Positions 1 through 64,000 of a DNA stretch of 64,000 nt are shown here, one piece after another. The position numbers and the translations under genes were made by a program. Source of the DNA: Gimesia fumaroli (GTDB taxonomy: Bacteria; Planctomycetota; Planctomycetia; Planctomycetales; Planctomycetaceae); contig NZ_CP037452.1 of NCBI RefSeq assembly GCF_007754425.1, positions 4,749,164 through 4,813,163 on the forward strand, written 5' to 3'. Numbering within the stretch: position 1 is the first letter of the stretch; every line of letters starts with the position of its first letter. A model generated the notes under the pieces. That model was given only the letters and a program-made list of their open reading frames with translations. It searched no databases and was not told where the DNA came from.

Positions 1-37
1 TTTTTTGTCATGGTCGTTTTCGCTCGTTTCCTGCTGA

Positions 38-1243
38 TTATTTTGCTTTCAGCATAAAAATTTCACTGAAGGAAGACGACAGAAACATTTCGCCGTTCGG
101 ACCTTCACCAAAGGTCATCACAGGGATGCTGGGAGATTGAATTACGTGGTTGGCGGTGACTTTCTTATTCTCGGCATCATACTTTAAAGCCCAGAATTTT
201 CCGGAAACATAGTCGCCGTAAATGTAAGAACCCACGATGGCCGGAATCGCTTTGCCGCGATACACAGATCCGCCGGTGATTGACTTTCCGACTTTGTGAT
301 CATACTCCCAGATAGGTTCGATTAAATGTTCGCGGGCTTCAACCCCATTCGGGCCGAACGGATGTTTTCCTTCCCGGACCGACCAGCCATAATTTCCGCC
401 TTTGATGACGATGTCGATTTCTTCCCAGATGCCCTGCCCAACATCACCGGCCCACAGCACACCGGTTTTGGAATCGAAGGCGATCCGCCACGGATTCCGA
501 AATCCAAAAGCCCAGATTTCTTTACGGGCGGTTTTGATCTCGGCACTTTTCCCTTCCACGAACGGGTTATCTTTGGGAATCGCATAGTTCAATCCTGGAT
601 CTTTATGGTCGACATCAATTCGGCAGATGCTGCCCAGAACCGTTGTCAGGTTTTGACCATTTTTAAATACATCGTTTCCCCCGCCCCCATCACCAAAGGC
701 AATGTAGAGTTTTCCATCTTTACCAAAAGCCAGCGTTCCGCCGTTATGGTTCCAGGCGGGTTGCTTGACACGCATCATAACTTCTTCCGAATCAGCCAGT
801 GATTTATCGGGACTATCTTTTGAGACGCGGAAACGGGAAATCACCGACGTATTTTGAGGCTTGTCGGCAGTACTGTAATAAACAAAGAATTCGCCGTTCT
901 GTTCATAGTTCGGATGAAACGCAAATCCCAACAGACCTTCTTCATTCTGCTTGTCGTTGTAGACGACTCGGTCAGAGATATCGAGAAACAGTTTGCCTTC
1001 TTCCACATCTTCATCTTCCGGCGTGTTCGGAACAATAAAGATTTTCCCCTTCTGTGAAGCAATAAACAGACGATCCGAATTATCGCCCGCATGCGTAATG
1101 ACGATCGGACGGTCAATTTTCAGATAAGGAAAGACTTTGACTATTTTCACTGGGGCAGGCGATGTATCGACTTCTTCTGCGGCCGACAAATGCTGAGTGA
1201 CAGCAAGCGACACGATGAACAGCAACGCGGTAATCGTTTTCAT
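38..1243 (-). CDS. Secreted PQQ-dependent sugar dehydrogenase (GSDH-type beta-propeller)
   Basis: Probably a periplasmic soluble quinoprotein that oxidises aldose-type sugars; the substrate cannot be read from sequence. The 401-residue product starts with a signal peptide (MKTITALLFIVSLAVTQHLSA) and then shows the glucose/sorbosone dehydrogenase pattern: WNHNGGTLAFGKDGKLYIA followed by FGDGGGG, then GFRNPWRIAFD, DVGQGIWEEID, and a C-terminal GSVYRGKAIP...YIYGDYVSGKFW repeat. ATG at 1243 is chosen over the TTG at 1261 because AAAGAAG lies just upstream and the signal peptide begins there. It is followed, 137 bp upstream on the same strand, by the NPCBM protein gene; no clear operon. The family is well recognised; the cofactor is inferred from the family. 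Confidence 0.85.
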   Translation of the reverse strand: MKTITALLFIVSLAVTQHLSAAEEVDTSPAPVKIVKVFPYLKIDRPIVITHAGDNSDRLFIASQKGKIFIVPNTPEDEDVEEGKLFLDISDRVVYNDKQNEEGLLGFAFHPNYEQNGEFFVYYSTADKPQNTSVISRFRVSKDSPDKSLADSEEVMMRVKQPAWNHNGGTLAFGKDGKLYIAFGDGGGGNDVFKNGQNLTTVLGSICRIDVDHKDPGLNYAIPKDNPFVEGKSAEIKTARKEIWAFGFRNPWRIAFDSKTGVLWAGDVGQGIWEEIDIVIKGGNYGWSVREGKHPFGPNGVEAREHLIEPIWEYDHKVGKSITGGSVYRGKAIPAIVGSYIYGDYVSGKFWALKYDAENKKVTANHVIQSPSIPVMTFGEGPNGEMFLSSSFSEIFMLKAK

Positions 1244-1380
1244 AAGATATCTTCTTTGCAATGGATTGGAATTGACAGGTGGGAGCGACGGTAGACATTA
1301 TTCACAAGAATAGAGAAAACCGCCAGTCAAAGCTACTGACCGAACAGGCAACTTTGATGCGTCTTTCAGAAAAAAACGAC

Positions 1381-2586
1381 TCATTTTTTCAGAATCAAAA
1401 CCGGCCGACACCAGTCGACCAGATCCTGAATATCAGCATTCTTTCCGAAATCGACTTTCAAAACCAACTCACGGGCACCACTGAGATCAATGCGCGGCAC
1501 AATGGTTGCCGGCTGCTGTTCCGCTCCGTCGATCGAGTGATGAAACACGACACGTTGATCGACGAAAATGGAGATGTCTGCATTCCCTTTTCCATTCGTT
1601 GAATCATCTATGCCGACGTCGGTCTGAAATGCTGCGTACTTGCCATCGAGTGAATAACGTAATTCCGTAGCGCTATGCACTCCCAGGCCGGTGACATACT
1701 CTCTGCCTCCGACACGCAAGGGACCTGCCACCACATTGCGGTCCGGTCGCCAGCCCCACTGTTTTGTGAAATAAGGTGTAAACCGATATCCGGTTGGCTC
1801 GAGTTCTGACAGTGGAACGCCCCGCCCGCCTAAGGGGGTGACTGAAGCGAGTTGCTCCCGCTTACATTGGAGCACAGTACCAAACAGGGTTTTGGCAGAA
1901 ATCATATCCTGCGTCAGCTTCAAAGAGGAGACAACCAGACGTGTGCCATCGACCAGCTCAATTCGATAGCGCAGCTGGTCTGGCTGTGGAAAATTGATGA
2001 GCTCGGGATTAAAACTGAAAAACGCAATACCGGCTCGAGGAACTGCCGTCTCGCCTGCGTTCGATTCAAAACGAAATGTTCGCTTATCAAAACTCAGAAA
2101 TTCCCCTTCCAGATAATCGCCATTTTTCAAATAAAACAGATCCGAGTTTTTCTTGAGCAGCGCTACCTTTTGTAGTAGTTGCACCTGCGACTGTCCAAAC
2201 GCGGGCCATTGAAAAAAGACCGACTGGATGGTTTCCAGGGGAATTTTCCATTCACCTGTATCCGGGCAGGATTTCAGACGCACGAGTATCGATTCCTCTT
2301 CCGAGCGCAGAATCTCAGCATGAATGCGATCATCGTTCGCCAGAATCACAAGCCCTCCCCGGGGCGAATTGGCTTGCCGTTTGCCCAAGGTAACCCGGAT
2401 GATCTCAGTAGCAGGAACTGTCCGAGTTCCGTTTTCTGTCTGAAATGTGAATTGATTCTGGTCGACTTGAAGCAGTGTCCCCTGCAAAACTGTACCATCT
2501 GCCTGATCAAGAACTGCGCCAACGACGAATTGCTGCCTACAGCAGAACAGCAAACAAATCAGAAATAGTAGGACTGACAAACGCAT
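1381..2586 (-). CDS. Secreted protein with C-terminal NPCBM/NEW2 carbohydrate-binding-type domain
   Basis: A 401-residue exported protein of unknown exact role. The N-terminus is a signal peptide (MRLSVLLFLICLLFCC). Residues from about 25 to 250 contain repeated short beta motifs of the type DG..L.G.L......F.....G...VP...I, typical of planctomycete surface or periplasmic proteins. The last 130 residues fit the NPCBM domain seen beside glycosyl hydrolases: GREYVTGLGVHSATELRYSL, then FQTDVGIDD, a sugar-binding jelly-roll fold. That suggests binding of a polysaccharide or glycoprotein in the envelope (inference). The start is the first ATG; its ribosome binding site is weak. The gene runs in the same direction as the neighbours on both sides but with gaps of 40 to 137 bp. 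Confidence 0.75.
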   Translation of the reverse strand: MRLSVLLFLICLLFCCRQQFVVGAVLDQADGTVLQGTLLQVDQNQFTFQTENGTRTVPATEIIRVTLGKRQANSPRGGLVILANDDRIHAEILRSEEESILVRLKSCPDTGEWKIPLETIQSVFFQWPAFGQSQVQLLQKVALLKKNSDLFYLKNGDYLEGEFLSFDKRTFRFESNAGETAVPRAGIAFFSFNPELINFPQPDQLRYRIELVDGTRLVVSSLKLTQDMISAKTLFGTVLQCKREQLASVTPLGGRGVPLSELEPTGYRFTPYFTKQWGWRPDRNVVAGPLRVGGREYVTGLGVHSATELRYSLDGKYAAFQTDVGIDDSTNGKGNADISIFVDQRVVFHHSIDGAEQQPATIVPRIDLSGARELVLKVDFGKNADIQDLVDWCRPVLILKK

Positions 2587-2626
2587 AATGCACCGTACAA
2601 TGAAACCAGAAACGAGTCAGATAATC

Positions 2627-3733
2627 TCAGCGTTGAAAGATGGGAATATTATTTCGAGGCATCTGTAACACAATGCAGGACATGGCAGTACTGTATTCAA
2701 CACAGTTGGCGCTGCCGGGCCGCCAGCTGCCAGTAGTCATCTGCCCGGCCACCAGTTCTTCCCTGATTGCAGAATACCAGTCATCCCAGTACTCCGTACC
2801 CGCCTGCCACATTGCCTGGACGGCGTAGTACTGGCCGTAATAATAATGGCTGCCCCGGAAATAACGTTGGTTGGGAAGATGCCGCATTAAGTAACCGAGA
2901 CCATTTTGGATTTCCGCACCTTCATAAATCCCCGCGCTATACAGAGCGACTACCCCCGCAGCAGAGCGGGGAAATTCACTCTCCGCTTGTCGAACCAGTT
3001 GATATCGAAATCCGCCATCCGGATTTTGACTCTTCTTGACATAATTAATACAGCGGTCGATCACATCCTTCGAGATAAAAATGCCGCAGTTCCGCGCCGC
3101 CCTCAGCGCCATAATCTGGCAAACCGTCACCGAGAGATCGGCGTCTTTACTCTCCGGGGTATATCGCCAGCCCCCTTTTGCGTTTTGCGATTTGACGATC
3201 AGTTCTACCGCTTTTTCAAGCTTGATCCGCACATCTTTTCTGTGCGTCATCCCATAAACTTCTGCGAGAAACAAGGTCGCAAAACCGTGCCCATACATGG
3301 GTCCGTGTGAAATACTATCAGGAGAAATGATATACCCCGATGGCTTACAGGAAGCGAGAATGAAATCTACCGCTTTTTGGACCTCGCGCCCGTATTTGCC
3401 TCTTCCGGGAGTACTGCCCTCAGCCAGAAACGCCATCCCGCACAGCGCAGTGACAGCCACATTATTTTTGAAAGTGGAACCAGATCCGAAAGATCCATCC
3501 GGATGCTGCCGTTCTGCCAGAAATTTCAATCCACGATTGACGGCATTGCGCGTGGGGGGCGTATAATACTTTTTACCTTGCGCATCGACCGAACGGTTGA
3601 CTTCGACCTGCGCCATCACAGGCTGGACGCCGAGAGTGAAAGCCAGGCTCAAAAGCAGCAGTATCCCTCGCATGAAAACATGCGACACAGGAATCAGTCT
3701 TGCCTCGGAGCGTCGATATCTCAAGATAGCCAC
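2627..3733 (-). CDS. Prenyltransferase/squalene-oxidase-repeat (alpha/alpha barrel) exported protein
   Basis: A 368-residue protein with repeats of the squalene cyclase/prenyltransferase type (AVNRGLKFLAERQHPDGSFG, VELIVKSQNAKGGWRY, CINYVKKSQNPDGGFRYQL), which build an alpha/alpha toroid. The DxDD cyclase motif is absent, so it is unlikely to cyclise terpenes. Planctomycetes carry many such exported proteins of unknown function. GTG at 3733 is preceded by CAGGG, but an internal ATG at 3673 (MRGILLLLSLAFTLGVQPVMAQ) gives a cleaner signal peptide, so the true start may be there. It is probably secreted or periplasmic. Confidence 0.75.
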   Translation of the reverse strand: MAILRYRRSEARLIPVSHVFMRGILLLLSLAFTLGVQPVMAQVEVNRSVDAQGKKYYTPPTRNAVNRGLKFLAERQHPDGSFGSGSTFKNNVAVTALCGMAFLAEGSTPGRGKYGREVQKAVDFILASCKPSGYIISPDSISHGPMYGHGFATLFLAEVYGMTHRKDVRIKLEKAVELIVKSQNAKGGWRYTPESKDADLSVTVCQIMALRAARNCGIFISKDVIDRCINYVKKSQNPDGGFRYQLVRQAESEFPRSAAGVVALYSAGIYEGAEIQNGLGYLMRHLPNQRYFRGSHYYYGQYYAVQAMWQAGTEYWDDWYSAIREELVAGQMTTGSWRPGSANCVEYSTAMSCIVLQMPRNNIPIFQR

Positions 3734-3837
3734 TTACCCTGAACAGAGTTGAATATAGTTCGTTCTGTAGTGCATTGTACGCGAAGCAATACGAATGAAA
3801 AGCAGAAGCAGACAAAAACAGCGTTTGAGTACGCGAT

Positions 3838-4197
3838 TCAAGGCCGAATCACTTCAGGATATTTAGAGTTGCCCCCCGTTAACTCCGGCACCGGGTGCAG
3901 GGTTTGTCCCGGTCTTGGCTGTACAAAAGGACGACTCCGTATGGACTGTTCAATCGACAGTCGCGACTCGGTACGTTGCGTTCCAAATTCACGCGGCCTG
4001 ACAACATCAGGGCCCAACGCACTGGACGGAAGCGGATCTTCCAGTTCCATCATCTTCTTTTCTTCCATTTTCTGACTGCGTGTCATGGCCTGTCGCCCCG
4101 GAAAGAGACGCGGAATCCGCGTATTATAGGCATTAAAGCAGCCCGAACAGACGGGCATCAATAATGCGACCAGGATCAATTGAAACAGACGGTTCAT
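3838..4197 (-). CDS. Small planctomycete lipoprotein, unknown function
   Basis: A 119-residue protein with a signal peptide and a lipobox-like VCSGC around residue 20, so probably lipid-anchored. The mature part is short, polar and proline-rich, with no recognised domain. It reads in the same direction as the squalene-cyclase-fold gene, 104 bp upstream of it. No ribosome binding site stands out before the ATG. Function unknown; the call rests on the lipobox and on an intact frame on the same strand as its neighbours. Confidence 0.5.
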   Translation of the reverse strand: MNRLFQLILVALLMPVCSGCFNAYNTRIPRLFPGRQAMTRSQKMEEKKMMELEDPLPSSALGPDVVRPREFGTQRTESRLSIEQSIRSRPFVQPRPGQTLHPVPELTGGNSKYPEVIRP

Positions 4198-4535
4198 GAA
4201 AAAGTCAGGCTCAGAAAAAAGGGCAATCGCTCAGAAGAGGATTGGACCAGGAAGGCTCTGCAAAGGGTGAGGAACTATAGCAAATTCGCCAGACAGCGAA
4301 CAGATTGATTTTTCACTGACCCAATTCGCAAAGAATAGCCTAACCTACTCGTATTTCAAGGCTTATGGCTGTACAATCCAGCCCAACTTTCCCTGAATCA
4401 GGAAAACCCGGTTTTTCAGAGGGTATCAATGTCCTGACGCTGGAAGTAAAGCGGTTTTCGGAATAGCATCCTCAGTAATGGAGATCATTCCTTTCGCCAC
4501 ACGGAAATTGAAAATCAAGGATTAAGTCTGCACTT
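4198..4535. other. Intergenic region between a divergent lipoprotein gene and purQ
   Basis: About 340 bp between divergent genes, so it should hold both promoters. An AAGGA ribosome binding site lies 12 bases before the purQ ATG. I see no convincing riboswitch (for example a purine or PRPP fold), long hairpin or repeat in it. Confidence 0.4.
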
Positions 4536-5351
4536 ATGTCAACTCCCCCCAAAGTTTGTGTGTTACGCGCCCCTGGAACCAATTGTGATATTGAGACGGC
4601 ACATGCATTTGATCTCTGTGGAGCCGAGTCAACGAGGATTCATCTCCTGAAGCTGCTGGAAAACCCCAGTCAGCTCAATGAATATCAAATCCTCTGCCTG
4701 CCCGGTGGTTTCAGCTATGGGGACGACGTCGGCGCAGGGGTGATCTTCGCCAGCCACTTGCAGGGACAACTGGCAGAAGTGATTGGTAACTTCCTGGCAG
4801 CCGACAAACTGGTGCTAGGGATCTGTAACGGCTTTCAGGTGTTGCTCAAAGCAGGAATTCTACCCGGCGGTGCTGCAGACTGGCCTCCCAAACCGGACCA
4901 AGACCGCAATGCCACATTGACCTGGAACACAAACGGTAAATACACATCCCTATGGGTCAACCTGGGAGTACTGGCACCGCAGAATGTCTTTTTGAAAGAC
5001 ATTGACCAGATTGAGCTTCCCATCGCACACGCAGAAGGACGCATTGCTGTCAGTGACGATTCCATTATCACTGACTGGCAGGCCAACCAGCAAATCGCCA
5101 TGTGTTATCGCGAAGCGGGTGACACTGAAACGACCTTGCAACAAGAGATCCTGCCTTACCCCATAAATCCCAACGGCTCGGCTTATAACATCGCCGCCTT
5201 AAGTGATCCTTCGGGCCGCGTGCTGGGATTAATGCCACACCCGGAACGTTTTCTATTCGCCACACAACATCCGCAATGGACGCGTCTGGGTCTGGAAGGC
5301 GAAGGAGCCGGCATGCAGCTATTCCGTAATGCCGTCAACTACTTCGAATAA
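4536..5351 (+). CDS. purQ: Phosphoribosylformylglycinamidine synthase subunit PurQ
   Basis: Glutaminase subunit of FGAM synthase, which supplies ammonia for the fourth step of de novo purine synthesis in the cytoplasm together with PurL and PurS. The 271-residue protein shows the class I amidotransferase features: LPGGFSYGDDVGAG (about residues 55-68, oxyanion strand), the nucleophile Cys97 in LGICNGFQVL, and the His235/Glu237 pair in MPHPER. It is about 40 residues longer than the shortest PurQ proteins, similar to versions that carry an insertion before the PHPER motif. purL and purS are not in the window. It converges with the following minus-strand gene, leaving 18 bp between stop codons. 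Confidence 0.93.
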   Translation: MSTPPKVCVLRAPGTNCDIETAHAFDLCGAESTRIHLLKLLENPSQLNEYQILCLPGGFSYGDDVGAGVIFASHLQGQLAEVIGNFLAADKLVLGICNGFQVLLKAGILPGGAADWPPKPDQDRNATLTWNTNGKYTSLWVNLGVLAPQNVFLKDIDQIELPIAHAEGRIAVSDDSIITDWQANQQIAMCYREAGDTETTLQQEILPYPINPNGSAYNIAALSDPSGRVLGLMPHPERFLFATQHPQWTRLGLEGEGAGMQLFRNAVNYFE

Positions 5352-5369
5352 GCCAAGCCCACGTTTGCT

Positions 5370-6590
5370 TTAATTCGAAAGCTTCCGCAGCAGATCATCA
5401 TCGACCAGTTCCCCTTTGGGAAGTTCCTTAATGGCCTGCAATACGCGCTCCACACCTTGTTCGTTCGGCTCCCTTCCAAGTTCGTGCAGCCGATGCAGAA
5501 TGGCTTTCTTGCCGCTATGTCGGCCCAGAACCAGTTTGATCCCGCTCTCACCAACCGTTTCCGGACGATAAGGCAGATAGGTATCCGGGTTCTTAAGTAG
5601 TCCGTCCTGATGAATGCCCGCTTCGGTCGCGAAGATGTTGCTACCAGCGACTGGTTTCATCGGGGAAAGTGCAATGCCCGTCAATTCTGAAACCAGTTTG
5701 CAGAGCGGCGCAAGTTGAGAAACATCCAGATGATGTGGCCGTTCATACTCGTCCTGATGCAGGTGCAGCGCCATCGCCACCTCTTCCAATGCCGCATTCC
5801 CGGCTCGCTCGCCGATCCCATTCACCGTGCACTGCACCACATTCGCTCCCGCGTCAATACAGGCGAGCGTATTTGCAACCGCCAGACCAAGGTCATTGTG
5901 AAAATGCACCGCCAGCAGCACATTTTCGATACCTGATACGTGGTCCTGGATCTGACAAATGAATTCCTGGGCTTTAGATGGTGTCAGAATCCCGACCGTA
6001 TCCGGAAAACCAATCGTCGTCGCCCCTGCGGCAATCGCTTCCCGATACACTTCGCACAGAAAATCAACTTCGGTGCGGCTCGCGTCTTCCGGACTGAACG
6101 CGACAATATCAAACTTCTCCGCCGCATATTGAATGCTGTCGACAATCAGCTTCAAAACTTCGGTTTTGCTTTTCTCCAGTTTAAACTGGCGATGTAAAGG
6201 GCTCGTCCCGCAAAACAGACTGACGCCTCGCTTATGCGGCGGATTTCCGGCTAAGGCTTCTTCCGCGGCATCCACATCGCCTGGCAATGTACGACATAAA
6301 GCTGTCAGCACCGGTTTTTTGATCACACCCACCATGCTTTGAATGGCATCGATATCTGCCTGCGAGGAAGCGGGAAAACCGGCATCGAGAGAATGCACGC
6401 CAGCGGCTTCGAGAGCTTTGGCGATCTGCAGTTTTTCAATCGGGTCGAGAGTCGCGCCGGGCATCTGCTCGCCGTCGCGTAAGGTCGTATCGCTGAATAA
6501 AACCTTGCCCGAACGACGATGGTGCCGAATCACCGTACGCTTTACTTTGTTCTTAACGTGTTTTTTCGCGCCTGAGAAAAACTGAAACAT
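5370..6590 (-). CDS. 2-isopropylmalate synthase-like enzyme lacking the regulatory domain
   Basis: DRE-TIM metallolyase that condenses acetyl-CoA with a 2-oxo acid. The barrel is complete: [14 protein letters not shown] near the N-terminus, the metal-binding [29 protein letters not shown], and [15 protein letters not shown]. The order and wording are closest to LeuA. At about 406 residues it stops after the linker subdomain and has no C-terminal LeuA allosteric domain (normal LeuA is about 510), so leucine feedback would be lost; a homocitrate or other 2-oxo-acid specificity is therefore also possible. The ATG at 6590 is preferred to the TTG at 6608. A basic N-terminal extension ([18 protein letters not shown]) precedes the barrel. 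Confidence 0.75.
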
Positions 6591-6837
6591 ACACCTGTAT
6601 CCATACAAAAACGGGAATCCATACTTCCGACTCGAAGTAGATTATAGCCAGCGGCTCCATTTGTGATAGCTTTTTTCAGAATCATTCGTCTGAATTCAAC
6701 CAGATTCGCCCCCCTGCCTGGCAAAGGTGAAATAACATCAGCGCAAGCCTACCCGGCTTCATTCCCGCTCTTTCCCCCATGTGGGAACTGGTATAAGATC
6801 CTCTGAGAGAGTGCCCTAAAAAAAGGATTAAGCAGCA

Positions 6838-8631
6838 ATGACCGAATGTCTTTTCCATAACGTCCCGTCCCACATATCGCTGATTCTGGGAGTGACCGAT
6901 GGAAGGATGTGGCATTCACTCGCTGACGTGCTGATCCTGCTGGCAGCCGCCATCGTCCTCGGAACGATCGCCGAGCAACTGAAACAGAGCGCCATTCTGG
7001 GATATATCGCTGCAGGAACACTGGTCGGCCCTAACTTACTGGGCTGGGTTTCTGACCGACAAAGTATCTTCGATCTGGCAGAACTGGGAGTGGCACTGCT
7101 CCTGTTTGCGATTGGACTTGAATTCTCACTGACCCGACTCAGACGTCTGGGACGGATCCCTCTCTTAGCAGGGATTTTCCAGATTCTGTTCACCCTGCTG
7201 GCCGGTTTGGCTGTTTCCATACTACTGGGCTTTTCGGTATCGGAGGCTCTTGCCATCGGCGCCACGATCGCTTTAAGCAGTACTGCCTGCGTGGTCAGGA
7301 TGCTCAATGATAGGGCCGAACTTGATGCACCACACGGACGGACGGCTCTGGGAATTCTGCTGGTTCAGGATATGGCCGTCATCCCACTGATGCTGATTAT
7401 CACGGCTCTGGTCGGAAAAGGAACCGCAGCCGATATTACAGTTCAACTCGCTGTATCGTTGACTCTCGCCGTTCTCTTTGTGGCCGTATTTTATGGACTG
7501 TTCAATTATGTGTTGCCTCGACTGCTGGAACTGTCCTCTCTGCGTCGGAATCGTGATTTCCCAATCCTACTCGCCATGGTGATGGCCGCCGGATCTGCCT
7601 GGGCCGCGCATCGACTGGGGCTGAGTCCTGCGCTTGGCGCATTCGTTGCCGGTGTTTTGCTGGCGATTTCTCCTTTTGCCACTCAAATCCGTTCGGATGT
7701 CCAGCCTCTGAAAACAGTGCTTGTCACGCTCTTCTTTGCTGCGGTCGGCATGTTTGGTGACCTGAACTGGGTTGTCGATCATTTGGCGCTCGTACTCGCT
7801 ACCGTCGCTGCGATTGTGATCGGAAAAATGCTGATCACATTTGGGGTTGCCTGGTTTTGTGGTCAACCCTGGCAATTCGCTCTCGGCACGGGACTTTGTC
7901 TTGCTCAAGTTGGTGAATTCTCGTTCGTACTGGCAACGGTAGCACGTGGGACAACAGCCAATCCGGGAATCCTTTCCGAATCCACGTTTCGACTGATCGT
8001 TTCCACTACCATCGCCACTCTGCTGCTGACGCCCTATCTGATTCAACTGGCTCCGGCAGCAGCAAACCTGATTCGAAAATTAGGCCGACGTAACCAGAAC
8101 AAGGAACCACTACAGGATGCGCCCCAGATAACAGAACTTGAATCCAGCAGAGAAACGGATTCTGATCTGATTCTGATTCTGGGTTTTGGACCGGCCGGTC
8201 AACGTGTTGCTGGTGAGCTGTTACAGGTTGGATTAAAAAAAATTGTCGTCATCGATCTGAATCATGAAAATCTGCAAATTGCGTCTCAATACGGTCTGCG
8301 TTCTCAGCTGGGGGATGCTACACAAATTGAAGTCCTCGAACATGCGGGCCTTTATCGTTCACGATTAGTCATCACGACTCTCCCCAGCACAACTGTCTGC
8401 AGACAGATTATCTATCTGGTTCGTCAGCTCGCTCCCGGAACCGCCTTGTATGTCCGATGCCGCTATCACCTGCACCACTGGCAACTTCTTGCGGCGGGCG
8501 CCGATGTCGTGGTGGACGAGGAAGAATATGTGGGCGAGTGCCTGGCAAAACAAATCCTGGAATCGCCGCTGCTGCCATTGCTGCTAAATGCAAAGCAGAA
8601 ACCAGATCAACCTGGAAATTCCCACGCGTAA
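6838..8631 (+). CDS. CPA2-family cation:proton antiporter with C-terminal TrkA-N (RCK) domain
   Basis: Kef/YbaL-type inner-membrane K+ or Na+/H+ antiporter. The 597-residue protein has about 12 hydrophobic segments over residues 25-400, including LGVALLLFAIGLEFSL, ALSSTACVVRML, the GILLVQDMAVIPLML segment with the conserved QD, and LGAFVAGVLLA. A cytosolic Rossmann domain follows from about residue 440 with the nucleotide-binding motif LILGFGPAGQRVAGEL and the acidic VVIDLN at the end of beta-2. That domain normally gates transport in response to NAD(H) or a similar ligand. The first ATG (AGGA ten bases upstream) is used; a second ATG at residue 24 is possible. It converges on the next gene across a bidirectional terminator. 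Confidence 0.88.
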   Translation: MTECLFHNVPSHISLILGVTDGRMWHSLADVLILLAAAIVLGTIAEQLKQSAILGYIAAGTLVGPNLLGWVSDRQSIFDLAELGVALLLFAIGLEFSLTRLRRLGRIPLLAGIFQILFTLLAGLAVSILLGFSVSEALAIGATIALSSTACVVRMLNDRAELDAPHGRTALGILLVQDMAVIPLMLIITALVGKGTAADITVQLAVSLTLAVLFVAVFYGLFNYVLPRLLELSSLRRNRDFPILLAMVMAAGSAWAAHRLGLSPALGAFVAGVLLAISPFATQIRSDVQPLKTVLVTLFFAAVGMFGDLNWVVDHLALVLATVAAIVIGKMLITFGVAWFCGQPWQFALGTGLCLAQVGEFSFVLATVARGTTANPGILSESTFRLIVSTTIATLLLTPYLIQLAPAAANLIRKLGRRNQNKEPLQDAPQITELESSRETDSDLILILGFGPAGQRVAGELLQVGLKKIVVIDLNHENLQIASQYGLRSQLGDATQIEVLEHAGLYRSRLVITTLPSTTVCRQIIYLVRQLAPGTALYVRCRYHLHHWQLLAAGADVVVDEEEYVGECLAKQILESPLLPLLLNAKQKPDQPGNSHA

Positions 8632-8636
8632 TTAAA

Positions 8637-8665
8637 AAAGCCTCCTTCACTGAGAAGGAGGCTTT
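8637..8665. terminator. Bidirectional Rho-independent terminator
   Basis: A perfect 12-bp stem (AAAGCCTCCTTC, 8637-8648, with its complement at 8654-8665) closes a 5-base ACTGA loop. An A-run precedes it (8634-8639) and TTT ends it, so it can stop transcription from both converging genes, the antiporter (+) and the oxidoreductase (-). Confidence 0.9.
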
Positions 8666-8691
8666 GATCGTTTTCAGGTCTCAATTGAGAC

Positions 8692-10149
8692 TTACAGATT
8701 CGCAGAAGTCGGAACCACGAATGGCTTACGATATTCGCGAGTCAGTTTCGGATTCGCAGTCGAAGCCATGCCACCTGTGAAGGTTTCTTGCTTGCTGTCC
8801 AGCGACAGTTTGGGCCCCATGCTGACTACGGTGTCATCCGCATCAAGCTTATTGTTACTCAGGTGCTCACGGAAGCGGCCCAGAGTTTCCAGAGCTTCGC
8901 TATCACCTTTCATTTCACCAGCCACTTCCTTAACCGGCATTTGTTCGCCGAGTTCGTAGGAAATATTACCCAGGTGACACAGAGCACTGGAAATGTGACC
9001 TTCTTCGATATCCGCATTCAGATCGCTGATCTTGCGGCTGCGAACAGCGTCCACAAAGTTACCGAAGTGATCTGCGGAACCAGAGAACTTCTTGATCAGT
9101 TTTCCGTCGTTATTAAATGCCGAAGCACTGTTGTAGCTTGGAATCACAACGTAACCGTCGGTACCGTAGAAGATCACTCCCACTTTAGCACCACGGTACG
9201 GTTCCGTTTCCAGACCACGTACTTCGAATACCAGTCGTTTATCACCAAACTGGTGAATGCTGACCTGGGTATTCGCAACGTTACCGGCATCGGTGTAACC
9301 CAGACGACCGCCGTAAGCCTGCACGCTGTCGCCAACATTATCAACGCCTAAGCCCCAGCGTGCGACATCCATCTGGTGAATGCCCTGGTTCCCCAGGTCA
9401 CCGTTACCAGTCGGTGTCTGCCAGTGCCAGTCGTAATGGAATCGCTTACGAGTCAGTGGTGCCATTGGAGCTGGCCCCAGCCAGAGATCATAATCAACGC
9501 TGGCAGGCACATCGTAGTTACCTTTAGGACCGATTGATTTACGGCGTTTGTAGCAGGTCCCGCGAGCCAGTTTGACTTCGCCGATGCCACCGGCTTTAAC
9601 GAATTCAACCGCGTCGATCAAACCAGGTTGCGAACGGCACTGTGTTCCGGTCTGGACGATCTTGTTGTACTTGCGAGCCGCTTCAACGATACGGCGACCT
9701 TCACTCACATTGTGACTGACAGGCTTTTCACAGTAGACGTCTTTACCAGCCTGAATCGCCCAGATCGCTCCCAATGCGTGCCAGTGGTTAGGAGTGGCGA
9801 TGCTGACGATATCAATATCCTGATCGTCAAATGCTTTTCGCAGGTCTTTATAATGAGTCGGTTTTTTGCCCGTTTTCTTGAAAACGTTTCCGACCCCTTT
9901 GGTCATTCCCACACTTTCATCGGGATCAACGATGGCGACGATTTCTGTATCTTTCCGACCAGCGAAGGCTCCCAGGTGAGACTGTCCGCGGCCGTTTACC
10001 CCCAACAGTGCGACTCGCAGTTTTTCGTTCGGGCTGCTCGACTGTTTTTCTGCAGCAGAAAGTTGAGGAACAGAAGCGCCCAGAGCTGCTGCACTCGCGG
10101 CAGCAAACATCGATTGTTCCAGGAATTCGCGACGAGATTGTTGAGACAT
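8692..10149 (-). CDS. Tat-exported Gfo/Idh/MocA-family oxidoreductase
   Basis: NAD(P)-dependent sugar or inositol dehydrogenase-like protein, one of the large planctomycete set with twin-arginine signals. The start MSQQSRREFLEQSMFAAASAAALG holds the Tat motif SRREFL; the Rossmann domain follows with LRVALLGVNGRGQSHLGAF, VAIVDPDE, IVSIATPNHWHALGAIWA and the family EKP motif in YCEKPVSHN. The C-terminal alpha/beta domain contains DWHWQTPTGNGDLGNQGIHQMD. ATG at 10149 is chosen because GAGGAG sits upstream; the TTG at 10167 only extends into that site. Likely acts in the periplasm on sugar derivatives; the substrate is unknown. Confidence 0.88.
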   Translation of the reverse strand: MSQQSRREFLEQSMFAAASAAALGASVPQLSAAEKQSSSPNEKLRVALLGVNGRGQSHLGAFAGRKDTEIVAIVDPDESVGMTKGVGNVFKKTGKKPTHYKDLRKAFDDQDIDIVSIATPNHWHALGAIWAIQAGKDVYCEKPVSHNVSEGRRIVEAARKYNKIVQTGTQCRSQPGLIDAVEFVKAGGIGEVKLARGTCYKRRKSIGPKGNYDVPASVDYDLWLGPAPMAPLTRKRFHYDWHWQTPTGNGDLGNQGIHQMDVARWGLGVDNVGDSVQAYGGRLGYTDAGNVANTQVSIHQFGDKRLVFEVRGLETEPYRGAKVGVIFYGTDGYVVIPSYNSASAFNNDGKLIKKFSGSADHFGNFVDAVRSRKISDLNADIEEGHISSALCHLGNISYELGEQMPVKEVAGEMKGDSEALETLGRFREHLSNNKLDADDTVVSMGPKLSLDSKQETFTGGMASTANPKLTREYRKPFVVPTSANL

Positions 10150-10441
10150 CTTCTTTTTTCTCCTCAATGTAATGTCAATGGAAGGATTGCACTATGCACA
10201 TTCGGGTGGGTGGTATCACAGCCCTTCAATCGGATAGTCCTGAGAGCAACTTTTCGTTACTACCCAATTGTGTCAGGTCTGTGCCATACAGACGTATTTT
10301 TTTAATTCTGTTACGCAAAGTCTAACCGATGAAAGTACGAACATTCAAGGTTGAACCCAAAAACCTTGTGTCGAGAGGGTACTTTTCCTCCTGAACCGCA
10401 TTTGTTTCCCCGATCAATGAAATCAGTAAAACCAAGCCTCT

Positions 10442-11155
10442 CTACGTCAATTCTTCAGCTGATAATGGTAGAAAACTTTGAATTCCGATCTCTTCGCGAC
10501 TGGCAAAGGGTTCACCATAAGCACGGTGAATCGTCCAACCCCAATAGCGGGCGCGATCTTTAATGTCGTCTAAAACAGTTGGATGTTCAGTAGGCCGCCC
10601 CGTAATCATCTGGCTTTCATAGCTGCGAATGGCATCCATTTTCTGTTCGATATGGCCGGAAATATCGAAGACAAAACTCGGTTTGGGATGAATCCGCAGA
10701 TGAATACTCCAGAAATAATAGATCTGAGGCGGCCAGTACCGTTCACCCGCCATATCCGTTTTACTCAGCTTCGACCAGAACCGGGCCGCGTCGGTCAGAT
10801 GACTGGCGGAGACATGATCGGGATGCACATCTTCCCAATAGGGAGCCAGAATCACTTTCGGGCGGTGAGTCCGAAACACAATCGCCAGTTTCCGCCGCGC
10901 TTCCAGACTCGATTCCAGACTCCGGTTCGGCAGCTCCAGATTTTCGCGATAATCCAGATCCAACACCGCGGTCGCCGCCGCCGTTTCTTGCTTTCGAATC
11001 TCAGGGCTGCCATAAGGCGTTGGTTCACCATTGGTTAATTCGATGACTCCCACCCGCAAGCCTTGGGCTTTACATGCCAGTATCGTCCCCCCTACGCTGA
11101 TCTCGGCATCATCCGGATGAGGGGCGACAACAAGTATATCTAAACCAGAATCCAC
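10442..11155 (-). CDS. bshB1: Bacillithiol-biosynthesis-type deacetylase (PIG-L/LmbE family)
   Basis: Zinc N-acetyl-hydrolase of the LmbE family; the closest pattern is BshB1, which deacetylates N-acetylglucosaminyl-malate on the way to bacillithiol. Motifs: LDILVVAPHPDDAEISVGG at the start (zinc ligands H and D), DLTNGEPT-like ELTNGEPTPYGSPE, and WEDVHPDHVSASHL (second zinc motif HPDH). GTG at 11155 is the best start: it is preceded by GAGGAG and gives the usual short N-terminus, 237 residues. The upstream ATGs would add a non-conserved tail. Other bsh genes are not in the window, so bacillithiol production is inferred only from this gene. Confidence 0.8.
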   Translation of the reverse strand: MDSGLDILVVAPHPDDAEISVGGTILACKAQGLRVGVIELTNGEPTPYGSPEIRKQETAAATAVLDLDYRENLELPNRSLESSLEARRKLAIVFRTHRPKVILAPYWEDVHPDHVSASHLTDAARFWSKLSKTDMAGERYWPPQIYYFWSIHLRIHPKPSFVFDISGHIEQKMDAIRSYESQMITGRPTEHPTVLDDIKDRARYWGWTIHRAYGEPFASREEIGIQSFLPLSAEELT

Positions 11156-11373
11156 GTGATCTCCTCGTTGCATGGCTGAATAAAAGCAAGAAACCACCCC
11201 GAAAAAAAGGGGTAGGCGCAGTTTACCAAATCAGTAAAATGCCAACTCTCTTCTCTCACAGGGATTTTCATCCCTAATCAAATTTCTCACATCACTACAT
11301 TGTTGACCATCAATCTTAACGGCTGAGGCGGTTTCTGTCCTCTTCTGGCGATGATTGTATGGAGGAACATCTC

Positions 11374-11667
11374 ATGAAATCCTTCGTTTTGACGTGTATT
11401 GCCTGCGGTTCGGCCTGTTTTTTCATTTCCGGTTGTGCAGCAATCATGGACCCGATCTCGGAATTAAACCGCGAAACCATGCGAGCTTTCAAGCCGAAAC
11501 CGTTTGACGCCGACTGGAGCGGCGAAGAAGAAATCGATCAGTGGGCTTCCGTCGGTGAAGAAGCACGCGGCGATCGTCCTAAAGAATCAGATCCTGATCC
11601 CTGGTGGCAAAAATATGTCATGAGCTCTAAAGCACGTAATATCGAACGAAATCTGGGGATTGAATAA
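11374..11667 (+). CDS. Small lipoprotein, unknown function
   Basis: A 97-residue protein starting MKSFVLTCIACGSACFFISGC, a lipoprotein signal with the lipobox ISGC. The mature part is acidic with many tryptophans (DADWSGEEEIDQW, DPDPWWQKYV). GGAGG lies eight bases before ATG 11374; the ATG at 11359 is less well placed. It is divergent from bshB1. No domain recognised. Confidence 0.6.
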   Translation: MKSFVLTCIACGSACFFISGCAAIMDPISELNRETMRAFKPKPFDADWSGEEEIDQWASVGEEARGDRPKESDPDPWWQKYVMSSKARNIERNLGIE

Positions 11668-11965
11668 GATCTCAGGGCTCTGATCAGGCATCTCGGGGAT
11701 GCCTCCCTCGGAAATGAGACATTTTCTTGCATCTGCTCCCGCAGGAAGTTAAGATAAAGGCTGGCGATTGCGCCACTTAAATGATTTTAACTTACCTGCT
11801 GACTGTCTCCCTGGCAGTTGGCTACCGTTGGTTTTTAGACTGACGGACTGGTGTCACCAAACCTGATTTCGCAATGGTTGATGTGCCACACTCTCCGCTT
11901 CGCCTCAAACAATGAAGCGTTCCCCGGTGCATCTGCATTGCTCTCTTTCCCGAAGGTGAATACCG
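11668..11965. other. Gap with a short hairpin
   Basis: About 300 bp without a gene. It holds one small hairpin, GGCATC/GATGCC at 11687-11703, shortly after the lipoprotein stop, with no T-run, so it is only a weak terminator candidate. The rest carries the leader of the following large gene; nothing else is evident. Confidence 0.35.
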
Positions 11966-14900
11966 ATGTTTGATCGCTTCCTCAGAATCAACTCTCTGAT
12001 TGGACTGGTCCTCCTGCTCGTCATCCATAGCAGTACCGCCACCTTTGCAGAAAAACCAACGGACAAAAGCCAGGCCACCATCGACGTCGATTTCAATCGC
12101 GATATCCGTCCGGTCCTGTCCAAGAACTGCTTTCACTGTCACGGCCCCGATGAAGAAACGCGCGAAGCCGGCCTCCGGCTCGATCAGCGAACCTCAGCAA
12201 CCGCGAAACTGGAAAGCGACGAGCACGCCATCGTTCCCAAGAATGCCGACAAGAGTGAACTCTTTCAGCGCATTGTTACATCAGATGAATCACTGGTCAT
12301 GCCGCCCCCTGATGTGGGTGAGAAACTGACCGAAGCCCAAATCGCGAAAATTAAAGCCTGGATCGAACAAGGTGCCCCTTACGCTCGGCACTGGTCTTTC
12401 ATTCCGCCACAGCGTCCTGCGCGTCCCACCGTCAAACAACAAAGCTGGCCGGCAAACGACATCGATTATTTCGTACTCGCAAAACTCGAACACACAGGTC
12501 TCAAACCAAGCCCCCAGGCAAACCGTTATACTCTCATTCGCCGCTTGAGCCTGGATTTGCGCGGGCTTCCGCCGACATTGGAAGAAGTCGATCAGTTTCT
12601 GAATGATAAATCGCCCAACGCCTACGAAAAACTGGTTGATCGATTTTTAGCCGATCCCGCATTCGGCGAACGCTGGGCACGCAAATGGCTCGACCTCGCC
12701 CGTTATGCCGATTCAAAAGGTTACGGCTCTGATCCACTCCGCATGGACATCTGGCGTTATCGTGACTGGGTCATCTCCGCATTCAACAAAAACATGCCCT
12801 TCGATCAATTCACGCTTGAACAACTGGCCGGCGATCTCTTGCCGAACCCGACGCTCGAACAGAAAGTCGCCACCGCTTTTCACCGTAACACCATGACCAA
12901 TACCGAAGGGGGCACCGACGATGAAGAATTTCGCGTTGCCGCCATCACTGATCGTGTCGATACGACCATCCAGGTCTGGATGGGCCTGACTATGGGTTGT
13001 GCCAAGTGCCATACTCACAAGTACGATCCGATTTCGCAGAAAGAATACTACCAGATCTACGCCTTCTTCAACCAGACGGCCGATAACGATCAACCCACGG
13101 ATGCCCCCACCATCCCTGCCCCCACGCAGGAAATGCTGGAAGCAAACAAACGGATCGACGCCGAAATCGCGACGCTGAATCAAAAGTTGCAAACCCCCAC
13201 CCAAGAACTCGCCCAGGCACAACTACAGTGGGAAAGCACGTTGCACGCCAAACCGAACTGGAAAACACTCACACCGCTGACCGTCAAATCATCGGCAGCC
13301 AAAACAAAATTCCAGATTCAGAAAGACGGCTCCATCCTCGCATCGGGACCAGCCGCCAAAGAAACATACACCATTGAAACCGAACTCGATGTTCCTGCCT
13401 TCAAAGCCTTGCGTCTTGAAGCTCTGCCTGATAAAAGTTTAAAATCAAACGGACCGGGCCGCGCCACGGATGGCAATTTTGTCTTGTCAGAAATCAAAGT
13501 CGAATCGCGACCCGCCCAGGCAGAAGACACGCCCGTCAAAGGTCAGTTCCTGCGAATTGAGCATCAGGGCAACAAAAAACAGATTCTCTCCCTCGCTGAA
13601 GTCCAGGTCTTCCAGGCAGGCAAAAACATCGCCGCTCAAGGCATTGCCTCTCAGTCCAGCACGACATACGACGGACAGGCCAAACTGGCCATCGATGGCA
13701 ATACCGACGGCCATTTCTTTAATGCAAAATCGACGACTCACACCGACACTACCGTCAAACCCTGGTGGGAACTCAATCTGAAAGCAGACACGCCGATTGA
13801 GCAAATCAAAATCTGGAACCGCACCGATGGTTCGGGCGAACGGCTCGCCAACTTCAAAGTCAGCCTGCTCGACGCCAAACGCAAACTGGTCTGGCAAACC
13901 GTCGTCGCGACTCCCCCGAAACCAAGCACGACGCTGGCACTTTCCAGCCGCAGAACCATTCCGCTCAAACGTGCATTTGCTTCGTTCTCTCAAACCGGCT
14001 TCCCCGTCAGTGCTGCCATTAACCCGGCCAGCAAGAATCAAAAAGGCTGGGGCATCGCACCGCAATTCGGCAAAGCAAACAGCGCCTACTTTATTCCCGA
14101 CAACACTCCGGTCGCCGCCACAGGCAAACAACGACTGATCATTACCCTCGCCCACAATTACAAAGATCCACAATACGCGTTAGGCCACTTCCGCCTCTCC
14201 TATACGACCGAATCCAAACTGGAGCCGCGACTCAAAGTCCCCGATGACATTCTGGCCATCGTCGACAGCAAAGAGAGAACGTCGGCACAGCAAAAAAAAC
14301 TCGCCGCCTACTATCGCAGCATCGCTCCTCTCCTGAAACCAACGCGAGATCAAATCGCGCAGCTTCTGAAGTCCAAACCGAAATATCCGCAGCTCCCGAT
14401 CATGCAGGAACTGCCCACTGATAAACAACGTGAAACTCGCATGATGGTTCGCGGCAGCTTTCTCTCTCCCGGCGATGTCGTTAAGCCTGCATTGCTGAGT
14501 GCCTTCAACCCTGCACCCAAACAGGTGCCTCAAAACCGAGTCGCCGTCGCGAAATGGCTCACATCACCGGAGAACCCGCTCACCGCCCGCGTCGCCGTCA
14601 ATCGCTACTGGTCTCAACTCTTCGGTGCCGGCCTGGTGGTCACCGAAGAAGATTTCGGTACCCAAGGCGAACTCCCCAGCCATCCCGAACTGCTCGACTG
14701 GTTGTCCACCGAATTCATCCAGAACGGCTGGAACAGAAAAGACCTGCTGAAAACCATCGTCATGTCGAACACCTATCAGCAGGATTCCACAACCACAGCC
14801 GAACACCTTCAAAAAGACCCGCGTAACCAACTCCTCTCGCGTGGTCCCCGTTATCGTCTCGAAGCCGAAATGATTCGCGATCAGGCGCTCGTCTTAAGCG

Positions 14901-15475
14901 GCCAGCTCAACAAAAAAATCGGCGGCCCCTCCGTCTATCCCGTTCAACCCGAAGGTATCTGGCGCGCCGCATTCAATGGACAACGTACCTGGGCGACCAG
15001 CAAAGATGAAAACCGTTTCCGCAGAGGTCTCTACACCTTCTGGCGCAGAACCGTCCCCTACCCATCGATGGCAACCTTCGATGCCCCCAGTCGAGAAATC
15101 TGTACGATCCGCCGCATCAACACCAACACACCGCTACAGGCGATGATCACGATGAACGACCCGGTCTTCATCGAAATCTCGCAGGCACTCGGACTACGCA
15201 TCTTCAAAGAAGGGGGTTCGACTCCACGCGATCGCATTGCCTATGGTTTGAAACTTTGTCTGATTCGTCCTCCCCGGCCCGAACAGATTGAGCCGTTACT
15301 CAAACTTTATGAATCGGAATTAGCCTATTACAAATCGCATCCCGAGGAAGCAACGAAACTCCTGGAGAACCCGTTGAAACCTCTGCCGGATCAATACAAT
15401 AAATCAGAACTGGCCGCCTGGACCGTCATCGCCAACGTCCTGCTCAACATGGATGGCGTTCTCACCAAAGGATAA
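11966..15475 (+). CDS. Planctomycete cytochrome C / DUF1549 / discoidin-like / DUF1553 protein
   Basis: An 1169-residue exported protein of the planctomycete 'PSCyt1-DUF1549-DUF1553' family. After a signal peptide, residues 40-130 hold the cytochrome-c-like PSCyt1 region with the heme motif C55-FH-C58-H59. DUF1549 covers about 158-370 (LSLDLRGLPPTLEEVDQFL, FGERWARKWLDLARYADS). A F5/8-type (discoidin) sugar-binding insert lies near 525-655 (IASQSSTTYDGQAKLAIDGN). DUF1553 spans about 855-1110 (NPLTARVAVNRYWSQLFG). It is followed after 4 bp by a DUF1501 gene, the usual partner; the pair is thought to act in the periplasm in glycan breakdown or electron transfer, but no activity has been proven for the family to my knowledge. 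Confidence 0.9.
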   Translation: MFDRFLRINSLIGLVLLLVIHSSTATFAEKPTDKSQATIDVDFNRDIRPVLSKNCFHCHGPDEETREAGLRLDQRTSATAKLESDEHAIVPKNADKSELFQRIVTSDESLVMPPPDVGEKLTEAQIAKIKAWIEQGAPYARHWSFIPPQRPARPTVKQQSWPANDIDYFVLAKLEHTGLKPSPQANRYTLIRRLSLDLRGLPPTLEEVDQFLNDKSPNAYEKLVDRFLADPAFGERWARKWLDLARYADSKGYGSDPLRMDIWRYRDWVISAFNKNMPFDQFTLEQLAGDLLPNPTLEQKVATAFHRNTMTNTEGGTDDEEFRVAAITDRVDTTIQVWMGLTMGCAKCHTHKYDPISQKEYYQIYAFFNQTADNDQPTDAPTIPAPTQEMLEANKRIDAEIATLNQKLQTPTQELAQAQLQWESTLHAKPNWKTLTPLTVKSSAAKTKFQIQKDGSILASGPAAKETYTIETELDVPAFKALRLEALPDKSLKSNGPGRATDGNFVLSEIKVESRPAQAEDTPVKGQFLRIEHQGNKKQILSLAEVQVFQAGKNIAAQGIASQSSTTYDGQAKLAIDGNTDGHFFNAKSTTHTDTTVKPWWELNLKADTPIEQIKIWNRTDGSGERLANFKVSLLDAKRKLVWQTVVATPPKPSTTLALSSRRTIPLKRAFASFSQTGFPVSAAINPASKNQKGWGIAPQFGKANSAYFIPDNTPVAATGKQRLIITLAHNYKDPQYALGHFRLSYTTESKLEPRLKVPDDILAIVDSKERTSAQQKKLAAYYRSIAPLLKPTRDQIAQLLKSKPKYPQLPIMQELPTDKQRETRMMVRGSFLSPGDVVKPALLSAFNPAPKQVPQNRVAVAKWLTSPENPLTARVAVNRYWSQLFGAGLVVTEEDFGTQGELPSHPELLDWLSTEFIQNGWNRKDLLKTIVMSNTYQQDSTTTAEHLQKDPRNQLLSRGPRYRLEAEMIRDQALVLSGQLNKKIGGPSVYPVQPEGIWRAAFNGQRTWATSKDENRFRRGLYTFWRRTVPYPSMATFDAPSREICTIRRINTNTPLQAMITMNDPVFIEISQALGLRIFKEGGSTPRDRIAYGLKLCLIRPPRPEQIEPLLKLYESELAYYKSHPEEATKLLENPLKPLPDQYNKSELAAWTVIANVLLNMDGVLTKG

Positions 15476-15479
15476 AGTC

Positions 15480-16952
15480 ATGAATCTGCACCCGAAACAA
15501 ATACAGGCCCAACAATTACAGGCGATCACCCGACGCCACTTCCTCGCCCAGGGCTCCACCGGCATCGGTGCGATGGCCCTCGGTGCGATGCTGGCTGACA
15601 ACCAGAGTGCATCTGCCAAGAAACCCGAAAGCACCGAATCACCCGCACCGAAATTCCGCATTCCCGGCAAAGCGAAACACGTCATCTTCCTACACATGGC
15701 TGGCTCGCCTCCGCAGCAGGAACTGTTCGACTACAAACCGGAACTCGTCAAACGCAACATGCAGCCTTGCCCCGATTCCTTTCTGAAAGGACGCGGCTTC
15801 CCCTTCATTAAAGGGCATCCCAAAATGCTGGGCACGCCCTACAAATTCAAACAGTACGGCGAAGGGGGAACGTGGATGAGCGAACTCCTGCCGAACTTCC
15901 AGAAGGTTGCCGACGACGTTGCCGTCGTCAAGTCGATGCACACCGATCAATTCAATCATGCGCCCGCCCAACTGTTCCTGTATACCGGCGCCCCCCGATT
16001 CGGGGGTGCGTCGATGGGATCCTGGATCACCTACGGTCTCGGCTCCGAAAACAAAAACCTCCCCGGCTTCATGGTCCTGCTCAGTGGCGGCAGCGATCCC
16101 AGTGGCGGAAAAAGTCTCTGGGGCAGCGGTTTCCTTCCGTCCGTTTATCAGGGAGTCCAGTGCCGCACCACAGGTGACCCGATTCTTTACGTCACTAATC
16201 CGAAAGGCATCAACCGCGATGTCCGCCGTCGCAGTCTGGATGCTCTCAAATCGCTGAATGAATTCGAACTCAAACAGTTCGGCAACCCCGAAACGCTGAC
16301 CCGCATCAATCAGTACGAACTCGCGTTCCGTATGCAGATGTCGGTTCCCGAAGCCGTCGATCTGGGAAGCGAAACAAAAAAAACGCACGACCTCTACGGC
16401 ACGACGGGCGGTTCGCCTTCCTTCGCGAATAACTGCCTGCTCGCCCGTCGCATGGTTGAACGGGGCGTGCGTTTTATACAACTGTTTGACTATGGCTGGG
16501 ACATGCACGGCACCGGGTCGGGTAACGACCTGATCACCGCCGTCCCCAGAAAAGCCAAAGATATCGACCAACCGTTGTACGCCTTGATCACCGACCTCAA
16601 ACAGCGCGGACTGCTCGATGAAACGCTCATCGTCTGGAGCGGCGAATTCGGACGCACCTCGATGAACGAAGAACGCAACGGCTCCAAATTCCTCGGACGC
16701 GACCACCACCCCCACTGCTACACCATCTGGATGGCGGGCGGCGGGATTAAAGGCGGCACATCTTACGGCGAAACCGACGAGCTCGGTTACTTCGTCGCCG
16801 AAAAGAAAACCAGCGTCCGCGATCTGCAATCCACCATCCTGCACCTCACCGGCCTCGACGCCCGCAAACTCAAAGTCCCCTACCAGGGACTGGACCAACG
16901 ACTCATCGGCCCCGCGGATGAAGACCATTTGCTGAAAGATCTGCTGGCATAA
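15480..16952 (+). CDS. DUF1501 family protein (Tat-exported, sulfatase/alkaline-phosphatase fold)
   Basis: A 490-residue protein with a Tat-like start (ITRRHFLAQGSTGIGAMALG). It has the DUF1501 hallmarks: KHVIFLHMAGSPPQQELFDYKP near the N-terminus, LLARRMVERGVRFIQLFDYGWDMH in the middle, and the C-terminal LIVWSGEFGRTSMNEE plus GRDHHPHCYTIWMAGGG block. These match a metal-dependent hydrolase of the alkaline phosphatase superfamily. ATG at 15480 has AAAGGA upstream and lies 4 bp after the DUF1553 gene stop, so the two are an operon and probably act together on the same substrate. Confidence 0.88.
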   Translation: MNLHPKQIQAQQLQAITRRHFLAQGSTGIGAMALGAMLADNQSASAKKPESTESPAPKFRIPGKAKHVIFLHMAGSPPQQELFDYKPELVKRNMQPCPDSFLKGRGFPFIKGHPKMLGTPYKFKQYGEGGTWMSELLPNFQKVADDVAVVKSMHTDQFNHAPAQLFLYTGAPRFGGASMGSWITYGLGSENKNLPGFMVLLSGGSDPSGGKSLWGSGFLPSVYQGVQCRTTGDPILYVTNPKGINRDVRRRSLDALKSLNEFELKQFGNPETLTRINQYELAFRMQMSVPEAVDLGSETKKTHDLYGTTGGSPSFANNCLLARRMVERGVRFIQLFDYGWDMHGTGSGNDLITAVPRKAKDIDQPLYALITDLKQRGLLDETLIVWSGEFGRTSMNEERNGSKFLGRDHHPHCYTIWMAGGGIKGGTSYGETDELGYFVAEKKTSVRDLQSTILHLTGLDARKLKVPYQGLDQRLIGPADEDHLLKDLLA

Positions 16953-17039
16953 GAATCGAAAGAGTGTATACTGATTTCGATTGATCGTTCTGATTAATGT
17001 AAGCCCCATTAACCGTAGTACCAACGCGGGAGAACGAAG

Positions 17040-17747
17040 ATGACGGTAACCGAAATCGTAGCGCAACTGGAAAAACGGGGATCTGATTCCACGAAAAAGG
17101 TGTTGATCAATCACGGTGCAAAAGAACCCGTGCTCGGCGTTAAAGTGGCCGACCTGAAGAAAATCCAGAAGCAGGTCAAACAGAATTACCAATTGGCCCT
17201 CGATCTGTTTGATACCGGCATCTACGACGCACAGTACCTCGCCGGCTTGATCGCCGATGATGCGAAGATGACGAAACCCAATCTGCGTCGCTGGCTCACC
17301 CGAGCCAACTGCATGCCCATCAGCGGCACCACGGTCGCCTGGGTCACTGCCGAAAGTAGTTATGGCCACGACCTGGCACTGGAATGGATCGCCGCCAAAA
17401 AAGAAGCCAAAGCCCAGGCAGGTTGGATGACGCTCTGCAGCCTCATCTCCATCAAGGACGATTCCGAACTCGATCTGCCGGAAATCAAACAACTGCTGAA
17501 ACAGATCGAACAAACGATTCACGAGCAGCCGAACATGGTCCGCTACGCGATGAACAATTTTGTCATTTCCACGGGCTGCTATATCAGCAGTCTGACGAAA
17601 ACAGCCATTCAAACCGCGAAGAAAATCGGCACCGTTACTGTCGACATGGGCCAGACCGCCTGCAACGTCCCCTCCGCCGTCGACTACATCCAGAAAGTAG
17701 AGCAGCGAGGCACGATCGGCAAGAAACGAAAAACCGCCAGGTGCTGA
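17040..17747 (+). CDS. DNA alkylation repair protein (AlkD-like HEAT-repeat family)
   Basis: A 235-residue all-helical protein that fits the AlkC/AlkD family of DNA glycosylases, which remove bulky or cationic N3/N7-alkyl purines without base flipping. The N-terminal MTVTEIVAQLEKRGSDSTKKVLINHGAKEP..GVKVADLKKI pattern, the AQYLAGLIADD segment and the MVRYAMNNFVISTG repeat are typical of its tandem helical repeats. No signal peptide, so cytoplasmic. GGGAGAA lies upstream of the ATG. The exact catalytic aspartate was not assigned. A second repair-type gene (YcaQ-like) lies about 4 kb away, but they are not in one operon. Confidence 0.72.
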   Translation: MTVTEIVAQLEKRGSDSTKKVLINHGAKEPVLGVKVADLKKIQKQVKQNYQLALDLFDTGIYDAQYLAGLIADDAKMTKPNLRRWLTRANCMPISGTTVAWVTAESSYGHDLALEWIAAKKEAKAQAGWMTLCSLISIKDDSELDLPEIKQLLKQIEQTIHEQPNMVRYAMNNFVISTGCYISSLTKTAIQTAKKIGTVTVDMGQTACNVPSAVDYIQKVEQRGTIGKKRKTARC

Positions 17748-18229
17748 GTTTCCGAAGCAGAGCGCGGGAGTCATTTTCAAAATCGAGCCCCCGGCTTCCC
17801 GTCTGCGAGCATTATCGAATCTGACATATTAAAACTTCCTCCTGAAGTTCACCTGCTCAGTTTGAGTGATGCCTGAAAAATTTCCTCTTGACGCCGTCCC
17901 GCACATCAAGATCATCCCCGTTATGCGTCGCGCGCGAGAACACTACTGGTTCAGGTAAAGAATCGCACGCACTGAGAAAATCAGCACCATAAAACCCTCT
18001 GGTTTTAGCCACATTTAGCAAAAAACGACACCAAAAAGTTATGCGGGTCAACACACTTCGCCGCATAATGGCCACACAACCAACCACGCCCGTCACCACA
18101 TCCGCACACATCAACACTCCTTCGCCACCCATTTCTTTTCTCTCCCCCTTGACCACCCTATGCCCATCCCGAAAATACATTCTCATCAATTGGACAGCAG
18201 ACAACCTCGAAGAAAACAAACAAGGGGTG

Positions 18230-18268
18230 GGCCCGGATGCACATCCGGGCCGAGCGCAGCGAGCAGGA
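18230..18268 (+). repeat. Dispersed hairpin repeat family C, copy 1
   Basis: A perfect 10-bp inverted repeat (GGCCCGGATG, CA, CATCCGGGCC; 18230-18251) runs into the tail CGAGCGCAGCGAGCAGGA (18251-18268). The same 18-base tail follows a different but also perfect stem on the opposite strand at 28417-28454. Confidence 0.75.
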
Positions 18269-18358
18269 AACTGACAGATTGACAAACAGAACCAGAACAC
18301 GATTTCATCCCCCAAAAGTAGCGAGTGGCGATCCAGCTACAAATCGGTCTTTTTGACC

Positions 18359-18386
18359 AGGGTACGGCCTTATGTGGCCGCCCGCA
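18359..18386 (+). repeat. Dispersed hairpin repeat family A, copy 1
   Basis: Flank AGGGTA, stem CGGCC, loop TTATGT, stem GGCCG, flank CCCGCA. One of six copies in the window that keep the loop and the CCCGC flank but change the stem. Confidence 0.65.
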
Positions 18387-18497
18387 AAGCCCCACTCACC
18401 TACCACAGCATGAGCGGGTCGGCGCTAGCCGCCGGTTTTGCTCCTCCCAGGAGCAACCAACACCAGACAAAACAAATCCTATCCGATATCACCGAAC

Positions 18498-18519
18498 CGA
18501 CGCAGATGAACATCCCGCA
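18498..18519 (+). repeat. 22-bp exact direct repeat, copy 1 (copy 2 at 19100-19121)
   Basis: The 22 bases at 18498-18519 are identical to 19100-19121 in the same orientation. The two copies flank the small gene at 18793-19044. Confidence 0.7.
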
Positions 18520-18792
18520 CTGAGTTCATATGTCCCATGCATGTTCTGCTCTTTTTGCTCCCCAGCAAACCAGCAACGAGCTTCACACCATCAACGGTGG
18601 CCATGTTGCCAATAAGAGGGGGGAAGATTACAGGAAATCAGAACTCTGTTTCTGCCCCCTTTTCATACCCTTCCCGGTCTCTTTTTAAGTTCCCTTGGGA
18701 CTTGTTTTGAACATGATTAAGATTTAGATGACTTTTCGCCTTGAATCGTTTAATATGTGTTTGTCGGATTCCTATGCCCAGGGGGCTTCGCA

Positions 18793-19044
18793 ATGCCTGA
18801 AACTAAGCGTTCAAAACTCATTCATCTATCGGGTTATGTAATTGCATTTTCGCTAATGTTTTATGTTATTAGCATTGGCCCAGCCGCCGCCATTGTATAT
18901 GACCCTAATGGGCCCCCTGCAAATCCTGAACTTGCAGAATGGACACACCTTTTCTATTCTCCTTTGATTTCGGTGGCTGAGAGCAACGGTTCGTTGGAAA
19001 TTTTATTTAAAAAATACACAGAATTCTGCATCGAACATTTCTAA
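18793..19044 (+). CDS. Small hypothetical membrane protein
   Basis: An 83-residue protein (MPETKRSKLIHLSGYVIAFS...) with one hydrophobic segment (YVIAFSLMFYVISIGPAAAIV) near the N-terminus that may be a signal or anchor, followed by a proline- and tyrosine-rich soluble tail. The upstream GTG/ATG alternatives (18757) add a Gly/Cys-rich leader that looks non-native; GGGGG lies before ATG 18793. It sits alone in a low-GC pocket between two copies of a 22-bp repeat. No family recognised. Confidence 0.45.
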   Translation: MPETKRSKLIHLSGYVIAFSLMFYVISIGPAAAIVYDPNGPPANPELAEWTHLFYSPLISVAESNGSLEILFKKYTEFCIEHF

Positions 19045-19099
19045 ACAGTTTTCCGCTCAAACTGCTGTTCGGCTCTCCGAAGAATAAAGGGGGAAGATT

Positions 19100-19121
19100 C
19101 GACGCAGATGAACATCCCGCA
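19100..19121 (+). repeat. 22-bp exact direct repeat, copy 2
   Basis: Identical to 18498-18519. It directly follows the string GGGGGAAGATT, which also occurs near 18619, giving a scrambled duplication around the small gene. Confidence 0.7.
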
Positions 19122-19331
19122 GTGGAATAGTTTGTTAGATTACAAAAGCACTGCACAATTCCCGAGTAAGAAAGATCCCCCGGTTCATTCGCGGGAATCT
19201 TCAGATGCATTCTCCAGACAGATCACGCGAGCGTGTGTCACTGCTCGGCTTGTCCGACAGTGCCGATTCCATATCAGGGTTGCGAGCCCTCACTCAACAG
19301 GAGCAATCCAGTTTCAGACGTTCTGTAGTTC

Positions 19332-20147
19332 TTATCTGTTGTGTCGAGCCATCACGATAATGATCGTGATGGCGAATGCAACCAGGAAGATCATAAGCTG
19401 AATGTAGCGATTGGCACGCTTTTCTACATCTTTTTGTGGTGGCTCATAATCAATGATGTCAGGTAGATCAGGCCCATCGGGAATATGTCTGGTAAAATAT
19501 CCCCGTTTGACCTTTGCTGCGATAGTACGTTCAAAACTGAGCTGCCGCCATTCAAGCATCTCTTCCTGGCTTCTAATCACCTCAAAGACATGCCCCAGTT
19601 CAGCAACGCGTTGACGGTGTCGGGGGATTAACTCTGCTAAGCTCTCTGCGTTACAGTAAGTCACATCACAACCCGGTGTGTCATTGAACACTTTACTAGC
19701 AGTCATGGTCACAATGACATTTTCCGGATCGACAAACGTCTGAAGAGATCGAAACGGAGAAGAATCGTCGCCTTCTGAAATCCGAACCGCGATACAGGCG
19801 ACACAGTCACCACTTTTGTGTCGCGAGATGACCGAAACACCTTCCAGTTTCAGCTCGATATCGCAATTGCCTGATTTCAGCCCTTCGAATAGGGGATCAA
19901 CAAATCCATGCGATTCCAGTTCTTCCAGAATCGATTCGATGTCTGACTGCGCCTGTTGAGGAATCTGATCCCGTTCTATCAGATTTTCCTCTGCCGTTTC
20001 TTTCACTGCGCAAATGGAAGGTTTGACAGACCCGATACATGATTTAAGCAGCAGCCAGATTATAAAAGTCAGTAAAGGGCGCTTCGGATTCGATCTCATC
20101 ATTTCCGACAATGAAAGTCGTTCAATATGCTCTTGATAATACTGCAT
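19332..20147 (-). CDS. Hypothetical protein with N- and C-terminal membrane segments
   Basis: A 271-residue protein of no recognised family. Hydrophobic segments lie near residues 25-45 (LLTFIIWLLLKSCIGSV) and at the very C-terminus (YIQLMIFLVAFAITIIIVMA), with an acidic soluble domain between them that contains VIVTMTASKVFNDTPGCDVTY. A charged helical stretch (RQRVAELGHVFEVIRSQEEML) precedes a PDLPDIIDYEPP linker. The start could be ATG 20147 or the paired ATGs at 20102/20099 just before the first hydrophobic segment. Downstream of, and on the same strand as, the RDD gene. Confidence 0.55.
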   Translation of the reverse strand: MQYYQEHIERLSLSEMMRSNPKRPLLTFIIWLLLKSCIGSVKPSICAVKETAEENLIERDQIPQQAQSDIESILEELESHGFVDPLFEGLKSGNCDIELKLEGVSVISRHKSGDCVACIAVRISEGDDSSPFRSLQTFVDPENVIVTMTASKVFNDTPGCDVTYCNAESLAELIPRHRQRVAELGHVFEVIRSQEEMLEWRQLSFERTIAAKVKRGYFTRHIPDGPDLPDIIDYEPPQKDVEKRANRYIQLMIFLVAFAITIIIVMARHNR

Positions 20148-20301
20148 TTTACTTTTTCAATTTGTTTAACCAGAAGCTTAATAGGGGGCTGCCCCCGATA
20201 GGATACAAGAATCATTCCCAACGTCGCCTTATCCTTAATTCCTGGTTGAATCTGATTCGTCACCCAAACCATCGTCGGATTCATCCTCCGGTAATTTGCT
20301 T

Positions 20302-20763
20302 TCACCGTCGAACCACCACGGTCCGGGCAAGGCGGTCGCCAAAGCGCTGTTTGTCTCGCGTGAAGAAAATGGCCAGTGCGGCGGGGATGCATCCCAAAAG
20401 AAGCGGATTGACTTCCAGAATACGCATCAGCGTACGGATGATGGTTTGACGAAACGTGCAGGGACCTCCATCGAAGTTTCGTATCGTGAGTCCAGTCAGA
20501 TATTTGACCGGGGAGGTATAGAACAGGCCTTCCGAGATGAAGTAATACGCCAGATAGGTCGCCACCATCACAGCCACCTGAATTGCAGGCTGCGAATCGG
20601 GTAATTGATTCGCGACCACCAGAGCCAGAATCATTGCCAGCAGGTTATCAAAACAACCGGCGATATATCGGCGCCCCATAATTCCCTGCGGTGAATCTTT
20701 CGGAAACGGCGGCACAGGAATCTGCGAGTCGGGTTGGTCAACGGAAGGATCAGTTACGTGCAT
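20302..20763 (-). CDS. RDD-family membrane protein
   Basis: About 153 residues with the RDD signature: MGRRYIAGCFDNLLAMILA (R..A...D) in the first helix, then YFISEGLFYTSPVKYLTGLTIRNFDG and FRQTIIRTLMRILE, ending FTRDKQRFGDRLARTVVV. RDD proteins are three- or four-helix inner-membrane proteins; some act as Na+/H+ antiporters but most are uncharacterised. ATG 20763, with AGG eight bases upstream, is preferred to GTG 20823. Confidence 0.78.
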   Translation of the reverse strand: MHVTDPSVDQPDSQIPVPPFPKDSPQGIMGRRYIAGCFDNLLAMILALVVANQLPDSQPAIQVAVMVATYLAYYFISEGLFYTSPVKYLTGLTIRNFDGGPCTFRQTIIRTLMRILEVNPLLLGCIPAALAIFFTRDKQRFGDRLARTVVVRR

Positions 20764-20959
20764 CAAGGCAGCCTGTTTGGAAAGAAAGAGTCGGTCGATA
20801 ACAGCAGCATGCTCAGAACCCACATGCAGACATTTGTCTAGACATCGTACACTAAACGAGGTTCACCTTTCAAGCAATCAACATCAGACATCAAGCATCC
20901 TAAGCGGTTCGGCGTCAGGGATTGTTGATTGAATCACTTTGAGGGTGATTCTCAGGCAT

Positions 20960-21145
20960 CTATTCCCCCGTGGATTCCCTGATCATCACGGCCAATTTGT
21001 CAAGCAGGAGAATAGCCGCTGCGTGATTATTACCAAAATCGGGCTTAACCGCGGCTAACGCCGTGCGGCTGATCTGGTTTCTGGTGCTTTCCAAGTGGAA
21101 AAAAACAATAACGGACCAGGACTCTTTTTGTTGCGAATATCTCAT
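20960..21145 (-). CDS. Possible 61-residue small protein overlapping the YcaQ-like gene stop
   Basis: The ATG overlaps the stop of the YcaQ-like gene as ATGA, a layout typical of translational coupling. The 61-residue product has a hydrophobic stretch (SVIVFFHLE) and the tail NNHAAAILLLDKLAVMIREST. It also reads through a copy of a dispersed repeat (21049-21070), which weakens the case for a real gene. No family recognised. Confidence 0.25.
   Translation of the reverse strand: MRYSQQKESWSVIVFFHLESTRNQISRTALAAVKPDFGNNHAAAILLLDKLAVMIRESTGE
21049..21070 (-). repeat. Dispersed repeat family D, copy 1
   Basis: Read on the minus strand it matches the sequence at 31532-31553 in 19 of 22 positions (core AGCCG-NNN-GGCGTTAGCC-N-CGG). 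Confidence 0.5.
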
Positions 21146-22272
21146 TTCATGTTGTACTCCACCGCATTACAGCCATTGAATCTGGCGAATGCTAACAATT
21201 TGGATTCCATTTTTTTCTGTAATAAATGCCGATCTACGTTTTTTTCGTAGTGACTGGAGTGAATCATCAGCCGTTGATTGGTTCGATCTGCTTTGCAATC
21301 GATCCGGGCGACAAATCGGCTGCCCTGGAGAACAGGCAGAGAAAAATATCCATACTTTCTTTTTGTCGCCGGAACATAGCATTCAATTTTATAATCAAAA
21401 TCAAATAAGGTGATTAGCTTATTCCTTTGAATGACCAAATTATCAAACGGTGACAAGATGTGTATTTTTTGGCTGCCCCTGGGGATGCTCTCCAGTGATT
21501 GTTTGAGGGCAAAATAAGTCTGTTCAACTCCTTCAACAGAGACTTGAGATATTTCGTCATCAGCTACCATTTGGTCGAGGGTTGTCAAAACGGTTGTTTT
21601 GGTGCGAGACTTGCGCATGTAGGCAATTTCGCTTACAGCGGCTAAGCCATGATGCTGAAGCGTTCGTTGAATCAGGTATCGGGCATATTCGGTTTCGCTC
21701 GGTAGAGTGGTATCAACAGTACCAGGAATCACATTCTCCGGGAGATCGTATACTTTCTGGAATCCCTCACGACGAGTGATTTCCAACTTGCCTTCAAGAA
21801 AAAGTCGCTCTAATGCTTTTTTGGCTGGTTTCCAATCCCACCATCCCGATTTCCCCTTCTTTGTCATCTCAAAGTCTTTTGATCGAAGTGGACCTTCTTT
21901 GCGTATCCTGGTTAAAACCTGTTTCATCATTTTCAGGTCTTTGGGATACCAGGACGTCTCGCGTTTCTGAAATTCTCGTTTCAGTGGTAGAGAATACCGG
22001 TAGTCTTTCATAGGCAGGTAAGAGGCAGCATGACTCCAGTACTCAAACGCGTCTCGTGATTCAATGAGCTGGTCCAGGTCAACTGGATTGTATGTTTGAT
22101 TTCGACTCCAAAACACATGATGATGGGCACGTTCCACGACAGAGATCGTATCAATCTGAACGTACCCCAGATGCTCTATGATTTCCACGGGATCTAAAGC
22201 TGGTCCTGTCAGCTTCTGACTCGCCACCATCAAACGCTGTGCAGACTTCAATGGCAATTCGATGGTTTTCAT
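21142..22272 (-). CDS. YcaQ/AlkX-like DNA glycosylase (winged-helix HTH_42 family)
   Basis: A 376-residue cytoplasmic protein of the YcaQ/AlkZ family, DNA glycosylases that unhook interstrand crosslinks and remove alkylated bases. The catalytic QxD motif is present in HLGYVQIDTISVVERAHHHV, followed by the family NPVDLDQLIESRDAFEYWSHAASYLPM segment, a winged-helix stretch (KDFEMTKKGKSGWWDWKPAKKALERLF) and the C-terminal HILSPFDNLVIQR. ATG 22272 gives the usual N-terminus (MKTIELPLKSAQRLMVASQ); ATG 22302 adds a non-conserved tail. Confidence 0.85.
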   Translation of the reverse strand: MKTIELPLKSAQRLMVASQKLTGPALDPVEIIEHLGYVQIDTISVVERAHHHVFWSRNQTYNPVDLDQLIESRDAFEYWSHAASYLPMKDYRYSLPLKREFQKRETSWYPKDLKMMKQVLTRIRKEGPLRSKDFEMTKKGKSGWWDWKPAKKALERLFLEGKLEITRREGFQKVYDLPENVIPGTVDTTLPSETEYARYLIQRTLQHHGLAAVSEIAYMRKSRTKTTVLTTLDQMVADDEISQVSVEGVEQTYFALKQSLESIPRGSQKIHILSPFDNLVIQRNKLITLFDFDYKIECYVPATKRKYGYFSLPVLQGSRFVARIDCKADRTNQRLMIHSSHYEKNVDRHLLQKKMESKLLAFARFNGCNAVEYNMK

Positions 22273-22463
22273 CCCTGTGATTTTTATTGAACCTAAAAGC
22301 ATAAATGATCGACACAAACAGACTATGTTAAATCTGTACCTGCCTAAGCATAGTAAAATAGCGCATGATATATCAACGTGAGCGTAGAAAACGATGTGTG
22401 AAACCTCAAGTAAAGGGAACCTGAAAGGGGGCTAACTCCGTCTTCAATTCCCAGCTTGACACA

Positions 22464-22493
22464 TTCACCGTTGGACAAGCCAACGGTGCCACA
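22464..22493 (+). repeat. Dispersed hairpin repeat family B, copy 1
   Basis: Perfect 9-bp stem CACCGTTGG / CCAACGGTG around ACAAG, followed by CCACA. A second copy at 34188-34216 keeps the layout with one compensatory base-pair change. Confidence 0.7.
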
Positions 22494-22517
22494 GACAGTG
22501 AACGAAACCGATCGCCG

Positions 22518-23864
22518 TCAGATCAGTTCTCGAATCGGTTCCTGGCGTTCTATCAGATATTGGGGACGGCCATTGTTGTCCGGGATTGTGGTGGTGGCAG
22601 TATCAATGCCCAGGTTGTGATAGAGCGTGGCGAAGACCTCCTGCATATGCACGGGGCGGTCGACTGCTGCTTCGGCCCATTTATCCGTCGAGCCGATCAC
22701 CTGCCCGGCTGGCATTCCGCCCCCCGCCAGCAGCCCCGCATGCACGCGCGACCAATGATCGCGACCGGCTTTGTCATTGATCTTGGGAGTCCGTCCAAAC
22801 TCGCCCCACACGATGACCGTCACGTCCTGATCCAGGCCGCGTTCGTGCAGATCTTCGACCAGCGCAGCCACGCCCTGATCCAGCAACGGAATCACTTTGC
22901 GTCCTCTACCAAAGTTATCGCTGTGGTAATCAAAATCAGCGAAACTGCAGGTCACCATCCGGGCCCCTGCTTCCACAGCACGCCGCGCCTGTAGAAACCG
23001 GGACATCAGCGCCTGATATCCCATCTTGGGATCAAAGCCGAGCACTTTGGGATCGTCGATTCCGTACCGCGCCCGCACTTTCGGGTCGACTTTCTCCAGG
23101 TCCAACGCTTCCACCAGCCGGGAGGAAGTCAATACTCCTAAAGCCTGTTCGGTAAAGTTATCGCTGGTCTCGGAGACCAGTTTCTGATCGACCTTTCGCC
23201 GGAACGTATCGAGTTTCTCCAGCAGACTGGTACGCTCGTGCAAGCGGACTGTGGAAATCTGATTCAGGGTCATATTGCTCATCACCTCGCCATCAGGGCG
23301 AAACGGTGAATATGCCATCCCCAGGAAACCAGGGCCTTTGATGTTGTAGGGGTCATGAGCCATCTTTTGCGACAGATCGATATAAGGGGGCACGGAAGGA
23401 TCGACGGCCCCCTGCAGTTTGGAAAGGGCCGAACCCATTGACGGCCAGCCCCCTTGCGGTTTCGGATCCCGAAATTGATGGCCGGTGCAGCATTGAAAGG
23501 AATCGTGTCGGCCTTCCGAACCGACCAGGGAACGAATGATGGAGAACTTGTCCATCATTCCCGCCACGCGGGGCATCAACTCGCTGATTTCGATGCCGGG
23601 CACATTGGTCGCAATGGGTTGAAACTCACCTCGAATCTCGGCGGGCGCTGTGGGCTTCAAGTCGAACATGTCCTGATGCGGCGGGCCCCCATTCAGGAAG
23701 ATCATGATCACCGCTTTGTGAGACTGAGGCCGTTGGGTCTGCTGCTTTGCCTGCAGCAATTGAGGCAATGTTAAGCCCCCCATCGCCAGCCCGCCAATCT
23801 GAATGAAAGAGCGGCGGGAGATACGATCACAGAATTTCGTGGCGCGACCTTCAATTCTCAGCAT
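22518..23864 (-). CDS. DUF1501 family protein (Tat-type signal)
   Basis: A 448-residue DUF1501 protein. The start MLRIEGRATKFCDRISRRSFIQIGGLAMGGL contains the twin-arginine motif SRRSFIQIG. Family blocks: KAVIMIFLNGGPPHQDMFDLKP, FLQARRAVEAGARMVTCSFADFDYH, DVTVIVWGEFGRTPKINDKAGRDHWSR and a C-terminal DIATTTIPDNNGRPQYL-like end. Exported, presumed metal hydrolase of the alkaline phosphatase fold. Unlike the 15.5-kb copy it has no DUF1549/DUF1553 neighbour. The start at 23864 is supported by the Tat signal; the track of codons upstream to 23930 is not. Confidence 0.85.
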   Translation of the reverse strand: MLRIEGRATKFCDRISRRSFIQIGGLAMGGLTLPQLLQAKQQTQRPQSHKAVIMIFLNGGPPHQDMFDLKPTAPAEIRGEFQPIATNVPGIEISELMPRVAGMMDKFSIIRSLVGSEGRHDSFQCCTGHQFRDPKPQGGWPSMGSALSKLQGAVDPSVPPYIDLSQKMAHDPYNIKGPGFLGMAYSPFRPDGEVMSNMTLNQISTVRLHERTSLLEKLDTFRRKVDQKLVSETSDNFTEQALGVLTSSRLVEALDLEKVDPKVRARYGIDDPKVLGFDPKMGYQALMSRFLQARRAVEAGARMVTCSFADFDYHSDNFGRGRKVIPLLDQGVAALVEDLHERGLDQDVTVIVWGEFGRTPKINDKAGRDHWSRVHAGLLAGGGMPAGQVIGSTDKWAEAAVDRPVHMQEVFATLYHNLGIDTATTTIPDNNGRPQYLIERQEPIRELI

Positions 23865-24122
23865 GATGCATGTTCCAGAAAACCAGGAATAATGAAACCC
23901 ACACTCCGTTGAATGTCCTACATAATACAAAGACCATGCATAAAAAGATACCGATATTTACAGTTTGAGCTGAACCGGAATCCACTCCGTTTTCAGCATT
24001 CCACTCAGTTTCTGATCTTTCTCCTGCCTGGCGAATGGTGCTGAAAATCCAGAGTAACCTAAAAGAGGGGCGATTCTGCGACGAAGAACAAAATACGTTC
24101 CGGCTCCGAAGCAATGGTAGAA

Positions 24123-24755
24123 CTAGCTACCAGTCAATGCTTTCCATATTTTTTTCAAGTCGATAGACATTCCCATAAAGCTTGGTTTCAGTTCTGTTGC
24201 GTCCAACGTACTTACAAGCCGCGATCCTTTAGGACTCGGTAAGGGTTCATGAAAAGCGGCTGCTATAGATCGAATCGCAAGAGTTAATTGTTCTTGATAG
24301 CGATCAGAACCTTTCTGAATGAACTGTGAATTCAAAATTAAATCTTCTTCCTGCGGTTTCATCTTTATGATGCCAACGAAAATAATCGGAGTATTGCTAA
24401 AAACATCAATCGTGCGTATTCGTTTCGCTAACCTCAATCCCGCTTTCGATGGATCGGGATGCCCCGTATCATCAACTTCAGTTAACTTCACCTGATCTTC
24501 TTTAGTTAACTGTTCCAGGTCATGCGGTGCAAATTTGCGAACCATCATATCAAAAATAAAAAAGTGTGGACGAAACTCTCTTAAGTCTGATTCGATCACC
24601 TCAGAGATGCTAAACTCGGAATCGAAGTATCTTATGTCTGCATCGGGTGCGACCTTCCAGAGAATTTCTTCAGCAAGATATTCAGCTTGTATCGGGTCAT
24701 CTTCCATCATCACAACCCTTAAAGGAGCCGAGATGGGTATAGGATTAGCAACCAT
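24123..24755 (-). CDS. Orphan receiver-domain (response-regulator-like) protein
   Basis: A 210-residue cytoplasmic protein that resembles a CheY-like receiver domain: LRVVMMEDDPIQAEYLAEEIL carries the acidic pair, HFFIFDMMV the phospho-acceptor aspartate, NTPIIFVGII the beta-4/threonine strand (Thr is at the start) and SQFIQKGSD the conserved lysine. An insertion of about 35 residues between beta-3 and beta-4 (LEQLTKEDQVKLTEVDDTGHPDP) is unusual. No output domain is seen after residue 165, and no histidine kinase lies nearby. Fold call is moderate; signalling partner unknown. Confidence 0.6.
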   Translation of the reverse strand: MVANPIPISAPLRVVMMEDDPIQAEYLAEEILWKVAPDADIRYFDSEFSISEVIESDLREFRPHFFIFDMMVRKFAPHDLEQLTKEDQVKLTEVDDTGHPDPSKAGLRLAKRIRTIDVFSNTPIIFVGIIKMKPQEEDLILNSQFIQKGSDRYQEQLTLAIRSIAAAFHEPLPSPKGSRLVSTLDATELKPSFMGMSIDLKKIWKALTGS

Positions 24756-24925
24756 ATTATGCTCTTCACAAAAATGGATTGATTCACTTAAAAAAGTCTT
24801 CGAGAAATAACAACTTCTTCTTTTATAACAGAAATTGTATTGAATATGTCACAAATTAAATATAGAGATGAATCAGCTACTTCGTTTTATATGCGTCTTC
24901 CAATCCAAGGGGTCGAGCCACTCCC

Positions 24926-25588
24926 TCAGATTCCATCCCAGATTGGTACTTCCAGAAACTCGGACAGCGTCCTCGCATCTTCGTGAATCTGATCCAACTT
25001 GCCGTGATCGACGACATTTGTCCGCACGCCCTCTGTGGAAACGAGATTCATTTCGTAGCTAAAATATGAACTTTTATTACCACTGACATACTCCGAAATC
25101 AGCTGAATCGCATGGATCTCCTTAAACGGCATCAACAACTCGTTGGTGGTAGCATACATCAATTCGTCAGTCGGAATCCTGCCTGTCCAGAAACACTCGT
25201 ACTGCTTATCAAACACCACGGGTTTCGTGCCGAAATAAAACATCAGGCCACCAGCCAGCGTGAAGATCAGTCCTACCGCCCCCAGGCCAATCACATCCTC
25301 AGTAAAGACTGTGCCGCTCTCGATGACAAGAAAAATAGAGGCAACCAACAGCCCCAGTCCGATCATCAGGAAGATCAGATAAAATGCGATTGCCCCCCAC
25401 GCGGAACGGAATTCATAACGCAGCGGCGAGACCTGTACCAGCTTCCGCGTACAGAAGCTCGCCCCACCCCCTTTGAGCGGCGACCATTCCGTTTTCAGTG
25501 CCACGGGATCGTCCAAAGTCGCCGGATCAAAGTGCTCACTGTCTGCTGTGGTTAGGTTTTTTATTTGGTCGATCAGCTTACGAAACAT
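24926..25588 (-). CDS. Hypothetical protein with two transmembrane helices
   Basis: A 220-residue protein with a polar N-terminus, two hydrophobic segments (AIAFYLIFLMIGLGLLVASIFLV and VIGLGAVGLIFTLAGGLMFYF) and a C-terminal cytoplasmic domain that ends EDARTLSEFLEVPIWDGI. The pattern (VVFDKQYECFWTG..., KEIHAIQLISEYV) resembles the PH-like domains of many bacterial membrane proteins, but I do not assign a family. Lies 59 bp downstream of the cupin gene on the same strand, so possibly cotranscribed. Confidence 0.55.
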   Translation of the reverse strand: MFRKLIDQIKNLTTADSEHFDPATLDDPVALKTEWSPLKGGGASFCTRKLVQVSPLRYEFRSAWGAIAFYLIFLMIGLGLLVASIFLVIESGTVFTEDVIGLGAVGLIFTLAGGLMFYFGTKPVVFDKQYECFWTGRIPTDELMYATTNELLMPFKEIHAIQLISEYVSGNKSSYFSYEMNLVSTEGVRTNVVDHGKLDQIHEDARTLSEFLEVPIWDGI

Positions 25589-25647
25589 GGACTGCACGCC
25601 TTTATTAAACGCGATTTGAGTTGAAAGATGCCGGACTCCAGGTCCCT

Positions 25648-25995
25648 TCAAGCCAGCGGAACAAAATCGTATTCACCGATGCCTTGCAACACGAGAAACG
25701 TGGTCGAGGATGTGGCGGCATTGGTGACCAGGTGGGGGCGACGGGGCCGCACCGAATAGGTCTCGCCCGCGTTCAAAGTAATTTCTTCCTGCGGATCTTG
25801 CAGATAGATCTTGAGTACGCTTTCGATCACGTAAAACGTATCCTGAATCTGGCTGTGATAATGCCAGGGCACATTTTGCGTAGGGGATATCTGCAGTTCA
25901 ATAATGCGGAAGCCGGGGCGCTGGGCATGATACTCTGTCCGCTCAACTTCATACAGGTGACTGGCATCTTTCAGCGGTTCAGGTTCATCCGTCAT
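25648..25995 (-). CDS. Small cupin-domain protein
   Basis: A 115-residue single-domain cupin. Motif 1 is VPWHYHSQIQDTFYVIESVLKIYL, with the metal-binding HxH and downstream acidic residues; motif 2 is RPRRPHLVTNAATSSTTFLVLQG. The GETYSVRPRRPHLVTN wording suggests a small-molecule sensor or dioxygenase-like fold of unknown substrate. Ribosome binding site AAAGGA precedes the ATG. It lies between the DsbB-like gene (65 bp upstream) and a membrane protein gene on the same strand. Confidence 0.75.
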   Translation of the reverse strand: MTDEPEPLKDASHLYEVERTEYHAQRPGFRIIELQISPTQNVPWHYHSQIQDTFYVIESVLKIYLQDPQEEITLNAGETYSVRPRRPHLVTNAATSSTTFLVLQGIGEYDFVPLA

Positions 25996-26060
25996 CCTGT
26001 GTTCCTTTCTATTAGAGGGCCAACCGAAACCATTGAATGAGAATCGTAAATCACTTCATC

Positions 26061-26645
26061 TCACGAAAAAAGGCCGAGATCGTAGAACAATTCATACCGT
26101 GTCGGATCGTCGGGAAGGATCCAGTGCAATCCTTCCTGGCAAAAGATACTGATGGTATTCGCCAGAATCACGGCTCCCATCAAACCAACGATCGCTTTCG
26201 AGGGCCAATTGAATTCAAGCGGTGATTCCGAAACCAATTCCCGTGCAAACATCAGATTCAGCCCGCTATCGATGAGCACGACCATGAAGACTACCAATGC
26301 CCATGTATATAAATGCAGGCCGAGTACCGGATCGCCGTAGCCGGGATCGGGGGGCACAATGTGAATCAGAATCTGTCGTGTCGAGATCGCCGCACCGCAA
26401 ACCGCGCCCAGGATACTCATGCCGTAACCCGCGGCGAAATCATTCAGCGACAACACGCCGGCTCTTGACTGCAGGATCACATATGTCGATCCCAGGGCAC
26501 ACAACATCATCGCCAGGCGTTGCAGAATACAGAGCGGGCAGGGAATTTCGTGTTCGATCAACTGAATACTGAAGGCGCCCAGCAGGACCAGACAGACCAC
26601 CAGCACATTGAAGTGAGCGATCCAGAAACCAAGGTGTTTCTTCAT
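26061..26645 (-). CDS. Disulfide bond formation protein B family (DsbB-like)
   Basis: A 194-residue polytopic inner-membrane protein with about five hydrophobic segments. The first periplasmic loop has IPCPLCILQRLAMM, the DsbB quinone-reducing CxxC motif; in DsbB these cysteines pass electrons from DsbA to quinone. The second cysteine pair expected in the later periplasmic loop is not obvious here (PPDPGYGDPVLGLHLYTW has none), so the redox route may differ. ATG 26645 (MKKHLGFWIAHFN) is chosen over the upstream start at 26690. It is preceded by a DUF5993-type gene 13 bp away, forming a small operon with it. Confidence 0.72.
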   Translation of the reverse strand: MKKHLGFWIAHFNVLVVCLVLLGAFSIQLIEHEIPCPLCILQRLAMMLCALGSTYVILQSRAGVLSLNDFAAGYGMSILGAVCGAAISTRQILIHIVPPDPGYGDPVLGLHLYTWALVVFMVVLIDSGLNLMFARELVSESPLEFNWPSKAIVGLMGAVILANTISIFCQEGLHWILPDDPTRYELFYDLGLFS

Positions 26646-26658
26646 AGCAACGCTCCGG

Positions 26659-26814
26659 TCAGAAGTTGAGTTCCAGCGAATTCGACGCATGACACAAGAA
26701 CAGGAGATAGGTCGCGACCAGAGAGGTCAGAAACAGGGAATAAACGAGCCAGCGTTTCCGGATCCACATCGCCAGAAAGATCAACAGGATCAGCAGGAAG
26801 ATCAGCGTATCCAA
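26659..26814 (-). CDS. DUF5993-like small membrane protein (51 residues, TTG start)
   Basis: Reading the minus strand, TTG at 26814 follows GGGAGAG at eight bases and opens a 51-codon frame: MDTLIFLLILLIFLAMWIRK, then RWLVYSLFLTSLVATYLLFL and the tail CHASNSLELNF. Two hydrophobic helices joined by a basic turn, ending in an H-A-(T/S)-(D/N)-x-L-x-L-N-F motif, match my memory of the DUF5993 family, which often sits next to DsbB-like genes. It lies 13 bp upstream of the DsbB-like gene on the same strand. The family call is from memory and unverified; the coding nature is supported by ribosome binding site, hydrophobic pattern and context. Confidence 0.6.
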   Translation of the reverse strand: MDTLIFLLILLIFLAMWIRKRWLVYSLFLTSLVATYLLFLCHASNSLELNF

Positions 26815-27049
26815 ATGAAATGCTCTCCCGATCAATCGGAATGGTTGTGCAACATGGGATTCAGAAAGTAGATCGATCTCATGCGACTTGTATTAAACGA
26901 GCCGGATACTATCACAGAATCACAAAGTAGGACAAGTTGAAGTTCCACAGACACTTGCAACACCTTGGAACTCTGCGAACGGGTGCGATTAAAGGTTTGT
27001 TTGACGAATCTACACCGGTAATTGGTTCACTGCTCGATTCTATATAGAT

Positions 27050-27667
27050 TCACTCGTAGATTTGGCCACAAAATAAAAAGTCTTTGAAATGATCCCATGT
27101 CACCGTAGGCATTTCAAATGTTGGATTTGGCAGATCCTCAGGATTGGCAGATTGGATTGAACCATCTTCGGCTAATACTCCGACTTGACCGGGAACATAT
27201 TGGCGACCAGTATCATCGCCGGGTTCCCAGCCGCCAAATGATCCAGCCATGGCACATTCGAGATACCCTAGAGGATCAAAATTGTACCATGGAGAGTTCC
27301 GCGGGGCACTGACACCAAAGTATCGTAGTTCATTCTCTAGCGTCCCGCATTCGTCCATCTCCCGAAGATCGACAATTTGACGAACCACTGTTGCGTACCA
27401 ACCGGCATAGCCATCGTCCTCGTGCGGTAGTTCGTCATATTGGGCACGCCAAACGTCGTCAAATTCTGCGGGCTTGTATGTGAAACCGCATACGATCAGT
27501 TCGTAGAATTCAGCCAATGTGAGCGACTCGCGTTCGCTGAATTCGCCCGACCGATTGAGAACTGCGAGAAGATACGTTTCGAGAGAACGACCGCAATTTG
27601 AGTACTGCTTCGACAGGTCTTCGATTGCCAGGTAGAGATCACGATTTGTTTGAAGTTTTGGGTACAT
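27050..27667 (-). CDS. Hypothetical acidic cytoplasmic protein
   Basis: A 205-residue soluble, acidic protein without signal or membrane segments, rich in aromatic residues (YAGWYATVVRQIVDL, MAGSFGGWEPGDDTGRQYVPGQ). The last third (FEMPTVTWDHFKDFLFCGQIYE) looks like a folded edge domain. The style is similar to small immunity-type or SMI1-like proteins, but I cannot assign a family. It lies 12 bp downstream of the next gene, so the two are probably cotranscribed. Confidence 0.55.
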   Translation of the reverse strand: MYPKLQTNRDLYLAIEDLSKQYSNCGRSLETYLLAVLNRSGEFSERESLTLAEFYELIVCGFTYKPAEFDDVWRAQYDELPHEDDGYAGWYATVVRQIVDLREMDECGTLENELRYFGVSAPRNSPWYNFDPLGYLECAMAGSFGGWEPGDDTGRQYVPGQVGVLAEDGSIQSANPEDLPNPTFEMPTVTWDHFKDFLFCGQIYE

Positions 27668-27679
27668 GTTTATGTTTTA

Positions 27680-28225
27680 TCAAACCATTTGTTCGTCTTC
27701 GAGAATTGTCTGAATCTGGCGTCCTCGTTCTATCGTGGCGGCAGTGCCCGCCGACGATCGTCCGAATTCCATCTTTTGTCGCATATGTCTGATTTGTTTA
27801 TCTGAAATCACGTCTTTAAGTATGTGGACTACTGATCCATTCCAATGCTCGATCGTCCAGACACCCGCAGTGTACTGCGATATCTTCGTGATTCCGTCCA
27901 GAAACAGGTACCATCGTTCGTTTCCAATCATCACACCGAGACCGTTCTCCTCGATTGTGATGTCCATATCCCGTCGTGCATGCAAAACAATATCAAACAG
28001 CCCGACGACAAGACCGCGAAAAAGCAGTAATAGTCCGAACGCCAGGAAACCAAAGGTAAGCGTCCCACGCCACTCGAGTGCGATTGCCTCACCAATGAAT
28101 CGTACGATGAAGAAGGATTCAAGAAGAACGAAGAAAGGGACGAATGCCGGCCCCCAAATCTTGAGATGCGGGATCAGCCTTTGGCGTCGAGTCAGCGAAT
28201 ATCGAATTGGCTGTTCAGTTTCCAT
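27680..28225 (-). CDS. Hypothetical membrane protein with PH-like C-terminal region
   Basis: A 181-residue protein with two hydrophobic segments (WGPAFVPFFVLLESFFIVRFIG and LTFGFLAFGLLLLFRGLVVGLF) followed by a soluble domain, DMDITIEENGLGVMIGNERWYLFLDGITKI, which resembles the YcxB/bacterial-PH type of small membrane protein. GAGG lies upstream of the ATG. It is the first gene of a two-gene unit with the acidic hypothetical protein 12 bp downstream. No function assigned. Confidence 0.55.
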   Translation of the reverse strand: METEQPIRYSLTRRQRLIPHLKIWGPAFVPFFVLLESFFIVRFIGEAIALEWRGTLTFGFLAFGLLLLFRGLVVGLFDIVLHARRDMDITIEENGLGVMIGNERWYLFLDGITKISQYTAGVWTIEHWNGSVVHILKDVISDKQIRHMRQKMEFGRSSAGTAATIERGRQIQTILEDEQMV

Positions 28226-28416
28226 GGGAGCATCCTCAATTCACGTCAGAAATTGTGATCCACCTGCACACCCTTGTTCAGATGCAGTATAACAGCAGAA
28301 ACTCACCGTTCAAGAACTCCCTGGATTACGTTGAAAAACAGACCACGAAAAAAACAGACGGGGGATCGCGAAAGACATCAGGAGATGGCAGTGCTACCGG
28401 TATCGTCATAATGACC

Positions 28417-28454
28417 TCCTGCTCGCTGCGCTCGGACCGAATTGCATTCGGTCC
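28417..28454 (-). repeat. Dispersed hairpin repeat family C, copy 2
   Basis: On the minus strand, the stem GGACCGAAT / ATTCGGTCC with a three-base loop GCA is followed by the tail CGAGCGCAGCGAGCAGGA, identical to that at 18251-18268. The stem differs from copy 1 but remains self-complementary. Confidence 0.75.
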
Positions 28455-28518
28455 CACCCGGTTCTCAGGAAAGCTTCACTGGCCCCATTCAGAGTTTGAC
28501 CGTTTATTGTTCCCCATC

Positions 28519-28546
28519 AGGCGGGCCGACACATGGATCGGCCCCT
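28519..28546 (-). repeat. Dispersed hairpin repeat family A, copy 2
   Basis: Minus strand: stem GGGCCGA / TCGGCCC around TCCATGTG, then the flank GCCTGATG. Confidence 0.65.
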
Positions 28547-28595
28547 TGTATCTGCTCTTGACTGTCTAGAGTTCTTTGTTTTGATAGGCAGATAA

Positions 28596-29729
<1,134 letters not shown>

Positions 29730-29745
29730 ATTTTTAAGACAGTCG

Positions 29746-29904
29746 CTACATTACCAGAACCTGTTCGCATTCACTCTGGAGATTGAAACCCGAACTGATT
29801 TCCTTCATTTGAAAGTCTCGGATATGCACCGCATAATGGAGTAAGACCGGCACGTACAGCGCAAAATACAACCATGCCAAAAGAATACGAAAGGCGTAGC
29901 AACG
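29746..29904 (-). pseudogene. Possible C-terminal remnant of a membrane protein
   Basis: The minus-strand reading frame opens beyond the 5' end of the next gene and carries a hydrophobic segment AFRILLAWLYFALYVPVLL, then HYAVHIRDFQMKEIS and a stop at 29746. It has no start of its own and lies between the IS110 transposase and a divergent gene, so it may be a truncated gene or a chance frame. Low confidence. Confidence 0.2.
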
Positions 29905-31452
29905 ATGACCACGAATCAAACCCCCTGGGAAGTCATTGTCATCGGTTCCGGCATGGGAGGGATGGTGGCGGCCGCCGCCCTCTCGCGGCTGGGGCATAGA
30001 GTGCTGCTACTGGAACAATACGATTCCCTCGGCGGACAGACTCACACGTTTTCTCGCGATGGTTTCTCATGGACCGCCGGGATTCACTATCTTGGCTGTA
30101 TGGGACCGGATCAACGGGAGAAAGCCATTCTCGACTGGCTGGCGGACTTCCCCATTGAACTGGCATCGATGGGAACGATCTACGACACACTGCACATGGG
30201 TGACACTCCCTCAATCTCACTGTCTCGACCGACCGCAGCTCAAAGGCTCGATTTGCAGGAACGCTTTCCCAATGAAGGCGATGCCATCGACGCCTGGTTT
30301 CACGCGATCCAACAAGGCCAGGAGGCGCTGACCAACCTCACCCGGGCGCGGGCGATGCCGGCGGCGATTGGTGCTGTGCTGAAATGGTGGAATCGCCGGT
30401 CGATCAAACGCTGGTGTGAACGCACCACCGCGGAAGTCGTCAATGACCTGACTGACAATCCAGAACTGGCGGCGGTTTTTTCCGCACAGTGGGGCACGTT
30501 CGGTGGCCGACCCGGCACAGCCAGTTTCGCTTATCACGCGGCGGTCATCGGGTCCTATCTGGAGAACGGCGGTTTCTATCCCAAAGGCGGGGGCTCCGCG
30601 ATCGCAGAACATCTGCTGAAGACGATCACATCAGCGGGGGGCGAGGCACGGGCGAGCGTCACCGTTGAGTCATTGCGCATGGAAAACGGTCGTGTCGTCG
30701 GCGTCTTAACATCGGATGGCGAAACAATCGATGCGGACAAGGTCATTTCCGATATCGGCGCACGGGAGACGGTGGACCGACTGCTGCCGAACGATCACGG
30801 CCAGCAAGCTTGGGTAGATTCGATCCGTTCCCTCGGCTCCAACATCTGTCATTTTACACTGTTCCTCGGATTCTCTGGCGACATCGAAGCAGCCGGGGCC
30901 ACGAAGTCGAATCATTGGCTTTATCCGACAGGCGAAACAGACGCCGTCTGGACCGACGTTTCCGGCGTCCCGCCTGCGATGTTCGTCTCGTTCGCTTCGT
31001 TGAAAGACCCCGCACACGATCCGGGCCCCGATCAAAAACATGCGGGAGAAATCGTTGCCTGGGCAGACTGGTCGACTGTTGAGCGTTGGGCCACACTCCC
31101 ACCGGACCAACGTGGTGATGACTATCAGGATTTCAAACAGCAGGTCGAGGCAGCATTGTTTGCGCAGTTCCAGAAGTATTTTCCCCGACTCGCGGAACTG
31201 GTCGTCTTTCGCGAAGTCGCGACGCCACTGGCAACGGCATTCATCACCGGTCATACAAAAGGCGCTTTCTACGGTCTCGACGTCACGCCGCAGCGCGTGA
31301 TGTCAGAAGCACTCCGCATGCAGACGCCGCTCAAAGGACTCTACCTGACCGGACAGGACGTCTTCTCCCCCGGCATTCCCGGCGCACTGTGGGGCGGTCT
31401 ACTGTGCGCCACGAGCATTGACCCCAAAATGGTCCCGCATCTAGGTGGATAG
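29905..31452 (+). CDS. FAD-dependent phytoene-desaturase/CrtISO-like oxidoreductase
   Basis: A 515-residue flavoprotein of the phytoene desaturase/carotenoid isomerase/retinol-saturase group. The N-terminal dinucleotide motif is VIVIGSGMGGMVAAAALSRLG, followed by LLLEQYDSLGGQTHTF; the C-terminal FAD motif is GLYLTGQDVFSPGIPGALWGG. The middle contains FYPKGGGSAIAEHLLKTI, a substrate-domain hallmark. Probably acts on a polyene lipid, but whether desaturation, isomerisation or saturation cannot be told. GC-rich and in a different style from the AT-rich neighbours. No carotenoid genes sit nearby. Confidence 0.8.
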   Translation: MTTNQTPWEVIVIGSGMGGMVAAAALSRLGHRVLLLEQYDSLGGQTHTFSRDGFSWTAGIHYLGCMGPDQREKAILDWLADFPIELASMGTIYDTLHMGDTPSISLSRPTAAQRLDLQERFPNEGDAIDAWFHAIQQGQEALTNLTRARAMPAAIGAVLKWWNRRSIKRWCERTTAEVVNDLTDNPELAAVFSAQWGTFGGRPGTASFAYHAAVIGSYLENGGFYPKGGGSAIAEHLLKTITSAGGEARASVTVESLRMENGRVVGVLTSDGETIDADKVISDIGARETVDRLLPNDHGQQAWVDSIRSLGSNICHFTLFLGFSGDIEAAGATKSNHWLYPTGETDAVWTDVSGVPPAMFVSFASLKDPAHDPGPDQKHAGEIVAWADWSTVERWATLPPDQRGDDYQDFKQQVEAALFAQFQKYFPRLAELVVFREVATPLATAFITGHTKGAFYGLDVTPQRVMSEALRMQTPLKGLYLTGQDVFSPGIPGALWGGLLCATSIDPKMVPHLGG

Positions 31453-31531
31453 TGATTAAAGAAGCAGATTAAAGGGGATAGTCGCTTGGACAAGTTTTCT
31501 TTTTCATTAAAGCCAGCCGGAATGGCTTATT

Positions 31532-31553
31532 AGCCGAAAGGCGTTAGCCCCGG
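31532..31553 (+). repeat. Dispersed repeat family D, copy 2
   Basis: AGCCGAAAGGCGTTAGCC followed by CCGG; 19 of 22 positions match 21049-21070 on the other strand. It is preceded by the small hairpin GGCT-TATT-AGCC. Confidence 0.5.
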
Positions 31554-31581
31554 ATCTGGCTTCCGATTCATTCCCGCCTCG

Positions 31582-31956
31582 TTACATAATGGCACGACCG
31601 GTGAACTGGACGCCGAATTCCCACAAATCGTTATGGACCTGACGCCGACGGACAATCTTGCTTTGCAGATAGATCCGATCTTTCTTGTCCTGCCCCAGTC
31701 CCACGATGATGTTTTCTGATCGCAGGTTTTTGGAATGAATAAAACTCAAACCGCTGCGAGATAAATTCCGAGCGGTGACGACCACCATCTCCAGGACATC
31801 ATCATCCCCTCCATGCAGTTCTGATCGGGGAATGTACAGACTCACCAGCTGACGATAATCCGTACGTTCTTCGCCGCGTTTCTGAGCACAGTGCCCTTCC
31901 AGCCGACTACTCCAGTTGTCAAGAATATCCAACGTCTCTTGAATGACTTTATGCAT
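31582..31956 (-). CDS. PilZ-type small protein
   Basis: A 124-residue cytoplasmic protein matching the PilZ pattern: an ERTDYRQLVSLYIP start to the beta-barrel (the R..R of c-di-GMP binders is only partly kept) and the NLSRSGLSFIHSKNL core (the usual D/N-x-S-x-x-G). Possible role in c-di-GMP signalling, though the weak arginine motif leaves ligand binding in doubt. ATG 31956, with AGGA eight bases upstream, is preferred to ATG 31965. Confidence 0.6.
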   Translation of the reverse strand: MHKVIQETLDILDNWSSRLEGHCAQKRGEERTDYRQLVSLYIPRSELHGGDDDVLEMVVVTARNLSRSGLSFIHSKNLRSENIIVGLGQDKKDRIYLQSKIVRRRQVHNDLWEFGVQFTGRAIM

Positions 31957-31965
31957 TCGTAGCAT

Positions 31966-32403
31966 CCTCGCATGATCGACTCAACATAGTAGCGCATGAC
32001 TCTCACTCCCCGCAGGCCCGTAGGGAGGGATAAGCCTTACGGGAAAATTACGTCGAAAAGCGACAGCGTCAACCAGATTTCGCAAAGAGAAGGCAAGCAG
32101 ACACCGCATGGCCTGCAGCAGGAACCGGATGAACCAATCGCGACAATCGGACTGGTGATGAGGATTAGGTAAACTGCCCGGCGCTCAGTTTAAGCCAGCC
32201 CCGATTGGAGAGATGCCGCATGCTTTCCATGAAAACACAAAATTTCAGAAATGCGAGTGATCATCCAAAGCAAGCCTGAAAAATCACGAACCGAGAACCG
32301 ACCACTTTTTCGCATCATTTCAATGAACCGTTTCGTATACTGGCTTGTCAAATCTCAAATGGATATGGTGTTTGTGCGCGTGAACTACATGTTCTGTTGA
32401 AAA
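31966..32403. other. Gene-free stretch with one strong hairpin
   Basis: About 440 bp. A hairpin CCCGTAGGG / CCTTACGGG (one G-T pair, 32017-32043) lies near the start. The remainder shows no frame or repeat that I recognise and should hold the promoter of the AT-rich sirtuin gene. Confidence 0.4.
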
Positions 32404-32409
32404 GTGAAA

Positions 32410-33123
32410 ATGATGTCTGAATCAATCGATCACAACAAAATAGTCGTCCTGACTGGTGCCGGAGTCAGTGCAGAGAGTGGGTTGCCCACATTCAGAGATA
32501 TGAATGGTCTTTGGAACAAATATTCCATCACCGAAGTTGCTTCACCAGAAGCATGGGAATCGAATCCTCAACTGGTTTTAGATTTCTATAACGAGCGTCG
32601 AAAAAAAGCCGTCGCAGCTTCCCCCAACGTAGCGCACAAAGCAATTGCAGAATTAGAAAAGAAATATGATGTGGTCGTGATTACACAAAATGTGGATGAC
32701 TTACACGAACGAGGTGGATCATCAAGTGTGATTCATGTTCACGGGGAGTTAGTAAAAGCCCGCAGTACGACTGATTCATCACTGATCTATGAAATTGGCG
32801 GTAACGAAATTAAACTGGGAGATGTTTGCGAGAAAGGTGCTCAATTAAGACCCCATATCGTCTGGTTTGGGGAAGCAATCCATAACTATGAGATATCCGC
32901 AAAGCATATCAAAAATGCTGGGAAAGTTCTGGTAATTGGAACTTCACTCACAGTATACCCGGCAGCTGGATTGCTAAACGAGGCAAACTATCATGCGGAA
33001 AAGATATTAGTAAGTCTGGATGTCGAGGATGTGCCATATGGTTTTCATTGGATGAAAGGCACAGCGGTAGACCACGTGCCGCTAATTGTAAACTGTTGGT
33101 TGGAAGGTAAAAAGGTAACATAA
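32410..33123 (+). CDS. Sir2-family NAD-dependent protein deacylase lacking zinc cysteines
   Basis: A 237-residue sirtuin that removes acyl groups from lysines with NAD+. The Rossmann motifs are present: VVLTGAGVSAESGLPTFRDMNGLW, VVITQNVDDLHERGG, the catalytic HGE (VIHVHGELVKA), and IGTSLTVYPAA. The four zinc-binding cysteines seen in most sirtuins are absent; the region has only single cysteine residues. This variant is known from Bacteroidetes and others. The gene is clearly AT-rich compared with its neighbours. ATG 32410 or 32413 is used rather than GTG 32404. Confidence 0.85.
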   Translation: MMSESIDHNKIVVLTGAGVSAESGLPTFRDMNGLWNKYSITEVASPEAWESNPQLVLDFYNERRKKAVAASPNVAHKAIAELEKKYDVVVITQNVDDLHERGGSSSVIHVHGELVKARSTTDSSLIYEIGGNEIKLGDVCEKGAQLRPHIVWFGEAIHNYEISAKHIKNAGKVLVIGTSLTVYPAAGLLNEANYHAEKILVSLDVEDVPYGFHWMKGTAVDHVPLIVNCWLEGKKVT

Positions 33124-33303
33124 CCATTGCTTCGACTTTGACTCGTTTGGAAAAAAAGAAGGGGCAACACCCCCGCCACGTTCATCCAAGCGAAAAAAAT
33201 ATCTCGCTTCCCTGTTAGCAAGTCTTCGATCAATCGAGTATCATTTGCGTCGAACATAATTCGTTCGTGTTCATTACAATCTTGGCGTAGGAAATCCCTT
33301 TTC

Positions 33304-34158
33304 ATGCTCTCGAACAAAACAATTCGTCTCAGCCTGTTCCTGTTACTCACCTGCCTGACGACATCCCCCGTCTCTGCGGATGAAAAACAATACGCGCCGA
33401 TGCCGTGGCATCTGGTGGATCTGTGGTGGGATGTGGGTGAGGAAACCGCGTTCGAGAGTTACAGCATTGATGTCACCATCAGTGAGGATGTACCTGCGAC
33501 GAGCTATCTTTATATCGCGCCGATTGGGATCGGGCATCTCAGCAATACTCCCTTTTATGGCGGGATTCAGACGCAGACGGACGGCTACACGCGGGACAAC
33601 AGACAACTCCGCAAGATTGGTCCCGGCCTGTTGATGTCGATGTGGGGCGAACGGAGTCACGCGGCGATTCGTCCCGCACAGGGGGGCTTCTACCAGAGCT
33701 CCGGGCATGAGGGGGATTTTGTCAGCATCCGCCGTCCCTATCAATGGAGCAAGGGAACCTTTACCTACAAAATCATTCGCATGGACCAGGAGATCATCGC
33801 AGGCAAACCGTATACGTGGGTCGGTGCGTTCGTGTATTCGCACAGTAAGGACGAAAACATTTTCATTGGCGCCCTGCGATTCAAAGGAGACCAGTTGAAA
33901 CTCTCGCCCAAAATCGCCAGCTTTGTCGAAGTCTACGGCCCGCGCAAGCCGGTCGCTGAGATTCCTCAGCTGACGGTGACGTTTGGCAATCTACAGGTGA
34001 ATGGGAAAGCTGCGAAGATCAAGTCGGTCGAAGCGATCTACCCTCCAGGAGTACCGGATTATGCTGAGGCGAAGGGCAAACAGAAATCGGTGGTGATCCA
34101 GGTGGGCGAACCGGTGAAAGATCGCACGACACGGCGGGTGAAGCTGAAGCTGGATTGA
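33304..34158 (+). CDS. Secreted DUF3472-like protein
   Basis: A 284-residue exported protein: signal peptide MLSNKTIRLSLFLLLTCLTTSPVSA, then a beta-rich region with HLVDLWWDVGEE and GIGHLSNTPFYGGIQTQTDGY followed by RQLRKIGPGLLMSMWGE, which resembles DUF3472 (a galactose-binding-like fold found in exported proteins). The C-terminal half has IPQLTVTFGNLQVNGKAAK. Function unknown. The domain call is from pattern memory only. Confidence 0.5.
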   Translation: MLSNKTIRLSLFLLLTCLTTSPVSADEKQYAPMPWHLVDLWWDVGEETAFESYSIDVTISEDVPATSYLYIAPIGIGHLSNTPFYGGIQTQTDGYTRDNRQLRKIGPGLLMSMWGERSHAAIRPAQGGFYQSSGHEGDFVSIRRPYQWSKGTFTYKIIRMDQEIIAGKPYTWVGAFVYSHSKDENIFIGALRFKGDQLKLSPKIASFVEVYGPRKPVAEIPQLTVTFGNLQVNGKAAKIKSVEAIYPPGVPDYAEAKGKQKSVVIQVGEPVKDRTTRRVKLKLD

Positions 34159-34187
34159 AATTAACTTTGATCAGAGGCAACCACTCC

Positions 34188-34216
34188 TTCACTGTTGGCA
34201 AGCCAACAGTGCCACA
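34188..34216 (+). repeat. Dispersed hairpin repeat family B, copy 2
   Basis: Stem CACTGTTGG / CCAACAGTG around CAAG, followed by CCACA; differs from copy 1 (22464-22493) by one paired C:G to T:A change and a one-base shorter loop. Confidence 0.7.
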
Positions 34217-34352
34217 CCAGATTTTTTCTACCACGAAAAACACGAAACGACACGAAAAATCAACGGGGCGGGGCTCGAATGCAATTTGTGAGTGCGGCAG
34301 GCAGCAGGAGGTCACAGAGCCCCTATACCACTAAAACACATCCCACTCCAAA

Positions 34353-34382
34353 GTAGGGGTCGACCCATGTGTCGGCCCGCCT
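34353..34382 (+). repeat. Dispersed hairpin repeat family A, copy 3
   Basis: Flank GTAGG, stem GGGTCGAC / GTCGGCCC (8 bp with one G-T pair) around CCATGT, flank GCCT. Confidence 0.7.
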
Positions 34383-34568
34383 CGCGAATGACGAACCCAA
34401 ATCATTCTCCCGACGGAACCAGTAAAACCATCCGTACGTCAATAACACGAGGGGACATGTGAGCCTCCCTAAAAGTGTTACCCATGTGTCCGAGAAATAG
34501 CTTGCTCAATGGTGCTGTTTCGAGTTGCCCATATCCAACAGTGGAGCAACTCAACGAGAAGAAAGTTC

Positions 34569-35054
34569 CTACTCCGACTTAGGTTTGACTCGTTTGAATT
34601 CGACCAGAATCGATCCATCGTCGGGCGTCGACATGAACTCGGTAGGCCGCTTTGTACCGGCGGGGGCGAAGCACAGCTTACGAGTGTTCTCCTGCAGTTC
34701 GTAGATTCCCAGGTATTTTTTCCCCTGGTCCCCTCCTGTGGTCGGTTTGATATCGATGGCTTTAGGATTTTTGGCAGGGTCAATAGAAGTGGTGCCTCTG
34801 ACGATCTCGTTCCCCTCGGAGCGCAGACTCCACTTCCCATCAGGCCCGTTCACAACGGTCAGTTTTCTGGCATCCTCGTCTGCAGACTTGTTACCGTTGA
34901 TCACAAGAGTCACGATCCGCCACGTTCCTTCGATCTGCTTATGATACTTCCTCACCTCTTCATTTTTGGCATCGTCGGCGGAAGCCGTTTCCGACATCGT
35001 CAAGACCAGTGCCAAAACACCGACAAACATCAATCCGAGATCAGCGCGTCTCAT
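34569..35054 (-). CDS. TIGR03067-domain planctomycete exported protein
   Basis: A 161-residue exported protein: signal peptide MRRADLGLMFVGVLALVLTMSETASA, then the TIGR03067 pattern IEGTWRIVTLVINGNKS, IDPAKNPKAIDIKPTTGG, YLGIYELQENTRKLCFAPAG and KRPTEFMSTPDDGSILVEFKR. This lipocalin-like family is expanded in Planctomycetes; function unknown. GGGGGA lies before ATG 35054, which fits the signal peptide better than ATG 35105. Confidence 0.82.
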   Translation of the reverse strand: MRRADLGLMFVGVLALVLTMSETASADDAKNEEVRKYHKQIEGTWRIVTLVINGNKSADEDARKLTVVNGPDGKWSLRSEGNEIVRGTTSIDPAKNPKAIDIKPTTGGDQGKKYLGIYELQENTRKLCFAPAGTKRPTEFMSTPDDGSILVEFKRVKPKSE

Positions 35055-35263
35055 GAGATTCCCCCACGTAAAACAGTTGCGACAGGCAGTTACCACACTT
35101 GACATGACTCTCGATCATAACCAACCGGTAAGTCAACGACAACTTTTTTTCTTACAGCGACGACAACGAACGCGTAGATGAGAATGGGGCAGACCCAATA
35201 TTGTCATGTCCCAATTCACTCGCCCGATCATCATCAAACATTAAAGAACAAGTAACGTGACAG

Positions 35264-35938
35264 TCAGTCGAATGAAGCAGTCGTTTTCCCAAGCTTCAGT
35301 GCAATTCCGGCGAGGAACAAGACTGGTATTATTAAATAGTCCATGACAATATGTTCCCATGATGAAAATATGGCATCTTTATTCTCAAGAATTCGAATTT
35401 TATCTTTCAGATATTGTTTGTCTTTTTTCAAACTGTCCAAAGCGTTTTGAGACTCCTGCTTTGCTATCAGCAGACCACCAATAATATCATTATTGCTTCC
35501 ATCCATTTTCGTGGTCTGCTTCTCGGGTCTCCGGGGGAAGTTTCTTTCGGCCTCCCTCGTCCACTGCTCCTGGCTAATATTGTTGACCGCTTCGCGAGCT
35601 GCCTTAGCTCTCTCTTCGGCTTTCGGTATTTCTGCATCTATTTCCTTTAAGCGTTTCTCTATCACCTCTTTACCCATCATCGAATCAACATAATCAATAA
35701 TGTCACTTGTAATATGACGTGAGCCAACAAAGAGAACGACGCCGATGATCAAATAGTAAAAGTAATCCGTATATTTAAAAAACAGCCCCTTATGTTTCCA
35801 CCTGCTGATCGCGATCACTTGAAACATGAGGAACCATGCAGCGAGAAGTATGCTGATCCACCAAAGATGTGGATACAAATACAACGCAAGAATGAGGGAA
35901 ACAATGATGAATGCGACCATAATTTTCCCTGGATTCAT
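35264..35938 (-). CDS. Hypothetical membrane protein with coiled coil
   Basis: A 224-residue protein. Two N-terminal hydrophobic segments (IMVAFIIVSLILALYLYPHLWW, YFYYLIIGVVLFVGS) precede a long charged helical stretch (VIEKRLKEIDAEIPKAEERAKAAREAV, LIAKQESQNALDSLKKDKQYLKDKIRIL) likely to be a coiled coil, and a final hydrophobic segment (YLIIPVLFLAGIAL). GGAGAG precedes the ATG. Unrelated to its neighbours as far as I can see. Confidence 0.55.
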   Translation of the reverse strand: MNPGKIMVAFIIVSLILALYLYPHLWWISILLAAWFLMFQVIAISRWKHKGLFFKYTDYFYYLIIGVVLFVGSRHITSDIIDYVDSMMGKEVIEKRLKEIDAEIPKAEERAKAAREAVNNISQEQWTREAERNFPRRPEKQTTKMDGSNNDIIGGLLIAKQESQNALDSLKKDKQYLKDKIRILENKDAIFSSWEHIVMDYLIIPVLFLAGIALKLGKTTASFD

Positions 35939-35984
35939 TGATACTCTCCATTCATGAGCGTAAAGGGGACAGCCTTCGACATCT

Positions 35985-36473
35985 TCAATCCAATAGTTTC
36001 TGCAGATAGGTCACATCCAGCATTTTACCGAATTTGTTTCCGACTTCCTTAAATGTGCCCACGACCTCGAAGCCGAAACTTTCATTTAAATGCAGGCTGG
36101 CCTCACTTCCCTCTGCTACGCCCGCGATGAGGGTGTGAAAACCCAGTCGGCGGGCTTCTTCGATAATCGACTGCTTCAGCTGACGTCCGATCCCTTTTCC
36201 TCGCTGGTCCGCTTTGACATAAAACGACGTTTCCGCCGTACGGTCGTAGGCCCGACGGGGCCGCCAGCGGGAAAGAGAGGCCCAGCCCGCTATGCGTCCC
36301 TCCACTTCCGCCACCAGGATCGGAAATCGTTCGTCATGACTCTCGAACCACTCAAGCCGCTCCTCGCGCGTTTTCGGCTCCAGATCAAAGGTCGCCGTTG
36401 TCGTTAAGATGGCTTCGTTGTAAATGGCGGTCATCTCATCCAGATCAGACAACTCCGCCGGCCGGATCTTCAT
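35985..36473 (-). CDS. GNAT N-acetyltransferase (phosphinothricin-acetyltransferase-like)
   Basis: A 162-residue cytoplasmic acetyl-CoA-dependent N-acetyltransferase. The start MKIRPAELSDLDEMTAIYNEAI and TTTATFDLEPKTREERLEWF match the PAT subgroup; motif A with the acetyl-CoA loop is FYVKADQRGKGIGRQLKQSII; the C-terminal GSEASLHLNESFGFEVVGTF is typical. The PAT subgroup acetylates phosphinothricin or methionine sulfoximine, but many members have other amine substrates. Confidence 0.85.
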   Translation of the reverse strand: MKIRPAELSDLDEMTAIYNEAILTTTATFDLEPKTREERLEWFESHDERFPILVAEVEGRIAGWASLSRWRPRRAYDRTAETSFYVKADQRGKGIGRQLKQSIIEEARRLGFHTLIAGVAEGSEASLHLNESFGFEVVGTFKEVGNKFGKMLDVTYLQKLLD

Positions 36474-36833
36474 CGTCGTAATGCCTTTTGGGAATAGGAA
36501 TCATTTCTAACAGTACAGGAAGGTAGTTCGCCGCTGAGGGTCTCTGGTATTAATGACATCAGTCATCAGAAAACAGTTCGGAACGCGAGCAAATTCGTCA
36601 AACGAGATGAAGTAATTATTTCCGTAGGGGCAGTGCCTGTGTGCCTGCCCGCCTGGCGACGTTCATTTTTAGATCGCCCCAGAATGGAATCGGAAAAAAC
36701 GTCGTACACAAAAACACAAACAACATCGATATCACGGGTAGCCACATAGGGCTAACCTACTTTTTGCAGGACATATTTCATTCACTTTTGGAAAGCGAAT
36801 AGGAGTCAGACCCTGATATCGGCCTCGTGCCTG
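36474..36833. other. Gap with a family A hairpin and a short GTCAGACCCTGATA-type motif
   Basis: No gene. A family A hairpin lies at 36624-36655. Close to the end of the LexA-like gene is GGAGTCAGACCCTGATA (from 36788), a motif also seen, slightly changed, at the insertion site of the IS4-type element beyond that gene (38833). Confidence 0.5.
36624..36655 (+). repeat. Dispersed hairpin repeat family A, copy 4
   Basis: Flank GTAGG, stem GGGCAG / CTGCCC with an inner GC/GC pair, loop CTGTGT, flank GCCTGG. Confidence 0.6.
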
Positions 36834-37079
36834 CTAATGCACTTCGCCACAAAAGCGGATGCGGAGATTGTCCAGAACTTCGATGCCCCGAGGCATGAAT
36901 TCATTCCGTTTGATTCTGCCTTTCGCCTCGATTGCCTTGAGATGGCATGAGACGCCGTTTGTCGATTTGATCCCAAATGTCTGGCCAATTTCCCTTACGG
37001 TCGGCGCGCAGCCGGCTTTGAACTGGAAGACGCGGATGAAACTCAGAATCCGCTTTTGTTTTTCCGTTAATCGTTTCAT
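36834..37079 (-). CDS. Stand-alone LexA-type winged-helix DNA-binding protein
   Basis: An 81-residue protein that consists of only the LexA N-terminal DNA-binding domain: LTEKQKRILSFIRVFQFKAG, then CAPTVREIGQTFGIKSTNGVSCHLKAIEAKGRIKR and RGIEVL. The autoproteolytic S24 domain is absent, so cleavage-controlled release as in LexA is not expected. The ATG at 37079 has AAGAGA upstream. It lies between a GTCAGACCC-type motif downstream and the IS4-type insertion upstream, which starts 42 bp before its start codon and so may have separated it from its promoter. Confidence 0.75.
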   Translation of the reverse strand: MKRLTEKQKRILSFIRVFQFKAGCAPTVREIGQTFGIKSTNGVSCHLKAIEAKGRIKRNEFMPRGIEVLDNLRIRFCGEVH

Positions 37080-37120
37080 GATCGTGTCTCTTAAAAAGGA
37101 GCGTTAATGGGGGCAGACCC

Positions 37121-38832
37121 GAATGGCACTGCCGCTGTTTTTTGAGTTTGTGTTTGCGCAACGACTCCCGGGTGACGCAGTCACGGTTTTAATTTTCTGA
37201 TTTTTTGCCAGTTCGCTGGAAATTGTGTTTGGCAAAACCTTTCCTGGCATTATGCTGCGTTCTGGCAAGACCTTCCTTGGGTTGGTGTGGGTAAAACATT
37301 TGACCAAGGAAGGTTCTATGCCATTTATATCAGCTTCCCATTCGAATGCAGCATCATTTTCTCTTTTCAAACGTTCGATGATGCAAAATGCTTCGCTTCC
37401 GCTATCTGATGTGATTGATGACCAGCGCTGGCAACAAACCTTTGATGAACACGAAATCAATTTTGGTTCCGGCGAGGATGACGTTTACACACCCGCAATC
37501 ACGCTCTGGGCCTTAATTTCTCAGGTCTTCTTTTCCGGCGAGCAACGCAGCTGTAAAGCGGCCGTGATCCGTGTTGCCAGCCTGTGTGCCGCGCTGGGCC
37601 GACGGGTTTGCAGTACGAATACCAGTGCTTATTGTCGGGCGCGACTCAAAATCCCGTTTATCGTCATTCGAGACATTGTCCAACAAATTGCCGCTGATGC
37701 GGAAGCGGCCTGTGATCAGAATCGTGTCCAGACCAGAGAGCAGTCGGCGGCACGCCTCAGTCCTTCCAGCATCGCTGATGTGAAATCACGGAGCACCGGC
37801 GGTCGCATTCTGCTGGTTGATGGCTTCACCCTCACGGCCGCCGATACTCCCAAGAATCAGCGTGCCTATCCACAGAACCCGACTCAGAAACCGGGGCTCG
37901 GGTTCCCCGTTCTACGCTGCGTTTCTCTGATCTCGATGACAACCGGACTGCTGGTGGATCTAGTGAGCGGGCCTTACAGCGGAAAAGGCAGTGGCGAAAC
38001 GGCCCTGTTCTGGCAAATGCGCGATGCACTCCGACCGGGAGATACCCTGGTGGCAGACTCGTATTACTGCACGTACTGGCTGGTGAGTGCGTGCCGTGCG
38101 CGGGGCGTGCAGGTTTTGATGAAGAATCATCACCTGCGTGACGATCATCCCCAGAACGCACGGCGGCTGAGCAAACGGGAGCGACTGGTGACCTGGTCAC
38201 GACCATTGCAACGTCCTGACTGGATGCCCCGTCAGGAATTCTGGCAACAACCGCTGACGCTCACTCTGCGTCTGGTCGATGTGCAGATCAGTCAGCCGGG
38301 GTATCGCGCCAAAACGTTTACGATTGCCACCAGCATCACAGATCGGAAAGCATACCCGGCGCGCTGGATCGCCGCCGTGTATCAGAGCCGCTGGCTGATC
38401 GAACTGGATATTCGCAGCATCAAGTGTTCGCTGGGGATGGATATTCTGCGTGCGAAGTCTCCGGACATGGTGCTCACCGAACTCTGGTCGTGCCTGCTGG
38501 CGTACAATCTGATTCGGTTCAAAATGCTGCAAAGCAGTCTCTCAACAGACCGTGATCCGCGTTCCCTCTCGTTTGCCACCACGCAACAGATGCTGGCTGC
38601 CAGTTGGTTGTTGGGAGCCGTCACGAAGGTCACGGATGAGTTGGTTACACTCGGACAACAGGTTCCCAGCAGCGAACAGGTAGGCCATCGCACCGGCCGA
38701 ACAGAACCCAGAGCCAATAAACGCCGCACCAAAGTGCTGGCTCTACTGAAGCAACCCAGATGCCATTACCATCAACAACGGAAGGCAATCGTATGAACGC
38801 AAACTGTTACGCTACAACAGGCAGTGCCATTC
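37121..38832 (+). mobile_element. IS4-type insertion sequence with 11-bp target duplication
   Basis: 1712 bp bounded by exact 13-bp inverted repeats, GAATGGCACTGCC at 37121-37133 and its complement at 38820-38832. The 11 bases outside each end are identical (GGGGCAGACCC, 37110-37120 and 38833-38843), the duplication length usual for IS4 elements. The transposase gene fills it. Recent and apparently intact. Confidence 0.92.
37318..38796 (+). CDS. IS4-family transposase (DDE)
   Basis: A 492-residue DDE transposase. The acidic residues lie in ILLVDGFTLTAADTP (D1), DTLVADSYYCTYW (D2) and the IS4 YREK-like block YQSRWLIELDIRSIKCSLGMD (E). ATG 37318 has AAGGAAGG upstream; the earlier codons back to 37225 run through the element's terminal region. 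Complete, between matched ends. Confidence 0.9.
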   Translation: MPFISASHSNAASFSLFKRSMMQNASLPLSDVIDDQRWQQTFDEHEINFGSGEDDVYTPAITLWALISQVFFSGEQRSCKAAVIRVASLCAALGRRVCSTNTSAYCRARLKIPFIVIRDIVQQIAADAEAACDQNRVQTREQSAARLSPSSIADVKSRSTGGRILLVDGFTLTAADTPKNQRAYPQNPTQKPGLGFPVLRCVSLISMTTGLLVDLVSGPYSGKGSGETALFWQMRDALRPGDTLVADSYYCTYWLVSACRARGVQVLMKNHHLRDDHPQNARRLSKRERLVTWSRPLQRPDWMPRQEFWQQPLTLTLRLVDVQISQPGYRAKTFTIATSITDRKAYPARWIAAVYQSRWLIELDIRSIKCSLGMDILRAKSPDMVLTELWSCLLAYNLIRFKMLQSSLSTDRDPRSLSFATTQQMLAASWLLGAVTKVTDELVTLGQQVPSSEQVGHRTGRTEPRANKRRTKVLALLKQPRCHYHQQRKAIV

Positions 38833-38863
38833 GGGGCAGACCCCGATACGATAATATGTAAAC

Positions 38864-39298
38864 TCACGTCGCGAACAATTGATTTTCCACATCGCGAAAC
38901 GCTTTGAATTCGAGGGCGTTGCCGCTGGGGTCGAGAAAGAACATCGTGGCCTGCTCTCCCGGCTGTCCCTTAAAGCGAATGTAAGGTTCGATTACGAATT
39001 GAATTTCGTTCTCACGTAATGTTTCCGCCAGAGCCTGCCAGCGATCCATCGTGAGGACCACGCCGAAATGCGGGACGGGAACGCCGTGACCATCAACGGG
39101 ATTGACGTGTGCGGCCACAGATCCTTCCGGACCAATCGCCGGATTCAAGTGACAAACCACCTGATGCCCGAAAAAATTGAAGTCCACCCAGGTCTCGTCA
39201 CTGCGGCCTTCACTACAGCCAAGCAGACCGCCATAAAAGGCCCGGGCTTCAGCAATGTCACGCACTTGAAATGCAAGGTGAAAAGGATCGAGCTGCAT
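38864..39298 (-). CDS. VOC-family (glyoxalase/dioxygenase fold) protein
   Basis: A 144-residue single-domain vicinal-oxygen-chelate protein. It has [24 protein letters not shown] (first metal H and start of the repeat), [12 protein letters not shown] (second metal H) and [16 protein letters not shown] (final E ligand), all as in the glyoxalase/dioxygenase superfamily. The wording [16 protein letters not shown]...[16 protein letters not shown] resembles the group that includes fosmidomycin-type resistance and lactoylglutathione lyase-like proteins, but the substrate is unknown. No ribosome binding site is evident. Confidence 0.8.
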
Positions 39299-39573
39299 AG
39301 TTGATCTCGGCTGTTTGATTGTAAGGAGATGAAAACCTGCTGCATCAATCTAGCATTTACTTGCTGTGCCATCAAGGAGTAGAAAGAAGCGATAGCAAAA
39401 AGGGAGTTCCTGCTCTCGTTTTCTATATAATTTGAGGAATGTCGTGATTTTCTCTCTCAATAATTTATGAGACAGGACGAATAAACAATCTAGTCAAATT
39501 TCTCAGCATACAGATATTTCTTATACTTCCCTGCATTGTGAAAGATAGATTACTTAGACGGGACAGCTTAACC

Positions 39574-40290
39574 ATGTCAATGATTATCGACTCCCTGCGA
39601 GGAGTGGCAGGACTGTTCAAGTATGCGTTGCGCACCTTCTCCCTGACGCTGTTTGCGATTGAGTGTCTCTACGGTCCTCTTCTCACTGCGATTGTTCTCT
39701 GGATCGTTATCGCTGAAGACAGCCTGCTTCGCCTGATCCTCGCTCTCTCAATCAATGTCATTTTAGTCATGCTTCTCGGATTGTTCGTTTCGTTTCAATT
39801 TACGATGTCGAAGACCGTTTCCCGTTTTTTAGAACGGACTGCCATTGGCCGACGTATCTTTGATGCACTATTTGATCTCGTTCTGGGAATCTCTGATGAA
39901 TCGCCGGAAGGGCGTTTTTCGGCACCCCAGTCGATGCATGGAATGTCCCTCTCGGAACTGGAAGACAAGCTCAACGCAGCAGGAGATGTGCTGCTTTCAC
40001 AAAAAGTAGTGGCAGCAACCCTCCCTCGCCTTGCGCTCTGGTTTGCCGGGAAGATTCAGCGAACGCTCGTCTGGGCGACGATTCGAGTCATCATCCGCTC
40101 CTGTAGCTCAGAGGGTTCGAACTCATCAATCGATTTACTGATGTTGCGTCAGAATCTCGCCGACGTAATTGATGCAAAAATCGCAGACTATCTGAAACTG
40201 CATGCCACGCGTTTGATGATCTCGCTCTTCATCAGCGTTTCACTCCTGGCGATACTACTGGCATACGGCATTCGACAGATCCCGTTTTAA
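39574..40290 (+). CDS. Hypothetical membrane protein
   Basis: A 238-residue protein with three hydrophobic segments (CLYGPLLTAIVLWIVIA, LILALSINVILVMLLGLFVSF, and the C-terminal LMISLFISVSLLAILLAYG) and a charged soluble domain between the second and third (SESPEG-like SDESPEGRFS, MSLSELEDKLNAAGDVLLSQ). ATG 39574 (MSMIIDSLRG) is preferred over GTG 39538. No family recognised. It converges on the sulfatase gene. Confidence 0.55.
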   Translation: MSMIIDSLRGVAGLFKYALRTFSLTLFAIECLYGPLLTAIVLWIVIAEDSLLRLILALSINVILVMLLGLFVSFQFTMSKTVSRFLERTAIGRRIFDALFDLVLGISDESPEGRFSAPQSMHGMSLSELEDKLNAAGDVLLSQKVVAATLPRLALWFAGKIQRTLVWATIRVIIRSCSSEGSNSSIDLLMLRQNLADVIDAKIADYLKLHATRLMISLFISVSLLAILLAYGIRQIPF

Positions 40291-40302
40291 GCCGATTCTG
40301 AC

Positions 40303-41844
40303 TCATCGCCCGCCGTTGCTGCGCCCCTCTTTCACGTATTGTTTGAGCAAGGCATGCATTTCTTTGATCTGCTGTGGATGCTTACCGGAAACATCGGTGG
40401 TTTCTTCGATGTCTTGATCCAGATCATACAGCGTGAAGGTGACCGGGACATTTTCGTCCAGAACCTCAGCAATCGTTTTCGGGCCGCGGACTGTCAGTTT
40501 GAAAGGTCCCTGGCGGAGTGCGAAAGTGCCGTTGTGGTGATTGTGCACGATGGCTTCATGAAACGAGACGGGCCGTGCTTCACCAGTTAACGCCTTGTAG
40601 AAACTCTGCCCGTCTTCTGCGGTGTTGTCGTCCAGCTTGACGCTTAACAGCTCTGCCAGTGTGGGCAGGACATCGTTGAAGACAATCGTAGTCGAACACT
40701 GTTCGCCCGCCTTGATCGTCGCCGGCCAGCGAACAAGAAAAGGCACCCGGTGTCCCCCCTCTTCGAGGCCCCCCTTCCAGCCGGTACAGGGGCCGTTGCT
40801 GTCGTGGCCATAAATTTGTGTATCGCCGCGGACCCAGCGCTGTCGATATCCCTTCGTCCGATCGACGGGGCCATTGTCGCTGGTGAAGATCACCAGCGTG
40901 TCCTCTGCAATGCCGAGTTCATCGAGTTTCTTGAGCAGCCTGCCGACGTGGTGATCGAGTTCGACGACGAAATCGCCATACGTGCCGGCGCGGCTTTTGC
41001 CGATGAATGGTTCGTTGGGCACAATCGGATTGTGGGGCGTCGTCATCGCATAATACAAAAAGAACGGCTGATCGGGGTGCGTACGAGTCGCCGTTTCGAT
41101 GAATTCACAGGCCTTGTTTGAAAGCGTCGGCACGAGACGGTCCATCGTATAACCCTCGGCGACGATATTGTCATCCCGGCCAAACCATTCGCCGTGCTTT
41201 TTCTTTGCCTGCGCGGAAGTGAGCGTGGGAATCACGGTGACCCGATTATTCTCAATGAACGCCGCCGGGTTCATCTCCGCGGAACCGGCGGTGCCGAACG
41301 AGTAGGCAAACCCATAATCTTTCGGCCCCTTCAGTGCGGGCGAAGTAAAGTCAATGTTCTGGAAATTCTGGTAATTAGGATCGACGCGAATCTGTTCCCG
41401 CTCACTTTCGTCGTGCAGCTTCCAGTCGAGCCCCTGATGCCATTTGCCGACCAGCGCGGTTTGATAGCCGGCTGTTTCAAGCAAGTCAGCGATCGTCTTG
41501 CGTCCCGGCTCAATCAGTGTGCCGGCAAAATTCGCGAGGTTGCCCCCCGACCCCAGCCGGGTCCGCCACATATAACGACCGGTGAGCAAACCGTAGCGGG
41601 AGGGAACACAATACGAACCCGCGGCGTGGGCATCAGTAAACACCAGACTCTGCCGCGCCAGCTGATCCAGATGCGGCGTCGGAATCCGGCTCTTGCTATT
41701 GAGCGCGGTCACATCGCCATAGCCCATGTCATCGGCGAGAATGATCACCACGTTAGGCCGGTTCGGTTTCTCAGGCGCTGCGGAAAGCTCTGATAGTGAC
41801 GTCAGGGGCGAGCAACAGATCAGGATCAGTAAGATAATTCGCAT
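40303..41844 (-). CDS. Exported type I sulfatase
   Basis: A 513-residue exported arylsulfatase-type hydrolase. After the signal peptide the metal-binding motif is RPNVVIILADDMGYGDVT (D38/D39), and the formylglycine site is C79-VPSR followed by YGLLTGR; a formylglycine-generating enzyme must convert C79 and is not in the window. Later motifs include GKWHQGLDW and VIFTSDNGPVDR. Planctomycetes use many such enzymes to take up sulfated algal glycans; the substrate cannot be read. GAGGAAAA precedes the ATG. Confidence 0.9.
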   Translation of the reverse strand: MRIILLILICCSPLTSLSELSAAPEKPNRPNVVIILADDMGYGDVTALNSKSRIPTPHLDQLARQSLVFTDAHAAGSYCVPSRYGLLTGRYMWRTRLGSGGNLANFAGTLIEPGRKTIADLLETAGYQTALVGKWHQGLDWKLHDESEREQIRVDPNYQNFQNIDFTSPALKGPKDYGFAYSFGTAGSAEMNPAAFIENNRVTVIPTLTSAQAKKKHGEWFGRDDNIVAEGYTMDRLVPTLSNKACEFIETATRTHPDQPFFLYYAMTTPHNPIVPNEPFIGKSRAGTYGDFVVELDHHVGRLLKKLDELGIAEDTLVIFTSDNGPVDRTKGYRQRWVRGDTQIYGHDSNGPCTGWKGGLEEGGHRVPFLVRWPATIKAGEQCSTTIVFNDVLPTLAELLSVKLDDNTAEDGQSFYKALTGEARPVSFHEAIVHNHHNGTFALRQGPFKLTVRGPKTIAEVLDENVPVTFTLYDLDQDIEETTDVSGKHPQQIKEMHALLKQYVKEGRSNGGR

Positions 41845-42044
41845 GGTATTTTCCTCAGCAGGTCTTCTCTGGCAGGGCGGGATGCGTTTCTAAGTTCTAT
41901 TTATAAACTACACGGTGAGCAGACCGATTGGAACAGATAGATCTATCACTCTGGCATCATTAATCTCAGGTTCAAGCACTGAATTCTCGTAAATAGACAC
42001 TCAAGAATGGTTCTTGTGCTAGCAATTATGAAGTGGATTTACGG

Positions 42045-42644
42045 CTATTTGACGAGATCCATATTACGCATTATTTCATCGACGTCAAAGGAGGATTTGG
42101 TATCGAGATTCCAAATTCCATTCCAGCCGAAACGATGCCAGGCGGTTTTATCTTTGACTACGAAATCGATTTCCAGTTTCGACTGATCACGATCCAACAC
42201 GATATAGCCACTGAGACAATCGAGATTTTTTTTATCTGGAACCAGCGCATTGTCATAAAAAATGGCTGTGGCCGTCGATGTGCTGTAAACATCGCCGCGA
42301 TACGGAAACCGCATGAGAATACGTGTTAAGCGAACAGCGCCGGAAACATGTTTTTCGCCGTAGAAGAGAAACAGGACGTCCGTTGAATCCTCAGTCTCAG
42401 CCAGGGAGACCGCCATTCCGTTTTGAGATCGCAGATCAAGCTCTTTAGGAAGGTCGATTGTCGATGCCGAAAGATGCTGTTTAGGCTCGGCTGCCTGTTC
42501 GGGGTCTGAGTTTGTGCCCGTGTTTATGTTCGTCACTTGAGACTGGGGAACTGGCGGCGTGACTGGTTTTGATGCCCCAATAAAGTAGCCGACAACTCCG
42601 ACGACAACAGTGATGACTAACAGGACGATTGTTTTTGATCTCAT
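42045..42644 (-). CDS. Hypothetical membrane-anchored protein
   Basis: About 199 residues: an N-terminal anchor (MRSKTIVLLVITVVVGVVGYFIG), a Pro/Gln-rich linker (SKPVTPPVPQSQVTNINTGTN) and a soluble domain with VLFLFYGEKHVSGAVRLTRIL and GYIVLDRDQSKLEIDFV. Starts upstream of 42644 (TTG 42665, ATG 42656) are possible. No domain recognised. It stands alone between the sulfatase and another membrane protein gene. Confidence 0.5.
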   Translation of the reverse strand: MRSKTIVLLVITVVVGVVGYFIGASKPVTPPVPQSQVTNINTGTNSDPEQAAEPKQHLSASTIDLPKELDLRSQNGMAVSLAETEDSTDVLFLFYGEKHVSGAVRLTRILMRFPYRGDVYSTSTATAIFYDNALVPDKKNLDCLSGYIVLDRDQSKLEIDFVVKDKTAWHRFGWNGIWNLDTKSSFDVDEIMRNMDLVK

Positions 42645-42712
42645 CAAAACGAACATTCTAGTCAAAGCGAAAGATCATATGACAACTGGTTCAGAATCAT
42701 TGAGACCTGCCC

Positions 42713-43183
42713 TTATGCCAAACTGGATGGAACCACCTGCCTCTTTTTTCGATTAATAACCTTTGCGCGTACATAATCGAACAGGACGAGAAGCAGAAAC
42801 GCGGCTGCAATACCAATGGCCATCGCTTCATACACAGTAGGCCACCACACTATATCCAAGTTTAGCCTGTAAAAAGTGAAAGAGTAAATCCGTAAAAGTA
42901 TACGATACGACCCTATTGCTAGAAAGAAAACCACGATACGGATCGCTGAATCAAATAGTGCAACATCCAGTTTGTGAGACCGAGGCGTCAAGCGGCATAC
43001 CGATTCCCAATATAATGCAGACAATAGTAAGACCGTCATGCTGAAAATGAAATCAAGAAAGTATCCCAACGGTCGGAAATCGTTGTATGGTGTGCGAGTC
43101 CACATAAACGACACAATACCTGCCAAAACACAGCCTGCCCCAAGGTACCTCAAATGCCGAGTTCGACGCTTGAATCCTCGCAC
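42713..43183 (-). CDS. Hypothetical membrane protein
   Basis: About 156 residues with four hydrophobic segments (GAGCVLAGIVSFMW, YFLDFIFSMTVLLLSALYW, IRIVVFFLAIGSYRILL, and AIGIAAAFLLLVLFDYV) and a basic tail. GTG 43183 has GGAAGG seven bases upstream and is preferred to GTG 43198. Four-helix small membrane protein of unknown function. Confidence 0.5.
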   Translation of the reverse strand: MRGFKRRTRHLRYLGAGCVLAGIVSFMWTRTPYNDFRPLGYFLDFIFSMTVLLLSALYWESVCRLTPRSHKLDVALFDSAIRIVVFFLAIGSYRILLRIYSFTFYRLNLDIVWWPTVYEAMAIGIAAAFLLLVLFDYVRAKVINRKKRQVVPSSLA

Positions 43184-43290
43184 TTTTTTTCCTTCCACTT
43201 TACGGATTTTTCTTGGTAGAGAACACCTAAAGAGGACAGGCCTGAAATCATCCAGACCTGCCCCCTTGATTAGAATACGTCGGATTTACA

Positions 43291-45048
43291 TCACTCCTCT
43301 TCCCCAGAGGTCTCCTCCGATATCGGCGGCAGCAAATCGGCTTCTGGCGGCGTCTCTTTTCGGGGCAATAACCACGCATACTCCGGCAGCCAGCGGGCTT
43401 TGTGGGCGCTGATCAGGAAGGCGATCAACAAAGCGGCCACCGACCAGACAAAGGCGGTCACCGCTGCGGGGCTGAGGACTTTGGTCGCCAGCCGGAATCC
43501 GTACGCCGCACTGGTATAAACTAAGATGCTCGTCGTACCCGTAAAGGAATACCAGAACCAGCGCAGGGACCAGATGCGGGCGATCAACAGACAGCCGACG
43601 GCCCACGAAACCACATACGTCAGTCGCCAGAGAAACGGAATTTCGACCGCACGCGTACTCCAGATGACAACCACCGAAACCAGAGGAATCAACAGCGCAC
43701 TCGCACATTGCAAAACCCGGCTGAAATCATCTTTCATCGTCAGCCCCAGCACCAGTGCCGTGATCCACAACAAATGAAAACAGACTGTGAAACGGTATTC
43801 AAACAGAATCGTCTCTGGAATAACAAGCCAGATTCCCAACGTCGCCGCGACGATACCCGCGGTGCAGATTCCCGAGGAACGTTTGCGAAGTCCCAATCCC
43901 AGCAGCAAAACTCCATCCAGAAGTAACGGCCAGGGTGTGGGATCGATGAGAGACCCCGAACCCTGTGTCTGGGGGCCGACGATCGCGAAGAGTGCGATTG
44001 CGCCCATCCCTGCCCCAACTGCGCCGGGCACACGTCGCACCGCAGCCCAGAGATAAAAGCCCACCAGCAACCAGAGCGTGATCCAGATCGGCGAGCCGAT
44101 GACATCGGTCACTTTGAAAAGAAAACCCAGGTGGACTCGCCCCGTCGCTGCAGGCATTGCCAGCAACAGTAACAACGGAGAGAAGCGGATCACGCCTGCT
44201 TGAAACTTTTGATTCCCCGTCACCAGGCTTCCTTCCAGCAGCAACAGGAGTAAGACGAACCCAAGTGGAATCAAAAAGTAGAAGCCCCACAACGTATCAA
44301 ACGAAATCATTCGGGGGCCGCTTCCCGATGTAATCCACATCGGCCCGGCAGGACCAAACGTAAGGCACAGTGCAAACGAGCGCAGGGCAACACAAGCGGC
44401 GATCACGCCGAAGGCAATCCAGGGAAACAGAGGCCAGCCCCAGGGCGTGCCGTTCCCTTTGACATAACTGACGCCGCCTCGAATCGCGGGCAGCAGACAC
44501 AAAAACAGAACAGACGCGACGACAGGAAACAGAAACAGCGTCCATTCCAGTGAGGCAGCGGAACGTGGATGCATTTCAGGAGAACACCACCAGGGCGCGA
44601 AATAAAACAACGCCAGAAACAGATGATAGGGAATCCGATAACGGGCCCCGAATCGGATACCTGTCCCCCATAGGACGGCTTCAGATACAAGCGCCGAAAA
44701 CAGAAAGCCGGCAATCATCAGGGTCATTCCCTCTTGGGGGGTGATCCGGGAAAACAGATCATCCATACTGACCGAAACCCCGAGAAACAACAGCAGCAGG
44801 ATCAGCAGAATCGACCGGGCATCTTCCCAGACTTTGCCCCAACGCACAATCAGCACGCCAATCCCCGCCAGTAACAGGGTATACCCGGCGAGCACTCCCA
44901 TCATGATCCAGCAGTTGATGGAACCGATCTCAATGGTTCCGTAAGCGGACCGCACGGCGAACAACATCAATACCGCACTAATAACATAGAACGGATTGTG
45001 GTTGTAGAGGTAACTAAAGACCGAGCGGTGAGAAGCAGACGCAGACAT
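43291..45048 (-). CDS. Large hypothetical polytopic membrane protein
   Basis: A 585-residue protein with about 14-16 hydrophobic segments and few charged loops, with no motif I recognise as a transporter or enzyme. Segments such as YTLLLAGIGVLIVRW, LILLLLFLGVSVSM, FYFLIPLGFVLLLLLL and ATLGIWLVIPETILF run nearly end to end. The C-terminal tail is acidic and proline-rich (RKETPPEADLLPPISEETSGEEE). AGGAGG lies before the ATG. Function unknown; planctomycete genomes hold several such proteins. Confidence 0.65.
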   Translation of the reverse strand: MSASASHRSVFSYLYNHNPFYVISAVLMLFAVRSAYGTIEIGSINCWIMMGVLAGYTLLLAGIGVLIVRWGKVWEDARSILLILLLLFLGVSVSMDDLFSRITPQEGMTLMIAGFLFSALVSEAVLWGTGIRFGARYRIPYHLFLALFYFAPWWCSPEMHPRSAASLEWTLFLFPVVASVLFLCLLPAIRGGVSYVKGNGTPWGWPLFPWIAFGVIAACVALRSFALCLTFGPAGPMWITSGSGPRMISFDTLWGFYFLIPLGFVLLLLLLEGSLVTGNQKFQAGVIRFSPLLLLLAMPAATGRVHLGFLFKVTDVIGSPIWITLWLLVGFYLWAAVRRVPGAVGAGMGAIALFAIVGPQTQGSGSLIDPTPWPLLLDGVLLLGLGLRKRSSGICTAGIVAATLGIWLVIPETILFEYRFTVCFHLLWITALVLGLTMKDDFSRVLQCASALLIPLVSVVVIWSTRAVEIPFLWRLTYVVSWAVGCLLIARIWSLRWFWYSFTGTTSILVYTSAAYGFRLATKVLSPAAVTAFVWSVAALLIAFLISAHKARWLPEYAWLLPRKETPPEADLLPPISEETSGEEE

Positions 45049-45300
45049 ATCAGCCTCCTCTCAAGAAATGAAATAAAAAATATAAGACCCCAAGAACAGG
45101 GGATAAAAAGACAGGTTCACTTCTATTGAAAACGCATTATAACAAAATTGTTTAAATTGTTATACAAAATTCTGATCGACCATCAGAATTGGGAACGCAG
45201 GAACGTCGTTGAATACAATATAAAACTCCCGTGTACCAACGCTCGACTTGCCCAACCGTGCTCGTTCGATTTCAGTGAGACCATTCCAACCCGTGTTGCA

Positions 45301-45333
45301 GTAGGGTGCGGCCCTATGTAGCCGCCCGCAGGG
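45301..45333 (+). repeat. Dispersed hairpin repeat family A, copy 5
   Basis: Flank GTAGGGT, stem GCGGC / GCCGC around CCTATGTA, flank CCGCAGGG. Confidence 0.6.
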
Positions 45334-45405
45334 ACAGGGTGGTATTTGTGCCAACATTCGAACGCTTCAACTGATCCCGTCCACAGAAGAATAGAGTTGA
45401 TTGCC

Positions 45406-45437
45406 ACCAGGCGGGCGAGCACATAGGCTCGCCCCAA
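45406..45437 (-). repeat. Dispersed hairpin repeat family A, copy 6
   Basis: Minus strand: perfect 8-bp stem GGGCGAGC / GCTCGCCC around CTATGT, with the flank CGCCTGG. Confidence 0.7.
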
Positions 45438-45534
45438 AGATGATCAGGGGTCGGTTTGTTTTTTATCCAATACACTCAAATCAGCTCATTTTCAGTCCAT
45501 TATGGCGATCTCTCTGATATCACGGAAAATTGTG

Positions 45535-45561
45535 TTGCAACTCGGTATAAAATGTTATAAT
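45535..45561 (+). promoter_or_regulatory. Candidate sigma-70 promoter for the DUF1501 gene
   Basis: TTGCAA (45535-45540) and a perfect TATAAT (45556-45561) are 15 bases apart, slightly short. The start codon lies about 45 bp further on. Confidence 0.4.
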
Positions 45562-45605
45562 CCACGCATCGAATTTGGTTTATACGATTTTCAGTGAGAT
45601 TGCGC

Positions 45606-47009
45606 ATGAACGAATTGGAAATGAACCGACGGCAGGCCCTCATTGCGAGCGGCCTGGGTACTCTCAGTCTCGGCATGCCTGGTGTGGTGATGGGCAGCGA
45701 CAAGGTGGACGCTTCGGGGAAGGCGGTTCGGGCCGAGAAGTCGTGTATCTTCATTCTGCTGTGTGGCGGGCCGAGTCACCTGGATACCTGGGATATGAAA
45801 CCGGAGGCACCGCTGGACTATCGTGGGCCTTACATGCCGATCGCCACCAAGGTGCCGGGTATGCGGATCAATGAGATGCATACCGAGTTGGCCAAGCTGA
45901 CCGACGAGTTCACGCTCATCAATTCGATGTCGCATCCGGGCGCGATCAGCAATCACTTCGATGCGATGCACAATCTGCTCAGCGGCCAGTCAAACAAACG
46001 GGTACAGCAGGGTATGGCGAACGAGCAACCTTACCTCGGTTCCTTCGTCGCCAAAATGAGACCGAGTAAACGTAACTTCGTCTCGAATGCCTGGCTGATT
46101 AAATGCGTGGGACCGCCTGTGTTTTGTGCGCCCAATATTGGAATTGGCGGCTACCTGGGATCGGCATTTGCCCCCGTATTTGTCGGCTCGGCCAACAATC
46201 ACCCCGCGATGAAAAACTTTAAGCCGCCCGAAATTTATGCCCCCTACGACGAACAGCGACTCGAACAACGCAAATCGGTACTACGTCACCTGGAATCCAA
46301 ACGTCTGGACAAAGACCAGACAGTCAAAGACTGGTCTGACCTGCGCGAAAAGACCTATGAAGCGTTGACGCGCGCCGAAGGGCGCAGAGCGTTTAACATG
46401 GAGGAAGAGCCGGTCAAAGTCCGCGAAAAATATGGCATGCACCCCTTGGGGCAGAATCTGCTTTTAGCAAGGCGGATGGTGGAATCGGGCGTCCGGTTTG
46501 TGACGGTCAACGGTTGGACGGGACAGGCAGAGTACGATAAGAAAGGCCCTCCGAGCAGCAGTTGGGACATGCACGGCGGCAACATGGGGATGGGTAATGC
46601 CTTCGGTAACGGCTCTTACGGCATGGGATTCTGCCTGCCTCGTCTGGATCAGGCACTGGCCGCCCTGCTCTCCGACCTGAAGGATCGCGGCATGCTGGAC
46701 AATACTCTGGTTGTGGTCACCGGCGAATTCGGCCGCACCCCCAACGTACTCAAGCAGGACCCGCCGGGTCGTCAGCACTGGCCGCGCTGTTTCTCATCCA
46801 TTCTGGCGGGAGCCGGCATTAAAGGGGGGAACGTGTACGGTAAATCCAACAAGTACGGTCAATATCCCACGCACAACCCCGTCCGCCCCGAGGAACTGGC
46901 AGCGACAATCTACCACGCGCTGGATATCCCGATTAGTAATCCACAAGACCCCACGGGCCTCTTACGCACCTTAACCACGGGCAAGCCAATCATGGAGTTG
47001 TTTGGGTAA
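45606..47009 (+). CDS. DUF1501 family protein (third copy)
   Basis: A 467-residue exported DUF1501 protein. The start MNELEMNRRQALIASGLGTLSLGMPGVVMG is Tat-like (NRRQALI). Conserved blocks are SCIFILLCGGPSHLDTWDMKP, LLARRMVESGVRFVTVNGW, and DNTLVVVTGEFGRTPNVLKQDPPGRQHWPRCFS. The wording differs from the copies at 15.5 and 22.5 kb, so it is a separate paralogue. ATG 45606 is used; ATG 45621 is possible. It has no DUF1549/DUF1553 partner nearby. Confidence 0.88.
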   Translation: MNELEMNRRQALIASGLGTLSLGMPGVVMGSDKVDASGKAVRAEKSCIFILLCGGPSHLDTWDMKPEAPLDYRGPYMPIATKVPGMRINEMHTELAKLTDEFTLINSMSHPGAISNHFDAMHNLLSGQSNKRVQQGMANEQPYLGSFVAKMRPSKRNFVSNAWLIKCVGPPVFCAPNIGIGGYLGSAFAPVFVGSANNHPAMKNFKPPEIYAPYDEQRLEQRKSVLRHLESKRLDKDQTVKDWSDLREKTYEALTRAEGRRAFNMEEEPVKVREKYGMHPLGQNLLLARRMVESGVRFVTVNGWTGQAEYDKKGPPSSSWDMHGGNMGMGNAFGNGSYGMGFCLPRLDQALAALLSDLKDRGMLDNTLVVVTGEFGRTPNVLKQDPPGRQHWPRCFSSILAGAGIKGGNVYGKSNKYGQYPTHNPVRPEELAATIYHALDIPISNPQDPTGLLRTLTTGKPIMELFG

Positions 47010-47047
47010 CCGGCTTGGAATGAGTAGAGTTCAGAGTCCCCAGGCAC

Positions 47048-47446
47048 TTACTCCGAAACCAGATTCAACAGGTCACCAATCGATTTGTGCTTTTCAATGG
47101 CATGCCGTAACGGTTGATCCGTCAGGACTTCGTAGTGATTCCGACGGCCTATTTTCTCTCGTTTAACGAATCCTTCTTCTTCCAGATCCTGGATGATCCG
47201 CTGGACGGCGCGCTCTGTTATGCCGACTTTTAAAGCGACTTCCCGCAACACAATCGAGGGTTCGCGATGCAACACGATCAGAACGTGTGCATGATTGGTC
47301 AGGAAGGTCCAACGGTTTCCGGAATCCGTCGCAGGACTCACTGCTGTTCCTGATTTCGCGTCGCGCATCGCGTCTTTCCCTTGCTGTTTTCCGTCTCTGA
47401 CTCTGCCGGAACCACTCCCGCGTTTATTTTTTGACGATTTTTTCAT
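47048..47446 (-). CDS. Winged-helix transcriptional regulator, divergent from the dab operon
   Basis: A 132-residue regulator. After a basic, disordered N-terminus ([21 protein letters not shown]) the winged helix-turn-helix is [57 protein letters not shown], in the style of MarR/ArsR-type domains. ATG 47446 has GGGTGAT upstream; codons further upstream to 47590 run through its promoter region. A perfect inverted repeat (47468-47489) lies just upstream and could be its own operator. Divergent from dabB, so it is the likely regulator of that operon (inference). Confidence 0.75.
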
Positions 47447-47467
47447 CGCAATATCACCCACTCCGAA

Positions 47468-47489
47468 AAGTAAGGAACGTGCCTTACTT
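47468..47489. promoter_or_regulatory. Operator-like inverted repeat upstream of the regulator gene
   Basis: Half-sites AAGTAAGG (47468-47475) and CCTTACTT (47482-47489), exact complements with a 6-base spacer, 21 bp before the regulator start codon. Position suits autoregulation. Confidence 0.6.
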
Positions 47490-47667
47490 CCTACTATCAC
47501 TGATTTTAGAGCATAAGAGCATATTAGCCCTTTATAGTGTATCCGATCCTGAGATGAAATCAAATTCACGAAAATAATTACGCCTCTCAAACGCTACGAT
47601 TCAGGTGCATTCCGCGTACATTCCTGGAAGCTGCCTCAAGAATTTCAAAATAAATGACGAAAAACTA

Positions 47668-47715
47668 TTGACGACATTTATTTCGCGTATCATTATACGC
47701 GAATATGAATACGCG
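47668..47715 (+). promoter_or_regulatory. dab operon promoter overlapped by a perfect operator palindrome
   Basis: TTGACG (47668-47673) and CATTAT (47691-47696) at 17-bp spacing form a promoter. Across the -10 lies a perfect 9-bp inverted repeat, TTCGCGTAT / ATACGCGAA with a CATT centre (47682-47703), and a third half-site AATACGCG follows at 47708-47715. A bound regulator would block the polymerase. The dabB 5' fragment starts about 45 bp downstream. Confidence 0.7.
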
Positions 47716-47759
47716 CTTTGTTTTTCACGACTTTTTTTTAATGAACTGAGGAGCATGTA

Positions 47760-47894
47760 ATGTCTGGTGCAATTGGTTTGATCTTGATCCTTCCTGCTTG
47801 CCTTCTGCTGATATATGGGCTCATTCCTAGAAAAGCGGCGAACACGCGGGTCAATCAACTTTGTCAAATGACAACCTTAGAAGTGGTTTCATAA
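47760..47894 (+). pseudogene. dabB: DabB (NuoL-like) 5' fragment, cut by an IS5-type element
   Basis: ATG 47760, preceded by GAGGAG, opens MSGAIGLILILPACLLLIYG, then LIPRKAANTRVNQLCQMTTL: the first transmembrane helix expected at the start of a NuoL-type protein. Codon 40 (TTA, 47877-47879) is genuine; the insertion begins after it and the frame then runs five codons into the element to a stop at 47894. The other part of the gene resumes at 48807. Together the two give one 527-codon frame if the element and one copy of TA are removed. Confidence 0.85.
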
Positions 47895-48806
47895 CTTATT
47901 AAGTAAGGTGAACACGCACGCGAGTTGTGCGAATCCTAAAAACAAATGACTGTATCTTTCATACCGTACTACCAGGCGACGAAAGTTGAACAACCAACTG
48001 ATGGTGCGTTCGACTTTCCAACGGCGTTGATATCGCCGCAATGCACGCCCATCCTGCGTCGCTGGTTTTACACGGTTCTTGCGATGCGGACAGATCAGCT
48101 CTATCTTCCGTTCCGCCAATTGTGTGCGCAGGGGATCGCTGTCGGCCGCACGATCATAAATCAGGCGATCAGGGTCGCGTGGCAAAATGCGCTGGTCCAG
48201 CAGGGACTCAATCAACTTCACCTCTGCCGGCGAGGCACTGGTACGATCCAGAGCGAGAGGGAGTCCGTTCCCGTCGACCAGCAGCATAAGCTTGGTTCCC
48301 TTTCCCCGTTTTGTCTTGCCGACATCGGCGCCCCTTTTTTTGCAGGGCAAAATGTGCCATCCCCGAACGCTTCCGACCAGACTACCAGCTTCCGGCGATC
48401 GAGGTGTTCGAGTAATCGCTGCCACGCTTCCAGGAACACACCGTCTTCGGTCCATTCCTTGAAACGACGCCAGCAGGTGCTGGGCGATGGTAAAAATGTT
48501 GGTAAATCTTTCCATCGGGCACCAGTCCTTAATACCCAAAGGATTCCTTCGAGGCACTCGCGGGCAGCCACTCTGGGCCGCCCTCCGGCTGCGTTTGCCG
48601 GTGGTTCTGGAAACAGATCTTTGATCAGAAGCCATTGCTCGTCCGAGAGTTGTGGTTTTGGTTCCGTCCTGGACCCGGTTATGTTGCGACCTGTGGCAGG
48701 TCGGGACACGCGGGTCATGGTCATAATGAGACCTCCTTTCTGGGGAGGTACTCTTACAAATACTATACCAAACTGTTCACGTAATTTTGGGTTTTGAAAC
48801 TACCTC
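47880..48806 (-). mobile_element. IS5-type insertion sequence (IS427-like), inserted in dabB
   Basis: 927 bp. The ends are imperfect 16-bp inverted repeats, GAAGTGGTTTCATAAC on the left against GAGGTAGTTTCAAAAC (right, complement), 13 of 16 matching. The dinucleotide TA occurs on both sides (47878-47879 and 48807-48808), fitting the 2-bp duplication of the IS427 group. The transposase is read on the minus strand, opposite to dabB. Confidence 0.88.
47889..48724 (-). CDS. IS5-family transposase produced by programmed -1 frameshift
   Basis: Two overlapping minus-strand frames: the first (48724 to 48218) begins MTMTRVSRPATGRN after GGAGG and carries the DUF4096-like N-terminal domain; the second (ending 47889) carries the DDE catalytic domain. 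An A7 slippery tract (48335-48341 on the plus strand as T7) in GCAAAAAAAGG lies in the overlap, where a -1 shift joins FCPAKK to RGADVGKTKRGKGTKL. Acidic residues: FGDGTFCP (first D), LIYDRAADSD (second), KVERTISWLFNFRRL (E). Length of the fused product is about 277 residues. Appears intact and active. Confidence 0.88.
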
Positions 48807-50272
48807 TAGTCACAGGCTTTCAATGCCTGCTCGCGACTCTCTTTGTTCTGCTCTACTCCTCACAGGTATTTTTTGACGCTCGTCTGGTTAATCTACCCGA
48901 AACCGTCAAACTCGCCAATCTCAACCTCGTGATGTTTGACGGTGCCTCTTGCTTGATGTACTCACTGGTCAGCTTTGTTGGCTGGATCATCAGCCGTTTT
49001 TCGATCCGATACCTGGATGGTGAACCCGAACAAGGCAACTATTTCCGCTGGACCGGTTTTACGGTGGGAGCAGTCTCCCTGATGGTGATTTCGGGAAATT
49101 TGCTGCTGTTCATCCTTGCCTGGGCGATCTCCAGTTTAGGGCTTCATCAACTGCTTCTATTTTACAGAAATCGACCCGCGGCTCAACGGGCTGCATGGAC
49201 GAAATTCACTGTGAGTCGGATTGGTGATATTGCCTTGATCGGTGCTACGATCCTGATTTACCAGGAATTTCAGACTCTCAATTTTTCCGAGATCTTCGCA
49301 GCCATCAAGTACCAGTCCGGATTCGATTCTCCCCGGATCATGTGGGCGGTCTCGCTACTGGTACTCGGCGCCATCTCCAAATCCGCTCAATTCCCCTTCC
49401 ATACCTGGTTGCCACAAACACTGGATACACCAACTCCCGTCTCGGCTTTGATGCATGCGGGAATCGTGAATGCGGGAGGCTTTCTCATGATCCGTACCAG
49501 CCCCCTGCTTTTCTTAAATCCCACCGCCATGGCTGGTCTGGCTGTGGTGGGAACAGTCACAACCTGTTTTGCCGCCACCGTGATGCTGACGCAAACCAGC
49601 ATCAAGAAGAATCTGGCCTATTCCACCATTGCACAGATGGGCTTCATGATGCTGCAATGTGGCCTGGGTGCTTTTTCCGCTGCCATGCTGCATATTCTGG
49701 CTCATTCGCTCTACAAAGCGCATGCGTTTCTGAATAGTGGTAGCGTGCTCGATCAAACCAAGGCGTCAGGTTGGAATCAGGCAAACCAACACCAGGAGAA
49801 GGTCTCCTCAAGCAAACTCTTGATAACCGGTGCCTGTATTGTCCTGGTTTACTGCGCGAGCCTGGCGCTCTTCGGTATCAACCCGCTCACAAAACCAGGT
49901 GGCATTCTACTTGGGTTTATTTTATGCCTCGCCCTGCTGGGTTGGATGAGACAGGCTTTACAATCGAACAATCGTTCCCTGCTGCTTCGAACCGCTGGCA
50001 TCTCCCTGGTACTCTGCCTGGCCTACAGTCTCAGTTTCGTCGCGATCGACAAAATTGTGGGACTGAACCAGAGCACTTCTAATACTTCTGATCTAGCCTG
50101 GGCCGCGGCTACCCTGATTGTGCTTGGATTCATCAGCCTGGCTCTGCTACATCGAAAGGTCTCACAACCTCATCAACCCGCATGGATCAACAGACTCTAT
50201 ATCCATGCCCTCAACGGGTTCTATCTTGAGGCGTTGCTCAGGCAACGTTTCGGAAATCTGAACCGTGAATAA
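48794..50272 (+). pseudogene. dabB: DabB (NuoL-like) 3' fragment, may be expressed without helix 1
   Basis: Membrane partner of DabA in the DAC inorganic-carbon (DIC) transporter; DabB resembles the proton-pumping NuoL/MrpA subunit. The real dabB sequence resumes at 48807 with LVTGFQCLLATLFVLL and runs through about 13 hydrophobic segments with NuoL core motifs, KSAQFPFHTWLPQTLDTPTPVSALMHAG and TSIKKNLAYSTIAQMGFM. A TTG at 48794 inside the IS right end could start a 492-residue protein that lacks the first helix. Whether that is made or functional is unknown. Stop at 50272 overlaps the GTG of dabA's frame. Confidence 0.85.
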
Positions 50273-50333
50273 ACTAGTTCCATCTCTCATTGTTTCTTGC
50301 CTTAAAAACAAATTTATTAGAAAGAGTGACACA

Positions 50334-52934
50334 ATGTCAGAAATGAAATCCGAATCATCCTACTTTCCTTTACCCAATCTCATCAACAGGACTTCCTCCA
50401 GACAACGATATCTGATCGAACAGATTTCCGAAGCTCTCAAGGTCGTTTCTCAGGTAGTTTCCCCTGTTTCGCCTTTGAAAGATTATGTGGCAATCAATCC
50501 CTATCACGGGATTTCCGAACGGTCTTTCTTAAACGCACGAAATTATTTACGAATCTTTTCAGACTGCGAAACCCTGATGCCCCTGAAATACTATGCTGAA
50601 GAATTCCGTTCGGGACACTTTGGGATTGAACAGATCCAGACTGCTGTCGAAGAATTAGAGAGCACCAAGATTCGCACGCATCAAATTCCCTCTGCAGAAA
50701 AAATCGTTGAACTGTTACAAAGCCTGGACGAACAAGACCATTCTCCTGACGAGTTGAAACAGAAATACGACAGGCCCGTTCGCACTCTGTCTGAGATGCT
50801 GGATCAAAACTCTCAGAGAAACTGGACGGAAATGATCCGTGATGAGATCTCTAAGTATTGTGCAATGCATTATGACCAGGGCGAGGCAGTCTGGGGCAGC
50901 CCCTGGAAAGAGCTGACCTTGTACCAGTCCTGGCGTTCAGCGGCTGTCTATGATCGAAATCTGGAATTCCAGGGACTCACCGGCTTGTGCAGATATATCT
51001 CCCAGCTTCCGCATACACCTGAAGCCGCGATGATCAGTTCATTGAAAAGTTTGAACGTTCCACCAGCGCTGTGGGAAACCTACTTACTGTGTCAGGCCTT
51101 TTCAATTCCCGGCTGGAGCGCCTGGGTCAAAAATCAGTCTGAAGAATCGGGAATCGAAGATCCATTGTGTAATGACCTGGCGGGTCTATTGGCGATGCGT
51201 CTCGCATACGATGCCGCACTCTCAAAGGCGCGGGCATTCGAAGTGAACTGGGGTAACTATGCCAAAAACCGTCCCGTTTCATTTAAACTCCCCTCCGATA
51301 CACAAGACAACGAACTTTTACGATATACTCTGTTACGCGCTTCGGAAATCGCGTTCCGAGATCAGCTGCTGCAAGGACTCGCGGCTCAGACTGAGACTGC
51401 GATCAGAGACTCTGAATCCCCAACGCATCCCGTATCCGTCGAAACAGAGCGAAAATCAGCACAGATGGTTTTCTGCATCGATGTACGATCAGAGCGAATT
51501 CGACGGCAACTGGAATCGGTCTCTTCCCACATTGAAACATTCGGTTTTGCGGGATTCTTTGGCCTGCCGATCGAATTCGTGCGACTGGGGGACCAATCAG
51601 GAGACCACCAGGTCCCCGTCTTACTGAAACCGCAAATGAAAATCTACGAAGATCTCCATGCTGCAGAGCCTGATTTGAAGTCTCAACTTGTCAAGCAACG
51701 CAGCCTTTCCAGCTCAATGCGAAAACTCTGGAAAAACCTGCGGACTTCAGCCGTGGGCTGCTTCCCGTTTGTGGAAACGACCGGTTTACTCTATGGACTG
51801 AAACTCTGGCAGCGGTCCGTTGGTTCCACACCACAGCCTTCCAGCGCCGATCCTCAGGCAGCATTCAGTAAGAGTGATGATGCGCTTGAACCCAGCTTGA
51901 ATGATTTGAATCAACAGGGAATCACATTATCAGAGCTGACTGATTTAACTGAATCGATGTTAAAAAATCTGGGTTTGACGAAACACTTTGCTCGATTGGT
52001 GGTCTTCTGCGGTCATGGCAGCCAAACAGAAAACAATCCTCTCAAAGCCGGACTGGACTGCGGCGCCTGTGGGGGGCACTCTGGCGAACCGAATGCGCGA
52101 ATCGCAGCGAAAATCCTGAATCAGGCTGCGGTACGGCGTGCTCTTGAACACCGGGGAATCACAATCCCCTCTGACACCTGCTTTATCGCAGGCTTACACA
52201 ACACTACGACAGACAGCATCGATTATTTCGAATGCGATCAAGTTCCAGAGACACACCACCAGGACTTGAAAACGCTCATCGAAATATCTCAGCTTGCTTC
52301 TGAGAATTCCCGAGTCGAGCGAATGCCCGAGATAAATGCGCCCACAATGACCGATCTGATGCGACGCGCCGCTGACTGGTCTGAAGTACGTCCCGAGTGG
52401 GGACTGGCAGGCAACGCCGCTTTTGTGATCGCCCCCCGAGAGTATACACGGGAGATCAACCTGGATGCGCGAACGTTCCTGCACAGCTATGATCACAAAA
52501 ATGATCCGGAGGGGATCGTTCTGGAGAATATCATGACGGCTCCGATGATCGTTGCCCACTGGATCAATATGCAATATTACGCATCTACCGTCGACAATCC
52601 TCATTTCGGCAGCGGAAACAAGACGTTGCATAATGTTGTCGGAGGTTTCGGAATCCTATCCGGGAATGGCGGGGACCTGATGACGGGCCTCCCCTGGCAG
52701 TCGCTGAATACAGGTGCGAACTTTCAACACAAACCACTGCGTTTACAAGTCCTGATCGCCGCGCCGCGAAATGTCATCGACAAGATTATTGCGAAACATC
52801 AAGACATCTCGAATCTATTCACCGGCGGCTGGTTGCACCTGATTTCGCTGGATGAACAACAACAGTTTCAGTACTCCACTGATGGGAACTGGAACAAGAT
52901 TGAACTGACACAACCATGTGACAGTCGCCTGTAA
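50334..52934 (+). CDS. dabA: DabA (DUF2309/UPF0753), DIC transporter subunit
   Basis: Cytoplasmic-facing zinc protein of the DAB inorganic-carbon accumulation complex, thought to convert CO2 to bicarbonate unidirectionally, with energy from DabB. About 866 residues from ATG 50334. The proposed zinc/active-site set known in Halothiobacillus DabA is present: Cys and Asp in MVFCIDVRSERIRRQLE, and His and Cys 15 apart in FCGHGSQTENNPLKAGLDCGACGG. The GTG at 50265, overlapping the dabB stop, would add 23 residues (a coupled start); the ATG form is preferred but not certain. Intact, despite the broken dabB before it. Confidence 0.88.
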   Translation: MSEMKSESSYFPLPNLINRTSSRQRYLIEQISEALKVVSQVVSPVSPLKDYVAINPYHGISERSFLNARNYLRIFSDCETLMPLKYYAEEFRSGHFGIEQIQTAVEELESTKIRTHQIPSAEKIVELLQSLDEQDHSPDELKQKYDRPVRTLSEMLDQNSQRNWTEMIRDEISKYCAMHYDQGEAVWGSPWKELTLYQSWRSAAVYDRNLEFQGLTGLCRYISQLPHTPEAAMISSLKSLNVPPALWETYLLCQAFSIPGWSAWVKNQSEESGIEDPLCNDLAGLLAMRLAYDAALSKARAFEVNWGNYAKNRPVSFKLPSDTQDNELLRYTLLRASEIAFRDQLLQGLAAQTETAIRDSESPTHPVSVETERKSAQMVFCIDVRSERIRRQLESVSSHIETFGFAGFFGLPIEFVRLGDQSGDHQVPVLLKPQMKIYEDLHAAEPDLKSQLVKQRSLSSSMRKLWKNLRTSAVGCFPFVETTGLLYGLKLWQRSVGSTPQPSSADPQAAFSKSDDALEPSLNDLNQQGITLSELTDLTESMLKNLGLTKHFARLVVFCGHGSQTENNPLKAGLDCGACGGHSGEPNARIAAKILNQAAVRRALEHRGITIPSDTCFIAGLHNTTTDSIDYFECDQVPETHHQDLKTLIEISQLASENSRVERMPEINAPTMTDLMRRAADWSEVRPEWGLAGNAAFVIAPREYTREINLDARTFLHSYDHKNDPEGIVLENIMTAPMIVAHWINMQYYASTVDNPHFGSGNKTLHNVVGGFGILSGNGGDLMTGLPWQSLNTGANFQHKPLRLQVLIAAPRNVIDKIIAKHQDISNLFTGGWLHLISLDEQQQFQYSTDGNWNKIELTQPCDSRL

Positions 52935-52976
52935 CAAACTAATTGTTTACTGAAATTCAAAACCAGGAGAAACACA

Positions 52977-53300
52977 ATGAAGATTACAATTATCGATCAA
53001 AGTCAATTATTAGGCCAACAGTTGATCCAACTCTGTAAGCGCTATTTGCATGATGTTCTAGCGCCCCATTTCCAGCCCATGATGCTTTCCATGGAACTGA
53101 ATGTCAAAGCCCTGAAAGACCCCCAGGGAGAGTTAAAAAAAGTATATCGAGTTCAGATCGATCATGGCGATGGTCAAATTGTCTTTCACCAGAAAGGGGA
53201 GAACATTGACATGTGCCTCGCCAAGATTGCCGAGACCGCTCAACGAGAGATCTCCCGAGAGAGAGCACGTTCTATTGCACGAGTGAAGTGCTTATACTAA
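52977..53300 (+). CDS. HPF/RaiA-like ribosome-associated protein, copy 1
   Basis: A 107-residue protein with a predicted S30AE (HPF/RaiA) fold: MKITIIDQSQLLGQQLIQLCKRYLHDVL (helix 1 region), MMLSMELNVKALKDPQGE (beta strand and loop), KKVYRVQIDHGDGQIVFHQKGENIDMCLAKIAETAQREISRERAR (beta strands and helix 2). HPF proteins dimerise or silence ribosomes in stationary phase; this one has a changed core and may have another partner. AGGAGA precedes the ATG, 42 bp after dabA, so it is in the dab operon. It is paralogous to the next gene. Confidence 0.7.
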   Translation: MKITIIDQSQLLGQQLIQLCKRYLHDVLAPHFQPMMLSMELNVKALKDPQGELKKVYRVQIDHGDGQIVFHQKGENIDMCLAKIAETAQREISRERARSIARVKCLY

Positions 53301-53454
53301 CTCACAAAGGATCTTAAACACCAAGATCTTCGAATAAATTTATTGATCCGTATAACAGTAACGAAGCCAATGAGTCTAAAGGTCCAGTCTGACAATTTAA
53401 ATATTCTGATCGTTAAATCGTCATTTCTGATTATCACCCAAAAGGAGGAGTCTG

Positions 53455-53793
53455 ATGACAATCACTTTTACTGATCGAAATCAGTTATTAACTCATCAAT
53501 TAAAACAACTTTGCCAGAGACGCCTTGACTATGCACTGTCAAGATTTCAGTCGATGATCACATCCATCGAGTTCAGCGTCAGCGACTTGAATGGCCCTCG
53601 AGGAGGCATCGACAAAGCATGTCGCGTCAGAATTATTCACAGAAACGGTCATCTTATCGTCAATCAGAAACACGAAGACCTGTCTGTGTGCATCTCCAAA
53701 ATTGCAGAAAAAGCCGCTCGCACCCTTTCCCGCTACAGGTCGCGTTCGCAGAAATTCAACCGCACGCGGCATACCGATTTGATAGAAACATAA
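53455..53793 (+). CDS. HPF/RaiA-like ribosome-associated protein, copy 2
   Basis: A 112-residue paralogue of the preceding gene: MTITFTDRNQLLTHQLKQLCQRRLDYALSRFQSMITSIEFSVSDLNGPRGG, then RIIHRNGHLIVNQKHEDLSVCISKIAEKAARTLSRYRSR. The shared layout (start, basic helix, KIAE..A) implies tandem duplication. A strong AAGGAGG ribosome binding site precedes the ATG. The C-terminus is basic. It is the last gene of the operon before a large hairpin. Confidence 0.7.
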   Translation: MTITFTDRNQLLTHQLKQLCQRRLDYALSRFQSMITSIEFSVSDLNGPRGGIDKACRVRIIHRNGHLIVNQKHEDLSVCISKIAEKAARTLSRYRSRSQKFNRTRHTDLIET

Positions 53794-53843
53794 GAAACCA
53801 GGGGCAGGTTATTCGTACTCAGAAATCCTGCCCCGCCTGTTTC
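53794..53843 (+). terminator. Hairpin downstream of the dab operon
   Basis: GGGGCAGG (53801-53808) pairs with CCTGCCCC (53827-53834) around an 18-base loop, and outer GAAAC/GTTTC arms extend it. No clear T-run follows, so it may be a terminator or an mRNA-end hairpin. Confidence 0.45.
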
Positions 53844-53935
53844 TCCTGATTAATCACATACTTCTTTACTGTTGCCGAAATTAAATATTTGTCCCCGTTT
53901 CTGATCTGCTTTGAATATCTATGAAACAAAACAAA

Positions 53936-55609
53936 TTACCAGAACATCAGGCGAAAATGATTCTGCACTTCTTCCGGGCCTAAGGCACGCTTGTAAAGCG
54001 CGAATTCGTCAATTCCACCTACGAACTGCCTGAGCGTATTCACGAGCCTGAGCTGGCCGAGGTATAGCTTGTAGCCAGAGGAATCACTTTCCACGTTATG
54101 AAAAACGCGGCGTGCAATCGATCCATTAAGATACAGTTCCAGCATATTATGTTTCTTGACGACAACAACTTGCATCCATTGTCCCGGAACACAGTGTTCT
54201 CTTGAGATGAGATTCGTCCCGAACTTCCAATCAGGACTGGGGGGAAATCTTTGCAGAAAACGGATGTTGCCGATCTCATGTTTCATATTAGCAAGGTATT
54301 CTTTAGCCATGATCTCAATCACATTGAGATGTTGGATTCCAACGGCATCTGTTTCTTGAATGACAGACACACAAGTCATATGCGCTAATTTGTCTGCTCT
54401 GATCCAGAACTCAACCGAAAAGGGCCCCTCGTTCAATTCTGGAAAGGGATCTGCCGGCATAATCATACGCGGAGCTTCTGACAATCGAAATTGAGCATAT
54501 CCATCAGCAATTTGCAAACATTCGGGTTCATTGTGATTTCGGATGACGTCGGCTGTCCATTGCAGCCCCATTTCGTTTCGAACCTGGCCAAACTCTTCCG
54601 CCTCAAAACGCCAGTAAACCAGCGGTCGCGACTGTTTAACTGCGTCGATATACTCCTGCCTCACTGGTAATCCTAATGAGGGAGTTTCGACGCTGTTCGG
54701 AGCAAGAGTAGACGACTCCAACTTGTTTGGTATCGCCATTTTCTTTGGATCGCCTGATGACTCTTTTGGTTGTTTACTGACAATAGAAGTCCCCTCGTTT
54801 GCTGACAGCGGAGTTTCTGCCAGTTTATTTGTCAGCGGTTTCGCTTCTCTAGGACCGTCTTTATCGATTTGAATTCCAATTTCGGTCCCTAAATCAACAA
54901 CAGCAGCCTCAGGCGCATTGATCACAAAATCAATTGCTGACTCGGGGATTAACACAGTTGCTCGTCCCGAATGCAATGTGGCAGCCGACTTTGAGATCAT
55001 TTCGATCTCCGCCGGACCAACAATCGTAATCAATGCACCACTGAAGAATTCGAGTTGGATTCGCCCATGAGGAATTTTCAGCGTCCCCGCTTTAAAGCAG
55101 CGTCCGACTTTAAACTCATCAGAGTCGATGCCATCAACGTAAGTTAAAATGGCGATATCCGGAGTCTGTTTCATTTCAGGGAGAGGGCAGACATTGAATG
55201 TCTCTTCCCGATCTGGCACTTTTGTTTGCGTCCTTGATGGTTGTGCAAGGTTCTTCCCACTGGAAACGTTACCAGATTGCCAGGGCAGTAATAAAAAGGA
55301 AAAGACGAGCAACAAGCAGACCACACAGAGAACCATAACAATGATCGAGTTACGTCTTGTCGTGTTCTGTAGAGTTTTCAGTTGTATGATCGTTGAGGAA
55401 CTCAAACTCGAATCCGGAGCAGAGCATTCTTCATAGAAAGCAGATTCGAGATCCACTAATTGAATATATCGATTCCGAAACGCGATATCGGATTGAATAC
55501 GCTGCTCAATCGTTCTCAGTTCGTCTTCTGATATCCGACCATCAAGTAAACGTCGAATCAGGTCCACGTCACTTTCAGAATTTTGCCCCTCAGGGAATGG
55601 TAGCGACAT
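53936..55609 (-). CDS. FecR-domain anti-sigma-like protein with LamG/concanavalin-like domain
   Basis: A 557-residue membrane protein. The N-terminal cytoplasmic part is the anti-sigma-like segment SESDVDLIRRLLDGRISEDELRTIEQRI, then a single transmembrane helix (SIIVMVLCVVCLLLVFSFLLLPW), a FecR-type beta domain (LTYVDGIDSDEFKVGRCFKAG, LEFFSGALITIVGPAEIEM), a Pro/Ser linker, and a LamG-type jelly roll from about residue 330 (SRPLVYWRFEAEEFG, GPFSVEFWIRADKLA, WMQVVVVKKHNMLELYLNGS, VGGIDEFALYKRAL). It lies 13 bp after the ECF sigma gene, so it probably holds that sigma factor and senses an outside ligand. Confidence 0.85.
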   Translation of the reverse strand: MSLPFPEGQNSESDVDLIRRLLDGRISEDELRTIEQRIQSDIAFRNRYIQLVDLESAFYEECSAPDSSLSSSTIIQLKTLQNTTRRNSIIVMVLCVVCLLLVFSFLLLPWQSGNVSSGKNLAQPSRTQTKVPDREETFNVCPLPEMKQTPDIAILTYVDGIDSDEFKVGRCFKAGTLKIPHGRIQLEFFSGALITIVGPAEIEMISKSAATLHSGRATVLIPESAIDFVINAPEAAVVDLGTEIGIQIDKDGPREAKPLTNKLAETPLSANEGTSIVSKQPKESSGDPKKMAIPNKLESSTLAPNSVETPSLGLPVRQEYIDAVKQSRPLVYWRFEAEEFGQVRNEMGLQWTADVIRNHNEPECLQIADGYAQFRLSEAPRMIMPADPFPELNEGPFSVEFWIRADKLAHMTCVSVIQETDAVGIQHLNVIEIMAKEYLANMKHEIGNIRFLQRFPPSPDWKFGTNLISREHCVPGQWMQVVVVKKHNMLELYLNGSIARRVFHNVESDSSGYKLYLGQLRLVNTLRQFVGGIDEFALYKRALGPEEVQNHFRLMFW

Positions 55610-55622
55610 CGAATAAAGTCCT

Positions 55623-56177
55623 TTATATCCTGTCCAAAGCAGCAACGCGGCGTTCGACGCACTTTGTAATTAATTTGCGAACCCGGTCTAATCGTCGATA
55701 GAGCGCTTTGACAGTCCGTCCTTGCTCTTCAGCAAGTGTCTTGATGGTTGATGAATCTGAATATCTGCGTTCCAACATGTTCCGATCTTCCCTGGTAAGT
55801 TCGGAGAGGCATAGTTTCAGTGCAGAACGTTGTTGGCCCAAATATGACTCTTGCTCTTTTCGTGACTCTGCCAGCAGAGACATGATTTCTTCATTAAACA
55901 TCAGCCTGCTGCGTGCACATTCCTTGCGAAAATTAAGTGCTTCAAAATAGGCGAAGCGGGTTGCCCAAGGCAGGAAGTCTCTGTCCTGGTCGAATTCCTC
56001 AAATTTTTCCCACATCACAAGTGCCGTTCGCTGTAATACTTCTTCTGCATCATCCCGGCGCGGGATGAGCATCATAATGTATCGCAACAGCTCACGATCA
56101 TAGGTGACCATAAACCTGGCAAACAGATTCCCGGAAAGATTCATCGAGTCACATTGATTAAGGACTTTTTGGCGCAA
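55623..56177 (-). CDS. ECF sigma factor, planctomycete/verrucomicrobium subgroup
   Basis: A 184-residue sigma-70 ECF factor of the TIGR02989 type. Region 2: FMVTYDRELLRYIMMLIPRRDDAEEVLQRTALVMWEKFEEFDQ, with WATRFAYFEALNFRK; region 4: LCLSELTREDRNMLERRYSDSSTIKTLAEEQGRTVKALYRRLDRVRKLITKCV. Start TTG 56177 has AAGG eight bases upstream; ATG 56144 (MNLSGNLFARF) is the other option. It is the first gene of a two-gene unit with the FecR/LamG protein and probably controls it and nearby pseudopilin-type genes (inference). Confidence 0.88.
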   Translation of the reverse strand: MRQKVLNQCDSMNLSGNLFARFMVTYDRELLRYIMMLIPRRDDAEEVLQRTALVMWEKFEEFDQDRDFLPWATRFAYFEALNFRKECARSRLMFNEEIMSLLAESRKEQESYLGQQRSALKLCLSELTREDRNMLERRYSDSSTIKTLAEEQGRTVKALYRRLDRVRKLITKCVERRVAALDRI

Positions 56178-56484
56178 TGATTCGACCTTATTGACATGTT
56201 CTCATCTATATAGACTAACTCTCCAGAGCGAGGTCAAATTCCCCCCCGCAATCTCTTTCTTTTTCGTGTATTAAAAAATTTACTGACTAATTTTAACAAT
56301 TTGATCCTATTTTCATAAAAAACAAGGGGAATTCATCGCTGCAACGGAGAATTACAGCAGTGAGGAAGATCCATTCATACTCCCCGTTTGGGCTTCCTTC
56401 CATTTATCCTTTCCTTAAACAACGGGATTTCTAAATTACATTTCTCTGGGGTGGATTCTTATCTTTGGGCTGGGATATATAATT
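56178..56484. other. Divergent promoter region of the ECF sigma and DUF1559 genes
   Basis: About 300 bp between divergent start codons, AT-rich in the middle. No operator or repeat stands out by eye. Confidence 0.35.
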
Positions 56485-57504
56485 ATGAGAAAACGTTCGC
56501 AAGGTTTTACACTCATTGAATTGCTGGTCGTCATTGCCATCATCGCCATTTTGATTGCCCTGCTGTTACCTGCCGTCCAGCAGGCACGGGAAGCGGCTCG
56601 CAGATCTCAGTGTAAGAACAACCTGAAACAACTTGGTCTCGGTTTGCACAACTACTATGAAACGTTTTCCCAATTTCCGCCGGGAGGCGTTCACTCCAGT
56701 GTGCCTCGTAACGGTGGAAGTGGTCATAGTTTTGGCCCCAGTTTTTATGGCTTGCTTTTACCATACATGGATCTTGCGACGATGTATAACGCAATGGTAT
56801 GGGAAGGGGAGTCACCCGGATATGTCAATGAAGGCGCTGGGAGCGCGGGTGATGCGAACCGCGTAATTGTCAATGAAGCAGGTCAAATTCCGGCATTCAC
56901 CTGCCCTTCATCAACGCTTGACGTTCGAAATGGATCATTCGCTCCCTTCGCGCATTATGCCGGTATCACGGGAGCCGCTGACCCGACCTCATTCACAGAA
57001 AACCGCATCTTCGACGATGGCAGCCTGGGGCTGATTTCAGGTGGGGGGATGCTGGTCCCCAATAAAGGCGTCCGTCTGCGCGACTGTACCGATGGGTCCA
57101 GCAATACGATCATGATTGGTGAGGCTAATGGAAAACTGGAACGACTGACTGCCGGAACCTATTCCAAGCTGGCGGCCACGGGAACAACGCATGGCTGGCT
57201 GATGGGACTTCGCGTGACAGGTACCCCGCCCAATCTTCAGCCCGTCTCCGCGAATTCAGATCAACGTTGCTTTAACCTGACAACCGTCAGATACAGCCCC
57301 AACCAGGAGCCCTTTGCCAATCAACTCTTCCCCGGAATGGGCAGTAATGTCGGTGCCAATAATCCACTGATGTCATTCCATGTGGGAGGTGTCCAGATTT
57401 TGAAAGGAGACGGATCTGTTCGCTTTCTGAGCGAAAACGTTCATCTTGAGACCCTGAAGCAATTGGCAACTCGCGATGATGGTCAGCCAGTAGGAGAGTA
57501 TTAA
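56485..57504 (+). CDS. DUF1559 protein with type II pseudopilin N-terminus
   Basis: A 339-residue exported protein. It begins [20 protein letters not shown], the prepilin methylation site (G/FTLIE) and hydrophobic helix, then [37 protein letters not shown], diagnostic for DUF1559. The C-terminus has the H-X9-DG motif, [22 protein letters not shown], thought to be part of the planctomycete processing or assembly signal. Probably forms surface or periplasmic pilin-like structures. It is followed by a lipoprotein gene 98 bp on. Confidence 0.9.
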
Positions 57505-57602
57505 GACTGACCTGTTCCTTTGAGTCCCGTGTCTAGCAACATGGTTGAATTTTGTCTCGATCATAATTTGAATCTGAATCCCTGTTACAAAGGAAGTTTC
57601 CC

Positions 57603-58070
57603 ATGCGCGCGCCACGTATTGTTACTTCACTGCTCATTGTTCTATTGGGGCTGAGCACGACAGCATGCTCAAAAACAACAGACTACGGCCCGATGGGGAG
57701 TGTCACCGGTAAGCTGACGATCGATGGAAAAGCGATTGACCAGGGAACGCAGTTACTCTTCATGAAGATGGATGCCGGCTATGCTGCCTTTGGTGAAACG
57801 GATGCAGAAGGAAATTACTCGATTACCTGGGCCCGCGATGGGGAACGTAAATCCGAAGTCCCGTTGGGCAGTTATAAAGTCCTGATTCAACCACCCCGAG
57901 TTGGCAAAGATACGGAAGAGATGTCCGCAGAAGAGATGCTCGAAGGCGGGGACGTGGCCCCTGCCAAACCGAAATTCCCTGCGAAGTATCAACAACACGC
58001 CACCAGCGGCCTGGAATTTACGGTCAAAGAGGGCGAAAACAAAATTAACATTGATTTGAAGTCGAAGTAA
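57603..58070 (+). CDS. Lipoprotein with carboxypeptidase-regulatory-like domain
   Basis: A 155-residue lipoprotein (MRAPRIVTSLLIVLLGLSTTAC, lipobox TTAC). The mature protein is a beta-sandwich: GSVTGKLTIDGKAIDQGTQLLFM and AEGNYSITWARDGERKSEVPLGSYKVLIQPPR, as in the small 'carboxypeptidase regulatory-like' proteins that sit beside DUF1559 genes in planctomycetes. AAGGAAG precedes the ATG. Probably co-expressed with the DUF1559 gene upstream. Confidence 0.75.
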   Translation: MRAPRIVTSLLIVLLGLSTTACSKTTDYGPMGSVTGKLTIDGKAIDQGTQLLFMKMDAGYAAFGETDAEGNYSITWARDGERKSEVPLGSYKVLIQPPRVGKDTEEMSAEEMLEGGDVAPAKPKFPAKYQQHATSGLEFTVKEGENKINIDLKSK

Positions 58071-58104
58071 ATTCGATTCTCAATTCACGATCGCATGGTT
58101 TGCG

Positions 58105-58611
58105 TTATGACACATCGTGTTTCGAATGGGCTTTCTGATCGGGTACTTTGAAATCGGGATTCACAAGTTTAAAGTCGGCGTTCTCGGCTCCTCCTGATGG
58201 GACATCGAATTCCAGAGTCGTTTTCGAATTGTAGTTCTCCGGAATCGGGTTAGGGCCGCGGCGATCCTTTCCCGATGAATCATAGGTCGGCAGAATTTCC
58301 TCGAACGCATCGAGTGAAATCATCACATCATTCGGCCCGACAACTGCTCCTCTGTTGCCGGTCATGACAACGGCAAGTTCATAATGACCTGCTTCATCCG
58401 TTTTGCCGTACGACTCAGCCGCTCCTTTGGCCTCACTGTCATCGTCAGTCGTTCGAGGACGAAACAGTACCGTGGCGCCTGGCAGCGGTTCACCGTTCAT
58501 CGTCACCGTTCCCGATACCGACGCCAGCTTCACATTATCAGAACCGCATCCTGTGAATCCCACTAAAATAATCATCAGCGGAAACCATCGCGAAATCGAA
58601 AAGTCGCTCAT
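58105..58611 (-). CDS. Lipoprotein with carboxypeptidase-regulatory-like domain, second copy
   Basis: A 168-residue lipoprotein (MSDFSISRWFPLMIILVGFTGC, lipobox FTGC) with SVSGTVTMNGEPLPGATVLFRP and DEAGHYELAVVMTGNRGAVVGPNDVMISL. It has the same domain as the gene at 57603 and is 82 bp downstream of the second DUF1559 gene, giving a mirror-image DUF1559 plus lipoprotein pair. The ATG at 58611 is used. Confidence 0.75.
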   Translation of the reverse strand: MSDFSISRWFPLMIILVGFTGCGSDNVKLASVSGTVTMNGEPLPGATVLFRPRTTDDDSEAKGAAESYGKTDEAGHYELAVVMTGNRGAVVGPNDVMISLDAFEEILPTYDSSGKDRRGPNPIPENYNSKTTLEFDVPSGGAENADFKLVNPDFKVPDQKAHSKHDVS

Positions 58612-58693
58612 CTGTGAAAACACTCCTGCAAACGGAACTTAATTCATAAGAATTTCACTCAGCTCTCTGATTCTCTCACCAGAAACGGGATGA

Positions 58694-59617
58694 TCACCAC
58701 TCCCCGACGATTTCTCCCCCTTCAGGAGTTCCCAGACTTTGAAATATTCCTAAATCGATGTTTTCACTTAAAAAGCGACTTGAGCCATCGGCCAACAGCA
58801 CCTGCATTCCACCGACATGCATGCTGCCCCAGCCTCGCTTACAGGCATTACTGCCTCCCGTGCCTCCAATTGCCACACAGCGATCATAATCGGGAATCAG
58901 AGTGCGACGTTGGGCCGTGAAGGAAGACTGACTGTAAGAAGTATAAGTGTAAGCCCAGAACGTCCCGCGACGAGGACGTGTTCGCGTATGATACTCTGCC
59001 ACCACGATCGTATTTGAAGTTCCATCAGAAATTGAATTGAATTTCTCCACTGTGTAACCACTGGTCCCGATACTATGCAATACGCCTCGCCAGCTACTTG
59101 GAAGAGAGGCCCCTTCCGCATTGTCCATCCAGCCACTCGTATCAGTTTTACCAGAAACGGCGCGATAGGAACTCATTCGATATTGCAAACCGCTCCCCGG
59201 CCCACTCTCGGGTTGCATCAATTTACCGGCGTTGGTATCCGAAGGGCAGTTATAGACAACCATGTTTTGTTCCCGGACAGTCGCATTGGGCGGGTCTTCA
59301 TTGAATGCGTTGGAATCATACTTTTGAAACAAGGGTGCCTGATCGAGGTATGGTAGAATTGAGATGGCCCAGTTGATACCGCTTTTGGTTGCACAACAGG
59401 TTCCCAGTGTAACCCCGCCCGGAGGAAACGAATTGTAAGCCTCATGATAATTGTGCAACGCTAACCCAATCTGTTTGAGGTTGTTCTTGCAGGAACTCCG
59501 TCGCGCTGCTTCGCGGGCCTGCTGGACAGCGGGTAAAAGCAATGAAATCAAAATCGCGATGATCGCGATCACGACTAACAATTCAATCAGTGTAAATCCG
59601 CGTTTGTGTGTATTCAT
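58694..59617 (-). CDS. DUF1559 protein with type II pseudopilin N-terminus, second copy
   Basis: A 307-residue paralogue. N-terminus [20 protein letters not shown] with the prepilin cleavage site, [28 protein letters not shown], and the C-terminal [23 protein letters not shown] (H-X9-DG). AAGGGG lies upstream of the ATG. The two DUF1559 genes face each other across their lipoprotein partners. It shares the surface-structure role proposed for the family. Confidence 0.9.
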
Positions 59618-59901
59618 AATCGAGCCCCTTATGAATTAAGAAATGGATATGAATGAAGTGATCGCGTCTCAAAGCACACGCATTTTTCACTATACCTATT
59701 TTTAATCAAAAGTATACATAATTTTCACACACGAAGATTTTGCGTTTCCAGCAGGATTAATTTTAGTTTTATTAATAAAAACGAGTGTCATTTTTTTATT
59801 CGGATTAATTCCATGTACAAGACTGTTTCGACTTGTTTGAGCAATAGCAATGCACGAAGAGAGAACCAAAAAGGAATTCACCTCATCTCAGATTTTCTAC
59901 T

Positions 59902-59950
59902 GTCAGTCCTGTAAGAAAACCAATTCGGAAGCGGCAAAATATGCGTTCTT
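59902..59950 (-). pseudogene. Fragment of the Nudix gene 3' end
   Basis: Minus strand encodes AYFAASELVFLQD and a stop, against AYIDASEPVFLQD at the end of the intact Nudix gene (62924). Twenty consecutive bases at the stop-codon end are identical to 62924-62943. The rest of the gene is missing here. Confidence 0.7.
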
Positions 59951-59984
59951 AGGCTTATAGATTAAACCCAATACAGCCATTGTG

Positions 59985-60058
59985 GCGAATATTTTCGCTT
60001 AGGGCTTGCAATGGCGAAACTATTCGCTAACATCGACTTAATTAGCGAAATTATTCGC
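59985..60058 (+). promoter_or_regulatory. Triple BlaI-type operator and promoter
   Basis: Three copies of GCGAA-N4-TTCGC: 59985-59998, 60014-60027 and 60045-60058, at 29-31 bp centre spacing (about three helix turns). The second lies between a TTGCAA (60006-60011) and a TAACAT (60028-60033), 16 bp apart, and so should block the promoter when bound. This matches BlaI/MecI-type control. Confidence 0.8.
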
Positions 60059-60089
60059 TACTTGTATTTCCTTTCACTGGAGCCCTGTT

Positions 60090-60479
60090 ATGCCGCGTCC
60101 CCCGTCTTCACAACTGACGGAAGTCGAGCTACAAATCCTTCGCATTCTTTGGGAGAAGCAGGCTGCGACAGCGCGTCAGATTCATAACTCTCTCTCTGAG
60201 TATCGCAACACAAACTATTCCACGACAGTCAAGATGCTGTCGGTCATGCTCGGCAAGAAACTTGTCAAACGTGACGAAACGGTTCACCCGCAGATATACC
60301 GTCCTGCCGCCACACAACAACGTACGCAGCAGAAAATGCTTAAGGATCTGATCAGTAAAGTTTACAATGGTTCCACAGGAAGCCTTGTTTTACAAGCACT
60401 TTCCTCACAAAAAGCTTCTCCGCAAGAACTGTCCGAAATTCGTCAATTACTGGATGAGTTGGAAGAGAGTGAGAAATGA
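60090..60479 (+). CDS. BlaI/MecI-family transcriptional repressor
   Basis: A 129-residue winged-helix repressor: PPSSQLTEVELQILRILWEKQAATARQIHNSL, then NTNYSTTVKMLSVMLGKKLVKRDETV (recognition helix and wing) and the C-terminal dimerisation helix ELSEIRQLLDELEES. In BlaI proteins the protease BlaR1 cuts the repressor between the domains. It is preceded by its three operators and overlaps the next gene by 4 bp, a standard blaI-blaR1 pair. No beta-lactamase gene is near. Confidence 0.88.
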   Translation: MPRPPSSQLTEVELQILRILWEKQAATARQIHNSLSEYRNTNYSTTVKMLSVMLGKKLVKRDETVHPQIYRPAATQQRTQQKMLKDLISKVYNGSTGSLVLQALSSQKASPQELSEIRQLLDELEESEK

Positions 60480-62857
60480 ACGCGTTAGCAACGATATTCC
60501 ATTCGGCTTGGGCTGAGCGCGTGGGTTGGACATTGCTGCATTCCTTATGGCAGATCGCACTACTCGCAATTGCGTATCGTCTCGTGTCGATCTTGCTCAG
60601 AAATCGTCCCGCAACCGTTCGATATTTGATCAGTTGTGTGACGCTGTTCTCTATGCTCGGTTTTCCGCTGAGCACGTTTTATCTGCTTTCACAAAATGCC
60701 ATGCGGGTTTCGACAGACATTAACAACACACCCACAATAGTTAGTGTATCAGACGATTTACCAGCGTCCTCGAAAGTCATAACAGAATCTGAGAAGCTGA
60801 TTATCGATCCCCAATCTTCGGTGACACAATCCTCTTCGACAGACAGCGACACAAAGACTGTTTCATCTGCAGACCTTCCTGCAAATTCTTTCTCAGATAA
60901 ACTGTTCTCTCTATTGCGTCCCTGGCTGCCGCTGGCAACCACTGTCTGGTTAATCGGGACTCTCCTCTTTGCACTAAGGCCACTCTGGGGGTGGCTCCAC
61001 GTACGCCGGTTAAAACGCCACGGATTATCTCCACTCTCGCCCCAGTTACGAGACCTGGGAGCCAGCCTGGCTGTCCGGCTTGGCATCAAGCAAGGCGTAC
61101 AATTTCTGCAGTCATCCCTGGTAGAAGTGCCGACGATCGTTGGCTGTTTCTCTCCCATCATTTTATTACCAGCCTCAGCTATCACAGGCCTCACAGTTCA
61201 AGAACTTGAGATGATCTTAGCGCATGAACTGGCCCACATCCGCAGGCATGACTATTTGATCAACCTCGCGCAAACGGTGATTGAATCTCTGCTCTTTTAC
61301 CATCCCGGCATGTGGTGGATCTCGAATCAGATCCGCCAGGAACGCGAGCATTGCTGTGATGATATCGCTGTTGCTCTGGGTAAAAACTGTGCCGTATACG
61401 TTCAGGCGCTTGCGCGGCTTGAACAGCAGCGTCATGAGACTCCAGCCATCGTACTGACCGCAACAGGCGGATTGCTCATCTCCCGCGTTCGCCGAATACT
61501 GGAGCAATCGAAAAACGAGGTAGGCTATGTCAACATCACAGCCTGTCTTACCGGACTGGTCTTGATTGGTCTGGTTGCGACTGCGTTCATGATGAATAAC
61601 ATCCCTCAGAAAAAATCGATTGTTCTTTTTACCAGTGAGCAGAACAGCGAGTTGCCTGAGGGTGAATTGAGTGTCGAAATTCCGAATCGCCTCATCAAAG
61701 TGATTAAGGCATACGATCTGCCGTTTTTTACTGAAACGAATCTGGATCAAATTCGCAAAGATTTTCGTCTGATCGTCGAAAAGTATGCTCCGAAAAATAT
61801 GAGCGATGAGCGTAAACGTTCCATTCTCACGGCGATTGAAGAACACAGTAGTCAGTATCTGTTTCTACCCAGCTTTGACGCGAATAGCATGGAATCGCTG
61901 AATAAAAACTATCTGAATATGCCTGACCGACTCAAAACACTCCAATGGAAACTTAGTCAGGCGTTGCAGCGCGGTCCCTTGAACAAAGAACAGGCGCAAC
62001 GTCGGGAAGAACTGTGGACGTTCATGTCAAATCATATTATGAGTTTACCCGAGTTTCGTCAATTTACTCATAAGTCAGCACTCCAGGATCTTAAGACTCG
62101 TTTTACGGATCCTCTGTGTACCCAATTCGACCGTCCTCTGACCGATGAGCAATTCAATAAGTTCAAAGGCATACTGCAGCGAAGCTCTTATAACAGTAAG
62201 CATGAAATAATGCTTGTGGTTGCTCATCTGTCTGGGGCAGCTCAGCAGGCATATCGTCCTTATACCAGAGGCATCACTCGCACTCTGCCTTTTGACGATG
62301 AAGTCAAAAGTGCCCATACCAGTAATGGATATGTGACTTTGAGGTTCACATCAAACAATAAATTCTGCGGTAGGAAACAAGAGTTAGAAGATTTCAATAA
62401 TTCATACACCGTTTTTGATACGGACTCTGACATTCAAGCAAATGCATATCCACTCATCACTGTGCCAGCAGACGCCCGCGAACCGGACAAAATCTCTCAC
62501 TGGCTCAATCAAACGGGCAAAGGCGATTTCGGTTATAAAGATGGCGAACTGTTTGCAGTACGTGGAACAAAGCTGGCATTGCTGAATGTAAAAAACTGGC
62601 TCGAAGCCGATGCAATCAGCAACGGTGACTTGCTTGCTGAAATAAATCAGCAGGACAAACGTGCCATCAATGTCAAAACCTATATTCAAACCCATCAGGA
62701 TCAGTTTCTAGCGCGCCATATCACTGGATACCGTTACATTGAATACATTGGCCCTTACATCGGGGTACTGAACCTGGAAGGCCACCTGTCAGTCGTTCAC
62801 GTCAAAAAGGACTCCTTCAAGGACCGTATTTATCTCAATTGTCGCCCGCGTCCGTAA
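60476..62857 (+). CDS. BlaR1/M56-family sensor metalloprotease with a novel C-terminal part
   Basis: A 793-residue membrane protease partner of the BlaI-like repressor. Transmembrane segments lie near 20-40, 50-72, 150-172 and 355-373. The M56 zinc site is present, H250-ELAH254, with the downstream REREHCCDD motif. The normal BlaR1 ends in a penicillin-binding sensor domain; here residues 380-793 do not show the SxxK, SxN or KTG motifs and appear alpha/beta with repeated helices (RKDFRLIVEKYAPKNMSDERKR, LQWKLSQALQRGPLNKEQAQRR). So the ligand sensed is probably not a beta-lactam. Overlaps blaI by 4 bp, so translation is likely coupled. Confidence 0.85.
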   Translation: MNALATIFHSAWAERVGWTLLHSLWQIALLAIAYRLVSILLRNRPATVRYLISCVTLFSMLGFPLSTFYLLSQNAMRVSTDINNTPTIVSVSDDLPASSKVITESEKLIIDPQSSVTQSSSTDSDTKTVSSADLPANSFSDKLFSLLRPWLPLATTVWLIGTLLFALRPLWGWLHVRRLKRHGLSPLSPQLRDLGASLAVRLGIKQGVQFLQSSLVEVPTIVGCFSPIILLPASAITGLTVQELEMILAHELAHIRRHDYLINLAQTVIESLLFYHPGMWWISNQIRQEREHCCDDIAVALGKNCAVYVQALARLEQQRHETPAIVLTATGGLLISRVRRILEQSKNEVGYVNITACLTGLVLIGLVATAFMMNNIPQKKSIVLFTSEQNSELPEGELSVEIPNRLIKVIKAYDLPFFTETNLDQIRKDFRLIVEKYAPKNMSDERKRSILTAIEEHSSQYLFLPSFDANSMESLNKNYLNMPDRLKTLQWKLSQALQRGPLNKEQAQRREELWTFMSNHIMSLPEFRQFTHKSALQDLKTRFTDPLCTQFDRPLTDEQFNKFKGILQRSSYNSKHEIMLVVAHLSGAAQQAYRPYTRGITRTLPFDDEVKSAHTSNGYVTLRFTSNNKFCGRKQELEDFNNSYTVFDTDSDIQANAYPLITVPADAREPDKISHWLNQTGKGDFGYKDGELFAVRGTKLALLNVKNWLEADAISNGDLLAEINQQDKRAINVKTYIQTHQDQFLARHITGYRYIEYIGPYIGVLNLEGHLSVVHVKKDSFKDRIYLNCRPRP

Positions 62858-62923
62858 CAACAGAATTGTTGACAGGACCAGAGAGTCAGAAACGGGTAAG
62901 CTTCCCCTACCCATCCCGTGCAG

Positions 62924-63415
62924 TCAGTCCTGTAAGAAAACCGGCTCGGAAGCATCGATATATGCATGCTCAACTAATTTCGGCAGCGCACCGGGACGTA
63001 GAATTTCAGACGTGTTGTGTATCTCTTCAAGCGACCACCATCGGATCATTTTGAAAATCCGGCGTTCACTGTCCGACATCCCTACCGAATTGATTTGGGG
63101 ATCATCAGAGGCGCGGCACACAAAGTAGGTTTCGTGGCTGAGCACCAAGCCTGCTTCCGGCAGATTCAATGGAACTTTCCTCAGGCCAACCTGCCTGCCG
63201 ATTGCGATATCTGTCAGACCAAGTTCTTCCCGCAACTCACGCCGGAGCGCATCCACTGTTTGCTCCCCCACTTCAATCCCCCCGCCAGGCGTCGCCCAGT
63301 ATCGGAGCACATCAGGCCGCACGGGATTGACTGGCGTCGTATCTTGATGCTGGATCAAAAGCACCTGATCTTGATTGTTCAGAAGAATCGCCCGCGCTGA
63401 TTCACGTTGCTGCAT
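62924..63415 (-). CDS. Nudix hydrolase
   Basis: A 163-residue nucleoside-diphosphate-linked-moiety hydrolase. The Nudix box is complete: GGGIEVGEQTVDALRRELREELGL (positions about 45-68 give G-x5-E-x7-REU-x-EE-x-GU). Flanking motifs: ESARAILLNNQDQVLLIQHQD and FKMIRWWSLEEIHNTSEILRPGALP. Substrate unknown. ATG 63415 is used instead of GTG 63427. The 3' end of this gene is repeated at 59902-59950, on the other side of the blaI-blaR1 module. Confidence 0.88.
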   Translation of the reverse strand: MQQRESARAILLNNQDQVLLIQHQDTTPVNPVRPDVLRYWATPGGGIEVGEQTVDALRRELREELGLTDIAIGRQVGLRKVPLNLPEAGLVLSHETYFVCRASDDPQINSVGMSDSERRIFKMIRWWSLEEIHNTSEILRPGALPKLVEHAYIDASEPVFLQD

Positions 63416-63625
63416 GGGATATTTCACTATCTGACAATAGACAAACCTGAAAAAACGAGACCCTGATTTCCAGTCTAACTAGTGGCATTATAAGCTCTTA
63501 GAAAACTTTGAATCAGTTCACTTTAAAGCTGGATATTAACCAAGTCCCTTGGGTACGATAGATCATATTCAAGCTTATGTCTATTCGATGAGTTAACGAC
63601 ATTTGAGATCAGATGGGCCATCATA

Positions 63626-64000
63626 ATGGAAGAACAGGAATCCTATTCTGTAACCGCCTGGGTAAAAGCGTTACAGGAGGGGGAGGCAGATGCTGCTCAG
63701 AATCTCTGGAAGCGGTATTTTGAAAAACTGGTCACTCAAGCTGAGGCGCGCATTCGAAATTGTCCCCAAGGCACAATTGAAGCGGAAGATATCGCGGTTT
63801 CTGTCTTTGAAAGTCTCTGGCGTGGTGCCAATGAAGGTCGATTTCAAAATCTCAATAATCGAGACGAACTGTGGTGGCTTTTGTTAGCCCTTACCAAACG
63901 CAAAGCTGCCAGTCATATCCGCAAAGAAACCGCCCTCAAGCGGGGTGGGAACAAAACACAAAAATCATTAAACAATGACGAAAACTCTGGTTACACTTTT
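63626..64000 (+). CDS. ECF-type sigma factor, 5' part (truncated by window end)
   Basis: A frame of 125 codons from ATG 63626 running off the edge: EEQESYSVTAWVKALQEGEADAAQNLWKRYFEKLV, ARIRNCPQGTIEAEDIAVSVFESLWRGANEG, then LWWLLLALTKRKAASHIRKETALKRGG. The pattern (ALQEGEADAAQNLWKRYF, EAEDIAVSVFESLW, LLALTKRKAASHIR) fits region 2 of the planctomycete ECF sigma-70 factors of the ECF/PF07638 type. Region 4 would be beyond the window. Confidence 0.8.
   Translation, partial: MEEQESYSVTAWVKALQEGEADAAQNLWKRYFEKLVTQAEARIRNCPQGTIEAEDIAVSVFESLWRGANEGRFQNLNNRDELWWLLLALTKRKAASHIRKETALKRGGNKTQKSLNNDENSGYTF

Follow-up and report, generated by a model that had tools for sequence, protein, structure and literature searches.

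An IS5-family element splits dabB in one of two dab loci of Gimesia fumaroli

The locus described here lies in a window of 64,000 nucleotides (the whole stretch of DNA that was analysed, to which positions refer unless a contig is named) taken from the 7.70-Mb, single-contig genome of Gimesia fumaroli. It begins with a divergent winged-helix regulator that is MarR/HTH_24-like (47048-47467, reverse strand; matches to Pfam HTH_24 and MarR), relatives of which, 67-93% identical, adjoin dabB in nine genus genomes having this dabB. Between the regulator and dabB, on the forward strand, there is a promoter-like TTGACG-17-CATTAT (47668-47696), the one match of a sigma-70 consensus scan in which 1.2 were expected by chance, and its possible -10 is overlaid by a perfect palindrome with 9-bp arms (47682-47703, TTCGCGTAT-CATT-ATACGCGAA). 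The region 47668-47703 would thus hold a possible dabB promoter and a candidate operator next to the divergently oriented MarR-like gene. A scan of the sequences preceding dabB in nine relatives gave no exact inverted repeat with an arm length of 7 or above. Downstream of dabB, dabA (50334-52934, forward strand) is intact, as an earlier note on this DNA had it: its open frame matches positions 3-747 of the 747 of PF10070 (E 1.5e-254), the zinc ligands Cys351, His524 and Cys539 and the Asp353-Arg355 dyad are identical to those of 9rd0_A when counted by eye, and the finger glutamate is likewise conserved in an alignment inspected by eye. Directly after dabA come two tandem similar small genes, of which the second (53455-53793) matches Ribosomal_S30AE, a hibernation-factor family, and the first (52977-53300) no family of Pfam or NCBIfam at E 0.001. 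Beyond them, from about 53801 to 58112, some 4.2 kb of host sequence have no equivalent at the syntenic position in G014, another genome of the genus.

The gene between regulator and dabA is broken in two. dabB starts at ATG 47760, and its codons 1-40 (47760-47879, forward strand), which encode helix 1 and the loop to helix 2 as judged from the frame, the hydropathy and the N-terminus of relatives, end with the TTA of codon 40. Directly after this codon lies an IS5-family element of 927 bp (47880-48806), which is flanked by one copy of TA on its left (47878-47879) and another on its right (48807-48808), the duplicated target site recognized by comparing the flanks of all copies of the element. 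Codons 41-527, with the Pfam domains Proton_antipo_N and Proton_antipo_M, follow on the forward strand at 48809-50272. When the element and one TA are taken out, the joined flanks form an open frame of 527 codons with a single terminal stop, and dabB has no other lesion. The earlier note, which was made from the letters alone, had described precisely this split after codon 40 and this restored frame, and its coordinates proved right to the base. In its present state, the frame that opens at ATG 47760 yields 44 residues, that is the 40 of DabB followed by EVVS, before a stop codon within the element, and the left 40-aa peptide alone has no Pfam or NCBIfam match at E 0.001. The right part can be read as a 492-aa frame from TTG 48794, in the end of the element.

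The corresponding empty site is present in G014, whose DabB is the closest to that of the host (94% identical). There dabB is uninterrupted, with 527 codons, and the joined host flanks align to it without a gap, with 37 identical bases around the junction. A dabB of this type is found in 9 of the 16 other genus genomes, and in all nine it has the N-terminus (526-529 aa). In a wider set, for which the best 80 of 388 loci in named genomes were kept (two of them, L065 and L066, from one record set, seemingly G006), three loci ran off the end and in the other 77 an upstream stop codon was reached; in each of these, the frame taken from its most distal start, all starts being putative, has room for 70 residues or more ahead of the Asp that matches residue 84. 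The idea that loss of the N-terminus is the normal state in relatives is therefore rejected, since nine of nine genus genomes keep it and 77 of 77 wider loci have room for it. The earlier note had named relatives with an intact dabB short of these 40 residues, or a discontinuous junction, as what would speak against it, and had proposed an alignment with a related uninterrupted gene; the N-termini are in place, the junction is continuous, and the alignment revealed an exact empty site. In the G006 draft there are two different dabB copies of this type (on C92 and C191, corresponding to L065 and L066), 79% and 84% identical to that of the host, each with its own regulator gene, which may reflect a duplication or a mixed bin.

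The element is present in the host genome in five copies that are 100% identical across exactly 927 bases, and TA is found on both sides of all five, by which its ends are independently fixed. Its terminal inverted repeats are imperfect, with 12 of the first 15 positions matching (counted by eye). The strand opposite to dabB carries two overlapping transposase frames, orfA (48218-48724; DUF4096, strong predicted ribosome-binding site) and orfB (47889-48635; DDE_Tnp_1). They match the N-terminal and the C-terminal part, respectively, of the IS5 family transposase NF033580 of NCBIfam, orfB scoring over the cut-off and orfA under it. At 48334-48341, on the same strand, frame analysis revealed a slippery A7G run where a -1 shift is predicted to fuse both frames into one 278-aa transposase. 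In the available part of PMC3281130, which deals with Paracoccus, the IS427 group of IS5 is described as having a 2-bp duplication together with two frames and a frameshift motif. The 2-bp target duplication is common to the host element and to most of the elements tabulated there, one of which has 4; in both cases the full DDE domain would be present only in a fusion of two overlapping frames, and the sizes are similar, 832-865 bp in that part of the source compared with 927 bp here. The element thus looks complete and is apparently active, as far as can be read from its sequence. Of the other four copies, one lies at residue 103 of a 114-residue frame and one at residue 98 of a 136-residue frame, while the open stretches at the remaining two do not exceed 57 and 76 residues, dabB being the longest open frame struck.

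Some match to the element occurs in 8 of the 17 genomes of the genus, the host's own included. Among the matches listed, full-length or near full-length copies with 94-96% identity are found, besides the host, in G009, G010 (which has 27 matches when all lengths are counted) and G015, and a piece at 87% identity in G012. G014 has 34 matches; each of those listed is weak and covers only part of the element (best E 5.3e-7, 64-78% identity), and the matches are therefore evidently to another element. It may be that the element entered the host lineage after the split from G014 and then spread recently, loss from G014 being the alternative. The insertion looks recent because of the empty site in G014, the five identical copies and the only weak element matches in that genome. 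Chance is not an issue as a source of the pattern, and the event called clean, recent and precise in the earlier note, a description with which the identical copies, the exact empty site and the lack of any other stop agree, is a real and precise one, apparently of recent date. A relaxation of selection after the insertion was considered and rejected, dN/dS to the outgroup G006 being nearly equal for dabB of the host (0.222) and of G014 (0.212). Such a lack of decay would follow from a recent insertion, but a gene of continued use to the cell would show it as well. In the first 40 codons, host and G014 show five nonsynonymous and two synonymous differences (a ratio of 0.82); these codons are loosely conserved between G014 and G006 as well (0.468), and the ratio is therefore put down to the nature of the helix or to small numbers, not to decay.

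A second, complete dab locus, with all frames open, is found at C1:4985585-4991620. It encodes a 1037-aa DabA, which matches positions 1-747 of the 747 of PF10070, a 463-aa protein with Proton_antipo_N and Proton_antipo_M and a 494-aa protein with Proton_antipo_M, and upstream of it lies a divergent gene for a beta-carbonic anhydrase of 223 aa (PF00484). The host genome has three PF00484 matches in all, this one included, and no match to the alpha-carbonic anhydrases (PF00194). The earlier note had envisaged loss of the DIC transporter as such; because of the second complete locus and the three carbonic-anhydrase-family matches, no more than one of two systems can have been lost. Its label 'carbon-concentrating' is doubtful, as no RuBisCO large chain (PF00016) was matched in the host genome, a result on which a RuBisCO-linked role for dab was rejected and which makes bicarbonate supply for carboxylations, by analogy with MpsAB, the likely role. 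Among the 17 genus genomes, the host's included, both dab loci are found in seven, only the DAB2-type in three (G014 among them), only the type with the large DabA in four and neither in three, counts that include the 74% complete G016 and the fragmented G006, counted from pieces. The DAB2-type locus was not found in 7 of the 17, one of which, G004, has the regulator relative at a contig end, so that its dabB may lie in the gap. This patchy presence suggests that each system is dispensable. Five genomes (G001, G005, G009, G010 and G013) carry an additional DabA-like frame, a short one of 590-593 aa (L165-L169, L171, L172), whose match to PF10070 is confined to both ends of the family model (about 2-282 and 570-747).

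Taken together, we consider it likely that one of the two dab systems has been inactivated by a recent IS transposition, tolerated through the second dab locus and the carbonic anhydrases. In this scenario, an element with IS427-group features would have transposed into the TA of dabB codons 40/41, parting helix 1 from the remaining helices of a NuoL-like proton-conducting subunit and putting into the operon some 900 bases unread by the dabB frame. No working DabB would then be made, leaving DabA without its membrane partner and the complex off, and the cell would tolerate this with bicarbonate supplied by the second dab locus and the carbonic anhydrases, so that the loss is probably buffered. 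The comparison with DAB2 of Halothiobacillus neapolitanus (DabA2-DabB2; PDB 9rd0), as described in the accessible part of PMC13144422, reveals the same two subunits, a conserved zinc site and finger glutamate in DabA and a NuoL-like DabB in both; the host differs in having its dabB split by an IS, in its apparent lack of a RuBisCO large chain and in its further dab locus. A DAB system has an uninterrupted NuoL-like DabB (PF00361) adjacent to DabA, and in the host PF00361 is present but its frame is split, whereas it is intact in G014. Judged from its genes, the host locus is best seen as a disrupted descendant of a DAB/DAC system and not as a working member.

The most serious rival to this reading holds that a DabB lacking helix 1, either the 492-aa fragment from TTG 48794 or the product of another internal start, is translated and functions together with DabA; the earlier note had offered the TTG fragment beside a recent loss of the transporter and a promoter supplied by the element. 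Structure alone is compatible with this. The AlphaFold model of the fragment (mean pLDDT 78.3, pTM 0.81; input alignment of 30 sequences, using 20 of the 80 named loci) has its first helix at residues 3-27. As modelled, the element struck just before helix 2, which starts within the fragment and would be whole, helix 1 only being absent. The core is intact, Proton_antipo_M spanning fragment residues 100-332, and D145 and K196 align by eye with Asp185 and Lys235 of DabB2. DabB2 is reported to conduct protons through TM4-11 and, with the finger of DabA, through TM12-13 (PMC13144422, in its accessible part), and helix 1 therefore need not be essential. In a Foldseek search with the model, the best 50 of 686 matches, among which 9rd0 is absent, were mostly complex I chains plus two Mrp antiporter entries, headed by chain L of E. 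coli complex I in a loose fit (TM-score by query about 0.6, rmsd about 9-13).

Translation of such a fragment is, however, poorly supported. Using what we take to be the anti-Shine-Dalgarno sequence, the predicted ribosome-binding site is almost absent at TTG 48794 (-0.9 kcal/mol, background mean -1.9), as against -8.4 kcal/mol at the native ATG 47760 (background 1% quantile -8.3), and the stronger internal starts of the joined frame (-3.1 at residues 89-90, -4.6 at 126 and -6.5 at 132-133) lie later and would cost more helices. The two candidate starts of dabA itself are weak too (-2.4 and -3.5), so the weak site at TTG 48794 is not proof of absent translation. The promoter that the element might supply is without support, since the consensus scan, which covers promoters of the sigma-70 type alone, gave no promoter-like site in the element, its single match lying upstream of dabB. 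Weak terminator-like sites in the element on the dabB strand are at about chance level (two found, 1.6 expected). Moreover, the relatives examined keep the DabB N-terminus. Among the three consequences offered in the earlier note, recent loss is thus favoured and the fragment weakly possible; residual function of a helix-1-less DabB is unlikely.

Another alternative, which we consider quite unlikely, is a polymorphic or reversible insertion, with an empty site and a working operon in some of the cells. The element looks complete and its five identical copies imply recent movement, but the single genome read for the species shows the filled site on its one contig, and precise excision is not known for elements of the IS5 family. 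Very unlikely, in our judgement, is that the element has given DabB a new N-terminus, TTG 48794 in its inverted repeat starting a helix-1-less DabB that still pairs with DabA, although, if true, this would mean that helix 1 is dispensable in a complex-I-like proton channel. Finally, 927-bp repeats are a classical source of misassembly, but that the element was placed at dabB by assembly error or contamination is scarcely credible for a single-contig genome in which both flanks come from one gene, the TA duplication is as at the four other copies and the flanks are syntenic with G014.

Inactivation of one dab system by the element thus looks like an early-stage natural knock-out, in a bacterium without detected RuBisCO large chain. 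MpsAB of Staphylococcus, a non-autotroph, belongs to the same two-protein family; in the available part of PMC8552792 it is reported to be interchangeable with carbonic anhydrase and to supply bicarbonate in non-autotrophs, the two rarely coexisting in a species, yet both being present in a number of Bacillaceae. Unlike MpsAB of Staphylococcus, the host dab stands in a genome that, like those Bacillaceae, has both kinds of gene, and that has another dab locus besides. Insertions in or near inorganic-carbon uptake genes are likewise made by ISAm1 of Acaryochloris, although in that case the target is the cyanobacterial sbtAB and the setting laboratory evolution, and the insertions were proposed to raise uptake because the regulator SbtB is lost (PMC8763236, in the part accessible). 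Among the titles and abstract openings returned by a literature search, no IS in a planctomycete dabB was found. Gene disruption by an IS is a commonplace kind of event, to which the second dab locus is the added fact. The host could be compared with G014, in which an intact DAB2-type locus is the only one found, to ask what role each system has in a heterotroph.

The two genomes also differ in how their divergence is distributed over the locus. Between host and G014, the windows that cover dabB codons 1-462 give dS values of 0.04-0.24 and the last window 0.52, and the values along dabA range over 0.20-0.97 (0.533 overall), a mosaic that extends over 47760-52934. In each of six windows over the first 376 residues of DabA, the host is closer to G006 than G014 is. 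The mosaic would be accounted for if the locus had recombined in the past, with the breakpoint near dabB codon 460 (about 50060).
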